This document shows positions 1 through 64,000 of a DNA stretch of 64,000 bases, piece by piece. The stretch is from Opitutaceae bacterium EW11 (lineage in GTDB: Bacteria > Verrucomicrobiota > Verrucomicrobiia > Opitutales > Opitutaceae), in NCBI GenBank assembly GCA_003054665.1, contig QAYY01000012.1, forward strand, positions 62,001 through 126,000, given 5' to 3'. A model generated the notes under the pieces. The model did not search any database and had not been told where the DNA came from. It was given only the letters and a program-made list of their open reading frames with translations. The translations under genes were made by a program, and so were the position numbers. Each line of letters opens with the position of its first letter. Within the stretch, counting starts at the first letter, position 1.

Positions 1-9
1 GGCGGGAAC

Positions 10-159
10 TCAGTGGTTCGCGCGGTCAGCCGCATTCTGGAGATGCTCTCCACCGCGCTCGATGTCCTTGCCCGCGCCTTCCATCGTGTGGCAGCCGGTG
101 TAGAGCACGGCGGCGAGGACGGAGGCGAGGAGCGCTTTGATGATGGATGATGTTTTCAT
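10..159 (-). CDS. entericidin A/B-like small lipoprotein
   Basis: A 49-residue secreted lipoprotein resembling the entericidin EcnA/EcnB family, small cell-envelope lipoproteins linked to envelope stress in other bacteria. A short basic start (MKTSS) runs into a hydrophobic helix and a lipobox-like LYTGC, so the lipidated residue would be Cys23 and the mature peptide about 27 residues. The mature part carries the Gly-rich, charged pattern GAGKDIERGGEHLQNAA usual for this family. I place the start at the Met at 159: a longer reading from 228 would put an Arg/His-rich stretch in front of the signal sequence. It lies 173 bp downstream of the NUDIX gene on the same strand. Family assignment is good; the function in this organism is inference. 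Confidence 0.8.
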   Translation of the reverse strand: MKTSSIIKALLASVLAAVLYTGCHTMEGAGKDIERGGEHLQNAADRANH

Positions 160-332
160 ACGCCGCGCCCTATCGCAGTCGCGGTGCCAGAACGGCTGGT
201 GAGGCGGTTCGCGTTGGATTTTCAGCACTTACGTTTCGGCGGCGAAGCCGGCGCCTTGCCGCTCACCGCCGTTTTGCAAGGATGGCGCGCCCGCCTGATG
301 CAGTTTGCAGCCGCCCGTCGGAGGCTTTCGGT

Positions 333-947
333 TCACTCCGCAGCCGACGAGGCAAACGGCAACGCGATGCGCCCCGCGGCGACAAACCCGAGGAGCACCG
401 GATAAACACGGCTCGAGAACACATCGCCGCCCGGCTCCGCGAGCATCCGCCGGAGGTGGTCCAGGTCGGCGAGGATGACCTCGATGGACTCATGCTCCGT
501 CTGCCCGGAGCGCGAGACCTCCCCCGCAGCCTCGCCGTACACGAGCGACACGGTCTCGTCGGTCAGCCCAGCCGAGGACGCCAGCGGCGGCGAGAGGAGA
601 GAGATTCGCTCGAGGGCCATGCCCGTCTCCTCGCGAAACTCGCGCCGCGCCGCGTCGGCGATCGACTCGCCCGGATCGACCAGACCGGAGGGAACGGAGA
701 TCTCGAACACGCCCAGAGGCACGCGATACTCGCGGGTGAGCACGATTTTCGGTATCCTTCCATTCGCTACGGCAATCATCACCACCGCGTCGGGCACGGC
801 GCGGTTTTTCCCCGGCTGGTCCCGGCGTGAGGCGAATGTCCAGCGACGCACGCCTTTGGCCGTGGCCATCTCCGTCGTGAACAGATTCACATGCGGATCG
901 TCGGTCAGCTTGCGGGGTTCGCTCCAGCGGGGCAGCTCGTCGTTCAT
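333..947 (-). CDS. NUDIX hydrolase (ADP-ribose pyrophosphatase type)
   Basis: A 204-residue cytoplasmic pyrophosphohydrolase that would cleave nucleoside diphosphates linked to another moiety. The NUDIX box G-x5-E-x7-REU-x-EE-x-GU is complete at residues 88-110 (G88, E94, R102-E103-F104, E106-E107, G109). The preceding ISVPSGLVDPGE is the form seen in ADP-ribose pyrophosphatases, which suggests ADP-ribose or a related sugar nucleotide as substrate, but the exact substrate cannot be read from the sequence. The Met at 947 gives a family-typical N-terminus; longer readings run into the upstream gene. It follows the DedA-type gene by 50 bp on the same strand, so the two may be cotranscribed. Confidence 0.88.
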   Translation of the reverse strand: MNDELPRWSEPRKLTDDPHVNLFTTEMATAKGVRRWTFASRRDQPGKNRAVPDAVVMIAVANGRIPKIVLTREYRVPLGVFEISVPSGLVDPGESIADAARREFREETGMALERISLLSPPLASSAGLTDETVSLVYGEAAGEVSRSGQTEHESIEVILADLDHLRRMLAEPGGDVFSSRVYPVLLGFVAAGRIALPFASSAAE

Positions 948-997
948 GCCGGAGAACTGAGCCCAGACCCGAGTCGGGCGCAACGCTGGCGGGATCT

Positions 998-1657
998 CTA
1001 CGCCTGTCGCGCCGCAGCCTTCGCGTTCGCCCGGCGGATCGTCCACCAGATGATCGGCCAGCTGAGCGCGGGCACGGCGATGCTGAGCACAATCGCGAGG
1101 TTGCGGTTCTGGAGCGCGCTCGCGCCGATCGCCGCGTAGGCGAATCCCGTCGGCAGGCTCCCGGCGGCCAGCGAGGTGACAAACGCGCGGCGACTCATGT
1201 GCACCAAACCCGCGAGGCAGGCGCTCGCCTCCTGAACGACGGGGACGGACCGGGTCGCCGCGATCACCACCGGCCCCAGCCGGTTCATCGCCTCCTCCAC
1301 CCGGGCGAGCCCCTCCTCGCCGGCGATGCGCCGCGCAAAGCCGACGCCGAAGCGACGGCAGGCCGTGTAGGCGATGAATCCGGAGAGAAAAACACCCGCC
1401 GACGAAAGCAGCCCGCCGAGCAGGATTCCGAGCGCGAGGCCCAGTCCGCTCATCACGAAGGTCGAAGGCACCGGAAGGAAACTGTCTCCCGCAAGGAGGC
1501 CGATCCCGAGAAGCGCGACCGTGCCCCGAGACAACGTCGCCTGCGCCGAGATCGCGCCCGTGATCCAGTTTTCCATCGGCTGGCCGACCGCGAGCCAGGG
1601 CAGGATCGGGATGAGGAGCGCGGCGAAAAGCAGGAGCGCGATGCGGCGGCGGTTCAT
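998..1657 (-). CDS. DedA/VTT-family membrane protein
   Basis: A 219-residue inner-membrane protein with the layout of the DedA/SNARE-associated (VTT) family, members of which act in lipid flipping and envelope homeostasis. A basic N-terminus (MNRRR) is followed by a hydrophobic helix, then a Gly-rich re-entrant region (GDSFLPVPSTFVMSGLG). The central loop contains the family-type segment with a proline and a conserved arginine (AATRSVPVVQEAS), and two C-terminal hydrophobic helices end in a basic tail. It is transcribed divergently from the thioesterase gene at 1811 and lies upstream of the NUDIX gene. What it transports is unknown. Confidence 0.8.
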   Translation of the reverse strand: MNRRRIALLLFAALLIPILPWLAVGQPMENWITGAISAQATLSRGTVALLGIGLLAGDSFLPVPSTFVMSGLGLALGILLGGLLSSAGVFLSGFIAYTACRRFGVGFARRIAGEEGLARVEEAMNRLGPVVIAATRSVPVVQEASACLAGLVHMSRRAFVTSLAAGSLPTGFAYAAIGASALQNRNLAIVLSIAVPALSWPIIWWTIRRANAKAAARQA

Positions 1658-1810
1658 GCGGGGTGCGCCGATCCTGGAACGCGCGCCGTTCCGCGTCCAT
1701 CCGACATTGCCGTTCCCGCTTCCGGTCGCTCCGACAGCGCGTCTCCCGGCACCGCGCGGGAAAAATCCTCCTCGCGCTCCGGCGCCCCCACGGCGCTATG
1801 CTGCCCGCCG

Positions 1811-2533
1811 ATGGACGACAAATTCATCCTCAACACCGCGGTGGACTATGCGGATGTCGACCGCGACGAATACCTGCTGCTCTCGGGCGTGTTCAAGCAC
1901 CTGCAGGAGGTGGCCATCGTGCATGCGAACCAGTACGATACCGGCACGCGCGTGATGGGCAGCCGCGGCGAATCCTGGGTTTTGAACCGGATCGACGTCG
2001 CGATCCGCCGGTATCCGCGCTACGAGGACGCGCTCCGGATCGAGACCTGGTCGAGCGGCGTCAACGGCTTTCGGGGCTACCGCGAATTCCGCGTGTTCTC
2101 GCGGGACGAACTCATCGTCTCCGGCTCGTCGCTCTGGCTCTACGTCAACCTCGCGACCAAAACGCTTGTGCGCGTCCCCGACGAGGTGGCGACCGGATTC
2201 CCAACCCTCACGGAGCCGGTCCACCAATCCGCGCTGGAGCGGATGTCCGCCCCGGCGCCGGAAAAGCCCGTCCATCTTCTTCCCGTGACCCTCCGGTACG
2301 CCGACGTCGACGCCAACGGCCACGTGAACAACACCGCCTATTTCGAATACCTTCAGACGGCCCTCGCCCGCAGCCAGCTTCCGGCGCGGCCGAGTTCCGT
2401 GCAGGTGAAGTTCGCGAAGGAAATCCCGCCCGATACCGCCTCGGTCGAGGTGGCGCTCGAACCGCGGGACGGCGGCGTCGTGTTCGGCATCCGCAGCGAC
2501 GGCGTCGTTCACGCCCAGGGCTGGGTGCGGTAA
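1811..2533 (+). CDS. acyl-ACP thioesterase (double hotdog)
   Basis: A 240-residue thioesterase of the bacterial acyl-ACP thioesterase family, which releases fatty acids from acyl carrier protein in the cytoplasm. Two hotdog repeats are visible. The N-terminal half has YADVDRDEYLLLSGVFKHLQ followed by a strand and WVLNRIDVAIRRYP. The C-terminal half begins with the matching motif RYADVDANGHVNNTAYFEYL, with the conserved Asn/His of the active site. The Met at 1811 puts the first hotdog motif near residue 12, as in relatives; the open frame continues far upstream but without family similarity. Divergent from the DedA gene. A GC-rich hairpin lies just after the stop. Confidence 0.87.
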   Translation: MDDKFILNTAVDYADVDRDEYLLLSGVFKHLQEVAIVHANQYDTGTRVMGSRGESWVLNRIDVAIRRYPRYEDALRIETWSSGVNGFRGYREFRVFSRDELIVSGSSLWLYVNLATKTLVRVPDEVATGFPTLTEPVHQSALERMSAPAPEKPVHLLPVTLRYADVDANGHVNNTAYFEYLQTALARSQLPARPSSVQVKFAKEIPPDTASVEVALEPRDGGVVFGIRSDGVVHAQGWVR

Positions 2534-2535
2534 GC

Positions 2536-2563
2536 GCCCGACGACCCCGGTTCATCGTCGGGC
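2536..2563 (+). terminator. hairpin after thioesterase gene
   Basis: A perfect 9-bp stem (GCCCGACGA pairing with TCGTCGGGC) with a 10-nt loop begins three bases after the thioesterase stop codon. There is no immediate U-tract, so it may be a processing or stability structure rather than a canonical intrinsic terminator. Confidence 0.4.
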
Positions 2564-2637
2564 CCGTGCCTGCTGCCGCGCTTATTCTCTTCGGCGCGGT
2601 TTGAACCGCAGGAATTCTCGTTACGGTGGTTGGACCC

Positions 2638-2910
2638 ATGTTCGCCAACCTCCTTCAGCTCTTCGGAAGGCGCTCCCCCGCCGATTATGAGCACGCCTTC
2701 GTACGGGAGGTGCAGGTCGCGCGCAAACCGAAGCGGGACCCGCGCATCGAGCGGTTGCTCGTCATCGGCTGGATTCTCATCGCGCTGAAATCCGCCGTGG
2801 TCTGGTGGGCGTGCGCGCACTACCCCGTGCCGTTCCATCCGCTCTGGGTGATCCTGCCGACGGTCGCGTTTGCGACGCTTTGCACCGCGGTGTACCTCGG
2901 TCGGCGCTGA
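2638..2910 (+). CDS. small membrane protein of unknown function
   Basis: A 90-residue protein I do not recognise. Residues 1-40 are hydrophilic with many Arg/Lys. They are followed by two hydrophobic segments (LVIGWILIALKSAVVWWA and LWVILPTVAFATLCTAVYL) separated by a short Pro/His-containing turn, which suggests a two-helix inner-membrane hairpin with a cytoplasmic basic N-terminus. I start at the ATG at 2638 rather than the in-frame GTG at 2626, twelve bases upstream. It sits between the thioesterase and the DUF5069-kinase gene on the same strand; neither neighbour suggests a role. Confidence 0.6.
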   Translation: MFANLLQLFGRRSPADYEHAFVREVQVARKPKRDPRIERLLVIGWILIALKSAVVWWACAHYPVPFHPLWVILPTVAFATLCTAVYLGRR

Positions 2911-2990
2911 GCGGCGCCCTGCGGCGCGAGCCGTTTTCGTTTCGGCGGAATTGGTTGCGGCAGCGGGCGCTCGGGCTTTGTTCTTCGCCC

Positions 2991-3938
2991 ATGCCACACC
3001 TGCCCGAGTTGCGCAGCCCTTACGCCCGTGTCGGTCGCTTGGTCCACTTCGGTCGGATGCTCGACAAGATCCGGCTCAACGAAGCCGGGAAGCTGCCGAC
3101 CGACTTCGTCACCAATCTCGGCGAGGCGCGCCCAGGGCAGTTCGACGCGCGCTGCTGCCGATTTCTTGGCGTGCACTACTCCGACCTTCTCGCGCGGGTC
3201 CGCGCCGGCGACACGGACGAACAAGTGCTCGCCTGGGCCGAAGCTCACGGCACGCGCCGCTCCGACGAAGACTGTGCGACGTGGAATACGTACATGATGA
3301 AGCTCGGCTGGCGCGACGACGTGTCGGGGCGCCTTCAGCAGCGGATCGTGGAATACGGCTTTGTCGGCAAACCGATCGAAACGTACTTCGACCTTTTCGA
3401 ATACGACGAAGGCCGCGATCCGATGCGGTCGAAACCCTGGCTCCTCCGGCCCGCCCTCGCGGTGGTGCTCATGGGCGTCGCCGGATGCGGCAAGACCACC
3501 GTGGGGCAAAAACTGGCGGAGGAACTCGGCTGGCGTTTTGACGACGCCGACCAATTCCATCCCGAAGCCAACATCGCCAAAATGACCGCGGGCGTCCCGC
3601 TCGACGACACCGACCGCCAGCCCTGGCTTCGCGCGATCCGCACGCACATCGAGACGATGCTGCGGCGCGACACCTCCATCGTCGTCACCTGCTCGGCGCT
3701 GAAACAACGCTACCGCGACGAGATCCTGGGGAGCCCGAGCGCGAAGCTCGTATATCTCCGCGGGACGCCCGAACTCCTTCAAAAACGGATCGAAGCGCGG
3801 AAGGAGCATTTCATGAAACCCACGATGCTCGCCAGCCAGCTCGCCGCGCTGGAGGAGCCGAAAGACGCCATTACCCTCGATATCGCCGCCGGTCCCGCCG
3901 AACTCGTCGCAAAAATCCGCCGAGCCATCGAGCGGTGA
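2991..3938 (+). CDS. DUF5069-gluconokinase fusion
   Basis: A 315-residue two-domain protein. Residues 1 to about 145 match DUF5069 (LRSPYARVGRLVHFGRMLDK, then KLPTDFV, and FCRFLG-type motifs), a domain of unknown function usually found alone. Residues about 155-315 are a complete gluconate kinase. The P-loop MGVAGCGKTT is at 161-170. The substrate region FDDADQFHPEANIAKM is followed by GVPLDDTDRQPWL, and VTCSALKQRYRD and EHFMKPTMLASQL sit where GntK has its equivalents. The kinase would phosphorylate D-gluconate to 6-phosphogluconate, the substrate of the gnd product encoded at 27337. The start at 2991 is the first Met that gives an intact DUF5069. The link between the domains is uninterrupted, so this looks like a true fusion and not a frameshift artefact. 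Confidence 0.85.
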   Translation: MPHLPELRSPYARVGRLVHFGRMLDKIRLNEAGKLPTDFVTNLGEARPGQFDARCCRFLGVHYSDLLARVRAGDTDEQVLAWAEAHGTRRSDEDCATWNTYMMKLGWRDDVSGRLQQRIVEYGFVGKPIETYFDLFEYDEGRDPMRSKPWLLRPALAVVLMGVAGCGKTTVGQKLAEELGWRFDDADQFHPEANIAKMTAGVPLDDTDRQPWLRAIRTHIETMLRRDTSIVVTCSALKQRYRDEILGSPSAKLVYLRGTPELLQKRIEARKEHFMKPTMLASQLAALEEPKDAITLDIAAGPAELVAKIRRAIER

Positions 3939-3958
3939 GGGCGGAAGACAGTGGATTG

Positions 3959-4126
3959 AGATCAGAGGTCTGAAGTCAGACGTCGGAGGACAAAGCCGGA
4001 AGTCGGAGACCAGACGCGCGCTTCCATCCATCTCCCAACGCTGGATTCCGATTTCCGAACTCTTGAATCTGACTTCCGATCTCCGACATCCGACTTTCGT
4101 CCTCTGTCATCTGACTTCCGTCCTTT
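3959..4126. repeat. degenerate heptamer array, CCGACTT type, with inverted left arm
   Basis: From 4043 to 4126 the sequence reads as twelve contiguous heptamers close to GACTTCC (equivalently CCGACTT): for example gatttcc, gacttcc, gatctcc, gacatcc, gactttc. The array ends exactly at the ATG of the next gene (4127). On its left, 3959-4012 carries about seven units of the reverse complement (aagtcag, acgtcgg, aagtcgg), so the transcript could fold into a long imperfect hairpin. An array of the same architecture occurs at 18836-19033. This fills the whole gap between the kinase and the acylase gene. Confidence 0.8.
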
Positions 4127-6529
4127 ATGAGACCTTCCGTCGCCAAACGCCTTCGTTTGCTCGCCAGCGTTGTCAGCGTGCTCGTGGTCCTCGCGGCCGC
4201 GTTTGCCGCTTGGTTCTATTTCCGGCTGCGCGCGAGTCTGCCCCAGCTCGAGGGCCGCACCTCCGTGCCTGGGCTCGCCGCGTCCGCGACGGTGGAGCGC
4301 GACGCCGAGGGCGTCCCGAACATCCGGGGCGCAAACCGGAGCGACGTCGCTCGAGCCCTTGGATTCCTTCACGGGCAGGAACGTTTTTTCCAGATGGACC
4401 TCGCCCGTCGCCGCCCCGCCGGCGAACTCTCCGCACTTATCGGCAAGGCGACGATCGAGGCGGACAAACGGGCGCGGCTGCACGGTTTCCGAGCCATCGC
4501 CCGCGCCGCCCTGAGCCGGCTCCCGGCCGAACAAAAGTCGCTGCTCGAAGCTTACGCGCAGGGCGTGAACGCCGGGTTGAGCCAGCTGCGGTCCAAGCCG
4601 TTTGAATACCTCGTGCTGCGGACCGATCCGAAACCATGGACCCCCGAGGACTCGGTGCTGATCATCTACGCCATGACGCTCGACCTGCAGGAGGACCAGG
4701 GCGGCTACGAGCAGTCCCTCGCGGCCGTCCGAGACACCCTCGGCGCCGGGGCCCTGGCGTACTTCGCTCCGCTGATCGGCCCCGAGGACGCCGCGCTCGA
4801 CGGCTCGCTCGCTCCGCTTTCGGCCATGCCGTCCGAACACACGATCGACCTCCGGCAGCAGGCCAACGAAGGCACCGCCTGGCTCAAGATCGGGCACGAC
4901 GACGACAGCGTGATGCTCGGCTCCAACGGCTTTGCCCTCGCGGGGACCCGCACCGCCACCGGAGCCGGGATGGTGGCGAACGACATGCACCTCAACCTGC
5001 GGCTGCCGAACATCTGGTACCGCGCCTCGCTCAACTTTCCCCATCCCGTATCCGGCGCGCCGATTCGCGTCACCGGAGTCACGATTCCCGGGACGCCCGT
5101 CGTCGTTGCCGGAAGCAACGGCCGGATCGCGTGGGGCTTCACGAACGCCGACGCCGACATGAGCGACATCGTCCCGCTCGACAGCTCGTCGCTGGATCCG
5201 GATTCGTACGTCCGCGGCAAGGAGATCCTCTCGATCGAGAAACGCCGCGAGACGATCGAGGTGAAAGGGAGCGACCCGGTCGATTTCGAGGCGCCCTGGA
5301 GCGAATTCGGCCCGATCGTGGGCACCAACAACCGCGGGCGGCGGCTGGCCTTCAAGTGGACGGCCGACGATCCCGCCACCGCCAACTTTTCCCTGGTCGA
5401 GCTGGAGACGGCCGACACCGTCGAACAGGCCGTCACCGTCGCCCACCGCTCCGGAATTCCGATACAGAATTTCGTCGTCGCGGACAGCACGGGCAAGATC
5501 GGCTGGACGATCTGCGGCAAGCTTCCGAAACGCGTCGGCTTCGACGGCCGGCTCCCGGTGACCTGGACATACGGCGACCGCCGCTGGGACGGATTTGTGC
5601 CCGACGACCAGGTGCCCGCGGTCATCGCTCCGTCGGCCGGCCAGATCTGGACGGCCAACCAGCGCATCCTCGACAGCGAGTCCCTGCTCGTGCTCGGCGA
5701 CGGCGGTTACGAGCGCCCCCAGCGCGCGGCGCGGATTCGCGACCTGCTCACCGAGATCAAGAGCGCGAAGCCGGAGGATCTGCTGCGCGTCCAGCTCGAC
5801 ACCCGGGCGCCGTACCTCGACCGATGGCACGCGTTGTTGAAGAAGATCCTGACCGAAGGCGCGATCGCCCAGCGGAAGGATCGGGGCAAACTGCGCGACG
5901 CCCTGGAGCCGTGGAGCGGCCGTGCCGACGTCGATTCCGTCAGCTACCGGCTGGTCCGGGTATTCCGGAGCGAGGTGGTGAAACGCGTGCTGCCGCCGAT
6001 CTTCGCCCGCTGCGCGGACGCGTATCTCGATTTCAGTTACCGCCGGTTCCACTACGAGCCGGCGATGTGGGACATGCTGGAGAGGCGGCCGCCGCATCTC
6101 CTGAACCCCGAGTACCCGAGCTGGGATGAGCTGCTCCTCGCGTCGGCCGACGCGGTGGTCAAGTCCCTCGACCGCGAAGGCACCGACATCGCCCGCGCCA
6201 CGTGGGGCCAGCAGAACGTCGCCCGCATCCAGCACCCGTTCGCGCGGCTGATTCCGCTCGCCGGGCTCTGGCTTTCGATGCCGAAGGAGCCTCTCGCGGG
6301 CGACTTCGACACGCCGCGCGTCCAGGCTCCGGACAACGGCGCGTCGGAGCGCTTCGTCGTGTCGCCGGGACACGAGGACGAAGGCATCTTCGAAATGCCG
6401 GGCGGCCAGAGCGGACATCCCCTGTCTCCGTTTTTTGGAGCGGGGCATGAGGCCTGGGTGAAAGGCCAGCCGCATCCGTTCCTCCCCGGTCCGGCCCGCT
6501 ACACCCTCACGCTGACCCCGGCGCCCTGA
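4127..6529 (+). CDS. penicillin acylase family protein (peptidase S45)
   Basis: An 800-residue exported Ntn-type hydrolase of the penicillin/acyl-homoserine-lactone acylase family, which hydrolyses amide bonds in acylated compounds. Residues 1-35 form a basic start and a hydrophobic segment (signal anchor or signal peptide). The alpha-chain part contains RDAEGVPNIRGAN and LGFLHGQERFFQMDL, typical of S45 enzymes. The autocatalytic site is LGSNGFALAG with Ser266-Asn267-Gly268; the new N-terminus Ser266 would be the nucleophile. Further family motifs are ANDMHLNLRLPNIWY and GRIAWGFTNADAD. The natural substrate cannot be told from sequence. The start codon directly abuts the heptamer array at 4043-4126, so the 5' leader consists of repeat DNA. 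Confidence 0.9.
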   Translation: MRPSVAKRLRLLASVVSVLVVLAAAFAAWFYFRLRASLPQLEGRTSVPGLAASATVERDAEGVPNIRGANRSDVARALGFLHGQERFFQMDLARRRPAGELSALIGKATIEADKRARLHGFRAIARAALSRLPAEQKSLLEAYAQGVNAGLSQLRSKPFEYLVLRTDPKPWTPEDSVLIIYAMTLDLQEDQGGYEQSLAAVRDTLGAGALAYFAPLIGPEDAALDGSLAPLSAMPSEHTIDLRQQANEGTAWLKIGHDDDSVMLGSNGFALAGTRTATGAGMVANDMHLNLRLPNIWYRASLNFPHPVSGAPIRVTGVTIPGTPVVVAGSNGRIAWGFTNADADMSDIVPLDSSSLDPDSYVRGKEILSIEKRRETIEVKGSDPVDFEAPWSEFGPIVGTNNRGRRLAFKWTADDPATANFSLVELETADTVEQAVTVAHRSGIPIQNFVVADSTGKIGWTICGKLPKRVGFDGRLPVTWTYGDRRWDGFVPDDQVPAVIAPSAGQIWTANQRILDSESLLVLGDGGYERPQRAARIRDLLTEIKSAKPEDLLRVQLDTRAPYLDRWHALLKKILTEGAIAQRKDRGKLRDALEPWSGRADVDSVSYRLVRVFRSEVVKRVLPPIFARCADAYLDFSYRRFHYEPAMWDMLERRPPHLLNPEYPSWDELLLASADAVVKSLDREGTDIARATWGQQNVARIQHPFARLIPLAGLWLSMPKEPLAGDFDTPRVQAPDNGASERFVVSPGHEDEGIFEMPGGQSGHPLSPFFGAGHEAWVKGQPHPFLPGPARYTLTLTPAP

Positions 6530-6604
6530 GCCGCACGATCCTGCGCGGGCTAAATTGCGTTGAGGTCGGCCCAAGCTCGCGGCTAGTTCTTCCGGGAACC
6601 CCGC

Positions 6605-7303
6605 ATGAAACACAAACGGAAGAGCTACTCGGTCTATTTCGCCAGCGAGCTCTTCAGCGCCAAACACCTGATCGGAAATGCCTACCTCGCCGAGGCGATC
6701 TATGAGAAATCGCACGGCCGGTACCTCTGCGTGCTGCCGCAGAACCTGGAGCAGCGGGGCAACACGGCCCGGTCCATCCGCGATCAGGACATCCGCACGT
6801 TGATCGAATGCGATCTCGGGCTGTTCAACTACGACGGCACCGAGCTCGATTCCGGCACCGTCGTGGAGTTCATGTTCGCGAAGTTCGCCGACATTCCCTC
6901 GGTGATCCTGCGGAGCGATTTTCGGAGCGGCGGAGACCAGCGGGGCGATCCGTGGAATCTCATGTCGAGCTTCTATCCGCGGACCGCCAACGTGATCGTC
7001 GACAGCCTCGGCACGTACAAGAGCGTGATGAAGCGCCGCCGGGCCGAGGTGAAAGACGAGGTGGTCCGCCTCGCCGGACTGCATAGCTCGGCCGACGCGC
7101 AGCACATGTGCGACCTCGTTGCCGTCAGCTGCGTGCGGGCGCTCGACCGCGTCCTCGCGATGGAGCCGGTCATGCCGAAATACCTCCGCGAGGAAGTCTA
7201 CAACTGGCTCGCCCTCATGCCCGGCTTCCCCGGCAAGGAGAAAGCGCTCCGCAAGGAGTTCGAGGCGTACCTCGAAGGGAAAGTGGAGCGCGACCTGCTC
7301 TGA
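6605..7303 (+). CDS. nucleoside 2-deoxyribosyltransferase-like protein
   Basis: A 232-residue cytoplasmic protein with the N-terminal signature of nucleoside 2-deoxyribosyltransferases, which move deoxyribose between bases or hydrolyse deoxynucleosides. The first strand is VYFASELFSAKHLIGNAYLA, and the catalytic-type segment is DLGLFNYDGTELDSGTVVEF, with the conserved Asp/Gly-Thr/Glu pattern near residues 77-95. The C-terminal third (RRAEVKDEVVRL onward) is helical and longer than in the minimal enzymes. It lies 41 bp upstream of upp, which supports a role in base or nucleoside salvage. The exact substrate is unknown. Confidence 0.75.
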   Translation: MKHKRKSYSVYFASELFSAKHLIGNAYLAEAIYEKSHGRYLCVLPQNLEQRGNTARSIRDQDIRTLIECDLGLFNYDGTELDSGTVVEFMFAKFADIPSVILRSDFRSGGDQRGDPWNLMSSFYPRTANVIVDSLGTYKSVMKRRRAEVKDEVVRLAGLHSSADAQHMCDLVAVSCVRALDRVLAMEPVMPKYLREEVYNWLALMPGFPGKEKALRKEFEAYLEGKVERDLL

Positions 7304-7344
7304 GCCGGTGTCCGGCGGCCGCGATCGACCTCGGATTTTCGCTC

Positions 7345-7962
7345 ATGCCGCTCATCACTCTCGAACACCCTCTGGCGCACCACGTCCTCGCCCGCCTGCG
7401 GGACAAGACGACCGAGCCCGCGCAGTTTCGCGTGCTCTGCCACCAGATCTCGCTCCTGCTCCTCCTGGAGGCGACGCGGGATGTCGCCACGCAGCCGACC
7501 GCGGTGGAGACGCCGCTCGAATCGCACCTCGGCCGCACGCTCGCGCAGCGCCTCGTCGCGGTGCCGATCCTTCGCGCCGGCCTCGGCATGCTGCAGCCGA
7601 TCGTGGATACGTTTCCCGTCGTGAGCGTCGGCTACATCGGCTTGGAGCGCGATCATGCCACGGCCCGCGCCCGCAGCTACTACTGCAAACTCCCGCCCCT
7701 CGAAGGCGCCCGCGTGCTGCTGGTCGATCCGATGCTGGCCACGGGCGGCTCCGCGGTCCAGGCGCTGGAGGTGATCCGCCAGCACGGCGGAAAGGACGTG
7801 TGCGTGCTCAACATCGTTGCCGCGCCGGAGGGCGTGAAGGCGGTGCAGGAGGCGTTTCCTGACGTCCGGATTTTCACCGGCGCCCTGGACCGCGAGCTCA
7901 ACGCCCGAAAATACATCCTGCCCGGCTTGGGCGATTTTGGCGACCGGCTCTACGGCACGTGA
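7345..7962 (+). CDS. upp: uracil phosphoribosyltransferase
   Basis: A 205-residue UPRTase that converts uracil and PRPP to UMP in pyrimidine salvage. Family features are all present: an N-terminal LITLEHPLAHHVLARLRD, the AVPILRAGLGM segment, the PRPP-binding loop VLLVDPMLATGGSA, and the uracil-binding C-terminus (GDFGDRLYGT, matching the GD-GDR-YGT end of the family). Length is typical. The Met at 7345 gives the standard N-terminus. It follows the deoxyribosyltransferase-like gene closely on the same strand. Confidence 0.95.
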   Translation: MPLITLEHPLAHHVLARLRDKTTEPAQFRVLCHQISLLLLLEATRDVATQPTAVETPLESHLGRTLAQRLVAVPILRAGLGMLQPIVDTFPVVSVGYIGLERDHATARARSYYCKLPPLEGARVLLVDPMLATGGSAVQALEVIRQHGGKDVCVLNIVAAPEGVKAVQEAFPDVRIFTGALDRELNARKYILPGLGDFGDRLYGT

Positions 7963-8020
7963 TGACGCCCGGCCGGGTATTCTCGTTGCGGGCACCTCCG
8001 AAACCACCCAGCTTCGCCCT

Positions 8021-8434
8021 ATGAAACCTTGGATTCTTGTCGCGCTTCTCGCCGCCGCCCTCACGGGCTGTGAAAGCACGGAAGGTCTTGTGGCAGATAG
8101 CCCGGTCACGAACCAGATTCAGCTGACCGGCACGTATTACCCGCTGAGCGAGGTCGATCAGGCCCCGGTGGCGGTAAAACAGACGCCACCTTCGTTTCCC
8201 TCCAAGATGCGCAAGGCGGGGATCGACGGGAAAGCCATCGTTGTTCTGATCGTGAACGAAAAGGGTCTTCCCGAACAGGTGCAGGTCGAGCAGGCGACGC
8301 ACGAGCTGTTCGCCAAGGCCGCCATCGACGCGATCCGCCAATGGCAGTTCAAACCCGCGACCAAGGGCGGCCAGCCCGTCGCCGTGCGGCTCGAGATTCC
8401 GATGGAATTCCGCCGGGATAACGAGCTGCCGTAA
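8021..8434 (+). CDS. lipoprotein with TonB C-terminal-like domain
   Basis: A 137-residue lipoprotein: residues 1-17 are a short signal sequence ending in the lipobox LTGC (Cys17). Residues about 55-137 form a TonB-type C-terminal domain (PPSFPSKMRKAGIDGKAIV, then AIDAIRQWQFKPATKGGQPV), the beta-sheet module that TonB uses to contact outer-membrane receptors. No N-terminal transmembrane helix or Pro-rich spacer is present, so this is not a complete energy-transducing TonB. It may be a lipid-anchored accessory with this fold. Downstream is the convergent DUF481 gene. Confidence 0.8.
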   Translation: MKPWILVALLAAALTGCESTEGLVADSPVTNQIQLTGTYYPLSEVDQAPVAVKQTPPSFPSKMRKAGIDGKAIVVLIVNEKGLPEQVQVEQATHELFAKAAIDAIRQWQFKPATKGGQPVAVRLEIPMEFRRDNELP

Positions 8435-8520
8435 GGCGCCGTTTTCCGAACCGCGCCGCACTTGCGGCGCAGCGATGCGACACGCGGCACGGCGTCCGAC
8501 CAACGGGTAACTGCCGCAGT

Positions 8521-8549
8521 AAAAAGGCCGGCCCGAGAAGGGGCCGGCC
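8521..8549 (-). terminator. intrinsic terminator of the DUF481 gene
   Basis: A GC-rich stem (GGCCGGCCC with GGGCCGGCC, 5-nt loop GAGAA plus G) is followed on the minus strand by five U residues (plus-strand AAAAA at 8521-8525). It lies 25 bp after the stop of the minus-strand gene and has the form of a Rho-independent terminator. Confidence 0.8.
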
Positions 8550-8574
8550 GAAGTTCGTGGGCTATCGCGCGGAC

Positions 8575-9618
8575 TTATTTCCAGTTCAGCACCAAACGCG
8601 CGAAGTAGGTCGTATCGAGCTTGCTCAGACCGGGCGCCGGACGGCTGTTGAAGTCGTTGGCCACGCCGAGACGCAGCTTCCAGTCCGGGTCCGCCATCGG
8701 GATCTCGAAGAACGACTCGTGCAGCAGACGGTAGTTGGCGAAATCCTCGAAGGTCGGGACCAGGCTGATCCGGTTGATCAGCGACCATTTCTCGGTCTCG
8801 TAGGTGTGATTGAGGCCGAGGTCCAAGCCGGCCGAATTTACGTCCTCCGTCGTCGGATCCTTGTATCCCTCATATCGGTACGAGAAACCGGCGCGGCCCG
8901 TGAGCGTGTGTTTCGGCGCCTTGATGAAGTCGTAGCCAAGACCGGCCGCCGCGATGTTGTAGAGGTTGATGTCCTTCACGCGGTCGAAGCCGCCTTCGTC
9001 GCGGACGTACCAGGACCGGCGTCCCGAAAAGTTATTCTGGTAGTCGACGCCGGCCTTGAACTGATCGGCCGACTTGTTGCCGTCCGCCACCTGCCGGTCG
9101 TAGGCGGTGTAGAACTGCAGTGTATCCTGCTTCGTTTTGAGCGTCGCGCGGGCGCTGAGCGAGGTGCCGAGCTGGTCCTTGTTGCCGCTCTTGCCCGTGA
9201 TATCGATCGCTACTTCGTAAGCCCAGCTGCGCTGCAGCGCTGCCACCTCGGGATCGATCGCGCCGGGCGCCCAGGTCGCGGCGACCTTTTCCACCCGCGT
9301 ATTCAAAGTCCCGTCGGCGCCCGTGATCACGAGCGTGCCCTCGCCGGCGTTGGAAAGCGTGCCCTGCAGAACCGTGCCGCTCGAGAGCCGCACGTTCATC
9401 GGAGAGTCCGTGGTGACGTTCGTCACGTCGGACTGCTTCACCTTGATGTCCCCGGCGTAATCGGTGCTCAACAGGATCGTCGTCCCGTCCATCTTCTGCA
9501 CCTTACCGATCAGACGTGCGCCGTTCTTCGTTTCAACGATGTCGCCCAGCAGCACGGAGCTCGCGAGAACTGCCAAAGCGAGCGAGAACAACTGTTTAGT
9601 CCCACGTGTTGTGTTCAT
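8575..9618 (-). CDS. DUF481 family outer-membrane-type protein
   Basis: A 347-residue exported protein. Residues 1-25 are a signal peptide (MNTTRGTKQLFSLALAVL). Residues about 27-115 form a small beta domain (DIVETKNGARLIGKVQKMDG), typical of proteins that precede DUF481. From about 135 on there is a run of amphipathic beta strands with alternating aromatic residues (WAYEVAIDITGKSGNKDQLG to the C-terminal FARLVLNWK), matching DUF481, the YdiY-like putative salt-induced outer-membrane family. The Met at 9618 starts the signal peptide; an upstream in-frame Met at 9783 lacks one. It ends in a clear terminator. Confidence 0.85.
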   Translation of the reverse strand: MNTTRGTKQLFSLALAVLASSVLLGDIVETKNGARLIGKVQKMDGTTILLSTDYAGDIKVKQSDVTNVTTDSPMNVRLSSGTVLQGTLSNAGEGTLVITGADGTLNTRVEKVAATWAPGAIDPEVAALQRSWAYEVAIDITGKSGNKDQLGTSLSARATLKTKQDTLQFYTAYDRQVADGNKSADQFKAGVDYQNNFSGRRSWYVRDEGGFDRVKDINLYNIAAAGLGYDFIKAPKHTLTGRAGFSYRYEGYKDPTTEDVNSAGLDLGLNHTYETEKWSLINRISLVPTFEDFANYRLLHESFFEIPMADPDWKLRLGVANDFNSRPAPGLSKLDTTYFARLVLNWK

Positions 9619-9739
9619 CAGGGCGGAGCTAGCAGCGGGTCCAATCCTGTCAAACCCCATCAGTGTAGTCGCCATAGCATGGCATCTCCGCAGCGAGATG
9701 CTGGACAAGACTGAGTGGGAGCCCTTGTTTTCCAAGCCC

Positions 9740-10633
9740 ATGGAGCATTCCGTCGAACGGCCCGCGCTGATCACCGCCAACAAATGGCAGGACTATCAGC
9801 TACTGGATTGCGGCGATGGGATGAAGCAGGAGCGCTGGGGGCCGTACACGCTCGTGCGTCCCGATCCGCAAATCATTTGGCCGCGGCGAGGCGGCAAGGA
9901 TTGGGACCAGTGGGATGGATACTACCATCGCAGCGAAAGTGGAGGCGGGCGCTGGGAGTTTCGCAAGCCGCTGCCGGAGTATTGGAAGATCAGTTACGGC
10001 AAACTCGTTTTCCGGATTCATCCGACGTCCTTCAAACACACCGGCCTTTTCCCGGAGCAGGCGGTCAACTGGGACTGGTTTTCCGACAGAATCCGCTCCG
10101 CGCGCCAGCAGGGCCGGGAGGTCCAGGTGCTCAATCTGTTCGGCTACACTGGAGCCGCCACCTGCGCCGCCGCGGCCGCGGGCGCTTCGGTCTGCCACGT
10201 CGATGCCGCGGAAGGCATGGTGAAATGGTGCCGCGAAAACGCCTCGCTCTCCGGCCTCGCCGAAGCGCCCATCCGCTACATCGCCGACGACTGCCTGAAG
10301 TTTGTCCGCCGTGAGATCAAACGCGGTCGCCGCTACGACGCCGTCATCATGGATCCGCCGACGTACGGCCGCGGCAGCTCCGGCGAGATGTGGCGTCTCG
10401 AGGATCACCTCTGGGAGTTGCTCGCCGAGTGCCGCAACGTGCTCAGCGACCGGCCTCTTTTTTTCCTCATCAACGCCTACACCGCGCGTCTCTCTCCAAC
10501 CGTGGTCGTCAATCTCCTCAGCGAGCTCATGCATCAATCCGGCGGTTCCATCACCGGCGGCGAGGTCGGTCTGCCGATCCAGCGTGACGGCAAGGTTCTC
10601 CCTTGCGGCATCTATGGCCGATGGGAACGTTGA
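9740..10633 (+). CDS. class I SAM-dependent methyltransferase, RlmI/RlmK-like
   Basis: A 297-residue methyltransferase. The N-terminal part (DYQLLDCGDGMKQERWG and the RPDPQIIWPR segment) resembles the family of 23S rRNA cytosine or guanine methyltransferase-like proteins. The Rossmann domain has motif I LNLFGYTGAATCAAAA around residue 132, an acidic residue after motif II (HVDAAEGMVKW) and motif IV MDPPTYGRG at about 204-212, the DPP-x-YG form seen in RlmI-type enzymes. The target (rRNA or other) is inferred only. The start could also be the in-frame ATG at 9698; I prefer 9740 because the homologous part begins soon after it. Divergent from the DUF481 gene. Confidence 0.75.
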   Translation: MEHSVERPALITANKWQDYQLLDCGDGMKQERWGPYTLVRPDPQIIWPRRGGKDWDQWDGYYHRSESGGGRWEFRKPLPEYWKISYGKLVFRIHPTSFKHTGLFPEQAVNWDWFSDRIRSARQQGREVQVLNLFGYTGAATCAAAAAGASVCHVDAAEGMVKWCRENASLSGLAEAPIRYIADDCLKFVRREIKRGRRYDAVIMDPPTYGRGSSGEMWRLEDHLWELLAECRNVLSDRPLFFLINAYTARLSPTVVVNLLSELMHQSGGSITGGEVGLPIQRDGKVLPCGIYGRWER

Positions 10634-10777
10634 AGACGGTTCCTGAGCGCAGCCGCGTCGAAGCGCCGTCGCATTTCTGACGCCCGCTTTCGGAAAGCTC
10701 TTGGTAATCCTCTGCACTTCGCCGGCCGGATGCCGGACGGCCCGGCAGCAACTCTCTCGATTTTTCGCCCTCTCGCC

Positions 10778-11506
10778 ATGTCCTCCCTCGCCTCCGCCTA
10801 TTACCAACGCGCGAACGAGCTGCTCGCCCGCGCCTGGGAAACCAACGCCGCCACCATCGGCCAGCTCGCCCCGATCGTGGGCGCCTGCGTCGCGCGCGGA
10901 GGCGTGATCCACACCTTCGGCAGCGGCCACAGCGAACTCATCTCGCGTGAGATCATCGGGCGCGCCGGAGGTTTGGTCTGCGTCACCGGTATCCAGGATC
11001 CCACGGCGGGGTTCATCGAGAACCTCGTCGGCTACGGCACCAAGCTGATCGAGCGCTACGACCGACAGTACCAGCTCCTGCCGGGCGAAGTGCTGATCGC
11101 GATTTCGAATTCCGGCAAAAACTGCTCGCCCATCGAGGTGGCCCTGTACGCGAAACAAAAAGGGCTCACCGTCGTGTCGCTGAGCTGCCTCGCGATGTCG
11201 CGCGCCACGCCTTCCCAGCACCCGAGCGGCAAACGTCTCTTCGAGTGCGCCGACTACGTCCTCGACAACGGCGGCGTCCCCGGCGACGCGATCGTCGAGG
11301 CGGCTGACGGCGTGAACGCGGGCCCGACGTCGACGCTGATCGGCTGCTCCGTCCTCAATTGGCTGATGCTCGCGACGGTCGAGTGGCTCAAGGCCAACGG
11401 TCATCCCCTCCCGCTGCTCCGCAGCCAGAACCTGCCCGGTGCGATCGAACACAACCGCGCCCTGGGGCAGAAATACAAAGCCCGCCTCAGCCGGCAGCTG
11501 GCCTGA
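10778..11506 (+). CDS. SIS-domain (UPF0309-type) sugar isomerase-like protein
   Basis: A 242-residue cytoplasmic protein consisting of a single SIS domain, the fold that binds phosphosugars in isomerases and regulators. Visible are the N-terminal helix ANELLARAWETNAATI, the first SIS motif TFGSGHSELISREIIGRAGG, the second sugar-contact segment LIAISNSGKNCSPIE, and VNAGPTSTLIGCSVLNW near the C-terminus as in UPF0309 proteins. Its substrate is not identifiable; relatives are often placed with amino-sugar catabolism genes, but nothing of that kind is adjacent here. The start at 10778 precedes the SIS helices directly. Confidence 0.85.
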   Translation: MSSLASAYYQRANELLARAWETNAATIGQLAPIVGACVARGGVIHTFGSGHSELISREIIGRAGGLVCVTGIQDPTAGFIENLVGYGTKLIERYDRQYQLLPGEVLIAISNSGKNCSPIEVALYAKQKGLTVVSLSCLAMSRATPSQHPSGKRLFECADYVLDNGGVPGDAIVEAADGVNAGPTSTLIGCSVLNWLMLATVEWLKANGHPLPLLRSQNLPGAIEHNRALGQKYKARLSRQLA

Positions 11507-11562
11507 CGCAAACGCCAAAGTTGCGGCTCGATCCCCCTCGACGCGGCCGCCTCCGGACACGG

Positions 11563-12510
11563 ATGCAGAACGTTTCAGACGACACGCCGGGCGGCGCTCC
11601 CGAGGCGTCTTCGAACCGCGCATCCGCCGCGGCTGAGCTGCCGCCGACGCTCCTTCCGGAGCCCGAGTGGCGCGAACGCCAACGGACTCACGAGCTCCGG
11701 GTGCGCGCGTGGACCGATCCGCATCAGGCGCGCGCCGCCCGGGGCGAAGCGCACCCCGTCTATGATTTTCTTTTCCGCTATTACGCGTACCGGCCCAGCT
11801 GGCTGCGCCGCTGGCATCCGGGCGTCGGCTTGGGGCTGCTCGGGCCCGGCGCGGAGGAGTTTCTGCACCGTCCTTCGTATCGGCGGGCCGGAGACGTCGT
11901 TTTCGCCGATCCCTCGGCTCTGCCGGAACGGCGGCGCGAAAGCTTCGCGTGGATCCGGACGTTTCTGACCGCGGTCCGGGACCGTCCGCCGTTCTTCGGC
12001 TGTTTCGGCCTGCACGAGTGGGCCATGGTCTACCGCCTCGAACCGTCGGAGATCCGGCACTCGCGCTGGCCTTTGCGTCTTTCCCCGGCGGAAATCTCCC
12101 ATGTCGTCGAGAGCCAGCCGATCTGCTGCTCGCATTTCGACGCGTTCCGCTTCTTCACCGCGCCGGCGCGTCCGCTCAACCGCCACCAGCCCACGCGCGA
12201 GACGGTGACGGCGCTCGAGCAGCGCGGCTGCCTCCATGCCAACATGGATCTCTACAAGTGGGCCACGAAACTCGAGCCGTTCGCGCCCTCGGAACTGATC
12301 GCCGACTGCTTTGCGCTCGCCTGGGATATCCGTGAAGTGGATATGCGCGCCAGCCCCTACGATCTGCGGGCGATGTCGTTCCCGCCGATCCCGGTCGAGA
12401 CTGCCGAAGGCCGCGCCGACTACGAACGGCTCCAGCGCGGCTTCAGCGCCCGAGGGGCGGTACTGCGCGACAGGCTGATCTCCGTCTGCGCCGCGGCGCT
12501 GGCGCGCTGA
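11563..12510 (+). CDS. conserved protein of a family annotated as 3-methyladenine DNA glycosylase
   Basis: A 315-residue soluble protein. From memory it resembles a family, common in actinobacteria, that databases label 3-methyladenine DNA glycosylase. Shared landmarks are HPVYDFLFRYYAYRPSWLRR, RWHPGVG, FFGCFGLHEWAMVYR, WPLRL, CCSHFDAFRFFT-like and ARPLN segments, then GCLHANMDLYKWATKL and the C-terminal DMRASPYDLRAM. There is no recognisable helix-hairpin-helix, so the glycosylase label rests on homology to unverified entries and should be taken lightly. Residues 1-40 are Pro/Ala-rich and probably disordered. It converges with the following minus-strand gene over a 27-bp gap. Confidence 0.7.
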   Translation: MQNVSDDTPGGAPEASSNRASAAAELPPTLLPEPEWRERQRTHELRVRAWTDPHQARAARGEAHPVYDFLFRYYAYRPSWLRRWHPGVGLGLLGPGAEEFLHRPSYRRAGDVVFADPSALPERRRESFAWIRTFLTAVRDRPPFFGCFGLHEWAMVYRLEPSEIRHSRWPLRLSPAEISHVVESQPICCSHFDAFRFFTAPARPLNRHQPTRETVTALEQRGCLHANMDLYKWATKLEPFAPSELIADCFALAWDIREVDMRASPYDLRAMSFPPIPVETAEGRADYERLQRGFSARGAVLRDRLISVCAAALAR

Positions 12511-12537
12511 AGAGCGCGTGTGGCAGAGATTCCCGTC

Positions 12538-14505
12538 TCACCGGACGTCGAACGAGTGCGGCGAGAGCGGAAAAATCGGACGCCCGAGACGTTTCGAACT
12601 GATTTCCTCCAGCTGCAGGCTCACGAGCGGATTGTGGGTCACGAAACGAAGGAAGTCGGCTTTGCTGATCGTCAGGCACCGCACGGGCTCGGTGGCCACC
12701 ACGTCGGACACCGCAGTGCTGTTCTGCAGGATGCTCACTTCGCCAAAAAACGCGCCGGGCTGGAGTTTGCCCTTGGTCTTTTTCCCGCGTTTCACCCGCA
12801 CCCGGCCCTCGTAGATCACGTAAAACTGATGGCTCTCGCTGCCGTGGGCCACGATCACGTCGCCTTCGTTGTACGAGACGATCGACGCCAGCTGCGCAAA
12901 CCGCGCCACGGCCTGCGGGTGCCAGGTCGCACAGAACGAGACATTCCGAAGGAAAGGGACCTTGTGCACGAGGTCGTTGACCAGCGGTCCGCCGAGGGGC
13001 CGCAGCACCATGCGGTCGAACTCCGTCGCCGGAATCATCAGCGCGACGACAGGGGTGAGAGCGCGGATCTGGGCGAGTTGACGCTCCGGATCGAGCATCG
13101 CGTGCGCGCCGAAGACGTCGCCCTCCGCCAGCAGCAGCGCCCGGTCGGCCCGCCCGGCCTTGGTCCGGCGATACACCGCGACCCGACCCGAAACGATCAC
13201 TCCCACGTCGGAGTTCTTGTCCTGAAACTGCCGGATCGTGCTCCAGGCCGAGAAAACCCGCTGTTGGGCCGACCTCAGCAGCTCCGCGCGATCGGCGGGC
13301 GTCAGGCGCCGGAAAAGCAGAGACTCGGCGAACAATCGCGCGATCTCTTCCTGCGAGATCGGCTGCTCGGCCTTCACCCGCCAGCGCCGCCAGAGGCGTC
13401 GCAGCTCCGCGACCTTCGCCCTTGAAAACACCCATGTGACGCGCCAGGCCGGAAGCGCGAGGTAGGCCACGAATGCGGCGGCCGCGAGAATGCCGAAGAC
13501 CAAGCCCACTTCGCGCCAGTATCCGGCGTTGCCGAAAATCTCCCGCACGCTCTGGTGCGTCATCCTCAACACGATGAACGCAACGAGGATGATCCAGACC
13601 ATGCCCCAGCCGATCCGGCCGACAAAATAGGCAAGCGAGATCCGCGAGAGCCCGAGCCGGAGGCGGATGTGCCAGCGCTGGTTGAGGCTGAAGAGGAAAT
13701 TCCGCTGCGTATCCAGCACGTGCCCGCGGCAGATCGTCGAGAGCATCTCCGGCACGATCCCGCCGAAGAACGGCCGAAGCATGACCACGAATGCCGCCAG
13801 GTGGAGCAGTCCCCACGTCGGACGATAAAACCACAACGCGGCAGCCGTCCCCGCCACCGGCAGCAGCCTCGCGCAACCGATCCCGACCTGCGTGAGCCGC
13901 GAGGTCATCGTCGAGTCGTCGAGCCCCACGGCCAAAAAGGGCACGGGCCGCAGCAGCTTCAGACGCGGGTCGTAAATCTCGCCGCCTCCGGAATGCAGGA
14001 CGCAGGCGGCGAGCAGTTGACCGAGGCTCAGACCGGCGATGAGCAGGCCCCAGCCGATCAGCGCGCCGAGCAGCGTTTCCTGCGGCCAGACACCGAGAGT
14101 CGGAAACGGACGGGCGACGAGGACAAACACCGCGGCACACATCGCGAGCGCGGCGGCCACGATCGCACCGATCGGCGGAATGGATACCCACCAGCGGCGC
14201 GCCCGGGCTAGGGGCTCCGAGGAGCGCGCGGTCTGCAACACGCCCGCGCCATGCGCCTTGAGCACCAGCTCGTAGTACTCGCGAAGCGGCACGCAGCTTC
14301 GGTTCTGTATGACCGCGCGCAGTACGTCAGGCACGGTCGCGGGATTGGCGAAATTCCGCAGCAGATTCCACTGGGCGACGGACACAGTCAGGTACTTCCG
14401 AGCGGGGACATTCTTGACGACGAAGGCCTCGCCGCTGATGTCCGCCCGCTGGAGATCAGGATTCAACCTGAGCGTCTGCGCAGTAAGAACGAGCTGCTCG
14501 TCCAT
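12538..14505 (-). CDS. membrane protein with degenerate M50-like region and two cyclic-nucleotide-binding domains
   Basis: A 655-residue protein. Residues about 1-95 look like a small PqqD-like winged domain (ISGEAFVVKNVPARKYLTVS). Residues about 110-370 hold several hydrophobic segments. The stretch LSLGQLLAACVL at 159-170 sits where peptide-type M50 zinc metalloproteases have HELGHAL, but the two His and the Glu are absent. Residues about 385-505 and 515-635 are two cNMP-binding-type beta-rolls (IVSGRVAVYRR with GDVFGAH; YVIYEGRVRVKRG with GAFFGEVSIL). A likely role is signal-responsive membrane regulation; this is inference. The Met at 14505 is the first in frame. The response-regulator gene upstream is on the same strand, 74 bp away. 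Confidence 0.75.
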   Translation of the reverse strand: MDEQLVLTAQTLRLNPDLQRADISGEAFVVKNVPARKYLTVSVAQWNLLRNFANPATVPDVLRAVIQNRSCVPLREYYELVLKAHGAGVLQTARSSEPLARARRWWVSIPPIGAIVAAALAMCAAVFVLVARPFPTLGVWPQETLLGALIGWGLLIAGLSLGQLLAACVLHSGGGEIYDPRLKLLRPVPFLAVGLDDSTMTSRLTQVGIGCARLLPVAGTAAALWFYRPTWGLLHLAAFVVMLRPFFGGIVPEMLSTICRGHVLDTQRNFLFSLNQRWHIRLRLGLSRISLAYFVGRIGWGMVWIILVAFIVLRMTHQSVREIFGNAGYWREVGLVFGILAAAAFVAYLALPAWRVTWVFSRAKVAELRRLWRRWRVKAEQPISQEEIARLFAESLLFRRLTPADRAELLRSAQQRVFSAWSTIRQFQDKNSDVGVIVSGRVAVYRRTKAGRADRALLLAEGDVFGAHAMLDPERQLAQIRALTPVVALMIPATEFDRMVLRPLGGPLVNDLVHKVPFLRNVSFCATWHPQAVARFAQLASIVSYNEGDVIVAHGSESHQFYVIYEGRVRVKRGKKTKGKLQPGAFFGEVSILQNSTAVSDVVATEPVRCLTISKADFLRFVTHNPLVSLQLEEISSKRLGRPIFPLSPHSFDVR

Positions 14506-14560
14506 TTGTTGGATGCTGGAAACGAGTTAAGAAAGCGCGTGTTCTTCCCGACAGGAAGAG

Positions 14561-14580
14561 AAAAGCCGCGCGGCCGGCCT
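14561..14580 (-). terminator. possible terminator of the response-regulator gene
   Basis: Immediately after the stop of the minus-strand response regulator, the minus strand reads a GC-rich self-complementary stretch (GGCCGGCCGCGCGGC) followed by TTTTCTCTTCC. The stem can be drawn in more than one way, so the assignment is tentative. Confidence 0.35.
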
Positions 14581-15050
14581 TATTTTGCCGGCGGGGGAGC
14601 TTCCGGCGCGGGGCCGATCAAATCCATCACCGTCGTCTGAAGATCCTGCAGGCGGTAGGGTTTCATCAAATACCGCATCCGGGCATTTCCCGGCGCCCAC
14701 AAATCTTCCTCCAACACATGTCCGCTAAGGAGGAGAATCGGCAGGTCCGGATCGGTTTTGTGAAGGCGCGTCGCCAGCCCGAGTCCATCCAGGTTGGGCA
14801 TCAACACGTCGGTGATGACGAGCCCGATCTCGTCCCGATGCTGGTCGAAAATCTTCAGGGCTTCCTGGCCGTCGGTCGCTTCCAACAGCTCGTATCCAGC
14901 CTGCCCCAGCGCAGCACGGGCGATCGAGCGGACGGCTTCCTCGTCGTCCACGAATAGGATTTTCCCCGGTTTATAGCCGGCCTGTCCGGGCCGAAGCCGA
15001 GAGGCAGCGCGGGTCGACGAACCAAATAACTTCTTCAATGCTGAGATCAT
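14580..15050 (-). CDS. single-domain response regulator
   Basis: A 156-residue CheY-like receiver with a 28-residue basic N-terminal extension and a short Pro-rich tail, and no output domain. Conserved positions are D35-D36 in ILFVDDEEAV, the phospho-acceptor D81 in LVITDVLMPN, S109 in LLLSGH and K130 in YLMKPY. It presumably passes a phosphoryl signal to a partner protein. No histidine kinase is in the window; the cyclic-nucleotide-binding membrane protein lies directly downstream on the same strand and is a candidate functional partner by position only. The start at 15050 is the Met nearest to the receiver domain; a frame extending to 15278 adds a Phe-rich, unlikely sequence. Confidence 0.88.
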   Translation of the reverse strand: MISALKKLFGSSTRAASRLRPGQAGYKPGKILFVDDEEAVRSIARAALGQAGYELLEATDGQEALKIFDQHRDEIGLVITDVLMPNLDGLGLATRLHKTDPDLPILLLSGHVLEEDLWAPGNARMRYLMKPYRLQDLQTTVMDLIGPAPEAPPPAK

Positions 15051-15348
15051 GGGAAGGTCTGGCCAACAGGCGTTGCTAGCGAAACTTATGGCCGCAATCG
15101 GCACCCAAAAAGGAAAATGTCGGAGAGGATTCCCGATTTGGCGAAAAAAGCGGTTTTTCCCGAATATTTTACCCAGCCGAAAACACGCCGGCGAAAACGC
15201 CAACATGCACGGCCGCAAACGCAAATCCTTGCTCGAAGCATAGCGAAATACCGCCGCTTCGCCAGCGTTTCGTCGCAAACGTGGAAAGGGCCCGGGAGGA
15301 CTTGCGTGAGCGGCACAGTCGCTCCCTCGGCCGAGACTCCGCCCGGGC
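15051..15348. other. 298-bp intergenic stretch, relatively A/T-rich
   Basis: No convincing gene lies between the response regulator and moaA. The part from about 15100 to 15260 is clearly less GC-rich than its surroundings, with runs such as GCGAAAAAAGCGG, TTTTTCCCGAATATTTTACCC and a small GGCG-AAAA-CGCC hairpin. It could hold the promoter of the response regulator or a small RNA, but nothing in it is diagnostic. Near 15290-15345 there are paired CCCGGG-type palindromes that may end the moaA transcript. Confidence 0.4.
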
Positions 15349-16365
15349 TCAGCCGCCGATAAAACTCATTTCGATCTTTTCGCGCTGCTCGTCGCGTGCG
15401 AGCCGCTCCGCCCGCTCGTCGGAATAGCGGTCGCGACGGCCGCGCCATACTCCGGCCAGGGTCTCTCGCAATTCGGCATCGGTCGCACCGCCGCGCAGCA
15501 CCGAAAGCAAGTTGGACCCGCCCGACGCAAACAGGCAGGTGAACAGACGCCCGTCAGCCGAAAGCCGCGCCCGATTGCAGTCCTTGCAGAACGGCTCGGT
15601 GATCGAGCTGATCAGGCCGATTTCTCCCCGTCCGTCGGCATAGCGGTACCGCGCGGCAACCTCGCCCCGGTAAGCCGGACCGCAGGGTTCGAGCGGCCAT
15701 GACCGTCCGATCCGCTCCACGATTTCCCGCGCCGGCACGACCTTCTCGCGGGACCAGCCGTTGTGATTCCCCACGTCCATGAACTCGATGAACCGCAGCG
15801 TCAGCCGGCGCTCCCGCGCCCACTCGGCCATCGTCTCGATCTCGTCGTCGTTGCTCCCCCGGACCACGACCATGTTCACCTTGACGGGAAATCCCACCGT
15901 CGCGGCCGACTGAATACCGGCGAGCACGCGGTCGAGCTTGAGACCGCGGCCGTTGAGCGCGCCGAAACGGTCGTCGCGCAGGCTGTCCACGGAGACGTTG
16001 ATCCGGTCGAGGCCGGCGGCCTTCAGCGCCGGCGCCTGTTTCTCCAGGAGCCAGCCGTTGGTGGTCAGCGCGACGTCGGGAATCCGCAGCTCGTTTTTCG
16101 CCGCGCGGATCAGCTCCGGCACGTCCGGCCTCAAGAGCGGCTCGCCGCCGGTGATGCGCAGCTTTTCCACGCCGAGCGCGACGAAGGCCCGCAGCAGGCG
16201 TGTCAGTTCGTCCAGCGACATCAGCTGGCTGGCCTTCAGAAAGGGGTAATCCGCCCCGAATATCTCCGCCGGCATGCAGTACGTGCAGCGGAAATTGCAG
16301 CGATCGGTCACCGACACGCGCAGATCGCGCAGGGGGCGTCCAAGGAAGTCGCGGATGTCGGTCAT
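15349..16365 (-). CDS. moaA: GTP 3',8-cyclase MoaA
   Basis: A 338-residue radical-SAM enzyme that, with MoaC, makes cyclic pyranopterin monophosphate from GTP in molybdenum cofactor synthesis. The N-terminal radical-SAM cluster CNFRCTYC is at residues 23-30. LRITGGEPLLRPD, TTNGWLL and RINVSVDSL follow in family order, and the C-terminal cluster cysteines appear in EPFCKDCNRARLSADG and LFTCLF. The protein ends in Gly-Gly, the conserved tail needed for the second half-reaction. Start at 16365 gives the standard MTDIRDFLGRPLRDLR beginning. It is divergent from the DUF4178 gene; the partner genes moeA, moaC, moaD and moaE lie about 6 kb away on the other strand. Confidence 0.95.
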   Translation of the reverse strand: MTDIRDFLGRPLRDLRVSVTDRCNFRCTYCMPAEIFGADYPFLKASQLMSLDELTRLLRAFVALGVEKLRITGGEPLLRPDVPELIRAAKNELRIPDVALTTNGWLLEKQAPALKAAGLDRINVSVDSLRDDRFGALNGRGLKLDRVLAGIQSAATVGFPVKVNMVVVRGSNDDEIETMAEWARERRLTLRFIEFMDVGNHNGWSREKVVPAREIVERIGRSWPLEPCGPAYRGEVAARYRYADGRGEIGLISSITEPFCKDCNRARLSADGRLFTCLFASGGSNLLSVLRGGATDAELRETLAGVWRGRRDRYSDERAERLARDEQREKIEMSFIGG

Positions 16366-16504
16366 CGGTCGGAGGGAAAGAAGAACAAACGCGGAAATGG
16401 GAATTTTCCAAGAATTCGTAGCGCGGACACCACGCTGGGGACTTGAAGGCCCCTCGTCCGACCGACTATGACGCTGTCCGCTTCCGAGCTCCCCCACCGC
16501 GTCC

Positions 16505-18433
16505 ATGCGCACTTACGACTGCCCCAGCTGCGGCGCCCCCGTGAACTTCGTGTCCGGAACGACCGCGTTCGCCGTATGCCAGCACTGCCGCTCGATGGTG
16601 GTTCGCAACGACCTGAAGCTGGAAGCGATCGGCGAAATGGCCGAGCTGCCCCCCGACCTGAGTCCGCTCCAGATCGGCACCCGGGGGCGTTGGCAGGACC
16701 TCGGTTTCACCCTTCTCGGCCGCGTGCGGCTCGCCTGGGAGCAAGGCAGCTGGACGGAGTGGTATTCGGAGTTCGACGACGGCAGGCGCGGCTGGGTCGC
16801 CGAGACGCAGGGATTCTTCGAGTTGAGTCTGCTCCACTCGGGCGAAGGCGCCCCCACCTCGATGCCCACCGCCAAGGCGGGAAGCCGGCTCTCGTACGCC
16901 GGGAAGAGCTGGCGGGTGGTCGACCGGAAGGAAGTCGCCCTCGTCTCCGCCGAAGGCGAGCTGCCCTTCGTCGCCCGTCCGGGCGAAACCCACGTCGCAC
17001 TCGATCTCGCCGGTCCGGCCGGCGAATTCGGCTCGATCGAGAGGCACGAGGACGGAGTCAGCCTGTACGTCGGCGGCTCCGCATTTTTCTCCGAACTGCA
17101 CCTCGCGAATCTCAAGGCGGTGCCGGGCTGGTCGGAAAAGACGGCCGAACCGATCCGTCGCCGCACCACCGCGCTTTCCTGCCGGCATTGCGGCGCGCCC
17201 GTGGCTTTGCGCGCCGAGGGGCTCACGATGTCCGTGGTCTGCGGTTCCTGCGGCACGATTCTGGATACGTCGCTCCCCGAGGTGCAGATCGTCCAGCGCG
17301 CCAACGCCGCGCTGCAGGCGCTCAAGCCCGTCTTGCCGCTGGGCCTGCGGGGGACCTTCGGCGGGATCGTTTACGAGGTCATCGGCACGGTTGAGCGGGA
17401 GGACGAATACTCCAGCTGGCTCGAATACCTGCTTTTCAACCCGTGGCACGGTTTTCTCTGGCTCGTCACCTACCGGGGCCACTGGTCGCTCGTCTCGCGC
17501 CTGCTCGCGCCGCCGTTTGCGGGCAGCACCAGTGTCCGGCTCGGCGGCGAACGCTACGCCCTCTTCGCCGAGGGACAAACGAAGGTGCGGCGCGTGATCG
17601 GAGAGTTCTATTGGCAGGTCACGCGCGGCGAGGTCTCCGTCGTGAGCGACTTCATCGCGCCGCCGCGGATCGTTTCGAAGGAGACCTATCCGGGGCTCGA
17701 CGAGGAAACCTGGTCCGGAGGCGAGTACCGGACGCCCGCCGAGATCTCCGCCGCCTTCAACCTGCCGGCGCCGCTCCCCCCGGCCCAGGGCTCCTATCTG
17801 AACGAGCCCAATCCGTACGTCGCCCGCTGGCCCGCGGTGCGCAATCGCGCGCTCCTCGCCCTGGTCGCGCTCGCCGTCATCCAGCTCTTCTACGTCACCC
17901 GCTCCGCGAAACAGTCGGTATTCGAAGCCAACTACACCTACCAGGCCGGCGTCGGCGACGCGAACGACGTCACGACTCCGCCCTTCACGCTCGCGGCCGA
18001 CCACCGCCCGCTCGAGATCGAGGTCTACTCCAACATCAGCAACAGCTGGATGGATTTCGACTTCGAGCTGGTGAACACCGCCACCAGCGCGACGCAACCG
18101 GCAAGCGCGGGCGTCTCGTATTATTCCGGACAGGACTCCGACGGCTATTGGAGCGAGGGCAGCCGCTCCCGCTCGATCGACCTGGCTGCGATTCCCGCCG
18201 GACCGTACCTGCTCCGCATCGAACCCTCGGCCGATGCCGGGATCGTCCGCCAAGGCTATACGGTGAACGTGAGATCGGGCGGCGTTTTCTGGTCCAACTT
18301 CTTCCTCTGCCTCGCCGCCATCTGCCTCTACCCCGCGTGGATTCTCTGGCGGCGCCACGCGTTCGAACGCGACCGCTGGTCGGACAGCGACTACTCGCCG
18401 TATTCCAGCGCCGAAACCTCCAGCGACGACTGA
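16505..18433 (+). CDS. DUF4178 membrane protein with two zinc ribbons
   Basis: A 642-residue protein built from two similar halves. Each half starts with a zinc ribbon (C6-x2-C9 and C25-x2-C28; C226-x2-C229 and C246-x2-C249). A DUF4178-type beta domain follows each ribbon (IGTRGRWQDLGFTLLGRVRL with GSWTEWYSEFDDGRRGWVAE; LGLRGTFGGIVYEVIGTVER with YSSWLEYLLFNP). After these come a transmembrane helix (LLALVALAVIQLFYV), a beta-rich extracytoplasmic domain and a second helix near the C-terminus. DUF4178 proteins commonly occur with DUF350 and spermidine-synthase-like genes, as here. The biochemical role is not established; a scaffold at the membrane is my guess. Confidence 0.85.
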   Translation: MRTYDCPSCGAPVNFVSGTTAFAVCQHCRSMVVRNDLKLEAIGEMAELPPDLSPLQIGTRGRWQDLGFTLLGRVRLAWEQGSWTEWYSEFDDGRRGWVAETQGFFELSLLHSGEGAPTSMPTAKAGSRLSYAGKSWRVVDRKEVALVSAEGELPFVARPGETHVALDLAGPAGEFGSIERHEDGVSLYVGGSAFFSELHLANLKAVPGWSEKTAEPIRRRTTALSCRHCGAPVALRAEGLTMSVVCGSCGTILDTSLPEVQIVQRANAALQALKPVLPLGLRGTFGGIVYEVIGTVEREDEYSSWLEYLLFNPWHGFLWLVTYRGHWSLVSRLLAPPFAGSTSVRLGGERYALFAEGQTKVRRVIGEFYWQVTRGEVSVVSDFIAPPRIVSKETYPGLDEETWSGGEYRTPAEISAAFNLPAPLPPAQGSYLNEPNPYVARWPAVRNRALLALVALAVIQLFYVTRSAKQSVFEANYTYQAGVGDANDVTTPPFTLAADHRPLEIEVYSNISNSWMDFDFELVNTATSATQPASAGVSYYSGQDSDGYWSEGSRSRSIDLAAIPAGPYLLRIEPSADAGIVRQGYTVNVRSGGVFWSNFFLCLAAICLYPAWILWRRHAFERDRWSDSDYSPYSSAETSSDD

Positions 18434-18440
18434 TCGATCG

Positions 18441-18593
18441 ATGAACTTTCTTCTCCGCGCCCCCCTTTACGCCGCCATCGCGCTCGGTGCCTGCGTCTAC
18501 CTCGCCGCCGCCAATGCGCGCGGCTGGAGCCCCCTCACGCCTTTCACACCCAAACCGACCGTTCTGCACGGCGCCCCCGTGCGCCACAAATAG
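18441..18593 (+). CDS. 50-residue single-helix membrane protein in the DUF4178 cluster
   Basis: A short open frame of 50 residues starting eight bases after the DUF4178 stop and ending two bases before the DUF350 start. It encodes MNFLLRAPLYAAIALGACV, a likely transmembrane helix, followed by a short soluble Pro/Lys tail (WSPLTPFTPKPTVLHG). The tight spacing on both sides and the presence of a membrane helix, as in its neighbours, argue for a genuine gene. I do not recognise a family. It could be the small-protein partner of DUF350. Confidence 0.65.
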   Translation: MNFLLRAPLYAAIALGACVYLAAANARGWSPLTPFTPKPTVLHGAPVRHK

Positions 18594-18595
18594 CC

Positions 18596-18802
18596 ATGAA
18601 TTGGTACAACCTGCTCGCCTCAGCCGTCTACGCCATCGCCGGACTGGTGATCTTCTGTCTGGGCTTCATCGTCATCGACAAACTCACGCCGTACAACTTG
18701 TGGCAGGAGCTGGTGGAGAAAAAGAACACCGCCCTCGCCCTGGTCGTGGGTTTCGTCGCCCTCGGTCTCTCCATCATCGTCGCCGCGGCGATACATGGGT
18801 GA
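18596..18802 (+). CDS. DUF350 (YjfL-type) membrane protein
   Basis: A 68-residue protein with two hydrophobic helices: SAVYAIAGLVIFCLGFIV and ALALVVGFVALGLSIIVAAA. Between them lies the loop LTPYNLWQELVEKKNT, whose EKKN(T/A)A motif is typical of DUF350. E. coli YjfL has two such units; this is the single-unit form. In E. coli the yjfIJKLMC operon places DUF350 with a PspA-like protein and an ATP-grasp enzyme; here the partners are DUF4178, a spermidine-synthase-like enzyme and SpeD, a related theme of membrane plus polyamine. Function unknown. Confidence 0.87.
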   Translation: MNWYNLLASAVYAIAGLVIFCLGFIVIDKLTPYNLWQELVEKKNTALALVVGFVALGLSIIVAAAIHG

Positions 18803-18805
18803 ATG

Positions 18806-18826
18806 CCGCGGCCGCAGCGGCCGCGG
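18806..18826 (+). terminator. GC-rich palindrome after DUF350
   Basis: A perfect 21-nt palindrome (CCGCGGCCGC, A, GCGGCCGCGG) starts three bases after the DUF350 stop codon. It would form a very stable hairpin but has no U-tract, so it may attenuate, pause or protect the message rather than end it. Confidence 0.5.
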
Positions 18827-18835
18827 AGAAGGTGG

Positions 18836-19033
18836 CAGTTGGAAGTTGGAAATTGGTGTCCAGCAAACGCCGCAGTGCCACACACCGGACTACCGATGAT
18901 TCCGTTCGCTTTCCGACCTATTCTACGCTCCCGCGAGTGTCACCAACTACCAACTACCAACTACCAACTACCAACTACCAACTACCAACTACCAACTACC
19001 AATTTCCAAATTCCAAGTTCCAACTTCTACCCC
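18836..19033. repeat. heptamer array CCAACTA/CCAACTT with inverted left arm
   Basis: Eight perfect copies of CCAACTA fill 18943-18998, followed by ccaattt, ccaaatt, ccaagtt and ccaactt to 19026: twelve heptamers, 84 bp. To the left, 18836-18856 reads agttgga, agttgga, aattgg, the inverse of the variant units, so the two sides can pair. The array is 67 bp upstream of the spermidine-synthase-like gene and lies in the gap after DUF350. The unit differs by one base from the CCGACTT unit of the array at 4043-4126, which also has twelve units. Confidence 0.9.
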
Positions 19034-19093
19034 GGCCCGTTCCGTCCACGACCGTGATCCGTCCTGAAATCCCCTTCGGCTGCTCTCCCCGAA

Positions 19094-20605
19094 ATGTCTG
19101 ACCGCGGCACACGCCTCCTTCTCCTCGCTTCCGTCTTCGCGGTCGCCACGTGCGGGCTGATCTACGAATTGATCTGCGGCACGCTCGCGAGTTATCTGCT
19201 CGGCGACTCGGTCACGCAGTTTTCCACGGTGATCGGGGTGTATTTGTTCGCGATGGGCATCGGCTCGTACCTCTCGCGCTTCGTTCAGGGCAACGTGCTC
19301 CGGATGTTCATCCGCGTGGAATACCTCATCGGCGTCGTCGGAGGGAGCGCGGCCGCGATCCTCTTTCTCTGCTTCGCCCACGTGAGTTCGTTCCGCGTGC
19401 TGCTCTACGGGCTGATCGTCGTCGTGGGCACGATGGTGGGCCTCGAGATTCCGCTCATGCTGCGCATCCTCAAGGGGCGGCTGGAGTTCAAGGAGCTCGT
19501 CTCGAAGGTATTCACGTTCGACTACATCGGCGCGCTCGCCGCATCGCTCCTTTTCCCGCTGCTGCTCGTGCCGCACCTCGGGCTCGTGCGCTCGGGCTTC
19601 CTTTTCGGCATCGTCAACGCCGCCGTCGGCCTTTGCGCCGTCGAGGTCCTCCGGCGCGAGCTCGGCGGCACCGCCGGACTGCGCGCGGCCGGCTGGACGG
19701 CCATCATCCTTCTCGGCGCCGGTTTTGCGGCGTCGGATCGGATCATGACGTGGTCGGAAAGCGCGACCTACGTCGACGACGTCATCTACGCCCGCTCCTC
19801 GCCATACCAGCGCGTCGTCCTGACCCGCTCCACCAACGACCTTCGTCTCTACCTCAACGGCAATCTCCAGTTCAGCTCGCGCGACGAATACCGCTACCAC
19901 GAGGCTCTCGTGCACGCCGGCCTCGCCCGCCTGCCGCAGGCCCGCCGGGTGCTCATCCTCGGCGGCGGCGACGGCCTCGCCGCCCGCGAGGTGCTGCGGT
20001 ATCCAGGGATCGAACACATCACGCTGGTCGATCTCGATCCCTCCGTCACCGGCCTGTTTTCCCGGCAGGAGAATCTCGTGGCGCTCAACGGAGGCGCGCT
20101 CTCCTCGCCCAAGCTGCAGATCGTCAATGCCGACGCCTTCGCCTGGCTCCGCGGCCGGACCGATCAGTTCGACTTCGTGGTCGTCGATTTCCCCGATCCG
20201 TCGAATTTCAGCGTCGGGAAACTCTACACGACGGCCTTCTTCGACCTCGCCCGCGGCGTGCTCGCCCCGGGAGGCGCGATGGTGGTGCAGTGCACGTCGC
20301 CGTTCGTGGCGCGGAAGTCGTTCTGGTGCGTCGACGCGACCCTGCACGCAGCGAAATTCGTGACAGAACCCTATCACGTGTACGTCCCGTCGTTCGGCGA
20401 ATGGGGCTTCATCCTCGCCTCGCGCGAGCCCCTTGGCGGCGTCTGGCAGCTGCCGGAAGGCCTGCGCTACCTCACCCCGCAAACGCTCGCGACGCTTTTC
20501 GCTTTCCCGCCCGACATGGGCCCGGTGCCGACGGAGGTCAACCGGCTGAACAATCAGGCCCTGGTCCGCTACTTCGAGGAAGAGTGGGCGCATTACGTCC
20601 ACTGA
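19094..20605 (+). CDS. membrane-bound spermidine-synthase-like aminopropyltransferase
   Basis: A 503-residue protein with an N-terminal membrane part (about residues 8-215; several helices such as LLLLASVFAVATCGLIYELI and YGLIVVVGTMVGLEIPLML) and a C-terminal spermidine-synthase-type domain. The synthase domain has the decarboxylated-SAM-binding motif VLILGGGDGLAAREVLRY, LVDLDPSVTGLF and the DFPDPSNFSVGKLYTTAFF segment that holds the catalytic-type Asp. It would transfer an aminopropyl group from decarboxylated SAM, which the speD product in the same operon can supply. The acceptor is unknown. Family members with this membrane part are common beside DUF350/DUF4178. The ATG at 19094 opens the first helix. 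Confidence 0.9.
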   Translation: MSDRGTRLLLLASVFAVATCGLIYELICGTLASYLLGDSVTQFSTVIGVYLFAMGIGSYLSRFVQGNVLRMFIRVEYLIGVVGGSAAAILFLCFAHVSSFRVLLYGLIVVVGTMVGLEIPLMLRILKGRLEFKELVSKVFTFDYIGALAASLLFPLLLVPHLGLVRSGFLFGIVNAAVGLCAVEVLRRELGGTAGLRAAGWTAIILLGAGFAASDRIMTWSESATYVDDVIYARSSPYQRVVLTRSTNDLRLYLNGNLQFSSRDEYRYHEALVHAGLARLPQARRVLILGGGDGLAAREVLRYPGIEHITLVDLDPSVTGLFSRQENLVALNGGALSSPKLQIVNADAFAWLRGRTDQFDFVVVDFPDPSNFSVGKLYTTAFFDLARGVLAPGGAMVVQCTSPFVARKSFWCVDATLHAAKFVTEPYHVYVPSFGEWGFILASREPLGGVWQLPEGLRYLTPQTLATLFAFPPDMGPVPTEVNRLNNQALVRYFEEEWAHYVH

Positions 20606-20619
20606 CCCGGCAGCCTCGC

Positions 20620-22248
20620 ATGATCACGCGACGTGAGTTTCTGGTCGGTTCAGCTTGCGCCGCGGGTCTGGCGGCGCTGTCCGGTTGCCGCGACCGCGAC
20701 GGCGGGCTCGCGTCGCGCATTCCCGGTGAAATCCTCGGCGCAAACAGCGCCGCCGGCCACCGCCTGCGCACCGGCGCACTGCCTCCGGTTTCGGAGACGA
20801 TCGAGGCCGAATTCGTCGTGCTCGGCGGAGGCGTCGCGGGGCTCTCCGCGGCGCGGCAGCTGCGCCGCAGCGGGGTAAACGACCTGCTGCTGCTCGAACT
20901 CGAGGACGAGATCGGCGGCAACGCCCGCTCCGGCAGCAATGCCGTCTCGGCGTATCCGTGGGGCGCACACTACCTGCCGCTGCCCAGCGAGGAATCGGTC
21001 GAGGTCGCCGCCTGGCTGGAAGAGATCGGCCTCATTACCGGACGCGCGGCTGACGGCGCTCCGATCTTCGACGAGTACGCCCTCTGCGCGGATCCGATGG
21101 AGCGTCTTTTCCATCACGGCGCCTGGCAGGAGGGCATCGTTCCCCGGCTCGACGTGCCCCACGCCGAGCGGGCTCAGATCGAAGGCTTTCTCGCCCGGAT
21201 GGACCGATGGAGAACGACGCGCGGCTCGGACGGTCGCCGGGCGTTCGCCATCCCGGTGGACCGCAGCTCGCGCGACACCGCGTTTCTGGACCTGGATCGG
21301 GTCACGATGGCGGACTACCTGAAGCGCGAGGGATGGACGTCGGAGGCGCTGCGCTGGTACGTCGACTACTGCTGCCGCGACGACTACGGCGCTTCCGCCG
21401 ACGCGGTCTCCGCCTGGGCCGGTATCCACTATTTCGCTTCGCGGAACGCCCGCGCCGCCAATGCCCCGTCCTCCGCGGTGCTCACCTGGCCGGAAGGCAA
21501 CGGCTGGCTCGCCCGCCAGCTGCAGCAAGCCGTGGGTACGGACATCCGCCCGAAGAGTCTCGTCTGGAGCATCGATTGTCCGCCATCGGGCGGAGTGGCT
21601 GTCGATTTCCTCGATCTCGCGAGCGAACGCAGCATCCGTGTGAAGGCCCGCGGGGCCGTCTGCGCGCTGCCCCGCTTCATCGCCCAGCGTTTGATTCACG
21701 GCGGCCCCGGGGCGGTCGCGGTGTTTCCCGACCTGGTCTATTCGCCCTGGATGGTCGCCAACCTGACGCTGCGCCAGCTTCCCGGCTCCACGTCGGCCCT
21801 CGCCTGGGACAACGTGCCCCGCGAAAGCCGTTCGCTGGGCTACGTCGTGGCCACACACCAATCGCTCGCCAGCCATCCGCGCAAAACGGTCATCACCTAC
21901 TACCAGCCGCTGGACGACGTGCCGCCGCAGCAGGCTCGGGAAACCGCACTGGCCCGGACGCACGAGAGCTGGGCCGGGCAGATCCTCGCCGATCTCCAGC
22001 GCATGCATCCGGACCTTCCGGCACAGACCGCGCGGCTCGACGTCTGGCTCTGGGGGCACGCGATGATCCGCCCCGTGCCCGGCTTCATCTCCGGTCCGAC
22101 GCGCCGGCGCATGCAGGCGCCGCACGGCCCCCTCGCGTTCGCCCATTCGGACATGAGCGGAATCTCGATCTTCGAGGAGGCGTTCACCCGGGGTATCGAC
22201 GCCGCCAACACGCTTCTCGCCTCCCGCAAGACTCTCTCGCCAGCATGA
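20620..22248 (+). CDS. FAD-dependent amine-oxidase-like lipoprotein
   Basis: A 542-residue exported flavoprotein. The N-terminus has a twin-arginine motif (TRREFLVG) plus a lipobox LSGC, so it is probably folded with FAD in the cytoplasm and anchored outside. The dinucleotide-binding fold is VVLGGGVAGLSAARQL near residues 67-82, followed by an acidic ribose contact (LLELEDEIGGNA). The C-terminal part (GHAMIRPVPGFI and the DMSGISIFEEAFTRG end) fits FAD-binding amine-oxidase/protoporphyrinogen-oxidase-like enzymes. It starts 14 bp after the synthase gene and overlaps speD by 4 bp, so polyamines or their derivatives are plausible substrates; that is inference. Confidence 0.85.
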   Translation: MITRREFLVGSACAAGLAALSGCRDRDGGLASRIPGEILGANSAAGHRLRTGALPPVSETIEAEFVVLGGGVAGLSAARQLRRSGVNDLLLLELEDEIGGNARSGSNAVSAYPWGAHYLPLPSEESVEVAAWLEEIGLITGRAADGAPIFDEYALCADPMERLFHHGAWQEGIVPRLDVPHAERAQIEGFLARMDRWRTTRGSDGRRAFAIPVDRSSRDTAFLDLDRVTMADYLKREGWTSEALRWYVDYCCRDDYGASADAVSAWAGIHYFASRNARAANAPSSAVLTWPEGNGWLARQLQQAVGTDIRPKSLVWSIDCPPSGGVAVDFLDLASERSIRVKARGAVCALPRFIAQRLIHGGPGAVAVFPDLVYSPWMVANLTLRQLPGSTSALAWDNVPRESRSLGYVVATHQSLASHPRKTVITYYQPLDDVPPQQARETALARTHESWAGQILADLQRMHPDLPAQTARLDVWLWGHAMIRPVPGFISGPTRRRMQAPHGPLAFAHSDMSGISIFEEAFTRGIDAANTLLASRKTLSPA

Positions 22249-22601
22249 ATCTCCCGCTCGGACACCACTCGCTCTTCGACTACCACGGCTGCGCGCGGGA
22301 GATGCTGACCGACACGGAAGCGATTCGCTCCACGCTCCTCGCCGCGGTGAAGGAAGCCGGCGGCACCATCGTGACCGATACGTTCCACACCTTCAGTCCG
22401 TACGGCGTGAGCGGTGTCGTCGTGATCGCCGAGTCGCACGTCACGATCCACACCTGGCCGGAACACGGCTACGCCGCGGTGGATGTTTTTTCGTGCGGTG
22501 TGTCGCTCGACCAGAACCGGATTCGCGACCGGATCGCGGGCGCCCTGCAGGCCCAGCGCGTGGAGGAACGCCGCTTCGCCCGAGGCATGACACCGGGCTG
22601 A
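22245..22601 (+). CDS. speD: S-adenosylmethionine decarboxylase proenzyme
   Basis: A 118-residue prokaryotic (class 1B) AdoMet decarboxylase. It is made as a proenzyme that cleaves itself to create a pyruvoyl group; the cleavage site is Glu63-Ser64 within IAESHVTIHTWPE. Other family features are GHHSLFDYHGC at the N-terminus and GYAAVDVFSCG with the catalytic cysteine (Cys84). Its product, decarboxylated SAM, is the aminopropyl donor for the synthase-like protein upstream. The ATG overlaps the stop of the FAD gene (ATGA), indicating translational coupling in one operon. Confidence 0.95.
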   Translation: MNLPLGHHSLFDYHGCAREMLTDTEAIRSTLLAAVKEAGGTIVTDTFHTFSPYGVSGVVVIAESHVTIHTWPEHGYAAVDVFSCGVSLDQNRIRDRIAGALQAQRVEERRFARGMTPG

Positions 22602-22611
22602 ACGCTGCCGA

Positions 22612-22638
22612 GGTCCGGCCTGCCTCCGGAGCCGGACC
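22612..22638 (+). terminator. hairpin terminator after speD
   Basis: An 8-bp perfect stem (GGTCCGGC with GCCGGACC, 11-nt loop) begins 11 bases after the speD stop and is followed by the pyrimidine run CTCTTCCC. It plausibly ends the DUF4178-to-speD transcript before moeA. Confidence 0.5.
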
Positions 22639-22691
22639 CTCTTCCCGGTTGCCAATGTTCGCGTCCTGATTCCGATTCCGTCCGCCCTCTC

Positions 22692-23897
22692 ATGAACCGC
22701 GTCGCCGAAGCCGAGCAAATCGTCAGCCAAAGCCTGCCCCGCCTTCCCGCTGAGGATTGTCCTCTAGCCAACGCCCACGGTCGCGTGCTTCGCGCCGAGG
22801 TGCGCGCGGACCGCGATCTGCCGCCGTACGACCGGGTGACGATGGACGGCTTCGCCCTCCGCTCGTCCGCGGTCGCCGCCGGGGTGCGCCGCTTCGAGGT
22901 CGTCGGTCTGCAGGCCGCGGGCATGATCCCGATCAGCATCGCCGACGACGCGCACTGCGTGGAGATCGCGACCGGCGCCGTGCTTCCGGCCGGCGCCGAT
23001 TGCGTGGTGCCGTACGAGGACGCCAGCCGCGAGGGCAACATCGTGACTCTCGCTCCGGATCTATCGGTGGCCGCCGGGGAAAGCGTGCATCGCCGCGCAT
23101 CCGATCACCGCGCGGGAGACATCCTGCTCGCTCCGGGCATGCGCCTGAACGCCCGGGCGGTGGCCGTCGCCGCGGCGTGCGGAGCGGCGACGGTCCGCGT
23201 CTCCGTTCTCCCCCGTATCGCCATCGTGGCTACGGGAGACGAACTCGCCGAAGTCGAGACGCCTTCCCTTGCCGCCCATCAGGTCCGCCGCTCCAACGAC
23301 GCCGCGCTGCGCGCCGGGCTGCTGGCCGCGGGTTATCACCGGGTGGAATCGCTCCACCTCCGCGATGTCCGTGCGGAAATCCTCACGGCGCTCCGCCGGA
23401 TCGTGGCGCAATTCGACGTTCTTCTCGTCACGGGCGGCGTGTCCAAGGGCAAGTTCGACTTCCTCCCGAGCGTGCTGGCCGAGCTCGGAGTGGAAAAACG
23501 CATTCACGGCGTCTCCCAGCGTCCGGGCAAACCCTTCTGGTTCGGCATGACGCCCCGGCACACGCCGGTCTTCGCCCTGCCCGGCAATCCCGTCTCCGCC
23601 TACACCTGCTTCCGGCGGTACGTGCTTCCGGCGCTGCGCCAGATGTCCGGACTGCCGCCGGCGCCTGCGGAGTACGCCGTGTTGGCGGAGCCCTTCGCCT
23701 TCGCGCCAGACCTCACCTGTTTTCTTCCCGTGCGGGTAGAGTCCATGCCCGACGGCGTTCGCCGCGCGTTTCCCGCCGGGACCAACACTTCCGGCGATCT
23801 GGCGGGCCTGGTCGGAACCGACGGCTTTCTCGAACTGCCCGCTGAGAAGTGCGAATTCCCGGCCGGCACACCCGCTCGCTTCTGGAGTTGGGCCTGA
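22692..23897 (+). CDS. moeA: molybdopterin molybdenumtransferase MoeA
   Basis: A 401-residue MoeA that inserts molybdate into adenylated molybdopterin. The N-terminal lobe has LPPYDRVTMDGFALRS and EIATGAVLPAGADCVVPYED. The MoCF/MPT-binding domain has IVATGDEL, SNDAALRAGLLAAGY and LLVTGGVSKGKFDF, where families usually show GGVSVGDYD; the KGKFDF variant keeps the Gly-Gly and the Asp. GKPFWFG and ALPGNPVSAYTCFRRYV complete the motifs, and the C-terminal domain is present. It is first in the order moeA, moaC, moaD, moaE, with 83 bp before moaC. Confidence 0.94.
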   Translation: MNRVAEAEQIVSQSLPRLPAEDCPLANAHGRVLRAEVRADRDLPPYDRVTMDGFALRSSAVAAGVRRFEVVGLQAAGMIPISIADDAHCVEIATGAVLPAGADCVVPYEDASREGNIVTLAPDLSVAAGESVHRRASDHRAGDILLAPGMRLNARAVAVAAACGAATVRVSVLPRIAIVATGDELAEVETPSLAAHQVRRSNDAALRAGLLAAGYHRVESLHLRDVRAEILTALRRIVAQFDVLLVTGGVSKGKFDFLPSVLAELGVEKRIHGVSQRPGKPFWFGMTPRHTPVFALPGNPVSAYTCFRRYVLPALRQMSGLPPAPAEYAVLAEPFAFAPDLTCFLPVRVESMPDGVRRAFPAGTNTSGDLAGLVGTDGFLELPAEKCEFPAGTPARFWSWA

Positions 23898-23980
23898 GTC
23901 TCGGTCGCGTCGACCGGTATGCGCCGCGGTTTCCCGGTTCCCGGCCTTGAGACCTTCGCGCCGCGCGCCAGAATCGGACC

Positions 23981-24475
23981 ATGCTATCCCACATCAACGC
24001 GAAGAATCAGCCGGCGATGGTGGACGTCGGCGAGAAACCGGTGACCGCGCGCAATGCGCACGCCGTCGCTGTCGTCACGCTCCCCCCGGAGCTCGCGCGC
24101 CTGATCGTGAACCACGAAATCACGGGGAAGAAGGGCCCGGTGTTCCAGACCTCCAGCATCGCCGGAGTGATGGCGGCCAAACGGACCAGCGAATTGATCC
24201 CGCTCTGCCACCTGCTGCCGTTGGACGACTGCCAGGTGGAAATCAAAGCCGGTCCGGCGGACGCGAGAGGAGCGGTGGACGTCGTCATCCACTGCCGCGC
24301 CTCGACGCACGCCAAGACCGGCGTGGAAATGGAAGCGCTCACCGGCGCTTCCGTGGCGGCGCTCACGCTCTACGACATGGGCAAGGCGGTCTCGCACGAG
24401 ATCGTGATCAAAGAAATCCGGTTGATTGAAAAAACCGGTGGCAAGAGCGACTATCGGTCCGAAGCCGAGTATTGA
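23981..24475 (+). CDS. moaC: cyclic pyranopterin monophosphate synthase MoaC
   Basis: A 164-residue MoaC that completes cyclic pyranopterin monophosphate formation from the MoaA product. Conserved elements are the MVDVGEKPVTARNAHA start, KKGPVFQTSSIAGVMAAKRT, IPLCHLLPL, the active-site region ASTHAKTGVEMEALTGAS and LYDMGKAVSHEIVI with the catalytic Lys/Asp pair. Length is normal with a short C-terminal extension. Its stop codon overlaps the moaD start by one base. Confidence 0.95.
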   Translation: MLSHINAKNQPAMVDVGEKPVTARNAHAVAVVTLPPELARLIVNHEITGKKGPVFQTSSIAGVMAAKRTSELIPLCHLLPLDDCQVEIKAGPADARGAVDVVIHCRASTHAKTGVEMEALTGASVAALTLYDMGKAVSHEIVIKEIRLIEKTGGKSDYRSEAEY

Positions 24476-24717
24476 TGGTCCGAGTACACGTTTCCTACTA
24501 CGCCCTCTTGCGCGAGCAGCGCGGCGTCTCCGCCGAGGAGGTGGAGACGTCGGCGTCCAACGCGCGCCAGCTCTACGACGAGCTGCGCGAGCGGCATCGT
24601 TTCACCCTGCCCGGCGAACGGCTGCGGCTCGCCGTGAACGGGGAATTCGCCGATTGGAGCGTGACGCTGGAGGACGGTCAGCGCCTGGCCTTGATTCCGC
24701 CGGTGGCCGGCGGCTGA
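24475..24717 (+). CDS. moaD: molybdopterin synthase small subunit MoaD
   Basis: An 80-residue ubiquitin-fold sulfur carrier that donates sulfur in molybdopterin formation. It starts with VRVHVSYYALLREQRGV and ends in PPVAGG, the di-glycine tail that becomes thiocarboxylated. I use the ATG at 24475, which overlaps the moaC stop (TGATG), instead of the TTG at 24472. No MoeB-type activating enzyme is in the window. It lies ten bases before moaE, with which it forms the synthase. Confidence 0.93.
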   Translation: MVRVHVSYYALLREQRGVSAEEVETSASNARQLYDELRERHRFTLPGERLRLAVNGEFADWSVTLEDGQRLALIPPVAGG

Positions 24718-24727
24718 CTCCTGGCCG

Positions 24728-25171
24728 ATGGACTTTCGCATCTCCTCCGAGCCGCTCGATCCCGCCGGACTGAAGGCACGCCTTGCCGATCCCCGCGCCG
24801 GCGCCTGCGTCGTGTTCGAAGGCTGGGTCCGGCAAAACAACGAGGGACGCGAAGTCTCCGCGCTCGAATACGAGGCGTATCCCGAACTCGCGGAAAAGGA
24901 AGGCCGCCGGATTCTCGAGGAGGCGAAGCAACGTTTCTCCCTGCTCGGCGCGAGCGCCGTACACCGGACGGGCAAACTCGGGCTCGGCGACCTGGCGGTT
25001 TGGGTCGGCGTCGCCGCGGCACACCGCGACGCGGCATTCGAGGCCTGCCGCTACATCATCGACGAGACGAAGGCGCGCGTGCCGATCTGGAAAAAGGAGC
25101 ACTACCTCGAGGGCGAAAGCCAGTGGATCAACTGCGCCACGCGCTCCGGCTCGGAAAATCCGCCGCGCTGA
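24728..25171 (+). CDS. moaE: molybdopterin synthase large subunit MoaE
   Basis: A 147-residue catalytic subunit of molybdopterin synthase that converts cyclic pyranopterin monophosphate to molybdopterin using two MoaD thiocarboxylates. Typical segments are GACVVFEGWVRQNNEGREV, LEYEAYPELAEKE, AVHRTGKLGLGDLAVWVGVA, HRDAAFEACRYIIDETKARV and the catalytic PIWKKEHYLEG with its two lysines. It follows moaD after ten bases and closes the moe/moa series. Confidence 0.95.
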   Translation: MDFRISSEPLDPAGLKARLADPRAGACVVFEGWVRQNNEGREVSALEYEAYPELAEKEGRRILEEAKQRFSLLGASAVHRTGKLGLGDLAVWVGVAAAHRDAAFEACRYIIDETKARVPIWKKEHYLEGESQWINCATRSGSENPPR

Positions 25172-25208
25172 CTGGCGCCGCGGGCGCCTGCGGCTTTCTT
25201 CAGGCACC

Positions 25209-25601
25209 ATGAGTGAACGTGCCCGCCTCGTCGGCTCCGCCCCGGTTCTGCTCGTCCGCGACGTCGTGAAATCGGCGAACTACTACCGCGACGCTCTCGG
25301 TTTCACCTACGATCGCTTTTGGGGCGACCCTCCGGCGTTTGTCATCCTGAGCCGCGACGGCATGCATCTGATGCTCGACCAAGCTCCCGCGGGCCACGTC
25401 ATCGTCCCCAACTGGCAGGTCGACGAGAACATCTGGAACGTGTATTTCTGGGTCACCGACGCGGATGCGCTGCTCGCGGAGTTTCGTCAGCGCGGCGCAC
25501 GGATCGACTACGACATCCACGACAAGCCCTACAAGATCCGGGAGTTTGGGATTCAGGATCTCGACGGCTACGACGTCGCGTTCGGCCATCCCATCGGTTG
25601 A
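25209..25601 (+). CDS. VOC/glyoxalase-bleomycin-resistance family protein
   Basis: A 130-residue single VOC-fold protein. Two beta-alpha-beta-beta-beta units are visible: one from VLLVRDVVKSANYYRDALGF with FVILSRDGMHLML, the other from IWNVYFWVTDADALLAEFRQRG to the C-terminal IREFGIQDLDGYDVAFGHP. The last segment carries the Asp-Gly and Glu/Asp pattern found at metal sites in the superfamily. Members range from isomerases to antibiotic-binding proteins, so no specific reaction can be given. It is 37 bp after moaE on the same strand and convergent with the next gene. Confidence 0.85.
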   Translation: MSERARLVGSAPVLLVRDVVKSANYYRDALGFTYDRFWGDPPAFVILSRDGMHLMLDQAPAGHVIVPNWQVDENIWNVYFWVTDADALLAEFRQRGARIDYDIHDKPYKIREFGIQDLDGYDVAFGHPIG

Positions 25602-25623
25602 GGCGATTTGAGCCGAAGCCGCC

Positions 25624-26715
25624 TTATTCTCCCTCGTCGAACGAAGGCAGACCGGACAGCGGCGACTCCACGCTGAGTCGGATCGACTCGAGGTTCTCCC
25701 GGATCAGATCGCCCATCGACTCGCAGCGCAGGTATTCGCCGCGGCCGTAGTGCTCGGCCAGCGCCTCGCGCAGCTCGAGAACGTTCTCGCGCGGAGCGAT
25801 CGCGTCGCCCGCCATCGTTTTCAGCAGGCTGTCGAGGCGCTCCTCGATGATGGCTTTTCGCTGGAGCATCAGCACCTGCTCCTCGCGCTGGTACTGGCGC
25901 GCCGTCTCGACCCGGAGGTGTTTGATGCAAAAGAGCGCCAGCGGCTGGTTGTCCTTGAAGAACTGCGGCCGGTAGAGGTTCATCCGGCCCTCGTAGGACT
26001 GCTGGTCGAAATCCATGGCGCGGATACGAATCTGGGCGCCCTCGAAATCCGGCGTGATCACGACGACGAAGTTGTAGGCGCGCATGTCGCCCAGGAGGCG
26101 CACGAAACAGCGCTCGTTGAACTTCACCAGTTCCTTCGCGACGCGGATGGGGCGAAGCTCGTCGCTGTGCAGCCAGCGAGCGATGAAGACGTCGCCCGGA
26201 ATCCCGGCGATGTGCTCTTCGACCAGCGTGTCGCCGCAGGTCAGGTAGTGGAGGCGGTTGGGCGAGAGCAGGTGCTCCAGCTCGAGACCGTAGACGCGCG
26301 AGGCGTCGCCGCGCTTGATGTAGAAGTGGTCCGGGTTGTCGTTGTACGCATTGACGATCCGAATACGAAACGGCGCCGAGTTCCCGAAGGCGCAGTAGTC
26401 GATGCGGTCGACGTAGAGGTGCCGCATCACCGACAGGTCGCCGTCGACGCGAAGCAGCGCGTAGATCCGCTTCAGGTCCTCGTGCAGCGAGTCCATCTCG
26501 AGCCGGTCGTACACCACGGTTTCCCAGAGGGTCGGTCTTCCCTGGGCGTCGTGCAGCGGAGCCGACTCGATAAACGATCGCAGCCGCTCATAACGCACCG
26601 GCACGTCCCGCTCCCGGCGGTATCGCCGCAGATAGCTCCGCAGTCCTTCCGTGATCGGAAAGCTCGGCTTTTTCATCTGCGTGAAACGGCTCGGAGAGCC
26701 CTGGGAGGAACCCAT
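25624..26715 (-). CDS. protein-kinase-like fold protein of unknown function
   Basis: A 363-residue soluble protein that I cannot place in a named family. Its central part has a series resembling a kinase-like fold: a lysine on a strand (FYIKRGD, K134), a Glu-bearing helix (VYGLELEHLL, E145/E147), a hinge-like TLVEEHIAG and a catalytic-loop-like LLGDMRAYNFVV with D210-x4-N215. Then comes a metal-binding-type RAMDFDQ with D235-F236-D237. The same order is seen in aminoglycoside-kinase-like and related proteins. The first about 95 and last about 110 residues are helical and charged. An alternative start at 26676 (MKKPSF) is equally plausible. The kinase reading is inference from motifs only. Confidence 0.65.
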   Translation of the reverse strand: MGSSQGSPSRFTQMKKPSFPITEGLRSYLRRYRRERDVPVRYERLRSFIESAPLHDAQGRPTLWETVVYDRLEMDSLHEDLKRIYALLRVDGDLSVMRHLYVDRIDYCAFGNSAPFRIRIVNAYNDNPDHFYIKRGDASRVYGLELEHLLSPNRLHYLTCGDTLVEEHIAGIPGDVFIARWLHSDELRPIRVAKELVKFNERCFVRLLGDMRAYNFVVVITPDFEGAQIRIRAMDFDQQSYEGRMNLYRPQFFKDNQPLALFCIKHLRVETARQYQREEQVLMLQRKAIIEERLDSLLKTMAGDAIAPRENVLELREALAEHYGRGEYLRCESMGDLIRENLESIRLSVESPLSGLPSFDEGE

Positions 26716-26868
26716 GAGGCGACGGTGAGAGCCCCTCCTCGGCCTGGCAACGGCGGATCCCGGCTGCCGGGCTGCGTCGGAAACGGGGTTGGCAAAATTC
26801 GGCTAAACCCCTCGTCCGGCGGATTTCGCCTCGTGTCTGCAGGCGAAAAATCCAAGATCTGGCAGCCG

Positions 26869-27219
26869 ATGTTCCTCCTCGCCGTCAGTGCATTGGACAA
26901 AGCCGCAAGCATCCCTCCGTCGTTCTGGTTCAAGGTTGCCGGCGGCATTCTGGCTTTCCTGGTCGCCGTGGTGATTCTCCGGAAGGTACTGCAGATGAAT
27001 AAATTCCTCATCGGAATTGTCTGCTTCGTCGCCTTCGGCATCGTCGGCTTCAGTTGGATCTACAATCGCAACGAGCCGGCATTCCTGACGCCGGTGATCG
27101 ACCGCATCGCGCCGTTCTTCCCGTCCAAGGGCGGATACGAAATTCGTCAGGCGGAGGAGCCGGGGCAGAAAACAAAAGCGCCCGCTTCCAAGCCACCGGC
27201 CAAGAAGCCGAGCCGCTGA
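26869..27219 (+). CDS. small membrane protein with Lys/Pro-rich tail, unknown function
   Basis: A 116-residue protein with two transmembrane segments (FKVAGGILAFLVAVVILRKV and FLIGIVCFVAFGIVGFSWIY) joined by a short basic loop. A soluble region contains TPVIDRIAPFFPSKGG, and the C-terminus is rich in Lys, Pro and Ala (KTKAPASKPPAKKPSR). I do not recognise a family. The ATG at 26869 is just before the first helix; the open frame extends upstream only antisense to the neighbouring gene. It lies 117 bp upstream of gnd on the same strand. Confidence 0.6.
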   Translation: MFLLAVSALDKAASIPPSFWFKVAGGILAFLVAVVILRKVLQMNKFLIGIVCFVAFGIVGFSWIYNRNEPAFLTPVIDRIAPFFPSKGGYEIRQAEEPGQKTKAPASKPPAKKPSR

Positions 27220-27336
27220 TCCCGCCATTGGCTGCAAACGGCAGCTACTGCCTGCCAGCAGGCGCCGGAAAAGGACACGTGACCGCGATTTTGAGGTGGT
27301 TTTTGCGGACGGTTCCGCCTACCTCAAAAGCCCCTT

Positions 27337-28839
27337 ATGCCTAAAGCCCTTTCCGACATCGGACTCATCGGCCTAGCGGTCATGGGTCAGAATCTCGCCC
27401 TGAACATCGCCGACCACGGTTTTCAGATTTCGGTCTTCAATCGCACGACCGCCACGATGGAAAAGTTCGTGGCCGACAACCCCAACACTCCGGGAGGCGT
27501 GGTCGGGGCCAAGACGCTGGAGGAGTTCGTGCAGTCGCTCGCGAAGCCCCGCAAGATCGTCATTCTCGTCAAGGCGGGCAGCGCGACGGACGCGGTGATC
27601 GACAGCCTCATCCCGCTCCTCGAACAGGGCGACATCGTGATCGACGGCGGCAATGCGCTCTGGACGGATACGATCCGGCGCGAAAAGGCGCTCAAGGAAA
27701 AGGGTCTCCGTTTTGTCGGGAGCGGCGTCTCCGGCGGCGAAGAGGGCGCGCGTTTCGGCCCCGCTCTCATGCCCGGAGGCGACTTCAGCTCCTGGCAGGA
27801 ACTCAAGCCCATCTGGGAAGCGATCGCAGCCAAGGTCGACGGCAAGACGGGACGTCCGCTCCTCGGCGCGGCCCCCGGCAAGCCCGTCGTCGGCGGTGTG
27901 CCGTGCACGACCTACATCGGCGAAAACGGCGCGGGCCACTACGTGAAGATGGTCCACAACGGCATCGAGTACGGCGACATGCAGATGATCTGTGAGGCCT
28001 ACTCGCTGATGTCCGGCCTCCTCGGACTCAAAGCCAAGGAAATGGGCGAGATCTTCGCCGACTGGAACACGGGGGCCCTCGACAGCTTCCTCATCGAGAT
28101 CACGGCGGACATCCTGAAGCAGAAGGATCCCGCGTCGAAGAAAGCGTTCGTCGACGTGGTGCTCGACACCGCCGGGCAGAAAGGCACCGGCAAATGGACT
28201 TCGACCAACGCCCTCGACATGGGCGTGCCGGCTCCGACGATCGCCGAGGCCGTGTTTGCCCGCTGCATCTCCGCCATCAAGGACGAGCGCGTCGCCGCCT
28301 CGAAAATTCTCAAGGGCCCCAAGGCCAAGTACCGCGGCTCCAAGAAAGCCCTCGTGCAGGCGATCCACGACGCCCTCTACTGCTCGAAGATCTGCTCGTA
28401 CGCGCAGGGCTTCCAGCTCATGCGCCAGGCCCAAAAGGAGTTCAACTGGAAGCTGAACTTCGGCGAGATCGCCCAGATCTGGCGCGGCGGTTGCATCATC
28501 CGCGCGGCCTTCCTCCAGAAGATCACCGAGGCCTATGCGCGCAAGCCGGACCTCGCGAACCTGCTCCTCGACCCGTACTTCAACAAGACGGTGAAGAACG
28601 CGCAGGAAAACTGGCGCAAGGTCATCGCCCTCGCCGCGCAGTGCGGCGTGCCGGTGCCGACGTTCAGCTCCGCCCTCGCCTACTACGACAGCTACCGCTC
28701 GGCCCGCCTGCCGGCCAACCTGCTCCAGGCGCAGCGCGACTACTTCGGCGCGCACACCTACGAACGCGTCGACCAGCCCCGCGGGAAGTTTTTCCACGTC
28801 GACTGGCCCGAGCCGACCCGCCCGCAGATCGAGGCCTGA
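27337..28839 (+). CDS. gnd: 6-phosphogluconate dehydrogenase, decarboxylating
   Basis: A 500-residue enzyme of the oxidative pentose phosphate pathway that converts 6-phosphogluconate and NADP to ribulose 5-phosphate and CO2. The coenzyme fold begins with [21 protein letters not shown] and [19 protein letters not shown] and the substrate segment [21 protein letters not shown] follow, then the catalytic lysine region [19 protein letters not shown]. The C-terminal helical domain includes KGTGKWTS and [11 protein letters not shown]. Full length (long homodimeric form). The DUF5069-kinase fusion encoded at 2991 could produce its substrate. A strong terminator follows 35 bp after the stop. Confidence 0.97.
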
Positions 28840-28874
28840 TCCCGCGATCTGCTGTAGTCAGAATCTCCTTACAC

Positions 28875-28901
28875 GGCCCGCTTCGGCGGGCCTTTTTTTT
28901 T
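28875..28901 (+). terminator. intrinsic terminator of gnd
   Basis: A perfect stem GGCCCGC/GCGGGCC closed by a TTCG tetraloop (28875-28892) is followed by nine T residues. This is a textbook Rho-independent terminator in the plus direction, 35 bp after the gnd stop. Confidence 0.95.
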
Positions 28902-28942
28902 GAGGCCCGCCGATCGTACGACCTGCCGCCGGTGCCCGCGGT

Positions 28943-30352
28943 CTACTTCGCGCCAGCAACGGCTGCGATGACGGCGTCGTAGGCAGGCTTGCGCTGCAAC
29001 TTGTCGTCGAGCAACAGCGGGTGGGACTGACGGCGCCAGGACTCCCCATCGTCCACCCCCCAGAAAGTCACGCGCGTGATCGCGGTCCGGTTCTTGAGAA
29101 ACACAGAAAAGATGTCGGCGTAGCGCTGCGCCAGATCGCGCTGCTGGGCGGCGGTCAGCGGGGGAGGCGGCGGGCCGGCCGGGCGTCCCCCGAAAGGCTG
29201 GGCCAGCAACTCCTCGAGGGCCGCACGTTGGTGTTCGTCGAGCAGCTTATCCAGGGCGTCTTTCGTGTCTTCGCGGACTTCTCCGATGCGATGAAACTCG
29301 CGCGCTATGACCGCAGCAGCGATCTCCTGCTGGGCTTTGTCGAATATCGGCTCGATCCGGGCCGCTTGGGCATCGGTCACCCCGACCTTCTCCTTCAACA
29401 CCGATATCTCCGGAAAAAAACGCGGCAGCGGCCGGTTGCCGGTGTTGGCGTCGACAGCGCCGGAGACGTGACCGTCGCGGATGGCTTCGACGTCGAGTTC
29501 GGTGATCATCACCTTCAGGCCAAGGTCCGCGAACAGCTTGATCGTCTCGTCGATCTTGGCGGCGGTGGGCGTGGTCAGATTGTAGTGACCCTGCAGACCG
29601 ATGCCGTCGATGTGGGCGCCTTGCTCGCGCAAGTAGTGAACCAGCTCGACCGCCCGCGTGCGTTTGGCGTCATCGGCGTCGAGATTGTAGTCGTTGTAAT
29701 AAAGCTCCGCGCCGGGATCGGCTTCGTGGGCCCACTTGAACGCCAGAGCGATGTACTCCTTGCCGATCAGACGATAAAAAACGGAGTTCCGGTACTCGCC
29801 GCTGCCATCCGCGATCGCTTCGTTGACGACATCCCAGCCGCGCACCTTGCCTTTAAAATGGGTGGCGACGGTCCGCACATGGTTCTCCAGGCGGGCGAGC
29901 AGCACTTCCTTCGTGAGCGTTTCTTGCCCGGGTTCGGGTTTGGCGACCCAGGAAGGCAGCTGCGCGTGCCAGCAGAGATTATGGCCGATCACGACCAGGT
30001 TGTGGCGCTGGCAGAAATCGACGAACTTGTCGCCACGAGCGAAGCGAAACGTGTTCGGCTTCGGCTCGACGACCTCCCACTTCATGTCGTTCTCGGCCGT
30101 GGCACAGTCGAACTCGCGGGTGATGAGGGCCGTGAGGACCGGATCCTGACCGCTGTATTGCCGGGCGTTGAGCGCGGCCCCCACGAGAAAATACGGGCCG
30201 TAGCTGCCCTTGAGCGAGGCGGAGGCCGGTGCGGGAAGAGCAACCGGAGAGGCCTCTTCGGCGGCGGGTTCCGCCCGGATCACGGAGCCGAGGGCAAGCA
30301 GCCCGGCGAAGGCCGAAGCGGATAGACGGAGACGGAATTGCGAGAAGTACAT
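28943..30352 (-). CDS. GH10 endo-xylanase with helical insertion
   Basis: A 469-residue exported glycoside hydrolase family 10 enzyme. Residues 1-27 are a signal peptide. The TIM-barrel motifs are VGAALNA, ATAENDMKWEV, VIGHNLCWHAQLPSW, the acid/base Glu178 in WDVVNEA, the nucleophile Glu285 in MITELDVEA and the last strand VTFWGVDDGESW at about 428-439. Between nucleophile and last strand, where GH10 enzymes have roughly 40 residues, this one has about 145. Residues about 315-405 are a charged helical stretch (VTDAQAARIEPIF, LDEHQRAALEELL) with a Pro-rich link, resembling LTxxQ-type helices of Spy/CpxP-like proteins. Catalytic residues are intact. A 32-bp regulatory element lies upstream. Confidence 0.9.
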   Translation of the reverse strand: MYFSQFRLRLSASAFAGLLALGSVIRAEPAAEEASPVALPAPASASLKGSYGPYFLVGAALNARQYSGQDPVLTALITREFDCATAENDMKWEVVEPKPNTFRFARGDKFVDFCQRHNLVVIGHNLCWHAQLPSWVAKPEPGQETLTKEVLLARLENHVRTVATHFKGKVRGWDVVNEAIADGSGEYRNSVFYRLIGKEYIALAFKWAHEADPGAELYYNDYNLDADDAKRTRAVELVHYLREQGAHIDGIGLQGHYNLTTPTAAKIDETIKLFADLGLKVMITELDVEAIRDGHVSGAVDANTGNRPLPRFFPEISVLKEKVGVTDAQAARIEPIFDKAQQEIAAAVIAREFHRIGEVREDTKDALDKLLDEHQRAALEELLAQPFGGRPAGPPPPPLTAAQQRDLAQRYADIFSVFLKNRTAITRVTFWGVDDGESWRRQSHPLLLDDKLQRKPAYDAVIAAVAGAK

Positions 30353-30509
30353 GGTGGAAGATCGAATGACGCGGCGATTAGCGCACGAGTTCGCCGGGCG
30401 CAAAAAGAAGCCCGGTCCATAACTAGACCAAATGCGGTGGCCCGCGCGCCTCGAGTCGCCGATCGGCCTTGGCACCAGGCGCGAATTGTCCCAGCGGAGA
30501 ACGGCCGCA

Positions 30510-30541
30510 CTTAACGAGGTCAGTTCGGCGGAGATCGTGCC
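30510..30541 (+). promoter_or_regulatory. copy 4 of the 32-bp LacI-regulon element
   Basis: Within the 370-bp gap between the divergent GH10 and GH5 genes, this 32-bp stretch (begins CTTAACGAGGTCAG, ends TCGTGCC) matches the element upstream of the TonB receptor at 23 of 32 positions when read towards the gene. It points at the large GH5 gene, 181 bp ahead. The rest of the gap (30353-30509 and 30542-30722) shows no further gene or structure that I can name. Confidence 0.55.
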
Positions 30542-30722
30542 GTGCGCGATGTCGGCTATGCGTGCGGGGAAGCTCGAGGCCGCAGGCGCCCCCAGCGCGG
30601 GTCTCGAGCGCCCGATACCCGCGCCCCTCAATCCCCCGCTCGCCCTTCGCCGTTTCAGCCGCGTTCTTCGTCGGGAAAAACGCGGCTGCGCCGTGCTTCC
30701 CGAGCCCGTCCCCGCCCCGCCC

Positions 30723-33700
30723 ATGAAATCAAAAGCCGTCCGTCTGTTCGGTTTCGTCGTCCTACTCGGGACGATTCTGTCTCCGCTGGTCCCCGCCTCT
30801 TCTCCCACGATGATCGGCGCCAACATCGCCGGCGGCGATTTCACCAACTCGTTTCCCGGCGTGCTGGGCACGGATTACTGGTATCCACGCCCCGCCGACA
30901 TCGACATGGCCAAGGCCATCGGGATCGAACTCGTGCGCGTGCCGATCAAATGGGAGCGCATCCAGCGCGATACCAGTGGCGTCCTGGACGCGACGCTCTG
31001 GAACGCCGATCTGGTCGCGCTCAAGCAATCCGTCACGCAGATGGAGTCGCGCGGCATGAGAGTCATCCTCGATCTGCACAACTACGGCCGGCGAAATTTC
31101 ACCGTGGGGACGACGTCGACCCCGTACTACATCGGCTCGACCCAGCTGCCGGTCAGCGAATTCGCCCGCGTGTGGCGGCTGCTGGCGGATCAGTTCAAGG
31201 ATCGTCCCTCGATCTGGGGCTACGATCTCATGAACGAGCCGATGTCCATCCCCACCGACCAGCTCGTGACCTATTATCAGGCTGCGGTGAACGCGATCCG
31301 CGAGGTCGATATGAAAACCGCGATCATCCTGGAAGGCGGTCCCGGATCCAATCACGCCTCGGCCTGGCTGACGACCGGCGCGCCGCTCCTCGGGGTCACC
31401 GATCCTGCGAACAACCTCATCTATTCGGCGCACTGCTACACGGACCGGGACCAGAGCGGCTCGTGGACCCACGGCGTCACCGTGGCCGGCGAGCTGGTCG
31501 GCACGGGCAAACCGTACGGCACGCTCGAGGCGGCATACAACGTGGGCGTCGATCGCGTGAAGCCGTTCGTCGACTGGTGTGTGGCCAACCAGGTGCGCGG
31601 GCTCCTGGGCGAGTACGCGTCTCCCTACAAGACCGATCAGGCCAACTGGGACATCATCACCCAGCGCTTGCTCGCCTATGTCGTCGACAACGGCAACGGC
31701 CTGGTCTCCGCCACGCAGTGGGCCCACGGCGGCATCGCCCTCACCAGCGAGCCCCGCATGCTTCCGCGCGCCGACAACAGCATGCCGTCGTTGCAGCAGA
31801 CGATCCTGCCATCGTACTTCAGCGGCATCGGCACGAACTTCTGGCAAACGTTCACGTGGTACAGCGACGCGATCGCCACCACCGCCGACTACTCTTTTGC
31901 CTACGCCTTTCCCTCGGCCAACGTCACCATCGCGGCCGACGACACGTCGAGCCCGCAATCCGGCGCAAAAGCGATCAAGGTGACGTACACCCTCCCGGCG
32001 GGCGTGCCCGGCGGCGGCGGCCTCCACACGCGCGGACCGCTCGCCGATGGCGCGGTCGGCGGCGTCGACATTCGGCGCAGCGCCCTGGCCGGCCACGTTC
32101 TGTCGTTCTACGCCAAAGGCACGTCCGGCGCCGTCGTCTCCGTCACACTGGGCAAAACCAGCAACGCGAGCGGCATCGACTCCGGTTCCGATACCGGCAC
32201 GGGCAACTGGATCAACCTCGCCAGCCTGTCGCCCCTCACGAGCAGCTATCAGCTCTACCAGATTCCGCTCAGCTCGATCCTCAACGCCCAAGTCACCGGC
32301 AACGAACGCGTGCAGCGGTTCCGCTTCACGGTCGGTCCTTCCGACGGAGTCAGCCGCGAGGTGTTTTTCGATCGCATCACGATCGGTCTCGCCACGACCA
32401 ACACGAGCCCGGCGGTCACCGTCCAAACCGCGACGGGAGCCACGTCGTTCCCCACCGGCCAGAGCGTCTCGTTGATCGCCAACGCCACCGACTCCGACGC
32501 GGGAGACGGCATCGACTACGTGGAATTCTACGCCGACGACGCGAAGATCGGTCTGGACGACACCGCGCCGTACACGTGGACGACCACCCTCGCGACGCCG
32601 GGCACCGTCCAGATCAAAGCCATCGCCTTCGACTCGCATGGCGTCGCCGGACAATCCGCGCCGCTCACCCTCACCGCCACGGGCATGGCCCCCGTACCCA
32701 CCGGCCTGACGGCCACGGCCGGCAACGCCCAGGCGGAGCTCTCCTGGACCGGCGCGCTCGCCGCCGTCAGCTACCGGATCAAACGCTCCACTACCTCCGG
32801 CGGACCTTACCTCACGGTGGGCACGTCGACGAGTACCAGCTTCGTCGATACAGGACTGACCAACGACACGACGTTCTACTACGTCGTCTGCGGTGTGCGC
32901 AGCGACGGCAACGAGACCGGCAACTCCAGCCAAGTGAGCGTCCGGCCCCGCGCCGTCACCGTGCCGCCCGTGACCTTGATCGTCGACAACACCAACACCG
33001 CCGTCACGCGGCTCCCGACCACGGCGGACTGGGTGACGAGCACGTCCAGCACGGGGATCTACGGTTCGAACTACTACCACGACAACAACACCGGCGCGAC
33101 GGGTGGAAAGAGCGTCGTGTACGCCCCGAACCTTCCCGCCGCGGGCATCTACACCGTGTCCATGCGCTGGCCGGCCCAGAGTAACCGCGCGAGCAATACG
33201 CCGGTCGACATTCACCATGCGAGCGGCACGGCGACCACCACGGTGAACGAGCGGATCAACGGCGGCACGTGGATGACGCTCGGGACCTTCTCCTTCAACG
33301 CCGGCACAGCAGGTACCGTGGTGATTCGCAACGACGGCGCCGACGGCTACGTCGTGGCGGATGCGGTGCAGTTTGCCAACGCCTCCGACACGGCGGCACC
33401 GGTGCTCACGCTTCCGGTGAACATGAGCGTGCCTGCGACGAGCGCCGACGGCGCGCAAGCCGCGTTCACCGCCACGGCCGTCGATGCGGTCAGCGGCTCC
33501 GTCCCGGTCAGTTTCAGCCCCGCCTGCAACAGCCTATTCCCGCTCGGCACCACGACCGTCACCGCCACGGCCACCGACCAAGCGGGCAACGTCGCCACGG
33601 GCACGTTCACCGTCACCGTCGTCGCGTCGCCTCCCACGATCATTACGGAACCGGCGCCCCAGACCGCCACGGTCGGTGACTCGGTGACGTTCACCGTTGC

Positions 33701-33887
33701 GGCGAGCGGCGCCCCGGCGCCCACCTACCAATGGCTGAAAAACGGCGCGACCATTTCTGGTGCCACTGCCAGCACGCTCGCGCTCAACAGCGTCACGACT
33801 TCGGATGCCGCGAAGTACGCGGTCCGGGTGACAAACCTCGCCGGAGAAGTCACCACCGCCGGCGCCGCTCTGCTCGTGAACAACTGA
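30723..33887 (+). CDS. multidomain GH5 cellulase/mannanase-type hydrolase
   Basis: A 1054-residue secreted enzyme. After a signal peptide (about 1-26) comes a GH5 catalytic domain to about residue 385, with LVRVPIKWERI, ILDLHNYGRR, the acid/base Glu172 in YDLMNEP and the nucleophile Glu297 in LLGEYASPY. Then follow six accessory modules. A beta-sandwich CBM-like region (about 390-558) and an Ig-like module (about 560-650, SVSLIANATDSDAG) come first. FN3 (about 655-745), a golvesin-type carbohydrate-associated module (about 747-885, NYYHDNNTGATGGKSVVYAP), a HYR module (about 888-965) and a C-terminal Ig-like module (968-1054) complete it. Substrate is a beta-linked glucan or mannan; which one is not clear. 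It is preceded by a 32-bp regulatory element. Confidence 0.9.
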   Translation: MKSKAVRLFGFVVLLGTILSPLVPASSPTMIGANIAGGDFTNSFPGVLGTDYWYPRPADIDMAKAIGIELVRVPIKWERIQRDTSGVLDATLWNADLVALKQSVTQMESRGMRVILDLHNYGRRNFTVGTTSTPYYIGSTQLPVSEFARVWRLLADQFKDRPSIWGYDLMNEPMSIPTDQLVTYYQAAVNAIREVDMKTAIILEGGPGSNHASAWLTTGAPLLGVTDPANNLIYSAHCYTDRDQSGSWTHGVTVAGELVGTGKPYGTLEAAYNVGVDRVKPFVDWCVANQVRGLLGEYASPYKTDQANWDIITQRLLAYVVDNGNGLVSATQWAHGGIALTSEPRMLPRADNSMPSLQQTILPSYFSGIGTNFWQTFTWYSDAIATTADYSFAYAFPSANVTIAADDTSSPQSGAKAIKVTYTLPAGVPGGGGLHTRGPLADGAVGGVDIRRSALAGHVLSFYAKGTSGAVVSVTLGKTSNASGIDSGSDTGTGNWINLASLSPLTSSYQLYQIPLSSILNAQVTGNERVQRFRFTVGPSDGVSREVFFDRITIGLATTNTSPAVTVQTATGATSFPTGQSVSLIANATDSDAGDGIDYVEFYADDAKIGLDDTAPYTWTTTLATPGTVQIKAIAFDSHGVAGQSAPLTLTATGMAPVPTGLTATAGNAQAELSWTGALAAVSYRIKRSTTSGGPYLTVGTSTSTSFVDTGLTNDTTFYYVVCGVRSDGNETGNSSQVSVRPRAVTVPPVTLIVDNTNTAVTRLPTTADWVTSTSSTGIYGSNYYHDNNTGATGGKSVVYAPNLPAAGIYTVSMRWPAQSNRASNTPVDIHHASGTATTTVNERINGGTWMTLGTFSFNAGTAGTVVIRNDGADGYVVADAVQFANASDTAAPVLTLPVNMSVPATSADGAQAAFTATAVDAVSGSVPVSFSPACNSLFPLGTTTVTATATDQAGNVATGTFTVTVVASPPTIITEPAPQTATVGDSVTFTVAASGAPAPTYQWLKNGATISGATASTLALNSVTTSDAAKYAVRVTNLAGEVTTAGAALLVNN

Positions 33888-34022
33888 GTCGGCCCCATGA
33901 GCGCGCCGCGCATGAGCCATGGATGGCGAATGGCGGCGTGCTCCGTGAAAGCCCGTGACATCGCGGTGCGACCGCGGCATGCCTGCCGCTCAACGGCTCG
34001 CGCGAAAACTCTCCTCGCCTGA

Positions 34023-35219
34023 ATGAACCCGTATCCGTCCGCCATCCTGTACTCCTTCCGGAGCCTGCGCGTCCGCTTTCTCGTCGCGTGCCTCATCGTC
34101 GCCGCGGTTGGCCCGAGCCCGACGCCGCTGTCCGCACAAGCGCCGGAAGCTGCGATCCCCGCGCTCGGCGTGCCCAGCACGACCGTGCCTCCGGAGGCGC
34201 CTGTTCGGGAAAAGTGGCCGGCGGAGGTTCACGTCGACGGCAAACACCTCCGGCGGCCCGACGGCTCCGAGGTTTGGCTCCAGGGCGTGAATGTCCCGGG
34301 CCTGGAATTCACGCTGAAAAACGAATCCGTGCTCGAGGCGATGCTCGTCGCCATCGAGCAGTGGCGGTGCAACACCATCCGGCTTCCGATCAAGGACACG
34401 TATTGGTTTGGTCGCGACGCAGCCCAGAAAGACGGCGGCGAAGCCTACCGGCGAATCGTCGACCAGGCGGTGATGCTCGCCGCGAATCGCGGCGTGTACC
34501 TCGTGCTGGACCTGCACCAGTTCCGCGCCATCCGGGCTGAACACGTCGAGTTCTGGAAGGACGCCGCCGTGCGGTACAAGAACCACCCCGCCGTCCTTTT
34601 CGACATCTTCAACGAGCCGCATACGATCTCGTGGAAGGTCTGGCGCGACGGCGGTTGGGTGGAAGAACGCAAAACGAAAGCCGACGAAGACTCGTTCCTC
34701 TCCGCCGGCGAGAAGGCGAAGGCGCGGAGCGGTTTCGAATCCCCCGGCATGCAGAAGGCGGTGGATGCGATCCGCGCCACCGGAGCCCGCAACGCGATCA
34801 TCGCAGGCGGGCTCGATTGGGCTTACGACCTCAGTGGAGTCGTCGACGGCTACGCGCTCTCCGATCCGTCCGGCAACGGCATTCTGTATGCCTCGCACAT
34901 CTACAACTGGAAACGCGATTGGGCGCACGCCGTGATGCGCGCCGCTGAGAAGTATCCGATCTTCATCGGAGAAACGGGCGCCGACACGAAGAAGATGCCC
35001 TTCGTCGCGGCCGAGCTGCAGGAGGATCCCTACACCTGGGCGCCCGACATGATCGGTCTCATCCAGGAGCATCATCTGCACTGGACCGCGTGGTCGTTCC
35101 ACCCGATCGCGACGCCGGTTCTGATCAAGGACCGCAGCTACGAACCGACTCCGTTCTGGGGCGCCTTCGTCCGCGCCGCCCTCGCCGGCGCCGGTTTCAA
35201 GCTGCAGCGCATGCGCTGA
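34023..35219 (+). CDS. GH5 cellulase-family glycoside hydrolase
   Basis: A 398-residue exported enzyme with a single GH5 catalytic domain. Residues 1-38 are a signal peptide with a basic start. Typical motifs are VWLQGVNVPGLEF, CNTIRLPIK, VYLVLDLHQF, the acid/base Glu198 in FDIFNEPH, YASHIYNWK and the nucleophile Glu317 in FIGETGAD, then WTAWSFHP on the last strand. It follows the large GH5 gene by 135 bp on the same strand but has no accessory domain. Specific substrate unknown. It converges with the GH38 gene. Confidence 0.9.
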   Translation: MNPYPSAILYSFRSLRVRFLVACLIVAAVGPSPTPLSAQAPEAAIPALGVPSTTVPPEAPVREKWPAEVHVDGKHLRRPDGSEVWLQGVNVPGLEFTLKNESVLEAMLVAIEQWRCNTIRLPIKDTYWFGRDAAQKDGGEAYRRIVDQAVMLAANRGVYLVLDLHQFRAIRAEHVEFWKDAAVRYKNHPAVLFDIFNEPHTISWKVWRDGGWVEERKTKADEDSFLSAGEKAKARSGFESPGMQKAVDAIRATGARNAIIAGGLDWAYDLSGVVDGYALSDPSGNGILYASHIYNWKRDWAHAVMRAAEKYPIFIGETGADTKKMPFVAAELQEDPYTWAPDMIGLIQEHHLHWTAWSFHPIATPVLIKDRSYEPTPFWGAFVRAALAGAGFKLQRMR

Positions 35220-35359
35220 TCAGCTGCGCGGAGCGCGGCCCGGCAACAGCCTGGCGCCCGGGGGGCGCACGCGAGGGTTGAAGGCAGGGCGCATGGAATG
35301 CTTGCGGGTGGGTCGGCGCGTCCCCGCGACGACAGGTTCGGGGGATGCTTCCTGCCTCG

Positions 35360-38353
35360 CTAAGGAGCCCGGCTGAATCTCAGGCTGACGATCTCGTACG
35401 GACGATAGCTCACGCGCCGCTCCGCGACCGGCGCGCCCACCGGTCGCCCGAGCAGATCCACCGGCGTGATCCCCCAGCCCTCGTCGCACTCGATCTCCGC
35501 CACGCCCCGCCGGCCCAGGACTTCGTGCAGGCGCAGGGTCCAGGCTCCATCGGCTTCCGGTTTCGCCCAGCAAGGCCAGAGCGATTCGCTCCTCACGGCC
35601 CGCAGGCACGCCGAAAGGGGACGTCCCCGGTATCTCCACGGCGGCGTGAATAACAGATCCGCGAGCGCGGCGGGTTGCTCGTGCAACGGCATGTCCGCCC
35701 TCAGCCGGCCCAAAGCCAATTCGATCGTGTGCTCGCCGAGGTCGCTGTATTCCGTTTCGACCACGTGCCGACTCAACCCAGCCGGATACGACGGCCGGTG
35801 CGCTTCGTAGCCGACGAGTTTCGGACTGCGCACCAAGGTCACAGCCAGATCGCCCGCACGGCAGCTCACGCCGTATTTCGCTGCGCTCACGGCAAAAAAG
35901 CCCTCGCGTTCGCCTGCGTCGCTGACGCTCACGTGCCGGCTGACCGGCATCTCCCACATCGCCTCGGCCTGCGCGGCGCCGGGAGTCTGCGATCGCAACA
36001 CGCTGCCAAACGGCGCTCCGCAACGGACCGTCTCGTTTGAATACGCCGTCGGGAAATGCAGCTTCAGCAGCGTTTCGGGCTCCTGCCAGTCGAGCCGCAC
36101 CGTCAGGCGCACCACGCTCTCTCCGGGGACGAGCCAATACCGCAGGGAAACGCGGCTGTGTTGGCCGACCGCGCGTGTGACCACGATCGCGTTTCCCTCG
36201 AGAGCGACGGCGGCCGGCGTGTCCACGGGCGATGACAGCGCCAGCGTGTGTCGGTCGATATCCCACGCGTCGAACGCCGCCGGATTGTCCGCGTAGCTGA
36301 TCAGCCGGCCCGCAAGGCCGGTGAAGGCCACCGGTTGCCCGTCGACCGCCAGGTGGCTCAGATTCCCGTTCAGATCGATGCGCGCCACAACGCGACCGTT
36401 CATGATTTCTCCTGAGCTCACCTGGACCGGTGCGACGGGCACCGGCAGCAATTCGTCGAGCGGCGTTCCGCTGAGAGGCGGCAATCGCAGGAACCGGCCG
36501 TTCACCTCGAGCACCTGGTCGACCGGCAGCGGATTGAACGCGCATTCGCGCGTCTCCGCATCGGTCTCGCCGAGCCAAACCCGGGCATCCGACTCCTGCC
36601 TCTCCGCCAAAGCCGTGAGCTCCGGCACGATCTCTGCGTAGACGTCGGGGATCGAGCTTCCCGGCAGGCAGTCGTGAAACTGTGCGAACACAAGGCGCCG
36701 CCACGCGGCCGCCAAAGCCGCGCCGTCCCGCCCGGTCAACACGGCCGCCGCCTCGCTTCGCTGCAGCGCCCGTTCCGCCGCGCGGTACGCCGCCTTGACC
36801 GCAGCCTGCGTCGTGTAGGTGCCCCGGTGAAATTCCAGGTAACATTCTCCCTGATACACCGGCAGCATGGGCCGGAGGGGCGCAAGCCGGTCAAAAAACG
36901 CTTCGGGATGGTCCCAGGAGGTGGCCGGCACGCCGCGAAGGGCGGCAAACCGCCGGGCCCGTTCGCACATTTCCTCGGTCGGTCCTCCGCCGCCGTCGCC
37001 GAAGCCCATCGGCTGGAGATACTCGGGATGGATGTCCGCCTGGACATGTCCCTCCGCCCCTGCCCGAAGCTCGTCGATCTGCATGCTGGCGTTGTATCCG
37101 GTTTCCTGGGTGACATGCGTCAAAACCTCGCTGCCGTCGTTGCCGCGCCAGACGAAACTCGAGTACGGGAAGCGGTTGACCGCGCTCCACGTCAGCTTCG
37201 TGGTGAAAAAATACTCCACTCCGGACAGCCTCATGATCTGCGGCAGGCAGGCGCTGTAGCCGAAGACGTCGGGCAGCCAGGCCAGCCGGCTGGCTGCGCC
37301 CCGTAAACCTCGAAAAGCCTCCTGCCCCACGGTGAAGCTGCGGGCCAACGCTTCGCCGCAGGCAAGCAGCGTGTCGCTCTCGACGTACAACGCGCCCGCC
37401 GGCTGCCACCGTCCGCTCTCGATGCGCGTGTGCACCGCCCGGGCCAGACTCGGCGCGCGCCGCGCCACGGCTTCGTAGCTGGCCGGCTGCGAGTAGGCGA
37501 ATCGCAGCTCCGGATACGACTCCATGAGCCGGTTGACCGAAGCGAAGGTGTGCACCGCCTTCGCTTCGCCCATGCGTTCCGGCCAGAGCCAGACGAGATC
37601 GATGTGGGCGTGGCCGGTGAGCGTCGCCCGGAGCAACGGATGGCTGTCCTGCAGTTCCTTGTAGGCGTCGGCCAGCGACTGCCGGAGCGCCGGTACACCG
37701 GCGAGGTCGAGCGCGTTGACGGCGTCGTTCAGGGCCCGCAGCAAGCGGCGCAACTCCGGCGTCGCGCGCCAGAGCGAGGGCTGGAAGCCGAGCATGGAAA
37801 ACTTCGCGCTCTCCGGCCGATCGGCGAGCGCCAGGTCGTACAGGCACTTCAAATCGTGGTAGGCCGCCCAGACGTCGTCGTCGCGCCGCAGCAGGCTCGC
37901 GCCGGAAAACACGCTGCCATGCGGGCTCAGGCCGTGGGCGTCGGGGTGCCAGAAGGCGGACTGGCAGCAATAACACTCGACCCACGCCTCCCGCGACGGA
38001 CCCGCCGGGAGGGGCGCGCGCCGGTGGGCGACGTCGAATCCGTAGTGGGGCACACCGTCGATCCAAAGGGTCGCCTCGCCGTCGTCGTCCCACTTCAGGT
38101 AGCTGGAAGCGGGGAGCGCGGGCAAAGTGAGCCGGCACCACCGCTGATCGAAGAGCCGTCCCCAGGTGTCTCCGCGACGGGCGAGCGCGCGAGGTTGCCG
38201 GCGTGCCTCGGTCAGCGAGCGATGCTCCACCGTGGCGTCCGTCGCCTCGACCTCCAGGGAGCGGGGGTCGAGCCAGAGGCGATCGCCAAGGCGGCGCAGC
38301 GCCGCCGCGGCCCGGGCCGGGACCAGTTGCGGAAAAGGATGCGGAGTAACCAT
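35360..38353 (-). CDS. GH38 alpha-mannosidase
   Basis: A 997-residue class II alpha-mannosidase. An N-terminal non-catalytic region (about 1-230) includes a carbohydrate-binding-like beta sandwich (YLKWDDDGEATLWIDGVP). The catalytic domain starts with the zinc-binding GHAHIDLVWLWP and holds the nucleophile Asp in AWLPDVFGYSACLPQI. FAQFHDCLPGSSIPDVY gives the later zinc ligand, and the C-terminal part is beta-rich. There is no signal peptide, so it probably acts in the cytoplasm on imported mannosides. I start at 38353 (MVTPHPF); an upstream Met in frame adds Arg-rich sequence. It follows the TonB receptor on the same strand, with a strong hairpin in the 203-bp gap. Confidence 0.93.
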   Translation of the reverse strand: MVTPHPFPQLVPARAAAALRRLGDRLWLDPRSLEVEATDATVEHRSLTEARRQPRALARRGDTWGRLFDQRWCRLTLPALPASSYLKWDDDGEATLWIDGVPHYGFDVAHRRAPLPAGPSREAWVECYCCQSAFWHPDAHGLSPHGSVFSGASLLRRDDDVWAAYHDLKCLYDLALADRPESAKFSMLGFQPSLWRATPELRRLLRALNDAVNALDLAGVPALRQSLADAYKELQDSHPLLRATLTGHAHIDLVWLWPERMGEAKAVHTFASVNRLMESYPELRFAYSQPASYEAVARRAPSLARAVHTRIESGRWQPAGALYVESDTLLACGEALARSFTVGQEAFRGLRGAASRLAWLPDVFGYSACLPQIMRLSGVEYFFTTKLTWSAVNRFPYSSFVWRGNDGSEVLTHVTQETGYNASMQIDELRAGAEGHVQADIHPEYLQPMGFGDGGGGPTEEMCERARRFAALRGVPATSWDHPEAFFDRLAPLRPMLPVYQGECYLEFHRGTYTTQAAVKAAYRAAERALQRSEAAAVLTGRDGAALAAAWRRLVFAQFHDCLPGSSIPDVYAEIVPELTALAERQESDARVWLGETDAETRECAFNPLPVDQVLEVNGRFLRLPPLSGTPLDELLPVPVAPVQVSSGEIMNGRVVARIDLNGNLSHLAVDGQPVAFTGLAGRLISYADNPAAFDAWDIDRHTLALSSPVDTPAAVALEGNAIVVTRAVGQHSRVSLRYWLVPGESVVRLTVRLDWQEPETLLKLHFPTAYSNETVRCGAPFGSVLRSQTPGAAQAEAMWEMPVSRHVSVSDAGEREGFFAVSAAKYGVSCRAGDLAVTLVRSPKLVGYEAHRPSYPAGLSRHVVETEYSDLGEHTIELALGRLRADMPLHEQPAALADLLFTPPWRYRGRPLSACLRAVRSESLWPCWAKPEADGAWTLRLHEVLGRRGVAEIECDEGWGITPVDLLGRPVGAPVAERRVSYRPYEIVSLRFSRAP

Positions 38354-38496
38354 GTCAAATTCGTTCCGTATCAGGATTCTTGTGACGCCGGCGGCCGGCG
38401 CGCTCCTCGCGGCCACCGTGCTCGCGCACCGCGCCGAATCCCGGTCGTGAAAACCTCGGCGACACTCGGCCAAACGAGCCGCTTCTCCCGCTTGTC

Positions 38497-38523
38497 GGCG
38501 GCGGCCGCGATGCGGCCGCCGCC
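38497..38523 (-). terminator. 12-bp perfect hairpin after the TonB receptor gene
   Basis: GGCGGCGGCCGC and GCGGCCGCCGCC form a perfect 12-bp stem with a 3-nt loop (GAT). It lies 33 bp past the stop of the minus-strand TonB receptor and 144 bp before the GH38 start. There is no U-tract, so it may stabilise the upstream message and lower downstream expression rather than end transcription. Confidence 0.55.
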
Positions 38524-38556
38524 CGTTGTGCCGTCAACGAGGGGGGAAGCCCGGCA

Positions 38557-41064
38557 TCAGAACTTCACCGCCACGCTGAACGAATAGGTTTCCGGAACGT
38601 TGTAGTAATACGCTTCCGTCGCGAGTTTGCCCGGGGCGGCAGGCTTGAAACCCTTCCACCGCTCCGTACCAAACAGGTTGCCCACGTTCAGGCTGAAAGT
38701 CGTGTCGCGGCCCCACAGCTTCGTTTCGTAGCCGATCTTGAAGTCGCCGTTGATGTCGCCCTTCGCGTAACTGCGCACCATGTCGCCGCCCAGGGTGGCC
38801 GTGCCGTCGCTGTTGAAGGTGCGCCGGTAGAGCGCGCCGCGGTAGCGGAGGCCGAAGACCAGATCCACGCCCTTGAACGTGCCTTTGAGAAAGCGGTATT
38901 TGGTCATCAACGCCGCCTGGTGTTTGATCGACCCCGGAAGAGGCTGGCCGTTGTAGTTGGTGGTGTTCGTGTTGTTGTCCCGCGCGGCGTAGGCATCGAG
39001 GTAGGAATAGGCCGCCATCACCTGCCAGCTCGGCACGGGCGTGTAGATCGCCTCGAACTCGTAGCCCTTGCTCACCGCCTTGCCGAGGGCGACGTTGCCG
39101 CCCTTGTTCTGGCCTGGCAGGTTCGGATCGTAACGCGGGTCGTCGGGGCCGCTGATCGGCTGCTGGTTTCCGTGTTCGTCGAGGTAGAACGAGTCCTGCC
39201 GCGGCGCCTCGGAATCGTACACGATGCGGCCGAGTTCCTTGATGTCGAAGGCCGAGATCGTGGCCGTCAAACGTCCGTCCCAGGGATCGAGTTTCACGCC
39301 GGCTTCCTGACCGTCGCCGCGCTCGGGGGCGAAGGGCCGGCCGAAGCCGTCGCGCAGTCCCGTATTCGGATTGAGCGACTTCGAAGTCTGAACGAATAAC
39401 CCGGCCCAGTGAACGGGGCGCACGATGGCGCCGACCAGCGGGCTGTTGGCCTTCGCGTCCACCGAGATGGCGCTCACCGGGCCCGGACCCGTGGGCGAAT
39501 ACGAGACGGACTCGCGCGTCTGGCGGAATTTCGTCCGGGTCACGCCGCCGATGAGCAGCAGCCGCTCGTCGAGGAAGCCGCCCTGGTACGAGATGTAGCC
39601 GAGGTTGAAGTCGCTATCCTCGTGCGCGAACGACTCGCGGCGAAGCTCGCCCACGAACTTCTTCGGCCCGTGCGCGATGCCGTCGGCGTCGCTGAGCGGA
39701 ATATAGTGGCTGACGAGCGTCATGGTGCCGGGCGTGTATTCACGCATGCGCGGATTCTCGTAGTTTTCCTCCTGGCGCTGGACGCCCGCGACGAGCTTGT
39801 GCGTGGTGCGCCCGAGCCACGGCAGGTTCAACTCGGTCTGGTACGCGAGCGTCAGGCTGTAGTTGTCGATCTCGTTCCAGTTGACCACGGAAACGTACAC
39901 GCGCTGCAGCTGCTTCTGCGTGAGCTGCAGCGTGGGGGAGAAGCCGACCACGGAATGATCGCGGCGCTGGCGCTCAAACTGGGCGTTGAGTGTGAGTCCT
40001 TCCGCGAGCCGCTGCGTGAGCGTGAAGGAGCCTTTGCGGGCCTTGTTGGTCGCCTTCTGCATGTCCCCCAGAAAATTGGTCCGCTCCGTGTATCCAGCCG
40101 GCAGACCGGCGAGGCCGGCGATGAGCGACGCCGGATCGTTGGGCCCGGTGGGCTTGATGTAGAACGGCACCTGCGAACGCGGGTAACCCGGCGCGGCGAA
40201 AACGGGAATCGCGAAGGCCTGCGGCGACTCGCGGTCCACGATTTCGAACTCCGCGGTCAGCTCCGTGCCGGCAAAAGGCCGGACCGTGACGGAGGGGTTG
40301 ATGGCCCGTTCCCAGCTGTGCGTGAACTCGGCGAACGCCTCCGTATCCGTGTAGCTGGCGAGCAAACGGAACCCGAGCCGGTTGTTCAGCAGCCGGCCTT
40401 CGTTGTAGTCGAGGCTAACGCTGGAGCGGTTGTAGGAGCCGACGGTCCCGGCAATGCGCGTCTGTTCCTTGCCCAGCACGGGCTTCTTGGTGAGGAAGTT
40501 CACCACGCCGCCGGGCTTGGTGATGCCGTAGAGCATCGAACCCGGGCCCTTGATGATCTCGATACGCTGCGTCGCGATCGCGGATGGCGGCTCATAGGCG
40601 CGAAAGCCGTTGCGCAGGTTGTAATACGTGCCCGTCCCGCGGATCTGGATCTGCGACTGCCACGAGTTCACCCCGCCGATCTGATTCTCCAAACCGGCGC
40701 CGCCATGCTGGACAACCACGGACGGCGAATACTCGAGCACGTCGGTCGCGTTCACGCCGTTGAGATCGCGGAGGAGCTCCTCGGTGATCACCGACATGTT
40801 GATCGGCAAGTCGCGCAGCGGCGTGTTGGTCTTGGTGGCGGAAAGCGCGTTGTTCGCGAGATACCCGCGATCCGTCGTCGAGTTGATCGTGAACTGCTGG
40901 AGCTGGATGATCTCTTCTCCCTGCGACTCGCCGGATTCCGGCGAAGCGGGGGACGTGGACTGCGCGAGCAAGCTGGACGCGCCAAAGAGCGCAGTGAAAA
41001 AGGCCAGGGGCGCCAGAGCGTGCGGCCGGCGCGGACGGCGGTGGGAATGGGAGGTAACGTTCAT
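38557..41064 (-). CDS. TonB-dependent outer-membrane receptor (polysaccharide locus)
   Basis: An 835-residue outer-membrane transporter. A signal peptide (about 1-35) precedes IIQLQQFTINSTTDRGYLANN, a possible TonB-box region. The plug domain follows (TPLRDLPINMSVITEEL, ADVLEYSPSV-like segment, IEIIKGPGSMLYGITKPGGVVNF). The C-terminal 600 residues are a 22-strand-type barrel ending in Phe (TYSFSVAVKF), the outer-membrane insertion signal. The plug resembles that of the siderophore-receptor subfamily, but the neighbours (LacI regulator, GH38, GPH symporter) indicate an oligosaccharide. A 32-bp element lies 131 bp upstream in the divergent space shared with lacI. The Met at 41064 begins the signal peptide. 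Confidence 0.92.
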   Translation of the reverse strand: MNVTSHSHRRPRRPHALAPLAFFTALFGASSLLAQSTSPASPESGESQGEEIIQLQQFTINSTTDRGYLANNALSATKTNTPLRDLPINMSVITEELLRDLNGVNATDVLEYSPSVVVQHGGAGLENQIGGVNSWQSQIQIRGTGTYYNLRNGFRAYEPPSAIATQRIEIIKGPGSMLYGITKPGGVVNFLTKKPVLGKEQTRIAGTVGSYNRSSVSLDYNEGRLLNNRLGFRLLASYTDTEAFAEFTHSWERAINPSVTVRPFAGTELTAEFEIVDRESPQAFAIPVFAAPGYPRSQVPFYIKPTGPNDPASLIAGLAGLPAGYTERTNFLGDMQKATNKARKGSFTLTQRLAEGLTLNAQFERQRRDHSVVGFSPTLQLTQKQLQRVYVSVVNWNEIDNYSLTLAYQTELNLPWLGRTTHKLVAGVQRQEENYENPRMREYTPGTMTLVSHYIPLSDADGIAHGPKKFVGELRRESFAHEDSDFNLGYISYQGGFLDERLLLIGGVTRTKFRQTRESVSYSPTGPGPVSAISVDAKANSPLVGAIVRPVHWAGLFVQTSKSLNPNTGLRDGFGRPFAPERGDGQEAGVKLDPWDGRLTATISAFDIKELGRIVYDSEAPRQDSFYLDEHGNQQPISGPDDPRYDPNLPGQNKGGNVALGKAVSKGYEFEAIYTPVPSWQVMAAYSYLDAYAARDNNTNTTNYNGQPLPGSIKHQAALMTKYRFLKGTFKGVDLVFGLRYRGALYRRTFNSDGTATLGGDMVRSYAKGDINGDFKIGYETKLWGRDTTFSLNVGNLFGTERWKGFKPAAPGKLATEAYYYNVPETYSFSVAVKF

Positions 41065-41195
41065 CGGAGGTAGGGTGGGCAGGTCGAGCGGTCGCAAAAA
41101 AAACGACCGACGCTCCTGTCGGCCCGGCAGCAGCGATCACCACTGGAGCAGGCGAACGGGGCGATGGCGGCATTCAAAATCACTCCGGTTTCCAC

Positions 41196-41227
41196 GGCGC
41201 GAACTCGACAATACTGACGCCGTTAAG
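41196..41227 (-). promoter_or_regulatory. copy 1 of the 32-bp LacI-regulon element (TonB receptor/lacI)
   Basis: Located in the 175-bp divergent space between the TonB receptor and the LacI gene. Plus-strand core is CTGACGCCGTTAAG at 41214-41227, preceded by GGCGCGAACTCGAC at 41196-41209. It is identical to copy 3 at 28 of 32 positions and to copy 2 at 24. Read towards the receptor it starts with CTTAACG; its other end is only 12 bp from the LacI start codon, which would allow autorepression. Confidence 0.75.
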
Positions 41228-41239
41228 TTGTCTCTGCGC

Positions 41240-42313
41240 ATGCCCGCCCCCGTCACGCTTCAACAGCTTGCCGACAAGCTGGGGCTCTCGCGCGCCGCCG
41301 TGTCGTTCGCGCTTCGTAATCAGCCCGGCGTCTCGGACGAGGTGCGCAACCGCGTGCGGGCGCTGGCCGACCAGCTGGGCTACCGCCCCAACGCGCTCGT
41401 CGCGGCGCACATGGCGCACATCCGCGCCGGCCGGCCTCCGCGGTACCGCGCCACGATCGGCTTCGTCCTCTTCTGGCGTCCGGACAAGAGCGATACCCTG
41501 CACCAGCTCTACAGCGCGGGACTCAAGGACCGGGCGCGCGAGCTCGGCTATCGCGTCGAGGAATTTGTCCTCGACCGTGAGCTCAACGCCGTGCGCCTCG
41601 CACGCATCCTGCGAAGCCGCGGCATTACCGGCGTGGTGATCGGCCCGCTCGTTTCGCCCGGACCGCTGCCGGATTTCGCGTGGGACAGCCTCGCGACCGC
41701 CGCGATCGGCTACTCCGTCCGCGAGCCCGAAGTGCACCGCGCGTGCTTCGATCATTTCGGCGGCATGGGCACGGTGCTGGGGCAGCTGACGCGACGCGGC
41801 TATCGGCGACCCGGGCTCGTGCTCCCGACCGACGACGACGAGCGCATCATGCACGTGAGTATCGCCCGGTTTCTCGCCTGGCAGCACCTCGAGAGCGCCG
41901 CGCGGCCCGTTCCTCCCCTCCTCGCGCCGGAGATCCGGCCGGAGCTGCTCGCGGCCTGGGTGAAAAAACACAAACCCGACGTCGTGATCAGTCCGCGCCA
42001 CGCAGTGCGGGGCTGGCTGGAATCTGCCGGACTATCCGTCCCTGGCGAGATCGGGTTCGTGACGCCGTGCTGGCTTCCGTCTCACGCCGACTGTTCCGGC
42101 ATCGATCAGAATCCGCACCTCCTTGGATCCGCCGCCGCCGAGCTCCTGGTCACCCAACTGCAGCGAAACGAGCACGGGCTGCCCGCGGAGCCGCAACTCA
42201 CCCTTCTGCAGGGACGTTGGGTCGAGGGCAAAACCCTGCGCCCCGCCCCTGCGCCAAAAGCCGGCCCGTCGCCGGCAGCCGCGCCCGCCGACTACGGACG
42301 CATGCGGGCGTAG
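41240..42313 (+). CDS. LacI-family transcriptional regulator
   Basis: A 357-residue regulator. Residues 4-50 form the helix-turn-helix and hinge (VTLQQLADKLGLSRAAVSFA, ADQLGYRPNALVA), and the rest is a periplasmic-binding-protein-like effector domain (ATIGFVLFWRPDK, GITGVVIGPLVSPG, ELLVTQLQ near the end). It probably senses an imported sugar. The start codon lies 12 bp from a 32-bp element also found upstream of the symporter, the FAD oxidoreductase and the large GH5 gene, so those genes are its likely regulon. Its 3' end overlaps the convergent FAD gene by 22 bp. The C-terminus has a short Pro/Ala extension. Confidence 0.93.
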   Translation: MPAPVTLQQLADKLGLSRAAVSFALRNQPGVSDEVRNRVRALADQLGYRPNALVAAHMAHIRAGRPPRYRATIGFVLFWRPDKSDTLHQLYSAGLKDRARELGYRVEEFVLDRELNAVRLARILRSRGITGVVIGPLVSPGPLPDFAWDSLATAAIGYSVREPEVHRACFDHFGGMGTVLGQLTRRGYRRPGLVLPTDDDERIMHVSIARFLAWQHLESAARPVPPLLAPEIRPELLAAWVKKHKPDVVISPRHAVRGWLESAGLSVPGEIGFVTPCWLPSHADCSGIDQNPHLLGSAAAELLVTQLQRNEHGLPAEPQLTLLQGRWVEGKTLRPAPAPKAGPSPAAAPADYGRMRA

Positions 42314-44106
42314 TCGAGCGACTCGAGCCAGAGTTCGTCGAGCGCCTCGCCGCGCGTCGTCGGCAAAGGCCGGTCGCCGCCCGCCTCCGGCAGGACAAGC
42401 GCCTGGCGCCACTGCGCCCATTCGCCTCTTCGGACGGGAGCGTCCGGACGCGCTTCCCATTCTGGCAGGAGCCCGCGCAGGCCCAGCATCTGGATGGACT
42501 CGTAGTGCGGGTGGCCCGGTTTCACGTCGCGGAAATGGATCAACACCGCGCCGCGCCGCAGCAGTTCTCGCTGCAGATCGAGAATCGTCGCCGTTTCTCC
42601 ACTACGCTCGGCCTGCAACGCCTGCGCCGCCGCCGTGCCTGCCGCTTCCCCCAGTGCCATCCAGCAGGGCTCCATGCGCAGCGTGCTGTAGCCGACGTGC
42701 GTCGCCGACGCGGCCACCGGCACCCAGAGACGCTCGATCGTCTGCGGCACGATCACGCGATAGGGAACGGTGTACGGAGCGGTCGGGTGGCTGAAGAAGC
42801 CGTCGAGGTTCACCCGCCCCTGCTCGCGCTTGCGCACCGCGTGTGAATCCAAGGCGTAGTGGCTCGCCGTGACGCTGTCGGCGTGGACGGGCGGACGGGC
42901 ACCGTCGGCGCCGGACAGCGCGTCGTGCGCGGAGAACACATAGCGCCCCATGATCCGGCGGGCCTCGCGCACGTAGACCTGGCGAGGGAAATTGCCGTTA
43001 TCGACGTACTCGTCGAGGGCCAGCCCCCACGGCGCGCACGCCTCGCGGAAACTCGACGGCAGCTCCGGATCGTTCTGGCAGAACCACAACAGTCCGAGGG
43101 TGTAGTCGCGCAGACGCCGGGCAAACCGGTCCCGCCACTCCCAGCTCGCGGTGGGCCAGGGCCAGTTTTCCTCCGGTAGATCCGTCGAAAGCAGCGAAGC
43201 GTGCTGGTTGTTCGCATCGGTTTTCCCGTTCGGCAGCGGCTCCAGGTTGACCACGCGCCCCAGCCCGTTCCATTCGCGCTCCGGTCGGGTCGAGCCGGGC
43301 AGCGTCGCCGTCCGATCGAGCCGGAGATCGTCGATCAACTCCACGTATTCGTCGCGACGGTACGACTGAGGGCGTTCGATCGGCCGCCGGTTCTCCGGCA
43401 CTTTCGTCAACGGCAGGCGGTAGTTGTACGCCTGGATGGCGCGATCCGCCTCGCCGGTGGATCCCTCGCCCACGGGCCCTTCCCAGATCTTGAAGATGCG
43501 GCCCGCCATGGGTTCTCCCAACTCCGCCGCGCTTTCCCGCCCGATGCGGAACGGCACGCCGCACGCCGCGGCGAGATCGCCTTCGTAGGTCGCGTCGACG
43601 AACGCCCGCCCGCGGACGGTGAAGCGTCCTCCGTGATCGCGGCGGGTCACGTGGATCGCGGCGAGGCGCCTTTCCTCAAGGGCCACGTTCTCCGGTTGCG
43701 AGTCGAACTGGACGCCGGTGAGCACGGTGATGCCCGGCCATTCCGCCACCATCTCGTGAAGGACTTTTTCCGCCACCCGGGGCTCGAAGTGGTGCCCGCT
43801 GCGGCAATCGCGCACCTGGGCCGAATCCGCGCCGTAGGTCTCGGCGTAATACCGTGGAATGCGGCGGATGAACTCCAGGAAGAGGCCGCCCGTCGCGCCC
43901 CGCGTGCCGATGTCCGTCGCGCCGAGTCCGTTGGCGGGGAGGCCGCCGATGTGGTCGGAACGTTCCAGCACGAGCACGGAGCAGCCGTTCCGCGCCGCGG
44001 CGATCGCCGACATGAGGCCGGCCGGCGTGGCGCCGACAACGACCAGATCGGAGGAGCGGTCGGCGGCCAGAACGGAGACTGAGACCAGAGCGGAAAGGAC
44101 GGGCAT
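42292..44106 (-). CDS. FAD-dependent oxidoreductase (PF12831 type)
   Basis: A 604-residue flavoprotein. A hydrophobic N-terminus (MPVLSALVSVSVLAA) may be a signal peptide. It is followed directly by the FAD-binding motif DLVVVGATPAGLMSAIAA and VLVLERSDHIGGLPANGLGA. GRAFVDATYEGDLAAACGV and the C-terminal VGYSTLRMEPCWMALGEAAGTAAA are hallmarks of the FAD_oxidored family, common in Verrucomicrobiota and Bacteroidota sugar loci. The substrate is unknown; sugar or alditol oxidation would fit the location. Copies 2 and 3 of the 32-bp element lie upstream; copy 2 is oriented towards this gene. The 3' end overlaps lacI by 22 bp. Confidence 0.88.
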   Translation of the reverse strand: MPVLSALVSVSVLAADRSSDLVVVGATPAGLMSAIAAARNGCSVLVLERSDHIGGLPANGLGATDIGTRGATGGLFLEFIRRIPRYYAETYGADSAQVRDCRSGHHFEPRVAEKVLHEMVAEWPGITVLTGVQFDSQPENVALEERRLAAIHVTRRDHGGRFTVRGRAFVDATYEGDLAAACGVPFRIGRESAAELGEPMAGRIFKIWEGPVGEGSTGEADRAIQAYNYRLPLTKVPENRRPIERPQSYRRDEYVELIDDLRLDRTATLPGSTRPEREWNGLGRVVNLEPLPNGKTDANNQHASLLSTDLPEENWPWPTASWEWRDRFARRLRDYTLGLLWFCQNDPELPSSFREACAPWGLALDEYVDNGNFPRQVYVREARRIMGRYVFSAHDALSGADGARPPVHADSVTASHYALDSHAVRKREQGRVNLDGFFSHPTAPYTVPYRVIVPQTIERLWVPVAASATHVGYSTLRMEPCWMALGEAAGTAAAQALQAERSGETATILDLQRELLRRGAVLIHFRDVKPGHPHYESIQMLGLRGLLPEWEARPDAPVRRGEWAQWRQALVLPEAGGDRPLPTTRGEALDELWLESLDYARMRP

Positions 44107-44211
44107 GGGACGGGAGCGGGGACGAAGCGATCCCCGGGGGAGACGACGCGGAAGTGGTCCTCCCGCCCCGGAGCATCGGCTGCGCGGCGAGGAGGCCAGC
44201 GCGCGGAAGAA

Positions 44212-44243
44212 ATGGCCAACCCCGCAAAACTGACGCCGTTAAG
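44212..44243 (-). promoter_or_regulatory. copy 2 of the 32-bp LacI-regulon element (FAD oxidoreductase)
   Basis: The plus-strand core CTGACGCCGTTAAG at 44230-44243 is identical to copy 1; 24 of 32 positions match over the full element. Read from the minus strand (CTTAACG first) it points to the FAD oxidoreductase start, 105 bp ahead. It lies in the 361-bp divergent gap between that gene and the symporter, which also contains copy 3 and otherwise no visible gene. Confidence 0.7.
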
Positions 44244-44328
44244 CGCGGCGCAGCCTTCCCGCTGGGAGCCGGGGCATCCCGCCCGCATCCGAAAGGGTGC
44301 GGCAGGGACGGATTTGCTCCCGGAGGGC

Positions 44329-44360
44329 CTTAACGGCGTAAGTCAGGTCGAGTTCGCGCC
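44329..44360 (+). promoter_or_regulatory. copy 3 of the 32-bp LacI-regulon element (GPH symporter)
   Basis: The plus strand starts CTTAACGGCGTAAGTCAG and ends GAGTTCGCGCC; its reverse complement matches copy 1 at 28 of 32 positions, including the 14 outer bases at one end and 9 at the other. CTTA/TAAG form a small inverted repeat around the core, as expected of a LacI-type operator. It points to the symporter start 107 bp ahead. Confidence 0.75.
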
Positions 44361-44467
44361 GGCTACCCGTATCGGCAGGTTCAGGGCACGTCTCCCGGCG
44401 GTGTGCCTTCGTGCACGATTTGACCTCGCCGCCGCGGCGCCGCCCTTCTCCCCTTCTTTCCAGGCCC

Positions 44468-45973
44468 ATGGCTTCGCCGATCCCCGCCCAAGACCGCATC
44501 CCGTTTTTCCAGAAGCTTGTCTTCGCGGCGGGCACAAACGCGGACTACCTGGCGACGATTCTCACCACGAACTACATCTGGATGCCGTTCTTCAATATCG
44601 GACTCGGCATCAGCCCGATGTTGCTCGGCGGCGTTCTGGTCGTGCTGCGCACCTGGGATGCGATCACCGACCCGATCATGGGCAACCTGTCGGACAACGC
44701 CCGCACCCGCTGGGGCCGCCGGCGGCCCTTCATCTTGATCGGAGCGATCACGACCGCGGCGCTTTATCCGCTCTTCTGGTATCTGCCCGCCGGATTCACG
44801 AGCACGGGCCAGGCGGTTTACCTGATCGGCGTGGGCATCGTTTATTTCGCCAGCCTCACGCTGTGGTCGATGCCGTACTACGGGCTGCAGCTCGAGCTGA
44901 CGCCGAACTACGACGAGCGCACGCGACTGACCGCGTGGATGACGCTCTTCGGAAAGGTGATCGGCCTTGCCGGAGGCTGGATCCTTGCGCTCGTGATCGC
45001 GGCCGGAACGCTGGCCGTGCACGGCGTCGCGAAGCCCGCAGCCGAACGAAATCTCGGAGAGCAGTTTTTCGCCTGGATCCAACCGCTCGTCGCATTGCTC
45101 GGGCGCGCGGCTCCCGACGAGAAGCCGATCGTGGTCGGAATGCGCGCCGTCTGCTGGCTCATCGCCGGGGGCATTCTGCTGTTCGGAGCGCTGCCCGCGA
45201 TTTTCGTCAAGGAACGCTATTACGCGGTTGAGGCCAGCAAGCAGCCCCGGGAAACGTTCTGGCAGAGCGTCCGTGAATCCTTCCGCTGCCCTCCCCTGTG
45301 GGCGCTCATCGGCGTCTCGTTTTTCCTGGTCCTCGGCGTCACCTCGATGTCGGGCCTGTGGCAGTATGTGAATATCTACTACGTGAACCAGGGCGACATC
45401 GCCAAGGCCGCCGTGATCGCCGGATGGAAGAGCACCGTCATCCTCGGAGGCATCGCCCTGATTCCGGTCTTCACGTGGCTCGGCGAACGCTATGACAAGC
45501 GCACCGTCCTGATCCTGATGCTGTCGATCAGCCTGACCGGGCACCTCTCGAACCTCGTGCTGATGACGCCGAAGCATCCCTACCTGCAGATCATCCCGGG
45601 CTTCTTCGAATCGTGCGCGATCGCAGCCATCTGGCTGTTTCTCCCCTCGATGAAGGCCGACGTCGCCGACTGGGACGAGGAGCGCACGTATCGGCGCCGG
45701 GAGGGTTCGCTCAATTCGTTCTACTCGTGGTTCATCAAGGCATCGCTCACCTGTTCGCTCGGTCTCGGCGGCTTTGTGCTCGAGCTGTCCGGCTTCAAGG
45801 CCGCGGCGGCGAGTCAGCCGGCGGAAGTAACGACCCGGATGTTTCACCTCTATCTTTTCCTCCCCGTGTGCATCTGGGCCGTGGCGATCGTGATCGCCTG
45901 CTATTACCCGATCACCCGCGCGCAATCCGCCGCAACGCGCGCAGCGCTCGAGCAGCGCCGCGGACGAGTCTGA
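44468..45973 (+). CDS. GPH-family sugar:cation symporter (MFS)
   Basis: A 501-residue inner-membrane transporter of the glycoside-pentoside-hexuronide:cation symporter family. The N-terminal signature VLRTWDAITDPIMGNLSDN and the cytoplasmic RTRWGRRRPFILIG loop between helices 2 and 3 are diagnostic. About twelve hydrophobic helices follow, and the central loop before helix 7 is long (residues about 190-260). The second-half signature segment is WDEERTYRRREGSLNSFYSW. It would import the sugar released by the locus enzymes with H+ or Na+. I use the Met at 44468; the earlier in-frame Met at 44411 adds an Arg/Pro-rich stretch. The SGNH gene starts 8 bp after its stop. Confidence 0.92.
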   Translation: MASPIPAQDRIPFFQKLVFAAGTNADYLATILTTNYIWMPFFNIGLGISPMLLGGVLVVLRTWDAITDPIMGNLSDNARTRWGRRRPFILIGAITTAALYPLFWYLPAGFTSTGQAVYLIGVGIVYFASLTLWSMPYYGLQLELTPNYDERTRLTAWMTLFGKVIGLAGGWILALVIAAGTLAVHGVAKPAAERNLGEQFFAWIQPLVALLGRAAPDEKPIVVGMRAVCWLIAGGILLFGALPAIFVKERYYAVEASKQPRETFWQSVRESFRCPPLWALIGVSFFLVLGVTSMSGLWQYVNIYYVNQGDIAKAAVIAGWKSTVILGGIALIPVFTWLGERYDKRTVLILMLSISLTGHLSNLVLMTPKHPYLQIIPGFFESCAIAAIWLFLPSMKADVADWDEERTYRRREGSLNSFYSWFIKASLTCSLGLGGFVLELSGFKAAAASQPAEVTTRMFHLYLFLPVCIWAVAIVIACYYPITRAQSAATRAALEQRRGRV

Positions 45974-45980
45974 TTCTCCC

Positions 45981-46715
45981 ATGCAACGCACCGGATTCCT
46001 CCTTCTGGCCAGTTCGCTTCTGGTCCTTCTCGCAGGTTGTTTCGCCGTGGCGCCGAGCCGCCCCGACGCCAAGCCCGTTTCGCTGCAGAGCCGGTTCATC
46101 CGGCGCCTCGAGCAGGGAACACGGCAGCACGTCGTCGTGTTCGGCACCAGCCTGAGCGAAAGCGGAGCCTGGGTGCCCCAGCTGCGCGACGCGCTGCAGG
46201 CGCGGTTTCCCGGGTTGGTCACGTTCACCGACACCGCCAAGGGCGGCGAAAGCTCGGAGTGGGGCCGCGCGCACGTCGAGTCTCGCGTCATCGCGCACCG
46301 GCCGGACGTCGTTTTCATCGAGTTCGCGATCAACGACGCCGTGGCTCGTTTCGGCCTCTCGCCGGATCGCGTCCGCGAAAACCTGGACGTCATGCTCGAC
46401 CGGATCGCGGCTGCGCTGCCCGAGTGCGAAATCATCCTCCAGGTCATGAATCCGGCGGTCGGCAAGCCGGTGGGCGATTTCAGCTACCGGCGCGATCAAC
46501 CGGTCTATGAGCAGATCTACCGCGATGCGGCGAAGAAGCGTGGATTACTGCTCATCGACCACGCCCCCACCTGGGCCGCGCTGCTCGAGACCGAGGGCGA
46601 AGCGGGATTCAAACACTACGTTCCCGACGGCGTGCATCCGAATGCCGAGGCATACGCGCGGTTCGTCACCCCCGTCATCCTCAAGGCGCTTTTCGGAAAC
46701 CAAGCCACGGGATAA
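45981..46715 (+). CDS. SGNH/GDSL-type hydrolase lipoprotein
   Basis: A 244-residue lipoprotein: basic start, hydrophobic helix and lipobox VLLAGC (Cys20). The SGNH blocks are VVVFGTSLSESGAW (Ser nucleophile in block I), DTAKGGESS (Gly in block II), FIEFAINDA (Asn in block III) and YVPDGVHPN (Asp/His of block V). It probably removes acyl (for example acetyl) groups from polysaccharides or glycosides. It is 8 bp downstream of the symporter gene, so it is cotranscribed with sugar import. The exact ester is not known. Confidence 0.88.
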   Translation: MQRTGFLLLASSLLVLLAGCFAVAPSRPDAKPVSLQSRFIRRLEQGTRQHVVVFGTSLSESGAWVPQLRDALQARFPGLVTFTDTAKGGESSEWGRAHVESRVIAHRPDVVFIEFAINDAVARFGLSPDRVRENLDVMLDRIAAALPECEIILQVMNPAVGKPVGDFSYRRDQPVYEQIYRDAAKKRGLLLIDHAPTWAALLETEGEAGFKHYVPDGVHPNAEAYARFVTPVILKALFGNQATG

Positions 46716-46717
46716 AG

Positions 46718-46740
46718 GGAGGCGGGCCGAAGCTCCCGCC
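46718..46740. terminator. possible bidirectional hairpin between convergent genes
   Basis: In the 62-bp gap between the SGNH and GH106 stops, GGCGGG pairs with CCCGCC (8-nt loop), with an alternative GGGAG/CTCCC stem. There is no U-tract. It may end transcripts from both sides, but the evidence is weak. Confidence 0.35.
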
Positions 46741-46777
46741 GCCGCGGAGAGACGGCTGCCCTGATGTGAAGCGGGAG

Positions 46778-49700
46778 CTATTCCGTCGCACGGCGATCTT
46801 CCTCCAGCAGTCGCACCGGGCCGAGAAGGCCCGAGGGCAAAAGGGGCGTGGTGGCGTCGACCGCGATGTTCGTCCGGGTGAGCCGCTGGTCGCGCGGAAG
46901 CGGAGCATCGCCGATCAGCCGGTTGGGCCACAGGTTCACCACCTCGATTTCCAGGAGGTTGTCCCTCGGGCGGACCGCATTCGTGATTTCGATACGCCAG
47001 GGGGCCGTCCACACGATCCCCAGCGCCTTTCCGTTCAGACGCACGTCGGCGATGTTCCGCACCGTGCCCAGCTCAAGGTACAGCCGCCCCGCGGGGGCGC
47101 CTGTCAGATCAAACCGCTTCACGTAGGTCGCCGTGCCTGAGTAGTGGCGGATCCCCTGCTCCGGCCGCTGGGTCCAGTCCGTCAGCTCCGGGAAGACGAC
47201 CTCCGCGGGGCCTCCCCACTTCGGATCGAACTTCACCGTCCAGGGGCCGGTCACGTCCTGCACCGTGCGATACGCCGGGAAATCCGGTCCCGCCTCCGAG
47301 CCGGCCGCGGACGAGTCCTTCGGGAAGACGACAAAATACGACTGGTGCGGCGCAAAGCTTAGCCGGAGAAGGGTTCCCCCGGCGGCCTCCGAAAAGGCGT
47401 TCGCCCGGCGCGAGAGGCCCAAAACAGGGTCCCAGATTTCCGGACGCCGGCCGGCAACACGGAAGGAGCACTCGGCCGAAGCGGCGGCATTCTCGCGATT
47501 CACGACAAAATACACCTCCGCATCGCGCGTCGTGCGGTGGATGAAGGCGAGGGACGTGCCCCCTTTCCGATCGTACGCAAAGTCCGGCCCCACGCCCTCG
47601 GCGCGAAGGAGGTCGCGCAGGGGCACGCCCCAGCACACCCGGCCTGCGCCGAATGGATGCTGCGTCACGTTCCGGCCGTCGCAATCGCCCCAGAGCTCCG
47701 CCGCCAGGCGGCGAACCTCCTCATCCGCCTTCGGGTAGTTCCGCAGCCCTGGATCCTCGTGCGGTTTCGGGCCCACGATCGTGGCTCCCGCGGCGACGAG
47801 CTCCTTCAATTTCGCGATCACCTCAACCGGCATGCGCGTGGTATCCGGGAGAACCAAAAGCCGATAGTTGATGCCGTCCGGCAGGACGAGGCGTCCGTCC
47901 TTCACTCCCACGCGGGTCAGCAACACCTCGGCGTTGCAGACATCATAGTCGTAGCCCTCTCCGAGAGATGGATCGACGTGCTTCGGCTCGACGATGTTCG
48001 GCGCCCAATCTCCGTGATAATAGAGGACGTCGGCCGCGAATCGCCCTTGCTGGAGGAGTCGTTGGCAGCGGGCGAGGTAATCCAGAAACGGCTTGGTTTT
48101 GTCCCACCAGGTGACGTTCGGATTGAAGTGTGTGCCCGCGTAATACTCGTGGCCCGGCTTCCCGTCCTCTGCTCGCGCCAGGGTCGAGCAGTGGATCACC
48201 AGCCGGTTGATGCCCTCGCAAAACGCGCGGTCGGCAGCGGGCTTGAGCGAGCCCGGATAGTCGAGCCAATGCCGGTTGGTGGTGAAGGATTCGGCCGACG
48301 CGAGAGGACGCCCGTAGGTGTGCGCCGCCGAAGCCACCATCTTGGTCACTTTGTTCTGTCCGTCCTCCAGGCGGGACACGCCGTAGGGAAGTTTTGGATC
48401 CAGGCCGCCCGCCTCGTCGTGCCGCAAACCGAGCCAGAACTCACCCATCGGAAGATCGCTCCGGCCGAGATTCATCAGCCCGTCCATGCACATGGTTCCA
48501 GAGCGGCTCGGTCCGGCGGATTCGTCCTGCACCAGCAGTCCATTTTGATGGCAAAGCTCGGCGAACCGCTGGTAGTGGCCGTCGGCCATGCAAGCCGCGA
48601 CCGTCTTTCGATAGTCGTACAGAAAGCGATCGGAAAGCTCAGCGCTTCCCACCAGATATCCGGACAGTACCGGCAGGTAGGGAACAGGATCGTATCCACG
48701 GTACTCCCGGAAGCGCTCGAGGATTTTTTCCGTCCAATTCGGAAAGCCGTCTTCAAAGCTGTCGTCGCAGAAATACGCCAGCTTCACGCCGACACTCGCC
48801 GCGTCCTCGAGCAAAAGCTTCCCCAGGTGCTGGAACTGCAGATCGACCCCCTCGCCGGACAGCCAGCCCACCGAGAGACCATCTGCCTCCGGCGGGGGGA
48901 TCATCAGTCGCGAACCGGTCATGCGGTGGCCCGTGCGGATGATCGTCCAGCGTCCCGGTGGGACCTCCCACTCGAGGTATCCGTCCGGCCTCATCCGGGC
49001 GGTGAGGTCCACGACCGCAGCCGGGGAAATCGGGTGATCCTCCGGAGTGTTTCTCCACGGGGCAAGGGTCGGACCCATGACGTCGCGGGCGCGGGTGAAG
49101 TTCGTCGCGTCCCGGCGATTCGATTTCGCGGCGAGCAGCTGCGCGCGCTTGCGGTCCAGCCGGGCGTGATCGGCGGCCGGTTCGGGCAGCGCCACCACCG
49201 CGGTGTCGCGGTAGTCGAGGTCCGCGAGAGGCAGATCGACGTACTGCTCGAAGCCCGGTGGATTGAAGACCCGGTCGTATCCGTCGCGATGTCCGGGCAG
49301 AGGCAGCCGCTCGGCGAATTTTCTCGGACCCTCAACCGTGAGGCGCGACTGCAGAAACCATCGTCCGGCGTAGCGCGGCGGTATCCACGGTCCGCCCATG
49401 CACCAGCCCCCGGAAAGGTTCACCCCCACGGAAATGCCCAGACGGTCTGCCTCGCGCAACGCGTGCCGGTAGAGCTCACGCCACTCGGGGGAAAGGAACG
49501 TCACCGTGTTCTTCAGCTCCTCCGTCCTCCGGAGGTTCGCGGAGTTGACGAGGAGAACCTCCCCCACGCCCTTCGCCGCCAGCTCTTCCAGGCTCTTCGT
49601 GATGGCCTGCCGGTTGACCGCGCCGTCGAGCCACCACCAATACACTCCCGGCTTCGAAACCGGGCTGCCGGCAAACTCCCGCCGCAGCGTGCCGACAGAC

Positions 49701-49804
49701 ACATCCACCGCAGGCGCCGTCGGAGCCGGAGAGCCAGCCAGGCGGACGGCGAGGAGAACGGCGGCGAGTAAAGGCGAAGACAGGCGCGGTGCAGGAGCGA
49801 TCAT
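46778..49804 (-). CDS. GH106 alpha-L-rhamnosidase
   Basis: A 1008-residue secreted enzyme of glycoside hydrolase family 106, which releases terminal alpha-L-rhamnose. After a signal peptide (about 1-25) the family motifs appear in order: KPGVYWWWLDGAVNRQAITK, GVGEVLLVNSANLRRT, SVGVNLSGGWCMGGPWIPP and AYFCDDSFEDGFPNWTEKI with the acidic catalytic-type residues. SESAGPSRSGTMCMDG-type and LVIHCSTLARAEDGKPGHEY, ADVLYYHGDWAPNIVEPKHV follow. The C-terminal part is a beta-sandwich domain (RLYLELGTVRNIADVRLNG, EIEVVNLWPNRLIGD). It is the last gene of the minus-strand rhamnose series, 59 bp after the isomerase gene. A paralog with an extra domain lies upstream. Confidence 0.92.
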   Translation of the reverse strand: MIAPAPRLSSPLLAAVLLAVRLAGSPAPTAPAVDVSVGTLRREFAGSPVSKPGVYWWWLDGAVNRQAITKSLEELAAKGVGEVLLVNSANLRRTEELKNTVTFLSPEWRELYRHALREADRLGISVGVNLSGGWCMGGPWIPPRYAGRWFLQSRLTVEGPRKFAERLPLPGHRDGYDRVFNPPGFEQYVDLPLADLDYRDTAVVALPEPAADHARLDRKRAQLLAAKSNRRDATNFTRARDVMGPTLAPWRNTPEDHPISPAAVVDLTARMRPDGYLEWEVPPGRWTIIRTGHRMTGSRLMIPPPEADGLSVGWLSGEGVDLQFQHLGKLLLEDAASVGVKLAYFCDDSFEDGFPNWTEKILERFREYRGYDPVPYLPVLSGYLVGSAELSDRFLYDYRKTVAACMADGHYQRFAELCHQNGLLVQDESAGPSRSGTMCMDGLMNLGRSDLPMGEFWLGLRHDEAGGLDPKLPYGVSRLEDGQNKVTKMVASAAHTYGRPLASAESFTTNRHWLDYPGSLKPAADRAFCEGINRLVIHCSTLARAEDGKPGHEYYAGTHFNPNVTWWDKTKPFLDYLARCQRLLQQGRFAADVLYYHGDWAPNIVEPKHVDPSLGEGYDYDVCNAEVLLTRVGVKDGRLVLPDGINYRLLVLPDTTRMPVEVIAKLKELVAAGATIVGPKPHEDPGLRNYPKADEEVRRLAAELWGDCDGRNVTQHPFGAGRVCWGVPLRDLLRAEGVGPDFAYDRKGGTSLAFIHRTTRDAEVYFVVNRENAAASAECSFRVAGRRPEIWDPVLGLSRRANAFSEAAGGTLLRLSFAPHQSYFVVFPKDSSAAGSEAGPDFPAYRTVQDVTGPWTVKFDPKWGGPAEVVFPELTDWTQRPEQGIRHYSGTATYVKRFDLTGAPAGRLYLELGTVRNIADVRLNGKALGIVWTAPWRIEITNAVRPRDNLLEIEVVNLWPNRLIGDAPLPRDQRLTRTNIAVDATTPLLPSGLLGPVRLLEEDRRATE

Positions 49805-49863
49805 GGAGAGAGCGGCGGGTTTCGGGAGAGAATCAGGGGGTCAGGTGAGGAATGAACGCGGGA

Positions 49864-51291
49864 TCAGCCAATTCGCACCGCGGGAATCCGAAGCAGCTGG
49901 CCGAGTTTCTCGATCTTGTCGGCCACGCGCCCCACTCCCACCGCGCAGTGATGGGCCGGGCCCCGGGCATTCCAGCGGTTGACGAACTCGCGCGCCCCCA
50001 TGGGAAAGCGGTAGCGGCTGTTCGTATTGCCAATCTCCAGGATCGGGCCGGGCACCGACTCACCCTCCGCGCAAAGCAGGGCCAGGCCACCGTCGGATTG
50101 CTCGATGACGGAGAGCAGCGTGACGGGACCGTGTTTGACCGACATCTCGACCGAAAGGCCGCGGCCCACCTTTCCATGATACACGGAGAGGGGCCGCACC
50201 TTCGTCCTGCCTTCGGCAATCGCGATGTGCCCCGGGCCGTCGTGCCCCATCAGCACCACGTCGTCGGCAAAGTCCATCGCGTAGTACTCGGTGAACGAGC
50301 CGCCGGCGCCCAGCGTATCCAGGATCTTCATCGCCTGGGCGTTCTTGATCTCGTACTCGCCGGCCACCGGCACTCCCCGCGCGGTGAGCAGCGAGTTGCC
50401 GAGGATGATCGAGCTGATGGCGTCCTCGTTTTCCGCACAGCCCGCGCCCATGTGATAGTAGGCCAGCGAACCGAGGTCGTGCTTTTCCACCAGCAGGTCG
50501 AGCGCGACCGAGGTCCGGGCGGCCCGATCCAGCTCGCCCGCCACGCAGTCCGGCTGGACGTCGAAGACGCGCCGGAACTCGGCCACGCGCCGCTTGGCCT
50601 GCGCCGCCGTCACCCTGCGCCGCAGCGCCGCCAGTTCGTCCACCTCGATGATCTCCATGTGCCCGCCGAAGGTGGCGCACTGGCGGGTGATGTCCGTGGC
50701 GATGTCGAGCATGCCGCAGTAATAGTGGCCCATGAGGCCGAGGCGGTTGTGAGCCATCCGATGGGCGACACGGGCCGCATCGATCCACGCCGCAACCTCG
50801 TTCCAGCAGGTCGGATCCTCGTCCAGCAGGCCCGTGACCTGATGGAATGGGATGCCGGAGCGCATGAATACGTTGGCGATTTCCGGCACCGGGCAGGCGG
50901 CGCAGTGTGCCAGCCATTCGCCGGTCATCGCGGTGCGATCCGCCATGCGGTTGAAGGCGCCGTAATCGATCGCGGGCGCCGGCTGCAGGTTCAGCACCAC
51001 GACCGGCACGCGCGCCCGCTGGATCACCGGCAGGACGGTGGACGAGAGCGCATAGGTGGTGACGTGTAGGAAAATCAGGTCGACGTCTTCACGGCGGAAT
51101 CGGTGGCCGGCATCGAGGGCTTTCTCCGGGGAGTCCACCAGACCGAGGTTGACGACTTCGACGTCGGGACGCCGCAGCCGGCTTTCGACCCGCTGCACAT
51201 AACCTTCCAGCCGGCTTTTGAGCCCTTTGAACTGGGACCAGTAGGCCTCCAGGCCGATACCGAAGAGCCCGATGCGAAGTTTGGGTTTCAT
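49864..51291 (-). CDS. L-fucose/L-arabinose isomerase-type sugar isomerase
   Basis: A 475-residue cytoplasmic protein of the fucose/arabinose isomerase superfamily, which interconverts aldoses and ketoses with Mn2+. Features include LRIGLFGIGLEAYWSQFKGL at the N-terminus, LIFLHVTTYALSSTVLPV and GLMGHYYCGMLDIATDIT. ATFGGHMEIIEVDEL and the C-terminal AMDFADDVVLMGHDGPGHIAI carry the metal-binding-type Glu/Asp and His. It is not of the RhaA fold, yet it lies between a rhamnose symporter and two alpha-L-rhamnosidases, so L-rhamnose is the likely substrate by context. The ATG at 51291 is the natural start. A long structured spacer separates it from rhaT. Confidence 0.87.
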   Translation of the reverse strand: MKPKLRIGLFGIGLEAYWSQFKGLKSRLEGYVQRVESRLRRPDVEVVNLGLVDSPEKALDAGHRFRREDVDLIFLHVTTYALSSTVLPVIQRARVPVVVLNLQPAPAIDYGAFNRMADRTAMTGEWLAHCAACPVPEIANVFMRSGIPFHQVTGLLDEDPTCWNEVAAWIDAARVAHRMAHNRLGLMGHYYCGMLDIATDITRQCATFGGHMEIIEVDELAALRRRVTAAQAKRRVAEFRRVFDVQPDCVAGELDRAARTSVALDLLVEKHDLGSLAYYHMGAGCAENEDAISSIILGNSLLTARGVPVAGEYEIKNAQAMKILDTLGAGGSFTEYYAMDFADDVVLMGHDGPGHIAIAEGRTKVRPLSVYHGKVGRGLSVEMSVKHGPVTLLSVIEQSDGGLALLCAEGESVPGPILEIGNTNSRYRFPMGAREFVNRWNARGPAHHCAVGVGRVADKIEKLGQLLRIPAVRIG

Positions 51292-51340
51292 ACGCGATTG
51301 AGAGGAAGGGGGCGACGGCGCGCGCTTAGGGCCTTCGGGT

Positions 51341-51435
51341 GGGAAAAGAATCGAGGCGGGCGGCGTTGTGCCGAAAAGCATGGGCCGCAGGCCCACCTCT
51401 TTTCGGCCCGCCTGGCCCCCCTTCGATTCTTTCCT
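51341..51435. repeat. 95-nt nested inverted repeat in the rhaT-isomerase spacer
   Basis: Four stems nest: AAAGAATCGA with TCGATTCTTT (51345-51354/51423-51432), GGCGGGC with GCCCGCC (51355-51361/51406-51412), CCGAAAAG with CTTTTCGG (51371-51378/51399-51406) and TGGGCC with GGCCCA around a GCA loop (51381-51395). The whole forms a long cruciform or RNA hairpin in the 176-bp intercistronic gap. It could be a message-stabilising or terminating structure or a relic of a small repeat element. Confidence 0.8.
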
Positions 51436-51467
51436 CCACGCTCTGCTTCCCATTTTGCAAACACGCC

Positions 51468-52649
51468 CTAGGAGTGCGCGGGCTGCGCGCCGACATAGCT
51501 GCCGTAGCCGATGATCAGGGTGGACAGGATCAGCACCGCGATCCCGGCGCCGATCAGCAGGTGCGTCCTGCGGCTGCTGCCGCGCCATTCCTTGAAGACG
51601 ACTCCCCACATCGTACTGAAAATGATGATACTCGCCATGTGGAGCGTCCAGGAGCTGAAGCCGAACCGCCCCATCTGGGTCTCGCCCATGGTGTAGAAGA
51701 AAAACTGGAAGTACCACGTCGCGCCCGCGAGGGCGGAGAACAGGTAGTTCGCCACCAGGGGAGTCTTCAGCTCGGCCAAAACCGCGGGGCCACCAGCGGA
51801 TGCCGCTGCCGCCCCGTGCTCGCCCCCGCCGGCCCGCAGGCCCGCGTGCTCCGGCCGCACCCGAGGGGCGAAATACTGATAGCCGGTGCGGTTGCGGACG
51901 TTGAGTATCACGCAAGCGAGGAAGTTGGTGGTGAAGCCGCCCGCCAGCACGACCACGAGCTTGGGCAAGCCCGTCCAAATCGCATCCGTGCCCGCGGCCA
52001 GCGACGCATCGCCGATCGGGTTTCCCGCCGTCAGGGCGAAGGCGAAACACGCGCTCATGACGCCGGAAAACGTCGCGACCAGAAGGCCCTTGGTGAACGC
52101 AAATTCGGCGATCGCCTTCCGCTTTTCCTCCTCCGGCATTTCGCGTTCCTTGTTCAGCCCGGCCAGAGCGGCCACGCCGATGCCGAGGAGACAGACGACC
52201 ACCCCTGCCAGCGTGATCCGGCCCGAGGTGGACGCCGCGATTTCGTCGATGGTCTGGGCAACCGGCACGGACGGCACCAGCGCCTTGGCGATCGGTGGCA
52301 GGAGTGTGCCGAACGCCGCGCAGTATCCCAGCGCCACCCCCATTCCGAGAGACATCCCGAGATAGCGCATGGTCAGCCCGAAGGTCAGTCCGCCGGCCCC
52401 CCAGAGCGCGCCGAAAAAGTACGTCCACCCGAGGGTGCCGATCGATTGCTGCTGCAGCACCCCGGTCAGATCCCGCGTCAGCAAGGACGCCAGGAGCCAC
52501 GGGCACACGATCCAGGAGAATACGCCCCCAACCAGCCAATAAGTCTCCCACGACCACTTCTTCACGCCCTTGTACGGCACGTAGAACGAGCCGGAAGCCA
52601 AGCCGCCGAGCCAATGGAAAACTACGCCGAGGAAGGGATTCGGAATCAT
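51468..52649 (-). CDS. rhaT: L-rhamnose/proton symporter RhaT
   Basis: A 393-residue inner-membrane transporter of the RhaT family, which brings L-rhamnose into the cell with a proton. It has about ten hydrophobic helices. Characteristic parts are the N-terminal NPFLGVVFHWLGGLASGSFY and PYKGVKKWSWETYWLVGG, GMSLGMGVALGYCAAFGTL, FSGVMSACFAFALTAG and the C-terminal YFQFFFYTMGETQMGRFGFS with SSWTLHMASIIIFS. One cytoplasmic loop is unusually Ala/Gly-rich (LRAGGGEHGAAAASAGG). The Met at 52649 gives the family-type start. It sits 82 bp after the GH106 fusion gene on the same strand. Confidence 0.93.
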   Translation of the reverse strand: MIPNPFLGVVFHWLGGLASGSFYVPYKGVKKWSWETYWLVGGVFSWIVCPWLLASLLTRDLTGVLQQQSIGTLGWTYFFGALWGAGGLTFGLTMRYLGMSLGMGVALGYCAAFGTLLPPIAKALVPSVPVAQTIDEIAASTSGRITLAGVVVCLLGIGVAALAGLNKEREMPEEEKRKAIAEFAFTKGLLVATFSGVMSACFAFALTAGNPIGDASLAAGTDAIWTGLPKLVVVLAGGFTTNFLACVILNVRNRTGYQYFAPRVRPEHAGLRAGGGEHGAAAASAGGPAVLAELKTPLVANYLFSALAGATWYFQFFFYTMGETQMGRFGFSSWTLHMASIIIFSTMWGVVFKEWRGSSRRTHLLIGAGIAVLILSTLIIGYGSYVGAQPAHS

Positions 52650-52731
52650 GAAATGAACGGCCGGCGGAGCAAAGGCCGCCGCAATGGCGCCGGAGTGCCG
52701 CACCGAGCGGGGAGAGCGCGAGGAGGGTGCG

Positions 52732-55700
52732 TCATGGCTGGCCAGACAGGAGGGTGACCGGACCCAGCAGGCCCGAAGGCAGCACCGCCGCGTCGTCCTT
52801 GAGCGGAATGTTGGTGCGGGTGAACCGCTGGTTCGCCGGCAGGTACTTGTCCCCGATGAGGCGGTTCGGCCAGAGGTTCACCACCTCGATTTCGAGAACA
52901 TTGGCGGACGGCTTCAGCGCCGGCGTCACGTCGATCCGCCAGGGCGCCGTCCAGAGCACTCCCAACGCGACCCCGTTCAGCCGCACCGAGGCGAGGTTTT
53001 TCACCACCCCGAGGTCAAGCACCACCGGCGCGCCAGGCGTGAGTTCGCGCGGCCGGTCGAAAAGAATACGATACGTCGCGGTGCCCGAATAATAGCGGAC
53101 TCCTTCGTCTGGACTCAGCCTCCAGTCGATCAGGCCCGGCCAGACGACCTCCCCGGGTCCACCCCACCGTGGGTCGAAGCGCACGGTCCAGGGGCCGGGC
53201 ATCACCCGCACCGGCCGCCACTCCGTCTGGGGCGCGTGGGCCGCGGGACTCCCGGAAAGAAGCGGCTTTCTGAATACCACGAACCAGGACTGGTGCGGCG
53301 CGAAGGTCATCCTGACCGCCGTGCCCCGGGCATCCGCGGAAAATCCATGCGCCTCGCGCCGCTCGCCCGTGACCGGGTCCCAAAGCTCCGGGGTCCTGCC
53401 TGTCACGCGAAAGGTGCAGGTCACGACTGCGTCGGTGTCCCGGCGGTTGACCACGAAGTACAGGTCCGCGTCCGGCGTGCGGCGGTGCAGGAAATCGAGC
53501 GACCCCTCCGCTGGCGGAAAGGAGAAATCGGGTGGGACTCCGTCATCCGCGAGAACGTCCCCCACCCGGCGGCCGCAAAAGACGCGGCCCGCTCCGAATG
53601 TCGTGCGGGTCTGGGCGCGCCCATCACACCGGGCCCAGACCTCCGCGCCAATGGCCGCGACCTCCGTATCGGAGCTTGGAATACCGCTCAGCCCGGGAAT
53701 CCGGCGCGGCCGCGGCCCGATGACCGTGGCGCCGTCGTGCACCAGCGAGCGGAGTTTCCTCGCAACTTCCAGCGGCATGCGGTCCGTGGCAGGAAGCACG
53801 AGGGCGCGGTAGCTCATGCCGTCGGGCAGGACCAGGCGTCCGTCCCTGACCGACAGCCGGGTCAGCAGCACCTCGGAGTTGCAGACGTCATAATCGAAGC
53901 CGGGCCCGAGATCGGCCGGCACGTGCTTGGGTTCGACGAGGTTGGGCGCACCGTCGCCGTTGTAATAGAGCACGTCCGCGACGAAGAGCCCCGACTGCAG
54001 GAGATGTTGGCAGCGTGCCAGATAGGAAACCCAGGCACCGGCCATCGGCCACCAGGTGACGTTTGGATTGAAATGCGTTCCCGCACCGTATTCGTAGCCC
54101 GGTTTGCCGTCCTCGGGGCGACTGGCCGTCGAGGTGTGAAAAACCAAGCGGTTGATGCCCTCGCAGAAGGCGCGATCGGCGATCGGCTTCAGATCCGAGG
54201 GGGCGTCGCTCCAGTGGGAAAAGGTGGTGAACGCCTCGGCCGTAGCGGTTTTCCGGCCATACAGGTGCGCCGCGCTGGCGACGGACTTGCAGACCTGGTT
54301 CTGGCCGTCCTGAACGAAGCGGTAGTTGTCCTGCCAGAACTCGCCCATGGGCTGATCGCTCCGCCCCAGGTTCTCCAGGGCGTCCATGCACATCGTCCCG
54401 GACCAGCTGGGTCCCGCGGCCTCATTCTGCACCTGGAGCCCGGCGTCGTGGCAGAGTTCCGCAAGACGGCCGTAGTGGGCGTCGGCCATGCAGTCCGCGA
54501 CGGTGCGACGGTAATCGTAGAGAAACCGATCCGAGGTCTCCGCGCTGCCCACGATGCGCCCGGCAAACACCGGCAGGTAGGGGGTGGGATCATAGCCGCG
54601 GTACCGCTTGAACTTCTCGAGCAGCGTGGCGGTCCAGTTCGGAAATCCGTCCTCGAAGCTATCCTCGTGGAAGTAGCGAAGCGTCCGCCCGGCGAAGGGC
54701 CCCGCCGCGTCGAGCAGGACCCGGCCGAGGTGCTCGAACTGCGCCTCGACCCCCGCCTCGCTCAGCCAGTCCACCTCCAAGCCGTCGGCCCCCGGCAGCG
54801 CGTAGGCGGTGCGCGCTCCCGTCATGCGATGCCCGGTCCGAAGAATCACCCAACGGCCCGGGGGAGCGTCCCACTCCAGCCTGCCGTCCGGGCGCAGCTT
54901 CGAGGTGAGGTCCAGCACCTCGGAGGCTCGCACGGGGTGATCGCCGTCCTGGGCCGACCAAGGCACCGCGGGAGGGGTCATCACGTCCTGGGCCCGGAGG
55001 TGGCTGCTGCCGTCGAGTCGGTTGCTCTTCGCCGGCAGCGAAGCGAGCCGTTCGGCGCCCAGTCGTGACGCGTCCCCGTCCGGCTCGGGAAAGGCAACCA
55101 CCGCCGTGTCCCGGTAATCGAGCTGATCGAGAGGAAGGTTGACGTAGTTTTTGACGAAGAGCTGCCGGGCGTTCTCGTAACCGCTGCGGTTACCGGGAAG
55201 CGGGAGGACTTCGGAAACATGCGCCGGCCCCGTCACGACCTGCGTCGCCTGCAGGTACCAGCGGCCCGACGCCTCGGGCCTGATCCACGGTCCGCCCATG
55301 CACCAGCCGCTGCTCAGATTCACCCCAACCTCCAGGCCCAGGCGGTCGGCCTCCTCGAGCGCGTGGCGGTAAAGCGCCAGCCACTCCGCGGACAGAAACT
55401 TCGGCCCCGGCGGAATGGCGCCCCCACCGAAGCCGTTCGCGGTGTTGATCAGCACGACGCCCCCGATGCCCTTCGCCCGAAACTCCTCCAGGTCGCGCGT
55501 GATGCCCTCCTTGCTCACGTGGGTGTTGAGCCACCACCAGAACGTCGATGGGCGCGACCCGGCGGGCGGCGTGATGAAGCCGCGCTCAAGGTCCTCCGCG
55601 GGAGAGATCCACGCGTCGATGCAGGCGACGCTGAGCAGCTTGCGCGGTGCGCCGCCCGGCGCGAGAGAGCCAAAGCCAAAACAGAGCCGGGCGGTACCGG

Positions 55701-56625
55701 CGCCGGCCATCACGGCCAGGCCCTCGGGCTCGCGATACGGCAGCGCCCCCAGGACCTTCGTCCTCTGGGTCTGCACGATCCGTCCGGTCGTCCAGTCGAC
55801 ACACCAGAGCGTGGAGTTTCCCGGGGGCCGGTTCTCCGCGCTGTAGGGATCCCCGGAATACACGTAAAGCTGGTCGGCGAACGTGCACCAGCCCTGGACC
55901 GTGCCGAAGGCGAAGGGCAGCGTGATTTCCCGCAACGGCCGGAGCCGTCCAGCCTTGAATTCGGAAAGCGCATACAAAGCGACCCGCCAGGCGCCTCCCG
56001 GGGAAACGAACCTCACGGCGATGCGGTCGTGGTCCGCGTCCACGCTCGGCGTGCAGACGCGCGCGCCCGGGACCGGCGCAAATTTCTCGATCTGCGGCGA
56101 TCCGGGAGAGAGGGCCGTTCCGTCCGCGAAGGGAAACCTGCCGACCCTGCTGCCGCGGCCGCCTCCGACCGCGGCGGGCTCCGCGTCGACCTCGGTCCAG
56201 ATGAACACCGCCTCACCCTCACGCTCCACTCCCATCGCCACGCCGTGCCCGAACTGGCGCAGGTCCATGTGCCCAGCCACCTCGCCGTCGGACAGCCTGA
56301 GCTTGCTCAGGACAAGATCGCCGCGGGCGCCGTGCTCGGCTCCCGTCGCGCGAGCATCGGTCGCGGCGAGTTGGAGCACGTAGACAAAACCGCCCGCCTC
56401 ATCGAAGGCGAACGACTGCGGAACGCGGGCCCCGTGGAGGGCTTTCTCCTGAAGAAGCACGTGCGGTTCTCCGGCCAGATCGAAACGGCCGTGAACCGGC
56501 TCCGCGGACCACGCCGGAAGGAACCCCAAAACCGCGAGCACCACGCCGCCGAGCACCCGGCACCTTGCCGGCAGCGACACCCGGGCCGGTGCGCTCCGTC
56601 GAACGGCACGTCCTCCCACCATCAT
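52732..56625 (-). CDS. GH106 alpha-L-rhamnosidase fused to a propeller-like domain
   Basis: A 1297-residue secreted two-part protein. After a signal peptide (about 1-41), residues about 45-345 look like the beta-propeller-type domain known from actinobacterial secreted proteins that databases call teichoic acid biosynthesis protein C and from helveticin-J relatives. Its landmarks are ARVPQSFAFDEAGGFVYVLQ, LRQFGHGVAMGVEREG, VFIWTEVDAEP, SVDADHDRIAVRF and REPEGLAVMAG. From about 350 a complete GH106 domain follows (STFWWWLNTHVSKEGITRDL, GGVVLINTANG, GVNLSSGWCMGGPWI, EDSFEDGFPNW, NLWPNRLIGD). The frame is continuous, so it is a real fusion. The extra domain may bind a polymer. It is the second gene after the TonB receptor; the gap of 287 bp before it contains nothing I can identify. 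Confidence 0.9.
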   Translation of the reverse strand: MMVGGRAVRRSAPARVSLPARCRVLGGVVLAVLGFLPAWSAEPVHGRFDLAGEPHVLLQEKALHGARVPQSFAFDEAGGFVYVLQLAATDARATGAEHGARGDLVLSKLRLSDGEVAGHMDLRQFGHGVAMGVEREGEAVFIWTEVDAEPAAVGGGRGSRVGRFPFADGTALSPGSPQIEKFAPVPGARVCTPSVDADHDRIAVRFVSPGGAWRVALYALSEFKAGRLRPLREITLPFAFGTVQGWCTFADQLYVYSGDPYSAENRPPGNSTLWCVDWTTGRIVQTQRTKVLGALPYREPEGLAVMAGAGTARLCFGFGSLAPGGAPRKLLSVACIDAWISPAEDLERGFITPPAGSRPSTFWWWLNTHVSKEGITRDLEEFRAKGIGGVVLINTANGFGGGAIPPGPKFLSAEWLALYRHALEEADRLGLEVGVNLSSGWCMGGPWIRPEASGRWYLQATQVVTGPAHVSEVLPLPGNRSGYENARQLFVKNYVNLPLDQLDYRDTAVVAFPEPDGDASRLGAERLASLPAKSNRLDGSSHLRAQDVMTPPAVPWSAQDGDHPVRASEVLDLTSKLRPDGRLEWDAPPGRWVILRTGHRMTGARTAYALPGADGLEVDWLSEAGVEAQFEHLGRVLLDAAGPFAGRTLRYFHEDSFEDGFPNWTATLLEKFKRYRGYDPTPYLPVFAGRIVGSAETSDRFLYDYRRTVADCMADAHYGRLAELCHDAGLQVQNEAAGPSWSGTMCMDALENLGRSDQPMGEFWQDNYRFVQDGQNQVCKSVASAAHLYGRKTATAEAFTTFSHWSDAPSDLKPIADRAFCEGINRLVFHTSTASRPEDGKPGYEYGAGTHFNPNVTWWPMAGAWVSYLARCQHLLQSGLFVADVLYYNGDGAPNLVEPKHVPADLGPGFDYDVCNSEVLLTRLSVRDGRLVLPDGMSYRALVLPATDRMPLEVARKLRSLVHDGATVIGPRPRRIPGLSGIPSSDTEVAAIGAEVWARCDGRAQTRTTFGAGRVFCGRRVGDVLADDGVPPDFSFPPAEGSLDFLHRRTPDADLYFVVNRRDTDAVVTCTFRVTGRTPELWDPVTGERREAHGFSADARGTAVRMTFAPHQSWFVVFRKPLLSGSPAAHAPQTEWRPVRVMPGPWTVRFDPRWGGPGEVVWPGLIDWRLSPDEGVRYYSGTATYRILFDRPRELTPGAPVVLDLGVVKNLASVRLNGVALGVLWTAPWRIDVTPALKPSANVLEIEVVNLWPNRLIGDKYLPANQRFTRTNIPLKDDAAVLPSGLLGPVTLLSGQP

Positions 56626-56912
56626 TCCGTTGCCTCCGCGCGACAGTCAGGCGCGGCGCGACCCGCGATTCCGTGAGTCAACCCTCCGCGCCCCCGCGCC
56701 TTCGCAGGCGGGCGCGAGCGGGTTTCGCCCGGGTGGGCCCCGGCCGCCGCGACGGCGAGCGGGCGGGAATGAAGGGCAAGGAAGAGGACGGGCATGTGAG
56801 TCATGATAGAGGACGAGGGGCCGGCCGCGGATGGCGTCGCACGAGCGAAAGCGGTGAAAGGCATGCCGCCGGGGACAGCCCAAACCCCGTCGCCCGGCGG
56901 ACAGCCTCAGCC

Positions 56913-59900
56913 TCAAAACGTAAACGTCGATGTCAGCTCAAAGGTTCGCTCCTCGCCGACGCGCCAGCTGGCAACGTCGTAGTGGTTCAGGTCGCCGACG
57001 GTCACCGGATTCGCGACGACGGGGATCAGCAGGTTGTCGTTGAGCAGGTTCCGGACGTTCAGCTGGATCTTCCAGTTCACCTTTCCCTTCAGGATTCGGC
57101 GCTGGTAGCTGATCCAAGCGTCGTAGGTGGTGGCCGAGTCCCCCATGAACGGGTGATCGATGTCCGAGACCAGACCCAGCTGCGGGTCGTCGATGACCGG
57201 ATATCCCATGGCGACGCGATCCTGCCAGCGGGCACCGCCGCCGATGGACCAGCCTTTGAGCGGCGAAGTGCGGTCGAAGGAGTAGTTCGTGATGAGGTTG
57301 GCGCGCCACTTGCGCAGCTCGGAGTTGGGTTTCCCGACCGAGAGCTTGGCGGTGTTCAGCGGATTGATGAGGTTCGTCAGTGCGTAGGTCTCCACCGTCC
57401 AAGACCCGATGGTGTCCGGCCAGATCTTCTTCCACTCGACCAGGCGTTCGTTGAGCAGGGCCTCGAACTGCTCGCTCGTGCCGCCCTGCGTGGCCTCCTG
57501 CTTGTAGACGTTGGCCATGATGCGCCAGTTCTTCGTCGGATTGTAGACCAGCTCCAACTCGACGCCCTTCGACTTCGAATTGGTCAGCTCCGCCGCGCCC
57601 ACGGGATTTCCGACATAGGTCAGGACGCGGGTGCCGTTATCGCGGACCGGTCCGAGGGACGCGCCATAGTAGGCAAGATAGCTCGCGAACGCGGAGGAGA
57701 TGTTCGGGCCGTCCGGGCTGACATAACCGACCGCATCGAGCGCAGTCCGGGCGATATTCCCGCTGATCGCGGATTCCAGCGCGGCGATCCGGTTCAGCAC
57801 GGAGCTGTTGGAGATCCGACTGTCGGTGATGTTGTTCTGCGTTGTTTCGTACCAGGCAACCCGCACGCGCAAACGGTCCTTGAACGCCGCGAGTCCGAGC
57901 CCGATTTCGTTGGTGTCGCCAGACTGCGGATCCAGGTATTCGCCGAGGGAATTGCGGCGGATGCCGGTAAGCTGAAAATTCTCCGACTGGTTGTAGTAGA
58001 GGGACAGATCGGTCGCGCCGGGGACGTGTTTCATCACCCCCTTGGGCGCGTGCAGCACCAGACCGTAGCTGAAAGTGTCGTTCTTGGCGTTGATGCCGGC
58101 CTCGCGGGGCAAGGGCGTCAGCGGAACTGCGCCCGTCGTCGGGTCGAGCTTGGTGTTCTGGGAAGAGGAATTCCTCACGGAGTCATGACGCCAGCCGAGG
58201 GTGGAGACCAGGAGGTCATCCCACCAGTTGCCCTGGAGAACCACGGCCGAGGAGGTGGCCTTGTAGTGCGCGCTGCTGACATTCGTCACCAGGTGCTCGT
58301 AGTCGGGAAACTGGTACACTGGAACCTCCTGCTGCACCCATTTGTACCCCGTCGTCGAGTTCTCGACCCAGATCGGCACCGTGTCCGGCAGGACGAGCTT
58401 GTTTCGGATGCCCTGGATGTTCGCTCCGGCGAGGCTGGAGGCGTCGGCGAGCGAGGGACCGAGGTAGACCACGGTCGAGATGTTGCGGTCCGACATCGTG
58501 GTTCCGCCCGTGCCCGCGATCCAGCCCACCTGGGCGGCTGCGTTCACCCCGGAGTAATAGACCTGATCGCGGTACCACTCGGTGTAGAGACCCGTGACCG
58601 TCTGCACGCCGAGAAGGCGGCCGAAGAATCCCCACTGCTTCCGAAAATCGTGCTTCAGGTAGGCCGTGGCCCGCGCGGTTTCGTAGAGATTATTGTCCCG
58701 GTTGATGTATCCGCTGGCGGCGGTGTAGGGGCGGCCGAAGTTCGGGTTCGGCCGGCCGTCCGTCGTGTAGAGATCGACGTCGATGTAGATGTTGTTGCCG
58801 CGGTACCCCGACTCCGTCCGGAGCACCGATTGCACGCTCTTCTGCCGGTCGTAGACGAGTTCGATGCCGGCATCGCCGTCGAGGAAAAGCTGTTCGATCG
58901 CGATGTTCTGGGTGTTGAAGTCCAGCCAAGTGCCGTTGTTCGGCCCCTCGAGCTGGTACTTGCGGTAGTCAAAGATGGAGCGGTCCGTGATCTGCTTGCT
59001 GATCTGGAACGTGCCCAGCGGGTCCAGCCGGGTCGGCACGAGGCGTGCCACCTCGCTGCTGCTGCGGGGGCCGAGGTGCCGGTAGACCACACCCCCGGGG
59101 GCGGTGGCGTACGCGACGTAGCCGTCGGTTGGAGACGCGACGTCGGGCTCGCCGTAGACCACACCGGGATTGGCGCCCCAGTTGCCCGCCATGCCGTTGA
59201 GGTTGTTGTTCAGCTGATACGTCGTGACCGCGGTGCCGTCGGGCATCTTCCCGTAATACAGGTTGGTGCGCGTCAGTTTTCCGAAATCCCACCAGGAGCC
59301 GATGCTGTCGACCGGCGGGTCCACGCGGGGGAGCCGCTGATCGATGTCGCCCTTTTCCGCGTTCACCCGGATGGTGGTCCACTTGAAGGGCCGGTAGGTG
59401 ATCGCGCCGAAGTAACGCTTCTGGTCGCGGAAGGTCTGCTCCTGCTCGTACCGGCGGTTGTCGTCCAGAATGTCGAACCGGATGGCGAGCTTATCCTTCA
59501 GCAGCACGCGGTCCACATCGAGCGAGCTGCGGAAGGTGCCGTAGCTGCCGTACTTCAGCTGAAGCTGCGCGCGATTCTTGAAGGTCGGGGAGACGAGCGT
59601 GTTCTCGATGATGCCCGCCGGGCTGCCAAAGCCGAAGAGAATGGCGTTGGCCCCGCGGTTGATGGTGGCGCTCTGCGTGTTGTAGGCGTCCATGGGTACA
59701 TGGGGCACGCCGAGGAAGAAGTTCCGCGTGCTGTCGCCGCCCGCGAGTCCCCGGATGCGGTTCTCCGTGTTCGCGCTCTCGCGTTGCGGCTCGTACTCCT
59801 GGTTGTAGGTGGTGGTGTTCGAGCCCGAGAAGTTGCCGCCCACACCCACCACCTCGGTTCCGGCAGTGTAGACGAGCAGCCCGGCGGTATCGGTTACCCC

Positions 59901-60182
59901 GAGGTCGTCGAACACGTCCTTCGTGATGACGCTGACCGAGGCAGCGATGTCCCTGAGCGGAGTGCGCAGGCGCGTGCCGGCAAGGGAGTCGGTCGCGGCA
60001 TAGCCCGTGTCCTGCTCCGCAGTGATGACGAACGGGCTCAGCTCAAGCAGGTTCTCCTCGCCGGACTTCGTGGGCGGCGCCGGGTTCACGGCGGTCTGGG
60101 CCGCTGAGAACGAGGCGGCCAGAAGCCCGGCCCCTCCGAAGGCCGGACGCAGGAAGGCACTAAAGCAGGCGGATACTTTCAT
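56913..60182 (-). CDS. TonB-dependent outer-membrane receptor (rhamnose locus)
   Basis: A 1089-residue receptor. Signal peptide (about 1-28), then LLELSPFVITAEQDTGYAATD, a likely TonB-box/linker, and a plug with TPLRDIAASVSVITKDVF, GLLVYTAGTEVVGVGG, RIRGLAGGDSTRNFFLG and RGANAILFGFGSPAGIIENT. The large barrel ends in STFTF with terminal Phe. The plug shows the SusC-like-length, Opitutaceae-type variant, with no SusD partner in the window. It is first in the minus-strand series leading to GH106, rhaT, isomerase and GH106, so it presumably imports rhamnose-containing oligosaccharides. A TGAATA-N2-TATTCA palindrome lies 64 bp before the start codon. Confidence 0.93.
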   Translation of the reverse strand: MKVSACFSAFLRPAFGGAGLLAASFSAAQTAVNPAPPTKSGEENLLELSPFVITAEQDTGYAATDSLAGTRLRTPLRDIAASVSVITKDVFDDLGVTDTAGLLVYTAGTEVVGVGGNFSGSNTTTYNQEYEPQRESANTENRIRGLAGGDSTRNFFLGVPHVPMDAYNTQSATINRGANAILFGFGSPAGIIENTLVSPTFKNRAQLQLKYGSYGTFRSSLDVDRVLLKDKLAIRFDILDDNRRYEQEQTFRDQKRYFGAITYRPFKWTTIRVNAEKGDIDQRLPRVDPPVDSIGSWWDFGKLTRTNLYYGKMPDGTAVTTYQLNNNLNGMAGNWGANPGVVYGEPDVASPTDGYVAYATAPGGVVYRHLGPRSSSEVARLVPTRLDPLGTFQISKQITDRSIFDYRKYQLEGPNNGTWLDFNTQNIAIEQLFLDGDAGIELVYDRQKSVQSVLRTESGYRGNNIYIDVDLYTTDGRPNPNFGRPYTAASGYINRDNNLYETARATAYLKHDFRKQWGFFGRLLGVQTVTGLYTEWYRDQVYYSGVNAAAQVGWIAGTGGTTMSDRNISTVVYLGPSLADASSLAGANIQGIRNKLVLPDTVPIWVENSTTGYKWVQQEVPVYQFPDYEHLVTNVSSAHYKATSSAVVLQGNWWDDLLVSTLGWRHDSVRNSSSQNTKLDPTTGAVPLTPLPREAGINAKNDTFSYGLVLHAPKGVMKHVPGATDLSLYYNQSENFQLTGIRRNSLGEYLDPQSGDTNEIGLGLAAFKDRLRVRVAWYETTQNNITDSRISNSSVLNRIAALESAISGNIARTALDAVGYVSPDGPNISSAFASYLAYYGASLGPVRDNGTRVLTYVGNPVGAAELTNSKSKGVELELVYNPTKNWRIMANVYKQEATQGGTSEQFEALLNERLVEWKKIWPDTIGSWTVETYALTNLINPLNTAKLSVGKPNSELRKWRANLITNYSFDRTSPLKGWSIGGGARWQDRVAMGYPVIDDPQLGLVSDIDHPFMGDSATTYDAWISYQRRILKGKVNWKIQLNVRNLLNDNLLIPVVANPVTVGDLNHYDVASWRVGEERTFELTSTFTF

Positions 60183-60246
60183 GGATGGCGGTTGCTGGTT
60201 TCGGGTTGACGAAGGTGAGTCGTTGCTCGCGCGGCTGAAAGCCTAG

Positions 60247-60260
60247 TGAATATCTATTCA
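60247..60260 (-). promoter_or_regulatory. palindromic operator TGAATA-TC-TATTCA before TonB receptor
   Basis: A 14-bp perfect dyad in the 409-bp divergent gap between the rhamnose-locus receptor and the first SorC regulator, 64 bp upstream of the receptor start. The surrounding DNA is A/T-rich against a GC-rich genome. The same arms with the same spacing occur at 60443-60456, which suggests binding by the adjacent regulators. Confidence 0.7.
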
Positions 60261-60441
60261 ACAAGTTTTATTGATCCGGTTGCGCACATAGGGACAGGAA
60301 CTCGCGGTCGTAAATGCCGGACTGCGTTAAATCGAGGTGACGGCCGGGGCGATTCGCTGGGCGGAGCGTGCCGGGGAAAGGGGAACGGATGGGGCGGAGC
60401 CGAAGGGGGCGGGAGCGGAACGTTGGTGTCGGTCTACAGGA

Positions 60442-60457
60442 CTGAATATTTATTCAG
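60442..60457 (+). promoter_or_regulatory. palindromic operator CTGAATA-TT-TATTCAG before SorC regulator
   Basis: A 16-bp dyad with 7-bp perfect arms, 134 bp upstream of the regulator start, sharing the core TGAATA-N2-TATTCA with the site at 60247. The two sites are 196 bp apart. Between them the gap holds only GC-rich sequence without a gene; a TTGACA hexamer lies later at 60552. Confidence 0.7.
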
Positions 60458-60551
60458 CATCTGCATACAGCACATAAAGGAGCTCGCCTTGCGCTTGTCA
60501 AGCGCCCGCTGGCGGCCCCCACTCAGCCCGGGCGCCGCGGGGAGTCGCGGC

Positions 60552-60582
60552 TTGACAGATCAGAGGCAGTGAAGCGTAACAA
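60552..60582 (+). promoter_or_regulatory. possible promoter of the first SorC regulator
   Basis: A consensus -35 hexamer TTGACA at 60552-60557 lies 34 bp upstream of the start codon, in the context GCTTGACA that is also found before the second regulator gene. The -10 region (around GTAACAA at 60576-60582) is poor, so only the -35 part is supported. Confidence 0.4.
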
Positions 60583-60591
60583 CCAGCAGCA

Positions 60592-61578
60592 ATGGCGAAT
60601 GATTATTCAGATGATCGGCTGCGCCTGGCGGCTCGTCTCTATTATGTGGACGGGCTGGCTCAGAACGAAGTCGCGAGATTCGCCAAGGTTTCCCAGGCGA
60701 AGGTTTCGCGGCTCCTGGCGCTCGCGCGCGAGCGGGGGATCGTCCGCATCACCGTCGCCGACTACGAGCCCCGCCGGCGCGAACTCGAGGGCCAGCTGGT
60801 GGAGCGGTTCGGGTTGTCCACCGCCATCGTGCTCAAGGCGATCGACGGACTCAGCAGCGGAGATCTTCGGCGGTCGGTGGGACATTTCGGTTCGTCCGCG
60901 GTCGAGGCGCTGATCAAACCCCGCGACGTGGTGGCGATCGCCGGGGGGCGCACCATTCACGAGCTGGTGCACCATCTGCCGCAGCCGGCCAACAAGGCTC
61001 TCACCGTCGTGCAGGCGATGGGCAGCGTCGATGCGAACGTGAACGCCTTCGACGCGCAGGAGGTCGGCCGCGTGATGGCGCAGCGGCTCGGCGGCTCCTT
61101 CCTGGCCCTGAACGTGCCGGCGTACATGCCGGACAGACGCACGCGCGACGCCCTGCTCCAGCTGGAGCAGGTCCGCAACGTTCACGAGCGTCTCGGGTCC
61201 GCACAGGCGGCGCTGGTCGGCATCGGGACGCTGAGCAATTCGGTCTTCATCGAGCGCGGCGTGCTCAAGCCGGCCGACATCGCGGAGCTCGAGCGCGCCG
61301 GGACGGTGGGTGAAATCTGCGGGCGTTTCTACGACGCCGACGGCAACGAGGGCGCGACGAGCTGGCGGGACCGGGTGATCAGCATCGAGGTGGATCAGCT
61401 TCGCCGCATTCCGCTGGTCCTCGGCGTGGTCTCGGGCAGCGACCGCTCCGCCGCCATCATCGCCGCCATCCGCGGAAAGCTCCTCAAGGGCCTGATCATC
61501 GACGAGGCCGGCGCGATTGCGCTGCTCGCCGTGTCGGCCGCCGCGCCGGTCCCGAAAGCAAGAAAACGGAAGGGCTGA
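60592..61578 (+). CDS. SorC/DeoR-type sugar-binding transcriptional regulator 1
   Basis: A 328-residue regulator. The N-terminal helix-turn-helix region is RLAARLYYVDGLAQNEVARF with AKVSQAKVSRLLALARERGI. The SorC sugar-binding domain follows, with SVGHFGSSAVEALIKPRDVV, AIAGGRTIHELVHHL, VQAMGSVDANVNAFDAQEV and GRFYDADGNEG. The C-terminus matches SorC proteins to LGVVSGSDRSAAIIAAIRGK. The effector is probably a phosphorylated sugar of the rhamnose pathway. It is divergent from the rhamnose-locus TonB receptor and followed by a paralog. Codons 2-6 contain a near match to the TGAATA-N2-TATTCA operator (60596-60609) built from codons that are rare in this GC-rich sequence. Confidence 0.9.
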   Translation: MANDYSDDRLRLAARLYYVDGLAQNEVARFAKVSQAKVSRLLALARERGIVRITVADYEPRRRELEGQLVERFGLSTAIVLKAIDGLSSGDLRRSVGHFGSSAVEALIKPRDVVAIAGGRTIHELVHHLPQPANKALTVVQAMGSVDANVNAFDAQEVGRVMAQRLGGSFLALNVPAYMPDRRTRDALLQLEQVRNVHERLGSAQAALVGIGTLSNSVFIERGVLKPADIAELERAGTVGEICGRFYDADGNEGATSWRDRVISIEVDQLRRIPLVLGVVSGSDRSAAIIAAIRGKLLKGLIIDEAGAIALLAVSAAAPVPKARKRKG

Positions 61579-61835
61579 AGCCCCCGCGGGGCGGCGGCGC
61601 TTCCGGGAAGCCGCTTTGCCTTCCCAGGGTAGGCAGGCGAGCCGTGGCTCCGCGTCCGCGGGGGACCGGGCCGTAACGCATCCATGGTCGCGTTGCGGCC
61701 GTGACCCCGAAACGACTGAAGCCGCCCGGCGGATCCACGGCGGAAACGCTCCCGCCACTCCGGACGCGCGTCCGCCGGATCCATGGCCCCGATGCGGCCG
61801 CCGCAGGTCAATTCGCCGGCATTCGGCGCGGAAGC

Positions 61836-61865
61836 TTGACACGGAAAATTGCCGGAGCGTATCTA
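61836..61865 (+). promoter_or_regulatory. promoter of the second SorC regulator
   Basis: A consensus TTGACA at 61836-61841 is followed after 18 bp by TATCTA at 61860-61865, twelve bases before the start codon at 61877. The short leader suggests an almost leaderless transcript. The rest of the 298-bp gap (61579-61835) is GC-rich and shows no gene. Confidence 0.5.
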
Positions 61866-61876
61866 GTGTCATCGTC

Positions 61877-62869
61877 ATGCAGCATAATTATTCAGACGAT
61901 CACCTCCGCTTGGCTGCGCGCCTCTATTACATCGACGGCCTGGCGCAGAACGAGGTGGCGCGCCTATCCAAGGTTTCGCAGGCCAAGGTCTCGCGGCTGC
62001 TGGCGCTGGCGCGGCAGCGCGGGATCGTCCGCATCTCCGTCGCCGACTACGATCCCCGCCACCCGCAGCTGGAGGAGCAGCTCACGCGCAAGCTCGGCCT
62101 CGGCACCGCGATCGTCATCAAGGCGATCGACGGCCTCGGCAGCACGGACCTTCGCCGCGCGGTGGGACATTTTTCCGCGGCCGCGGTGGACGCTTTGATC
62201 AAACCCGCCGCGACCATCGCGCTGGCGGGAGGGCGGACGCTGCACGAGCTCGTGAACCATCTTGCTCCCTCGCAGAACCGGGCCGTGACGGTCGTGCAGG
62301 CCATGGGCAGCGTCGATTCCACCGTCAGCGCCTTCGACGCTCAAGAAGTCGGTCGCGCCCTGGCCCAACGCTTGGGCGGATCCTTTCTGGCCCTTAACAC
62401 ACCGGCCTACATGCCGGAGAGGCGCACGCGCGATGTCCTGCTCCAGCTCGAGCAGGTGCGCACGGTGCGGAGTCAGCTCGACCGGGCCGATCTGGCGTTT
62501 GTCGGCTTGGGCACCCTCGAGAATTCGGTCTTCGTCGAACGCGGCGTGCTAGGTTCCGCCGAGGTCGCCAAACTTCGGCGCGCGGGGACCGTGGGCGAAA
62601 CGTGCGGCCGGTTCTTCGACGCCGACGGCCGCGAATGCGCGACGCCCTGGCGAAGCCGGGTCATGAGCGTGGAGCTGGACCAGCTCCGCCACATCCCGCA
62701 GGTGATCGGCGTGGTGTCGGGAGACGACCGGTCGGCCGCGATCCTGGCCGCAACCCGGGGCGGCATCTTGAAGGGCCTGGTGATTGATGAAACCGGTGCG
62801 AGAACCCTGCTCGCGGCCGCCGGTGCCGGCAGCCGGCGCCCGACCTCCCTTTCCCAATCACGACCATGA
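61877..62869 (+). CDS. SorC/DeoR-type sugar-binding transcriptional regulator 2
   Basis: A 330-residue paralog of the preceding regulator; most of the sequence can be aligned without gaps, including RLAARLYYIDGLAQNEVARL, KVSQAKVSRLLALARQRGI, AVGHFSAAAVDALIKP, VQAMGSVDSTVSAFDAQEV and GRFFDADGRECA. The two genes seem to be a tandem duplication. Differences are concentrated in the effector domain (for example LDRADLAFVGLGTLENSV versus LGSAQAALVGIGTLSNSV) and the C-terminal tail. Codons 2-6 again contain a match to the operator motif (61881-61894). Its stop overlaps the start of the glycerophosphodiesterase gene by four bases, so the two are cotranscribed. Confidence 0.9.
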   Translation: MQHNYSDDHLRLAARLYYIDGLAQNEVARLSKVSQAKVSRLLALARQRGIVRISVADYDPRHPQLEEQLTRKLGLGTAIVIKAIDGLGSTDLRRAVGHFSAAAVDALIKPAATIALAGGRTLHELVNHLAPSQNRAVTVVQAMGSVDSTVSAFDAQEVGRALAQRLGGSFLALNTPAYMPERRTRDVLLQLEQVRTVRSQLDRADLAFVGLGTLENSVFVERGVLGSAEVAKLRRAGTVGETCGRFFDADGRECATPWRSRVMSVELDQLRHIPQVIGVVSGDDRSAAILAATRGGILKGLVIDETGARTLLAAAGAGSRRPTSLSQSRP

Positions 62870-63891
62870 TCCCCCGCACCCTGCTCACCCGCGGCGCGCT
62901 CGCCGCTGTCCTTCCCCTCGCCCTTGCGCTTCACGCGGCGGAGCCGCCCGCCCCCTCGCCCGGCTGGAACGTGACCGACCACGTCGTCTGCAAAGACGTG
63001 GTCGTCCAGAGCCACCGCGGCGCGGGCGAGCTGGCCGAGGAAAACACCCTGGAGGCTTTCGAACTCGGCTGGAGGCTGGGCACGTATCCAGAATCCGATG
63101 TACGGACGACGAGCGACGGCGTGATCGTGACGTTTCACGACAACACCTTCAAGCGGGTGGTCCGGAACGTCACGCCCGAGCTGGAAAACAAGGGCGTCGG
63201 CGACGTGACCTTCTCGACCTTGAGCTCGCTGGAAGTCGGCGCCTGGCACGGCGCGGATTTCGTCGCCCACCGCATTCCCCGCCTGGCCGACGTCTTCGTC
63301 GCCATGCGCGGCCGGCCGGAGCGCCACCTCTACCTGGACATCAAGAACGTGGACCTCCGGCAGCTTGCCGCCCTCGTGAACGAATCCGGGGTGGACCGCC
63401 AGGTCGTGCTCGCGACTTCCAAACCCGACACGATTCGCGAATGGAAGAAGCTCGTGCCCGAATCCGACACGCTGCTCTGGATGCGGGGCGGAGAGAAGGG
63501 ACTGGGCAAACGGATCCAGGCCCTTCGCCAATCAGACTTCTCCGGGATCACGCAGCTCCAGATCCACATCTTCCCCCTCGCCTCGATCCAGGAAGCACTG
63601 GAGATCGCGGGAGCGAGCCCGCGCCAGATCGAGTATTCCGCCGACCAGGCAAATCCCGCCCGCGGGCCCTACGCCCTGCCCGACGCGTTCATCGTCGGTC
63701 TCGGGAAGGAGCTCCGCGCCCGCGGCATCCTTTTCCAGGCGCTTCCCTACACGTCCGACCCGTCGGTGTACGCCAGGCTGCTCGACCTCGGGGTCGCTTC
63801 CTTCGCCACCGACCATCCCGACGTCACCGAGCGCGAGCTTCGCCGCTACTACGACCGGAAAGCTTCAGCCCGGCCCGACACCGCCCGCTGA
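62866..63891 (+). CDS. exported glycerophosphodiester phosphodiesterase
   Basis: A 341-residue enzyme of the GDPD family that splits glycerophosphodiesters into glycerol 3-phosphate and an alcohol. A signal peptide (about 1-24) precedes the conserved VQSHRGAGELAEENTLEAF with the catalytic His-Arg. SDVRTTSDGVIVTFHDNTFKR carries the Asp and the HD pair, and HLYLDIKNVD and GVASFATDHPD follow towards the C-terminus. It overlaps the second SorC gene by ATGA. The coupling to a sugar regulator suggests that its product enters the same regulon; this is inference. Confidence 0.9.
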   Translation: MIPRTLLTRGALAAVLPLALALHAAEPPAPSPGWNVTDHVVCKDVVVQSHRGAGELAEENTLEAFELGWRLGTYPESDVRTTSDGVIVTFHDNTFKRVVRNVTPELENKGVGDVTFSTLSSLEVGAWHGADFVAHRIPRLADVFVAMRGRPERHLYLDIKNVDLRQLAALVNESGVDRQVVLATSKPDTIREWKKLVPESDTLLWMRGGEKGLGKRIQALRQSDFSGITQLQIHIFPLASIQEALEIAGASPRQIEYSADQANPARGPYALPDAFIVGLGKELRARGILFQALPYTSDPSVYARLLDLGVASFATDHPDVTERELRRYYDRKASARPDTAR

Positions 63892-63918
63892 CGCGTTCCG
63901 ATCCGCCCTTCCAGAATC

Positions 63919-64000
63919 ATGACACCTCCCGAGACGGCCCTGCCTCTTGACCCGAACACCGGTTCCGCCGCCCCCGCGCGGCTGCCGGCCAGCAAACTCA
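63919..64000 (+). CDS. partial gene at the window edge
   Basis: The first 27 codons of an open frame beginning 27 bp after the glycerophosphodiesterase stop: a hydrophilic Pro/Ala-rich start (MTPPETALPLDP, then ARLPASKL) that runs off the right edge. The visible part is too short to identify; a hydrophilic N-terminus before membrane helices, as in transporters, would fit, but this cannot be checked here. Confidence 0.5.
   Translation, partial: MTPPETALPLDPNTGSAAPARLPASKL

Follow-up and report, generated by a model that had tools for sequence, protein, structure and literature searches.

What is the heptamer array that lies between two genes of one operon at 18943-19026 of the window (the whole 64,000-nt stretch of Opitutaceae bacterium EW11 DNA analysed in this work), and is it a repeat that stands on its own or a part of a larger element? 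Intergenic heptamer arrays have been reported from many bacteria, and to our knowledge there is no agreed explanation for them. A sequence-only reading of the locus had described eight perfect CCAACTA units and four variants (twelve heptamers, 84 bp), inverse units to the left of the array and a plus-strand membrane-protein gene after it, and all of this was borne out. The perfect units start at 18943, 18950 and so on to 18992, and the four variants follow them; the inverse units occupy 18838-18856; and in the gene at 19094-20605 (+) the first half looks membrane-spanning by eye, while the second half carries a Spermine_synth domain. Tandem Repeats Finder reported period 7, 12.0 copies and a score of 126 for the array, which is the sole period-7 peak in the 64-kb window at the threshold used. 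Tandem perfect 7-nt units, as in a heptameric SSR, are thus present, and a rough composition-based estimate indicated that a run of this length is not expected by chance. The features of the locus are as follows.

18596-18802, plus strand: DUF350 (PF03994) gene, upstream in the operon
18806-18826, no strand assigned: outer GC palindrome at the left edge, 21 bp with a 10-bp stem
18838-18856, minus strand: left arm, three inverse units (GTTGGAA, GTTGGAA, ATTGG)
18857-18942, no strand assigned: loop of 86 bp without an IVP ORF
18943-18998, plus strand: right arm, loop side, with eight perfect CCAACTA units that the predicted minimum-energy fold leaves unpaired
18999-19026, plus strand: outer part of the right arm (in order CCAATTT, CCAAATT, CCAAGTT, CCAACTT), pairing with the left arm
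19094-20605, plus strand: spermidine-synthase-like gene (PF01564), downstream in the operon

The element as a whole measures about 220 bp and has an inverted-repeat (hairpin) architecture, with terminal inverted repeats that form a stem in the predicted fold. The left GC palindrome begins 3 bp past the DUF350 stop codon; at the right edge no matching palindrome of at least 6 bp was found. The predicted RNA fold of the element reached -72.5 kcal/mol vs. -56.7 ± 4.2 kcal/mol for shuffled sequences (z = -3.74), and 0 of 200 shuffles folded as well. We concluded that the array does not stand alone but belongs to an inverted-repeat hairpin element, of which it forms the right arm in expanded form. 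The sequence-only reading contained neither the GC palindrome at 18806-18826 nor the pairing between the left arm and the outer part of the right arm. A fold better than that of all 200 shuffles also speaks for a host regulatory hairpin, i.e., a 3'-end or intercistronic structure selected for mRNA stability or termination and with no mobile past, and this alternative is weighed below against the operon junction, the match between arms and the neighbouring genes.

The element sits between the DUF350 and spermidine-synthase-like genes and is not inside an rRNA gene. We collected 80 synthase loci in relatives from many phyla, among which DUF350 lies directly upstream in 64; one of these (gap 2177 bp) was left out of the gap statistics, leaving 63. 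The distance from the DUF350 stop to the synthase start is 291 bp here vs. a median of 27 bp at the 63 other loci, 45 of which have a gap of 60 bp or less; the tblastn match, whose first residue is as late as residue 17, marked the end of each gap, and the gaps are therefore slightly overestimated. The junction therefore holds extra sequence here and is short in most other bacteria. The element is not conserved at the DUF350-speE junction, which argues against a regulatory hairpin. Eighteen junctions are at least 60 bp long, and in seven of them the inverted pair scored above all 40 of its own shuffles, barely so in L031, L063 and L026, and clearly in L087, L021, L012 and L073 (scores of at least 39 vs. 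shuffle maxima of 21-23); the window junction scored 47 vs. a shuffle maximum of 20. Judged by eye, the arms are of a 7-mer type in L012 and L073 and of a 9-mer type in L021, and L087 has no clear word. Arms of other words are thus present at the DUF350-speE junction in L012, L021 and L073, and elements with different words seem to have entered this one operon junction in unrelated bacteria.

The two genes belong to a DUF4178-DUF350-spermidine synthase-FAD oxidoreductase-AdoMet decarboxylase cluster (16505-22601 of the window). An ortholog of the downstream synthase was sought in 200 Opitutaceae genomes (E 1e-80) and was found in 1/200, which is this genome, and in none of the other 199. The missing close match in these relatives suggests that the cluster from DUF4178 to AdoMet decarboxylase may have been acquired.

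The word family of the window element occurs at about 50 sites in the genome, counted as match starts, one per run, clustered within 600 bp. Exact CCAACTA x3 gave 26 overlapping matches, a degenerate pattern 63 and a half-element pattern 76, and the reversed-pattern controls gave 0 matches in the same genome. We also performed a word-blind scan of 304 kb, consisting of the window and twelve 20-kb stretches taken at round coordinates. All 6 lag-7 segments had an inverted partner within 500 bp, whereas lags 5, 6, 8, 9, 10, 11, 12 and 13 together gave 29 segments, of which 1 had such a partner (Fisher 4e-6). The six segments make up three elements, namely the window element, an element in L156 and the 4043 element, a sibling within the window:

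3957-4118, no strand assigned: sibling element with GTCAGAG-like and CCGACTT-like words (left arm 3957-3992, right arm 4067-4118)

The element in L156 (339-466) is an inverted pair of a third heptamer word, GAAGAAG / ATTCTTC. The sequence-only reading had compared the array at 18943 with one at 4043, which is the right arm of the sibling element; the left arm was unmentioned there. It had given both arrays the same unit number, and this did not hold: at 4043 Tandem Repeats Finder found 69-78% matches and reported a period of 21, so that array is far less regular than the window array and the unit number is not common to both. The proposed difference of one base between the two units is true of the variant CCAACTT, but the CCGACTT-like words are two bases from CCAACTA. 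The notion of a family with a common architecture stands, given the sites across the genome, but the unit of the family is the inverted arm pair around a loop and not the array.

These data bear directly on the reading of the array as an ordinary heptamer SSR, an intergenic slippage array as in Xanthomonas and Nostoc that possibly tunes how the gene after it is expressed. Many bacteria have an over-representation of heptameric SSRs, which in Xanthomonas lie close to an ORF end (PMC4692102), and the eight perfect units are evidence of slippage in the window array. However, the inverted pairing of every lag-7 segment in the 304 kb weakens this reading, and so do the palindromes of at least 6 bp on 40 of the 56 outer ends and the homologous loops at other loci. 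For example, the L101 and L102 loops are 94% identical over 69 bp, and the first 22 bases of the window loop are part of the L104 loop in reversed orientation (22/22). Slippage accounts for the length of the array, not for its architecture, and we consider an ordinary SSR quite unlikely. Perfect runs of at least 5 units are found in 6 of the 28 own-genome elements with both arms found, in one arm each (window, L092, L094, L100, L102 and L110); by eye, four of these runs lie next to the loop and the other two take up the whole arm. The earlier suggestion that identical units reflect expansion is thus supported, and arms at other loci range from 2 to 17 units.

Within the outer 42 bp of the same 28 elements, a perfect stem of at least 7 bp was detected at 18/28 left and 17/28 right ends, compared with 3.0% of 1152 control windows. 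Palindromes of this kind raise the question of REP/BIME (REPIN) sequences, in which case inverted short palindromes would be moved by a RAYT tyrosine transposase and the heptamers would be the spacer. REP sequences are likewise short palindromes, often opposed nearby and mostly downstream of genes (PMC3733652). The outer GC palindromes here are inverted and often near a stop codon (by eye), a TAG foot is present at 10 of the 40 palindromic ends, and there are two Y1_Tnp genes in the genome. However, the GTAG foot is present at 3 of the 40 ends only, the palindromes vary among loci and share no conserved stem, and no family words lie within 600 bp of either Y1_Tnp gene, although one of the two (L155) shows 4 weak lag-7 windows. 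With no conserved foot or stem and no RAYT association seen, a REP/RAYT origin was mostly not borne out, and we regard it as very improbable.

The sequence-only reading had proposed that the words are homogenised locally. Among the 28 own-genome elements, complementarity between the two arms of one element does not exceed that between arms of different elements (p = 0.90), and the same is true of the outer GC segments (p = 0.97); with the expanded arrays removed, there was still no excess match between own-partner arms (p = 0.72). Homogenisation or arm-to-arm correction within elements was thus not seen. Nor do these values give any hint that selection acts on pairing within individual elements, and the lack of excess own-partner complementarity again counts against a regulatory hairpin. 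The neighbouring genes were examined for 26 elements (2 of the 28 were left out because one side had no called gene): 15 are tandem, 8 convergent and 3 divergent, compared with 68 tandem, 11 convergent and 24 divergent among 103 control gaps of at least 100 bp. The convergent excess (8/26 vs. 11/103, p = 0.025) and the divergent deficit (3/26 vs. 24/103, p = 0.28) would be in keeping with a structure at gene ends. By eye, however, no U-tract follows the outer hairpins, and an apparent normal terminator precedes the L152 element. A host regulatory hairpin with no mobile past is therefore unlikely in our judgement.

In the wider family, exact CCAACTA x3 is present in 4 of 252 Opitutaceae genomes. 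The degenerate heptamer pattern was matched in 38 of 100 genomes, and because its reversed control was matched in 21 of 100 the pattern is unspecific in this set. Arrays of other words are present in relatives. In two congeneric species, G002 and G050, several CTGACTC-type arrays are clustered within ~8 kb (L126 and L127), and one such pair in G002 encloses an IVP gene.

Most of what is known of IVP/S23 proteins concerns their puzzling presence as passengers of rRNA. The EW11 genome has three PF05635 (IVP) loci, and all three lie between inverted k-mer arms. The ORF in the long-loop element L114/L168 encodes PF05635, the 23S rRNA intervening sequence protein (TIGR02436, four helix bundle), and in L168 the ORF is surrounded by words of the window-element family and by GC palindromes. 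Of the three loci, the one at C45:169480 reads GC palindrome-GAGAAGTTGGAAG...CTTCCAACTTCTG-GC palindrome, which is the anatomy and the word family of the window element. L169 (1400-1870) holds an IVP ORF with 8-mer arms, and by eye we take its neighbours to be the ATP synthase operon genes atpA and atpG. In L170 the IVP ORF is decayed and the arm words are like those of the 4043 element; the gene downstream is presumably thrC (by eye). Whereas L168, L169 and, in decayed form, L170 have an S23p/IVP ORF in the loop, the window element has none. A profile of six such IVP proteins matched PDB 2gsc (XCC0516, E 6e-30) and 2rld (E 5e-20). Avd of diversity-generating retroelements is a four-helix-bundle protein related to IVP, and one Opitutaceae IVP protein matched the NCBIfam Avd model with E 2.9e-5 and 24 bits, compared with a cut-off of 80. 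The window word family has about 50 sites vs. one IVP locus with that family, and a search of loops longer than 60 bp for IVP relics, with 59 IVP proteins as queries, gave a best match of 16 residues (E 0.003), which is not convincing.

To extend the comparison beyond one genome, we analysed the flanks of IVP genes in Opitutaceae, where PF05635 is present in 81 of 100 genomes. The sample comprised 33 loci, 3 from this genome and 30 among the matches listed. Flank complementarity had a median of 35 vs. 16 for cross-paired flanks and 16 for flanks 500-650 bp away, and 25 of the 33 loci scored above every far-flank control; the 99th percentile of the cross-pairs (41) was surpassed by 13/33. In a preliminary flank test one cross-pair reached 392 and so surpassed all observed scores; its presumed source is a pair of homologous neighbouring loci within a single genus. 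The arm words vary (AGTTGAG, GGAGTCA, GTAGCGA, AAGCGGT and others). Period-7 flanks were found at 26 of the 33 loci vs. 3 of 179 ordinary genes, a control set that a custom gene caller drew from this genome alone. Counted by windows at the same threshold, period 7 was detected in 38/66 near flanks vs. 5/128 far flanks.

Outside Opitutaceae, an IVP match was obtained in 21 of 38 genomes, which were reached through 38 of the 80 synthase loci. Among the matches listed, 30 outside loci were analysed, of which 27 are outside Verrucomicrobiota (the phyla include Bacteroidetes, Acidobacteria, Gemmatimonadetes and FCPU426) and 3 are from Verrucomicrobiota outside Opitutaceae; 3 are below the Pfam cut-off. 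Period-7 flanks were present at 14 of them, and 16 scored above every far control, so the pattern is found again in other phyla, where the words differ. At the threshold used, 7/33 Opitutaceae loci and 16/30 loci elsewhere are without period-7 flanks. We concluded that word family, anatomy and position tie the window element to IVP elements.

The closest known system is described for Coxiella burnetii (PMC4990558). There the 23S rRNA IVS has inverted terminal repeats, a long stem around an S23p/IVP ORF and heptamers by the ORF (two or three GACAGAT units, depending on the strain, just upstream of the S23p ORF), and it is cut by RNase III in vitro. The strain-dependent heptamer number is a parallel to the suggestion in the sequence-only reading that copy number of the window array may vary between strains. 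In contrast, the elements reported here lie outside rRNA, between protein genes; their arms are mainly heptamers, with GC palindromes outside them, and the window copy is without an ORF. A second likeness is to intergenic heptamer repeats such as GGGAATC in Xanthomonas and GGGGATT in Nostoc, for which slippage and G-quadruplex ideas have been put forward (PMC4692102), and TAACTGA in Beggiatoaceae (PMC4679880). They too consist of 7-nt units, mostly intergenic and in many copies, with a lineage-specific word. As described there they are direct arrays with G-quadruplex or translational roles, whereas the heptamers here are paired in inversion; the text of PMC4679880 mentions one inverted repeat and contains neither 'four helix' nor 'S23'. 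In our open-access literature searches we came across no paper linking IVP genes with heptamer arrays that lie outside rRNA.

The window array is thus probably the right arm, lengthened by slippage, of an IVS/IVP-type hairpin element that has no ORF. In such elements two inverted arms of 7-nt words enclose a loop. GC palindromes usually lie at the outer edges in this genome, at the window copy on the left only, and in siblings the loop is occupied by the four-helix-bundle protein known from 23S rRNA IVSs. The elements were presumably mobile in the past, with IVP-bearing copies as the active form. The window copy would be co-transcribed with its operon and then fold, and RNase III would cut the stem, as in rRNA IVSs, to leave two separate messages. 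Replication slippage presumably gave rise to the eight identical units, which lie next to the loop in one arm, where pairing would not hold the length constant. Several results stand against this reading: the loops of ORF-less elements gave no convincing IVP relic, the sites of the word family far outnumber the single IVP locus that has it, arms fit their own partner no better than others, some IVP loci are without period-7 flanks, and the window copy has no clear GC palindrome on its right.

A second gene family found between inverted arms is GxxExxY (PF13366), which is present in 85 of 100 Opitutaceae genomes; as cargo in the EW11 genome it gave 0 matches. At 30 GxxExxY loci among the matches listed (L201-L230), the inverted flanks had a median of 39 vs. 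18 for cross-paired flanks, and 14/30 loci scored above every far control. Their arm words are ~8-9 nt by eye. The lag test was weak for these loci, with lag 7 or 8 at 5/30 and lag-9 windows at 7/59 near vs. 5/114 far. We take the neighbours of the GxxExxY genes in L211, L214 and L220 to be gatA and gatB (by eye). The loops of L096, L103, L140 and L105 in our heptamer set contain a nested inverted pair of 9-mer-like words (CTTCGCG / CGCGAAG) that resembles the arms of GxxExxY elements, and no GxxExxY gene was found in this genome.

On a wider and more tentative view, all of these may be minimal mobile hairpins that occur across phyla and insert at gene junctions within operons. Their defining feature would be a pair of arms in inversion, built of 7- to 9-nt words that are specific to the lineage, and not a conserved sequence. 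Their cargo would be either IVP (mostly with 7-mer arms) or the PD-(D/E)XK-like GxxExxY protein (with 8- to 9-mer arms), and many heptamer arrays would be ORF-less members. The words might be recognised or generated by the elements' own protein machinery, and the RNA might be cut out as in IVSs.

The finding links a common and unexplained type of bacterial repeat to the poorly understood IVP element by way of a sibling insert. If heptamer arrays are arms of IVP-type hairpin elements, the question of the arrays and the question of the IVP proteins merge into one, and each becomes testable. Cut messages would then be predicted from elements at operon junctions, ORF-less copies would depend on an IVP-bearing copy, and the length of an array would be a record of slippage in one arm.
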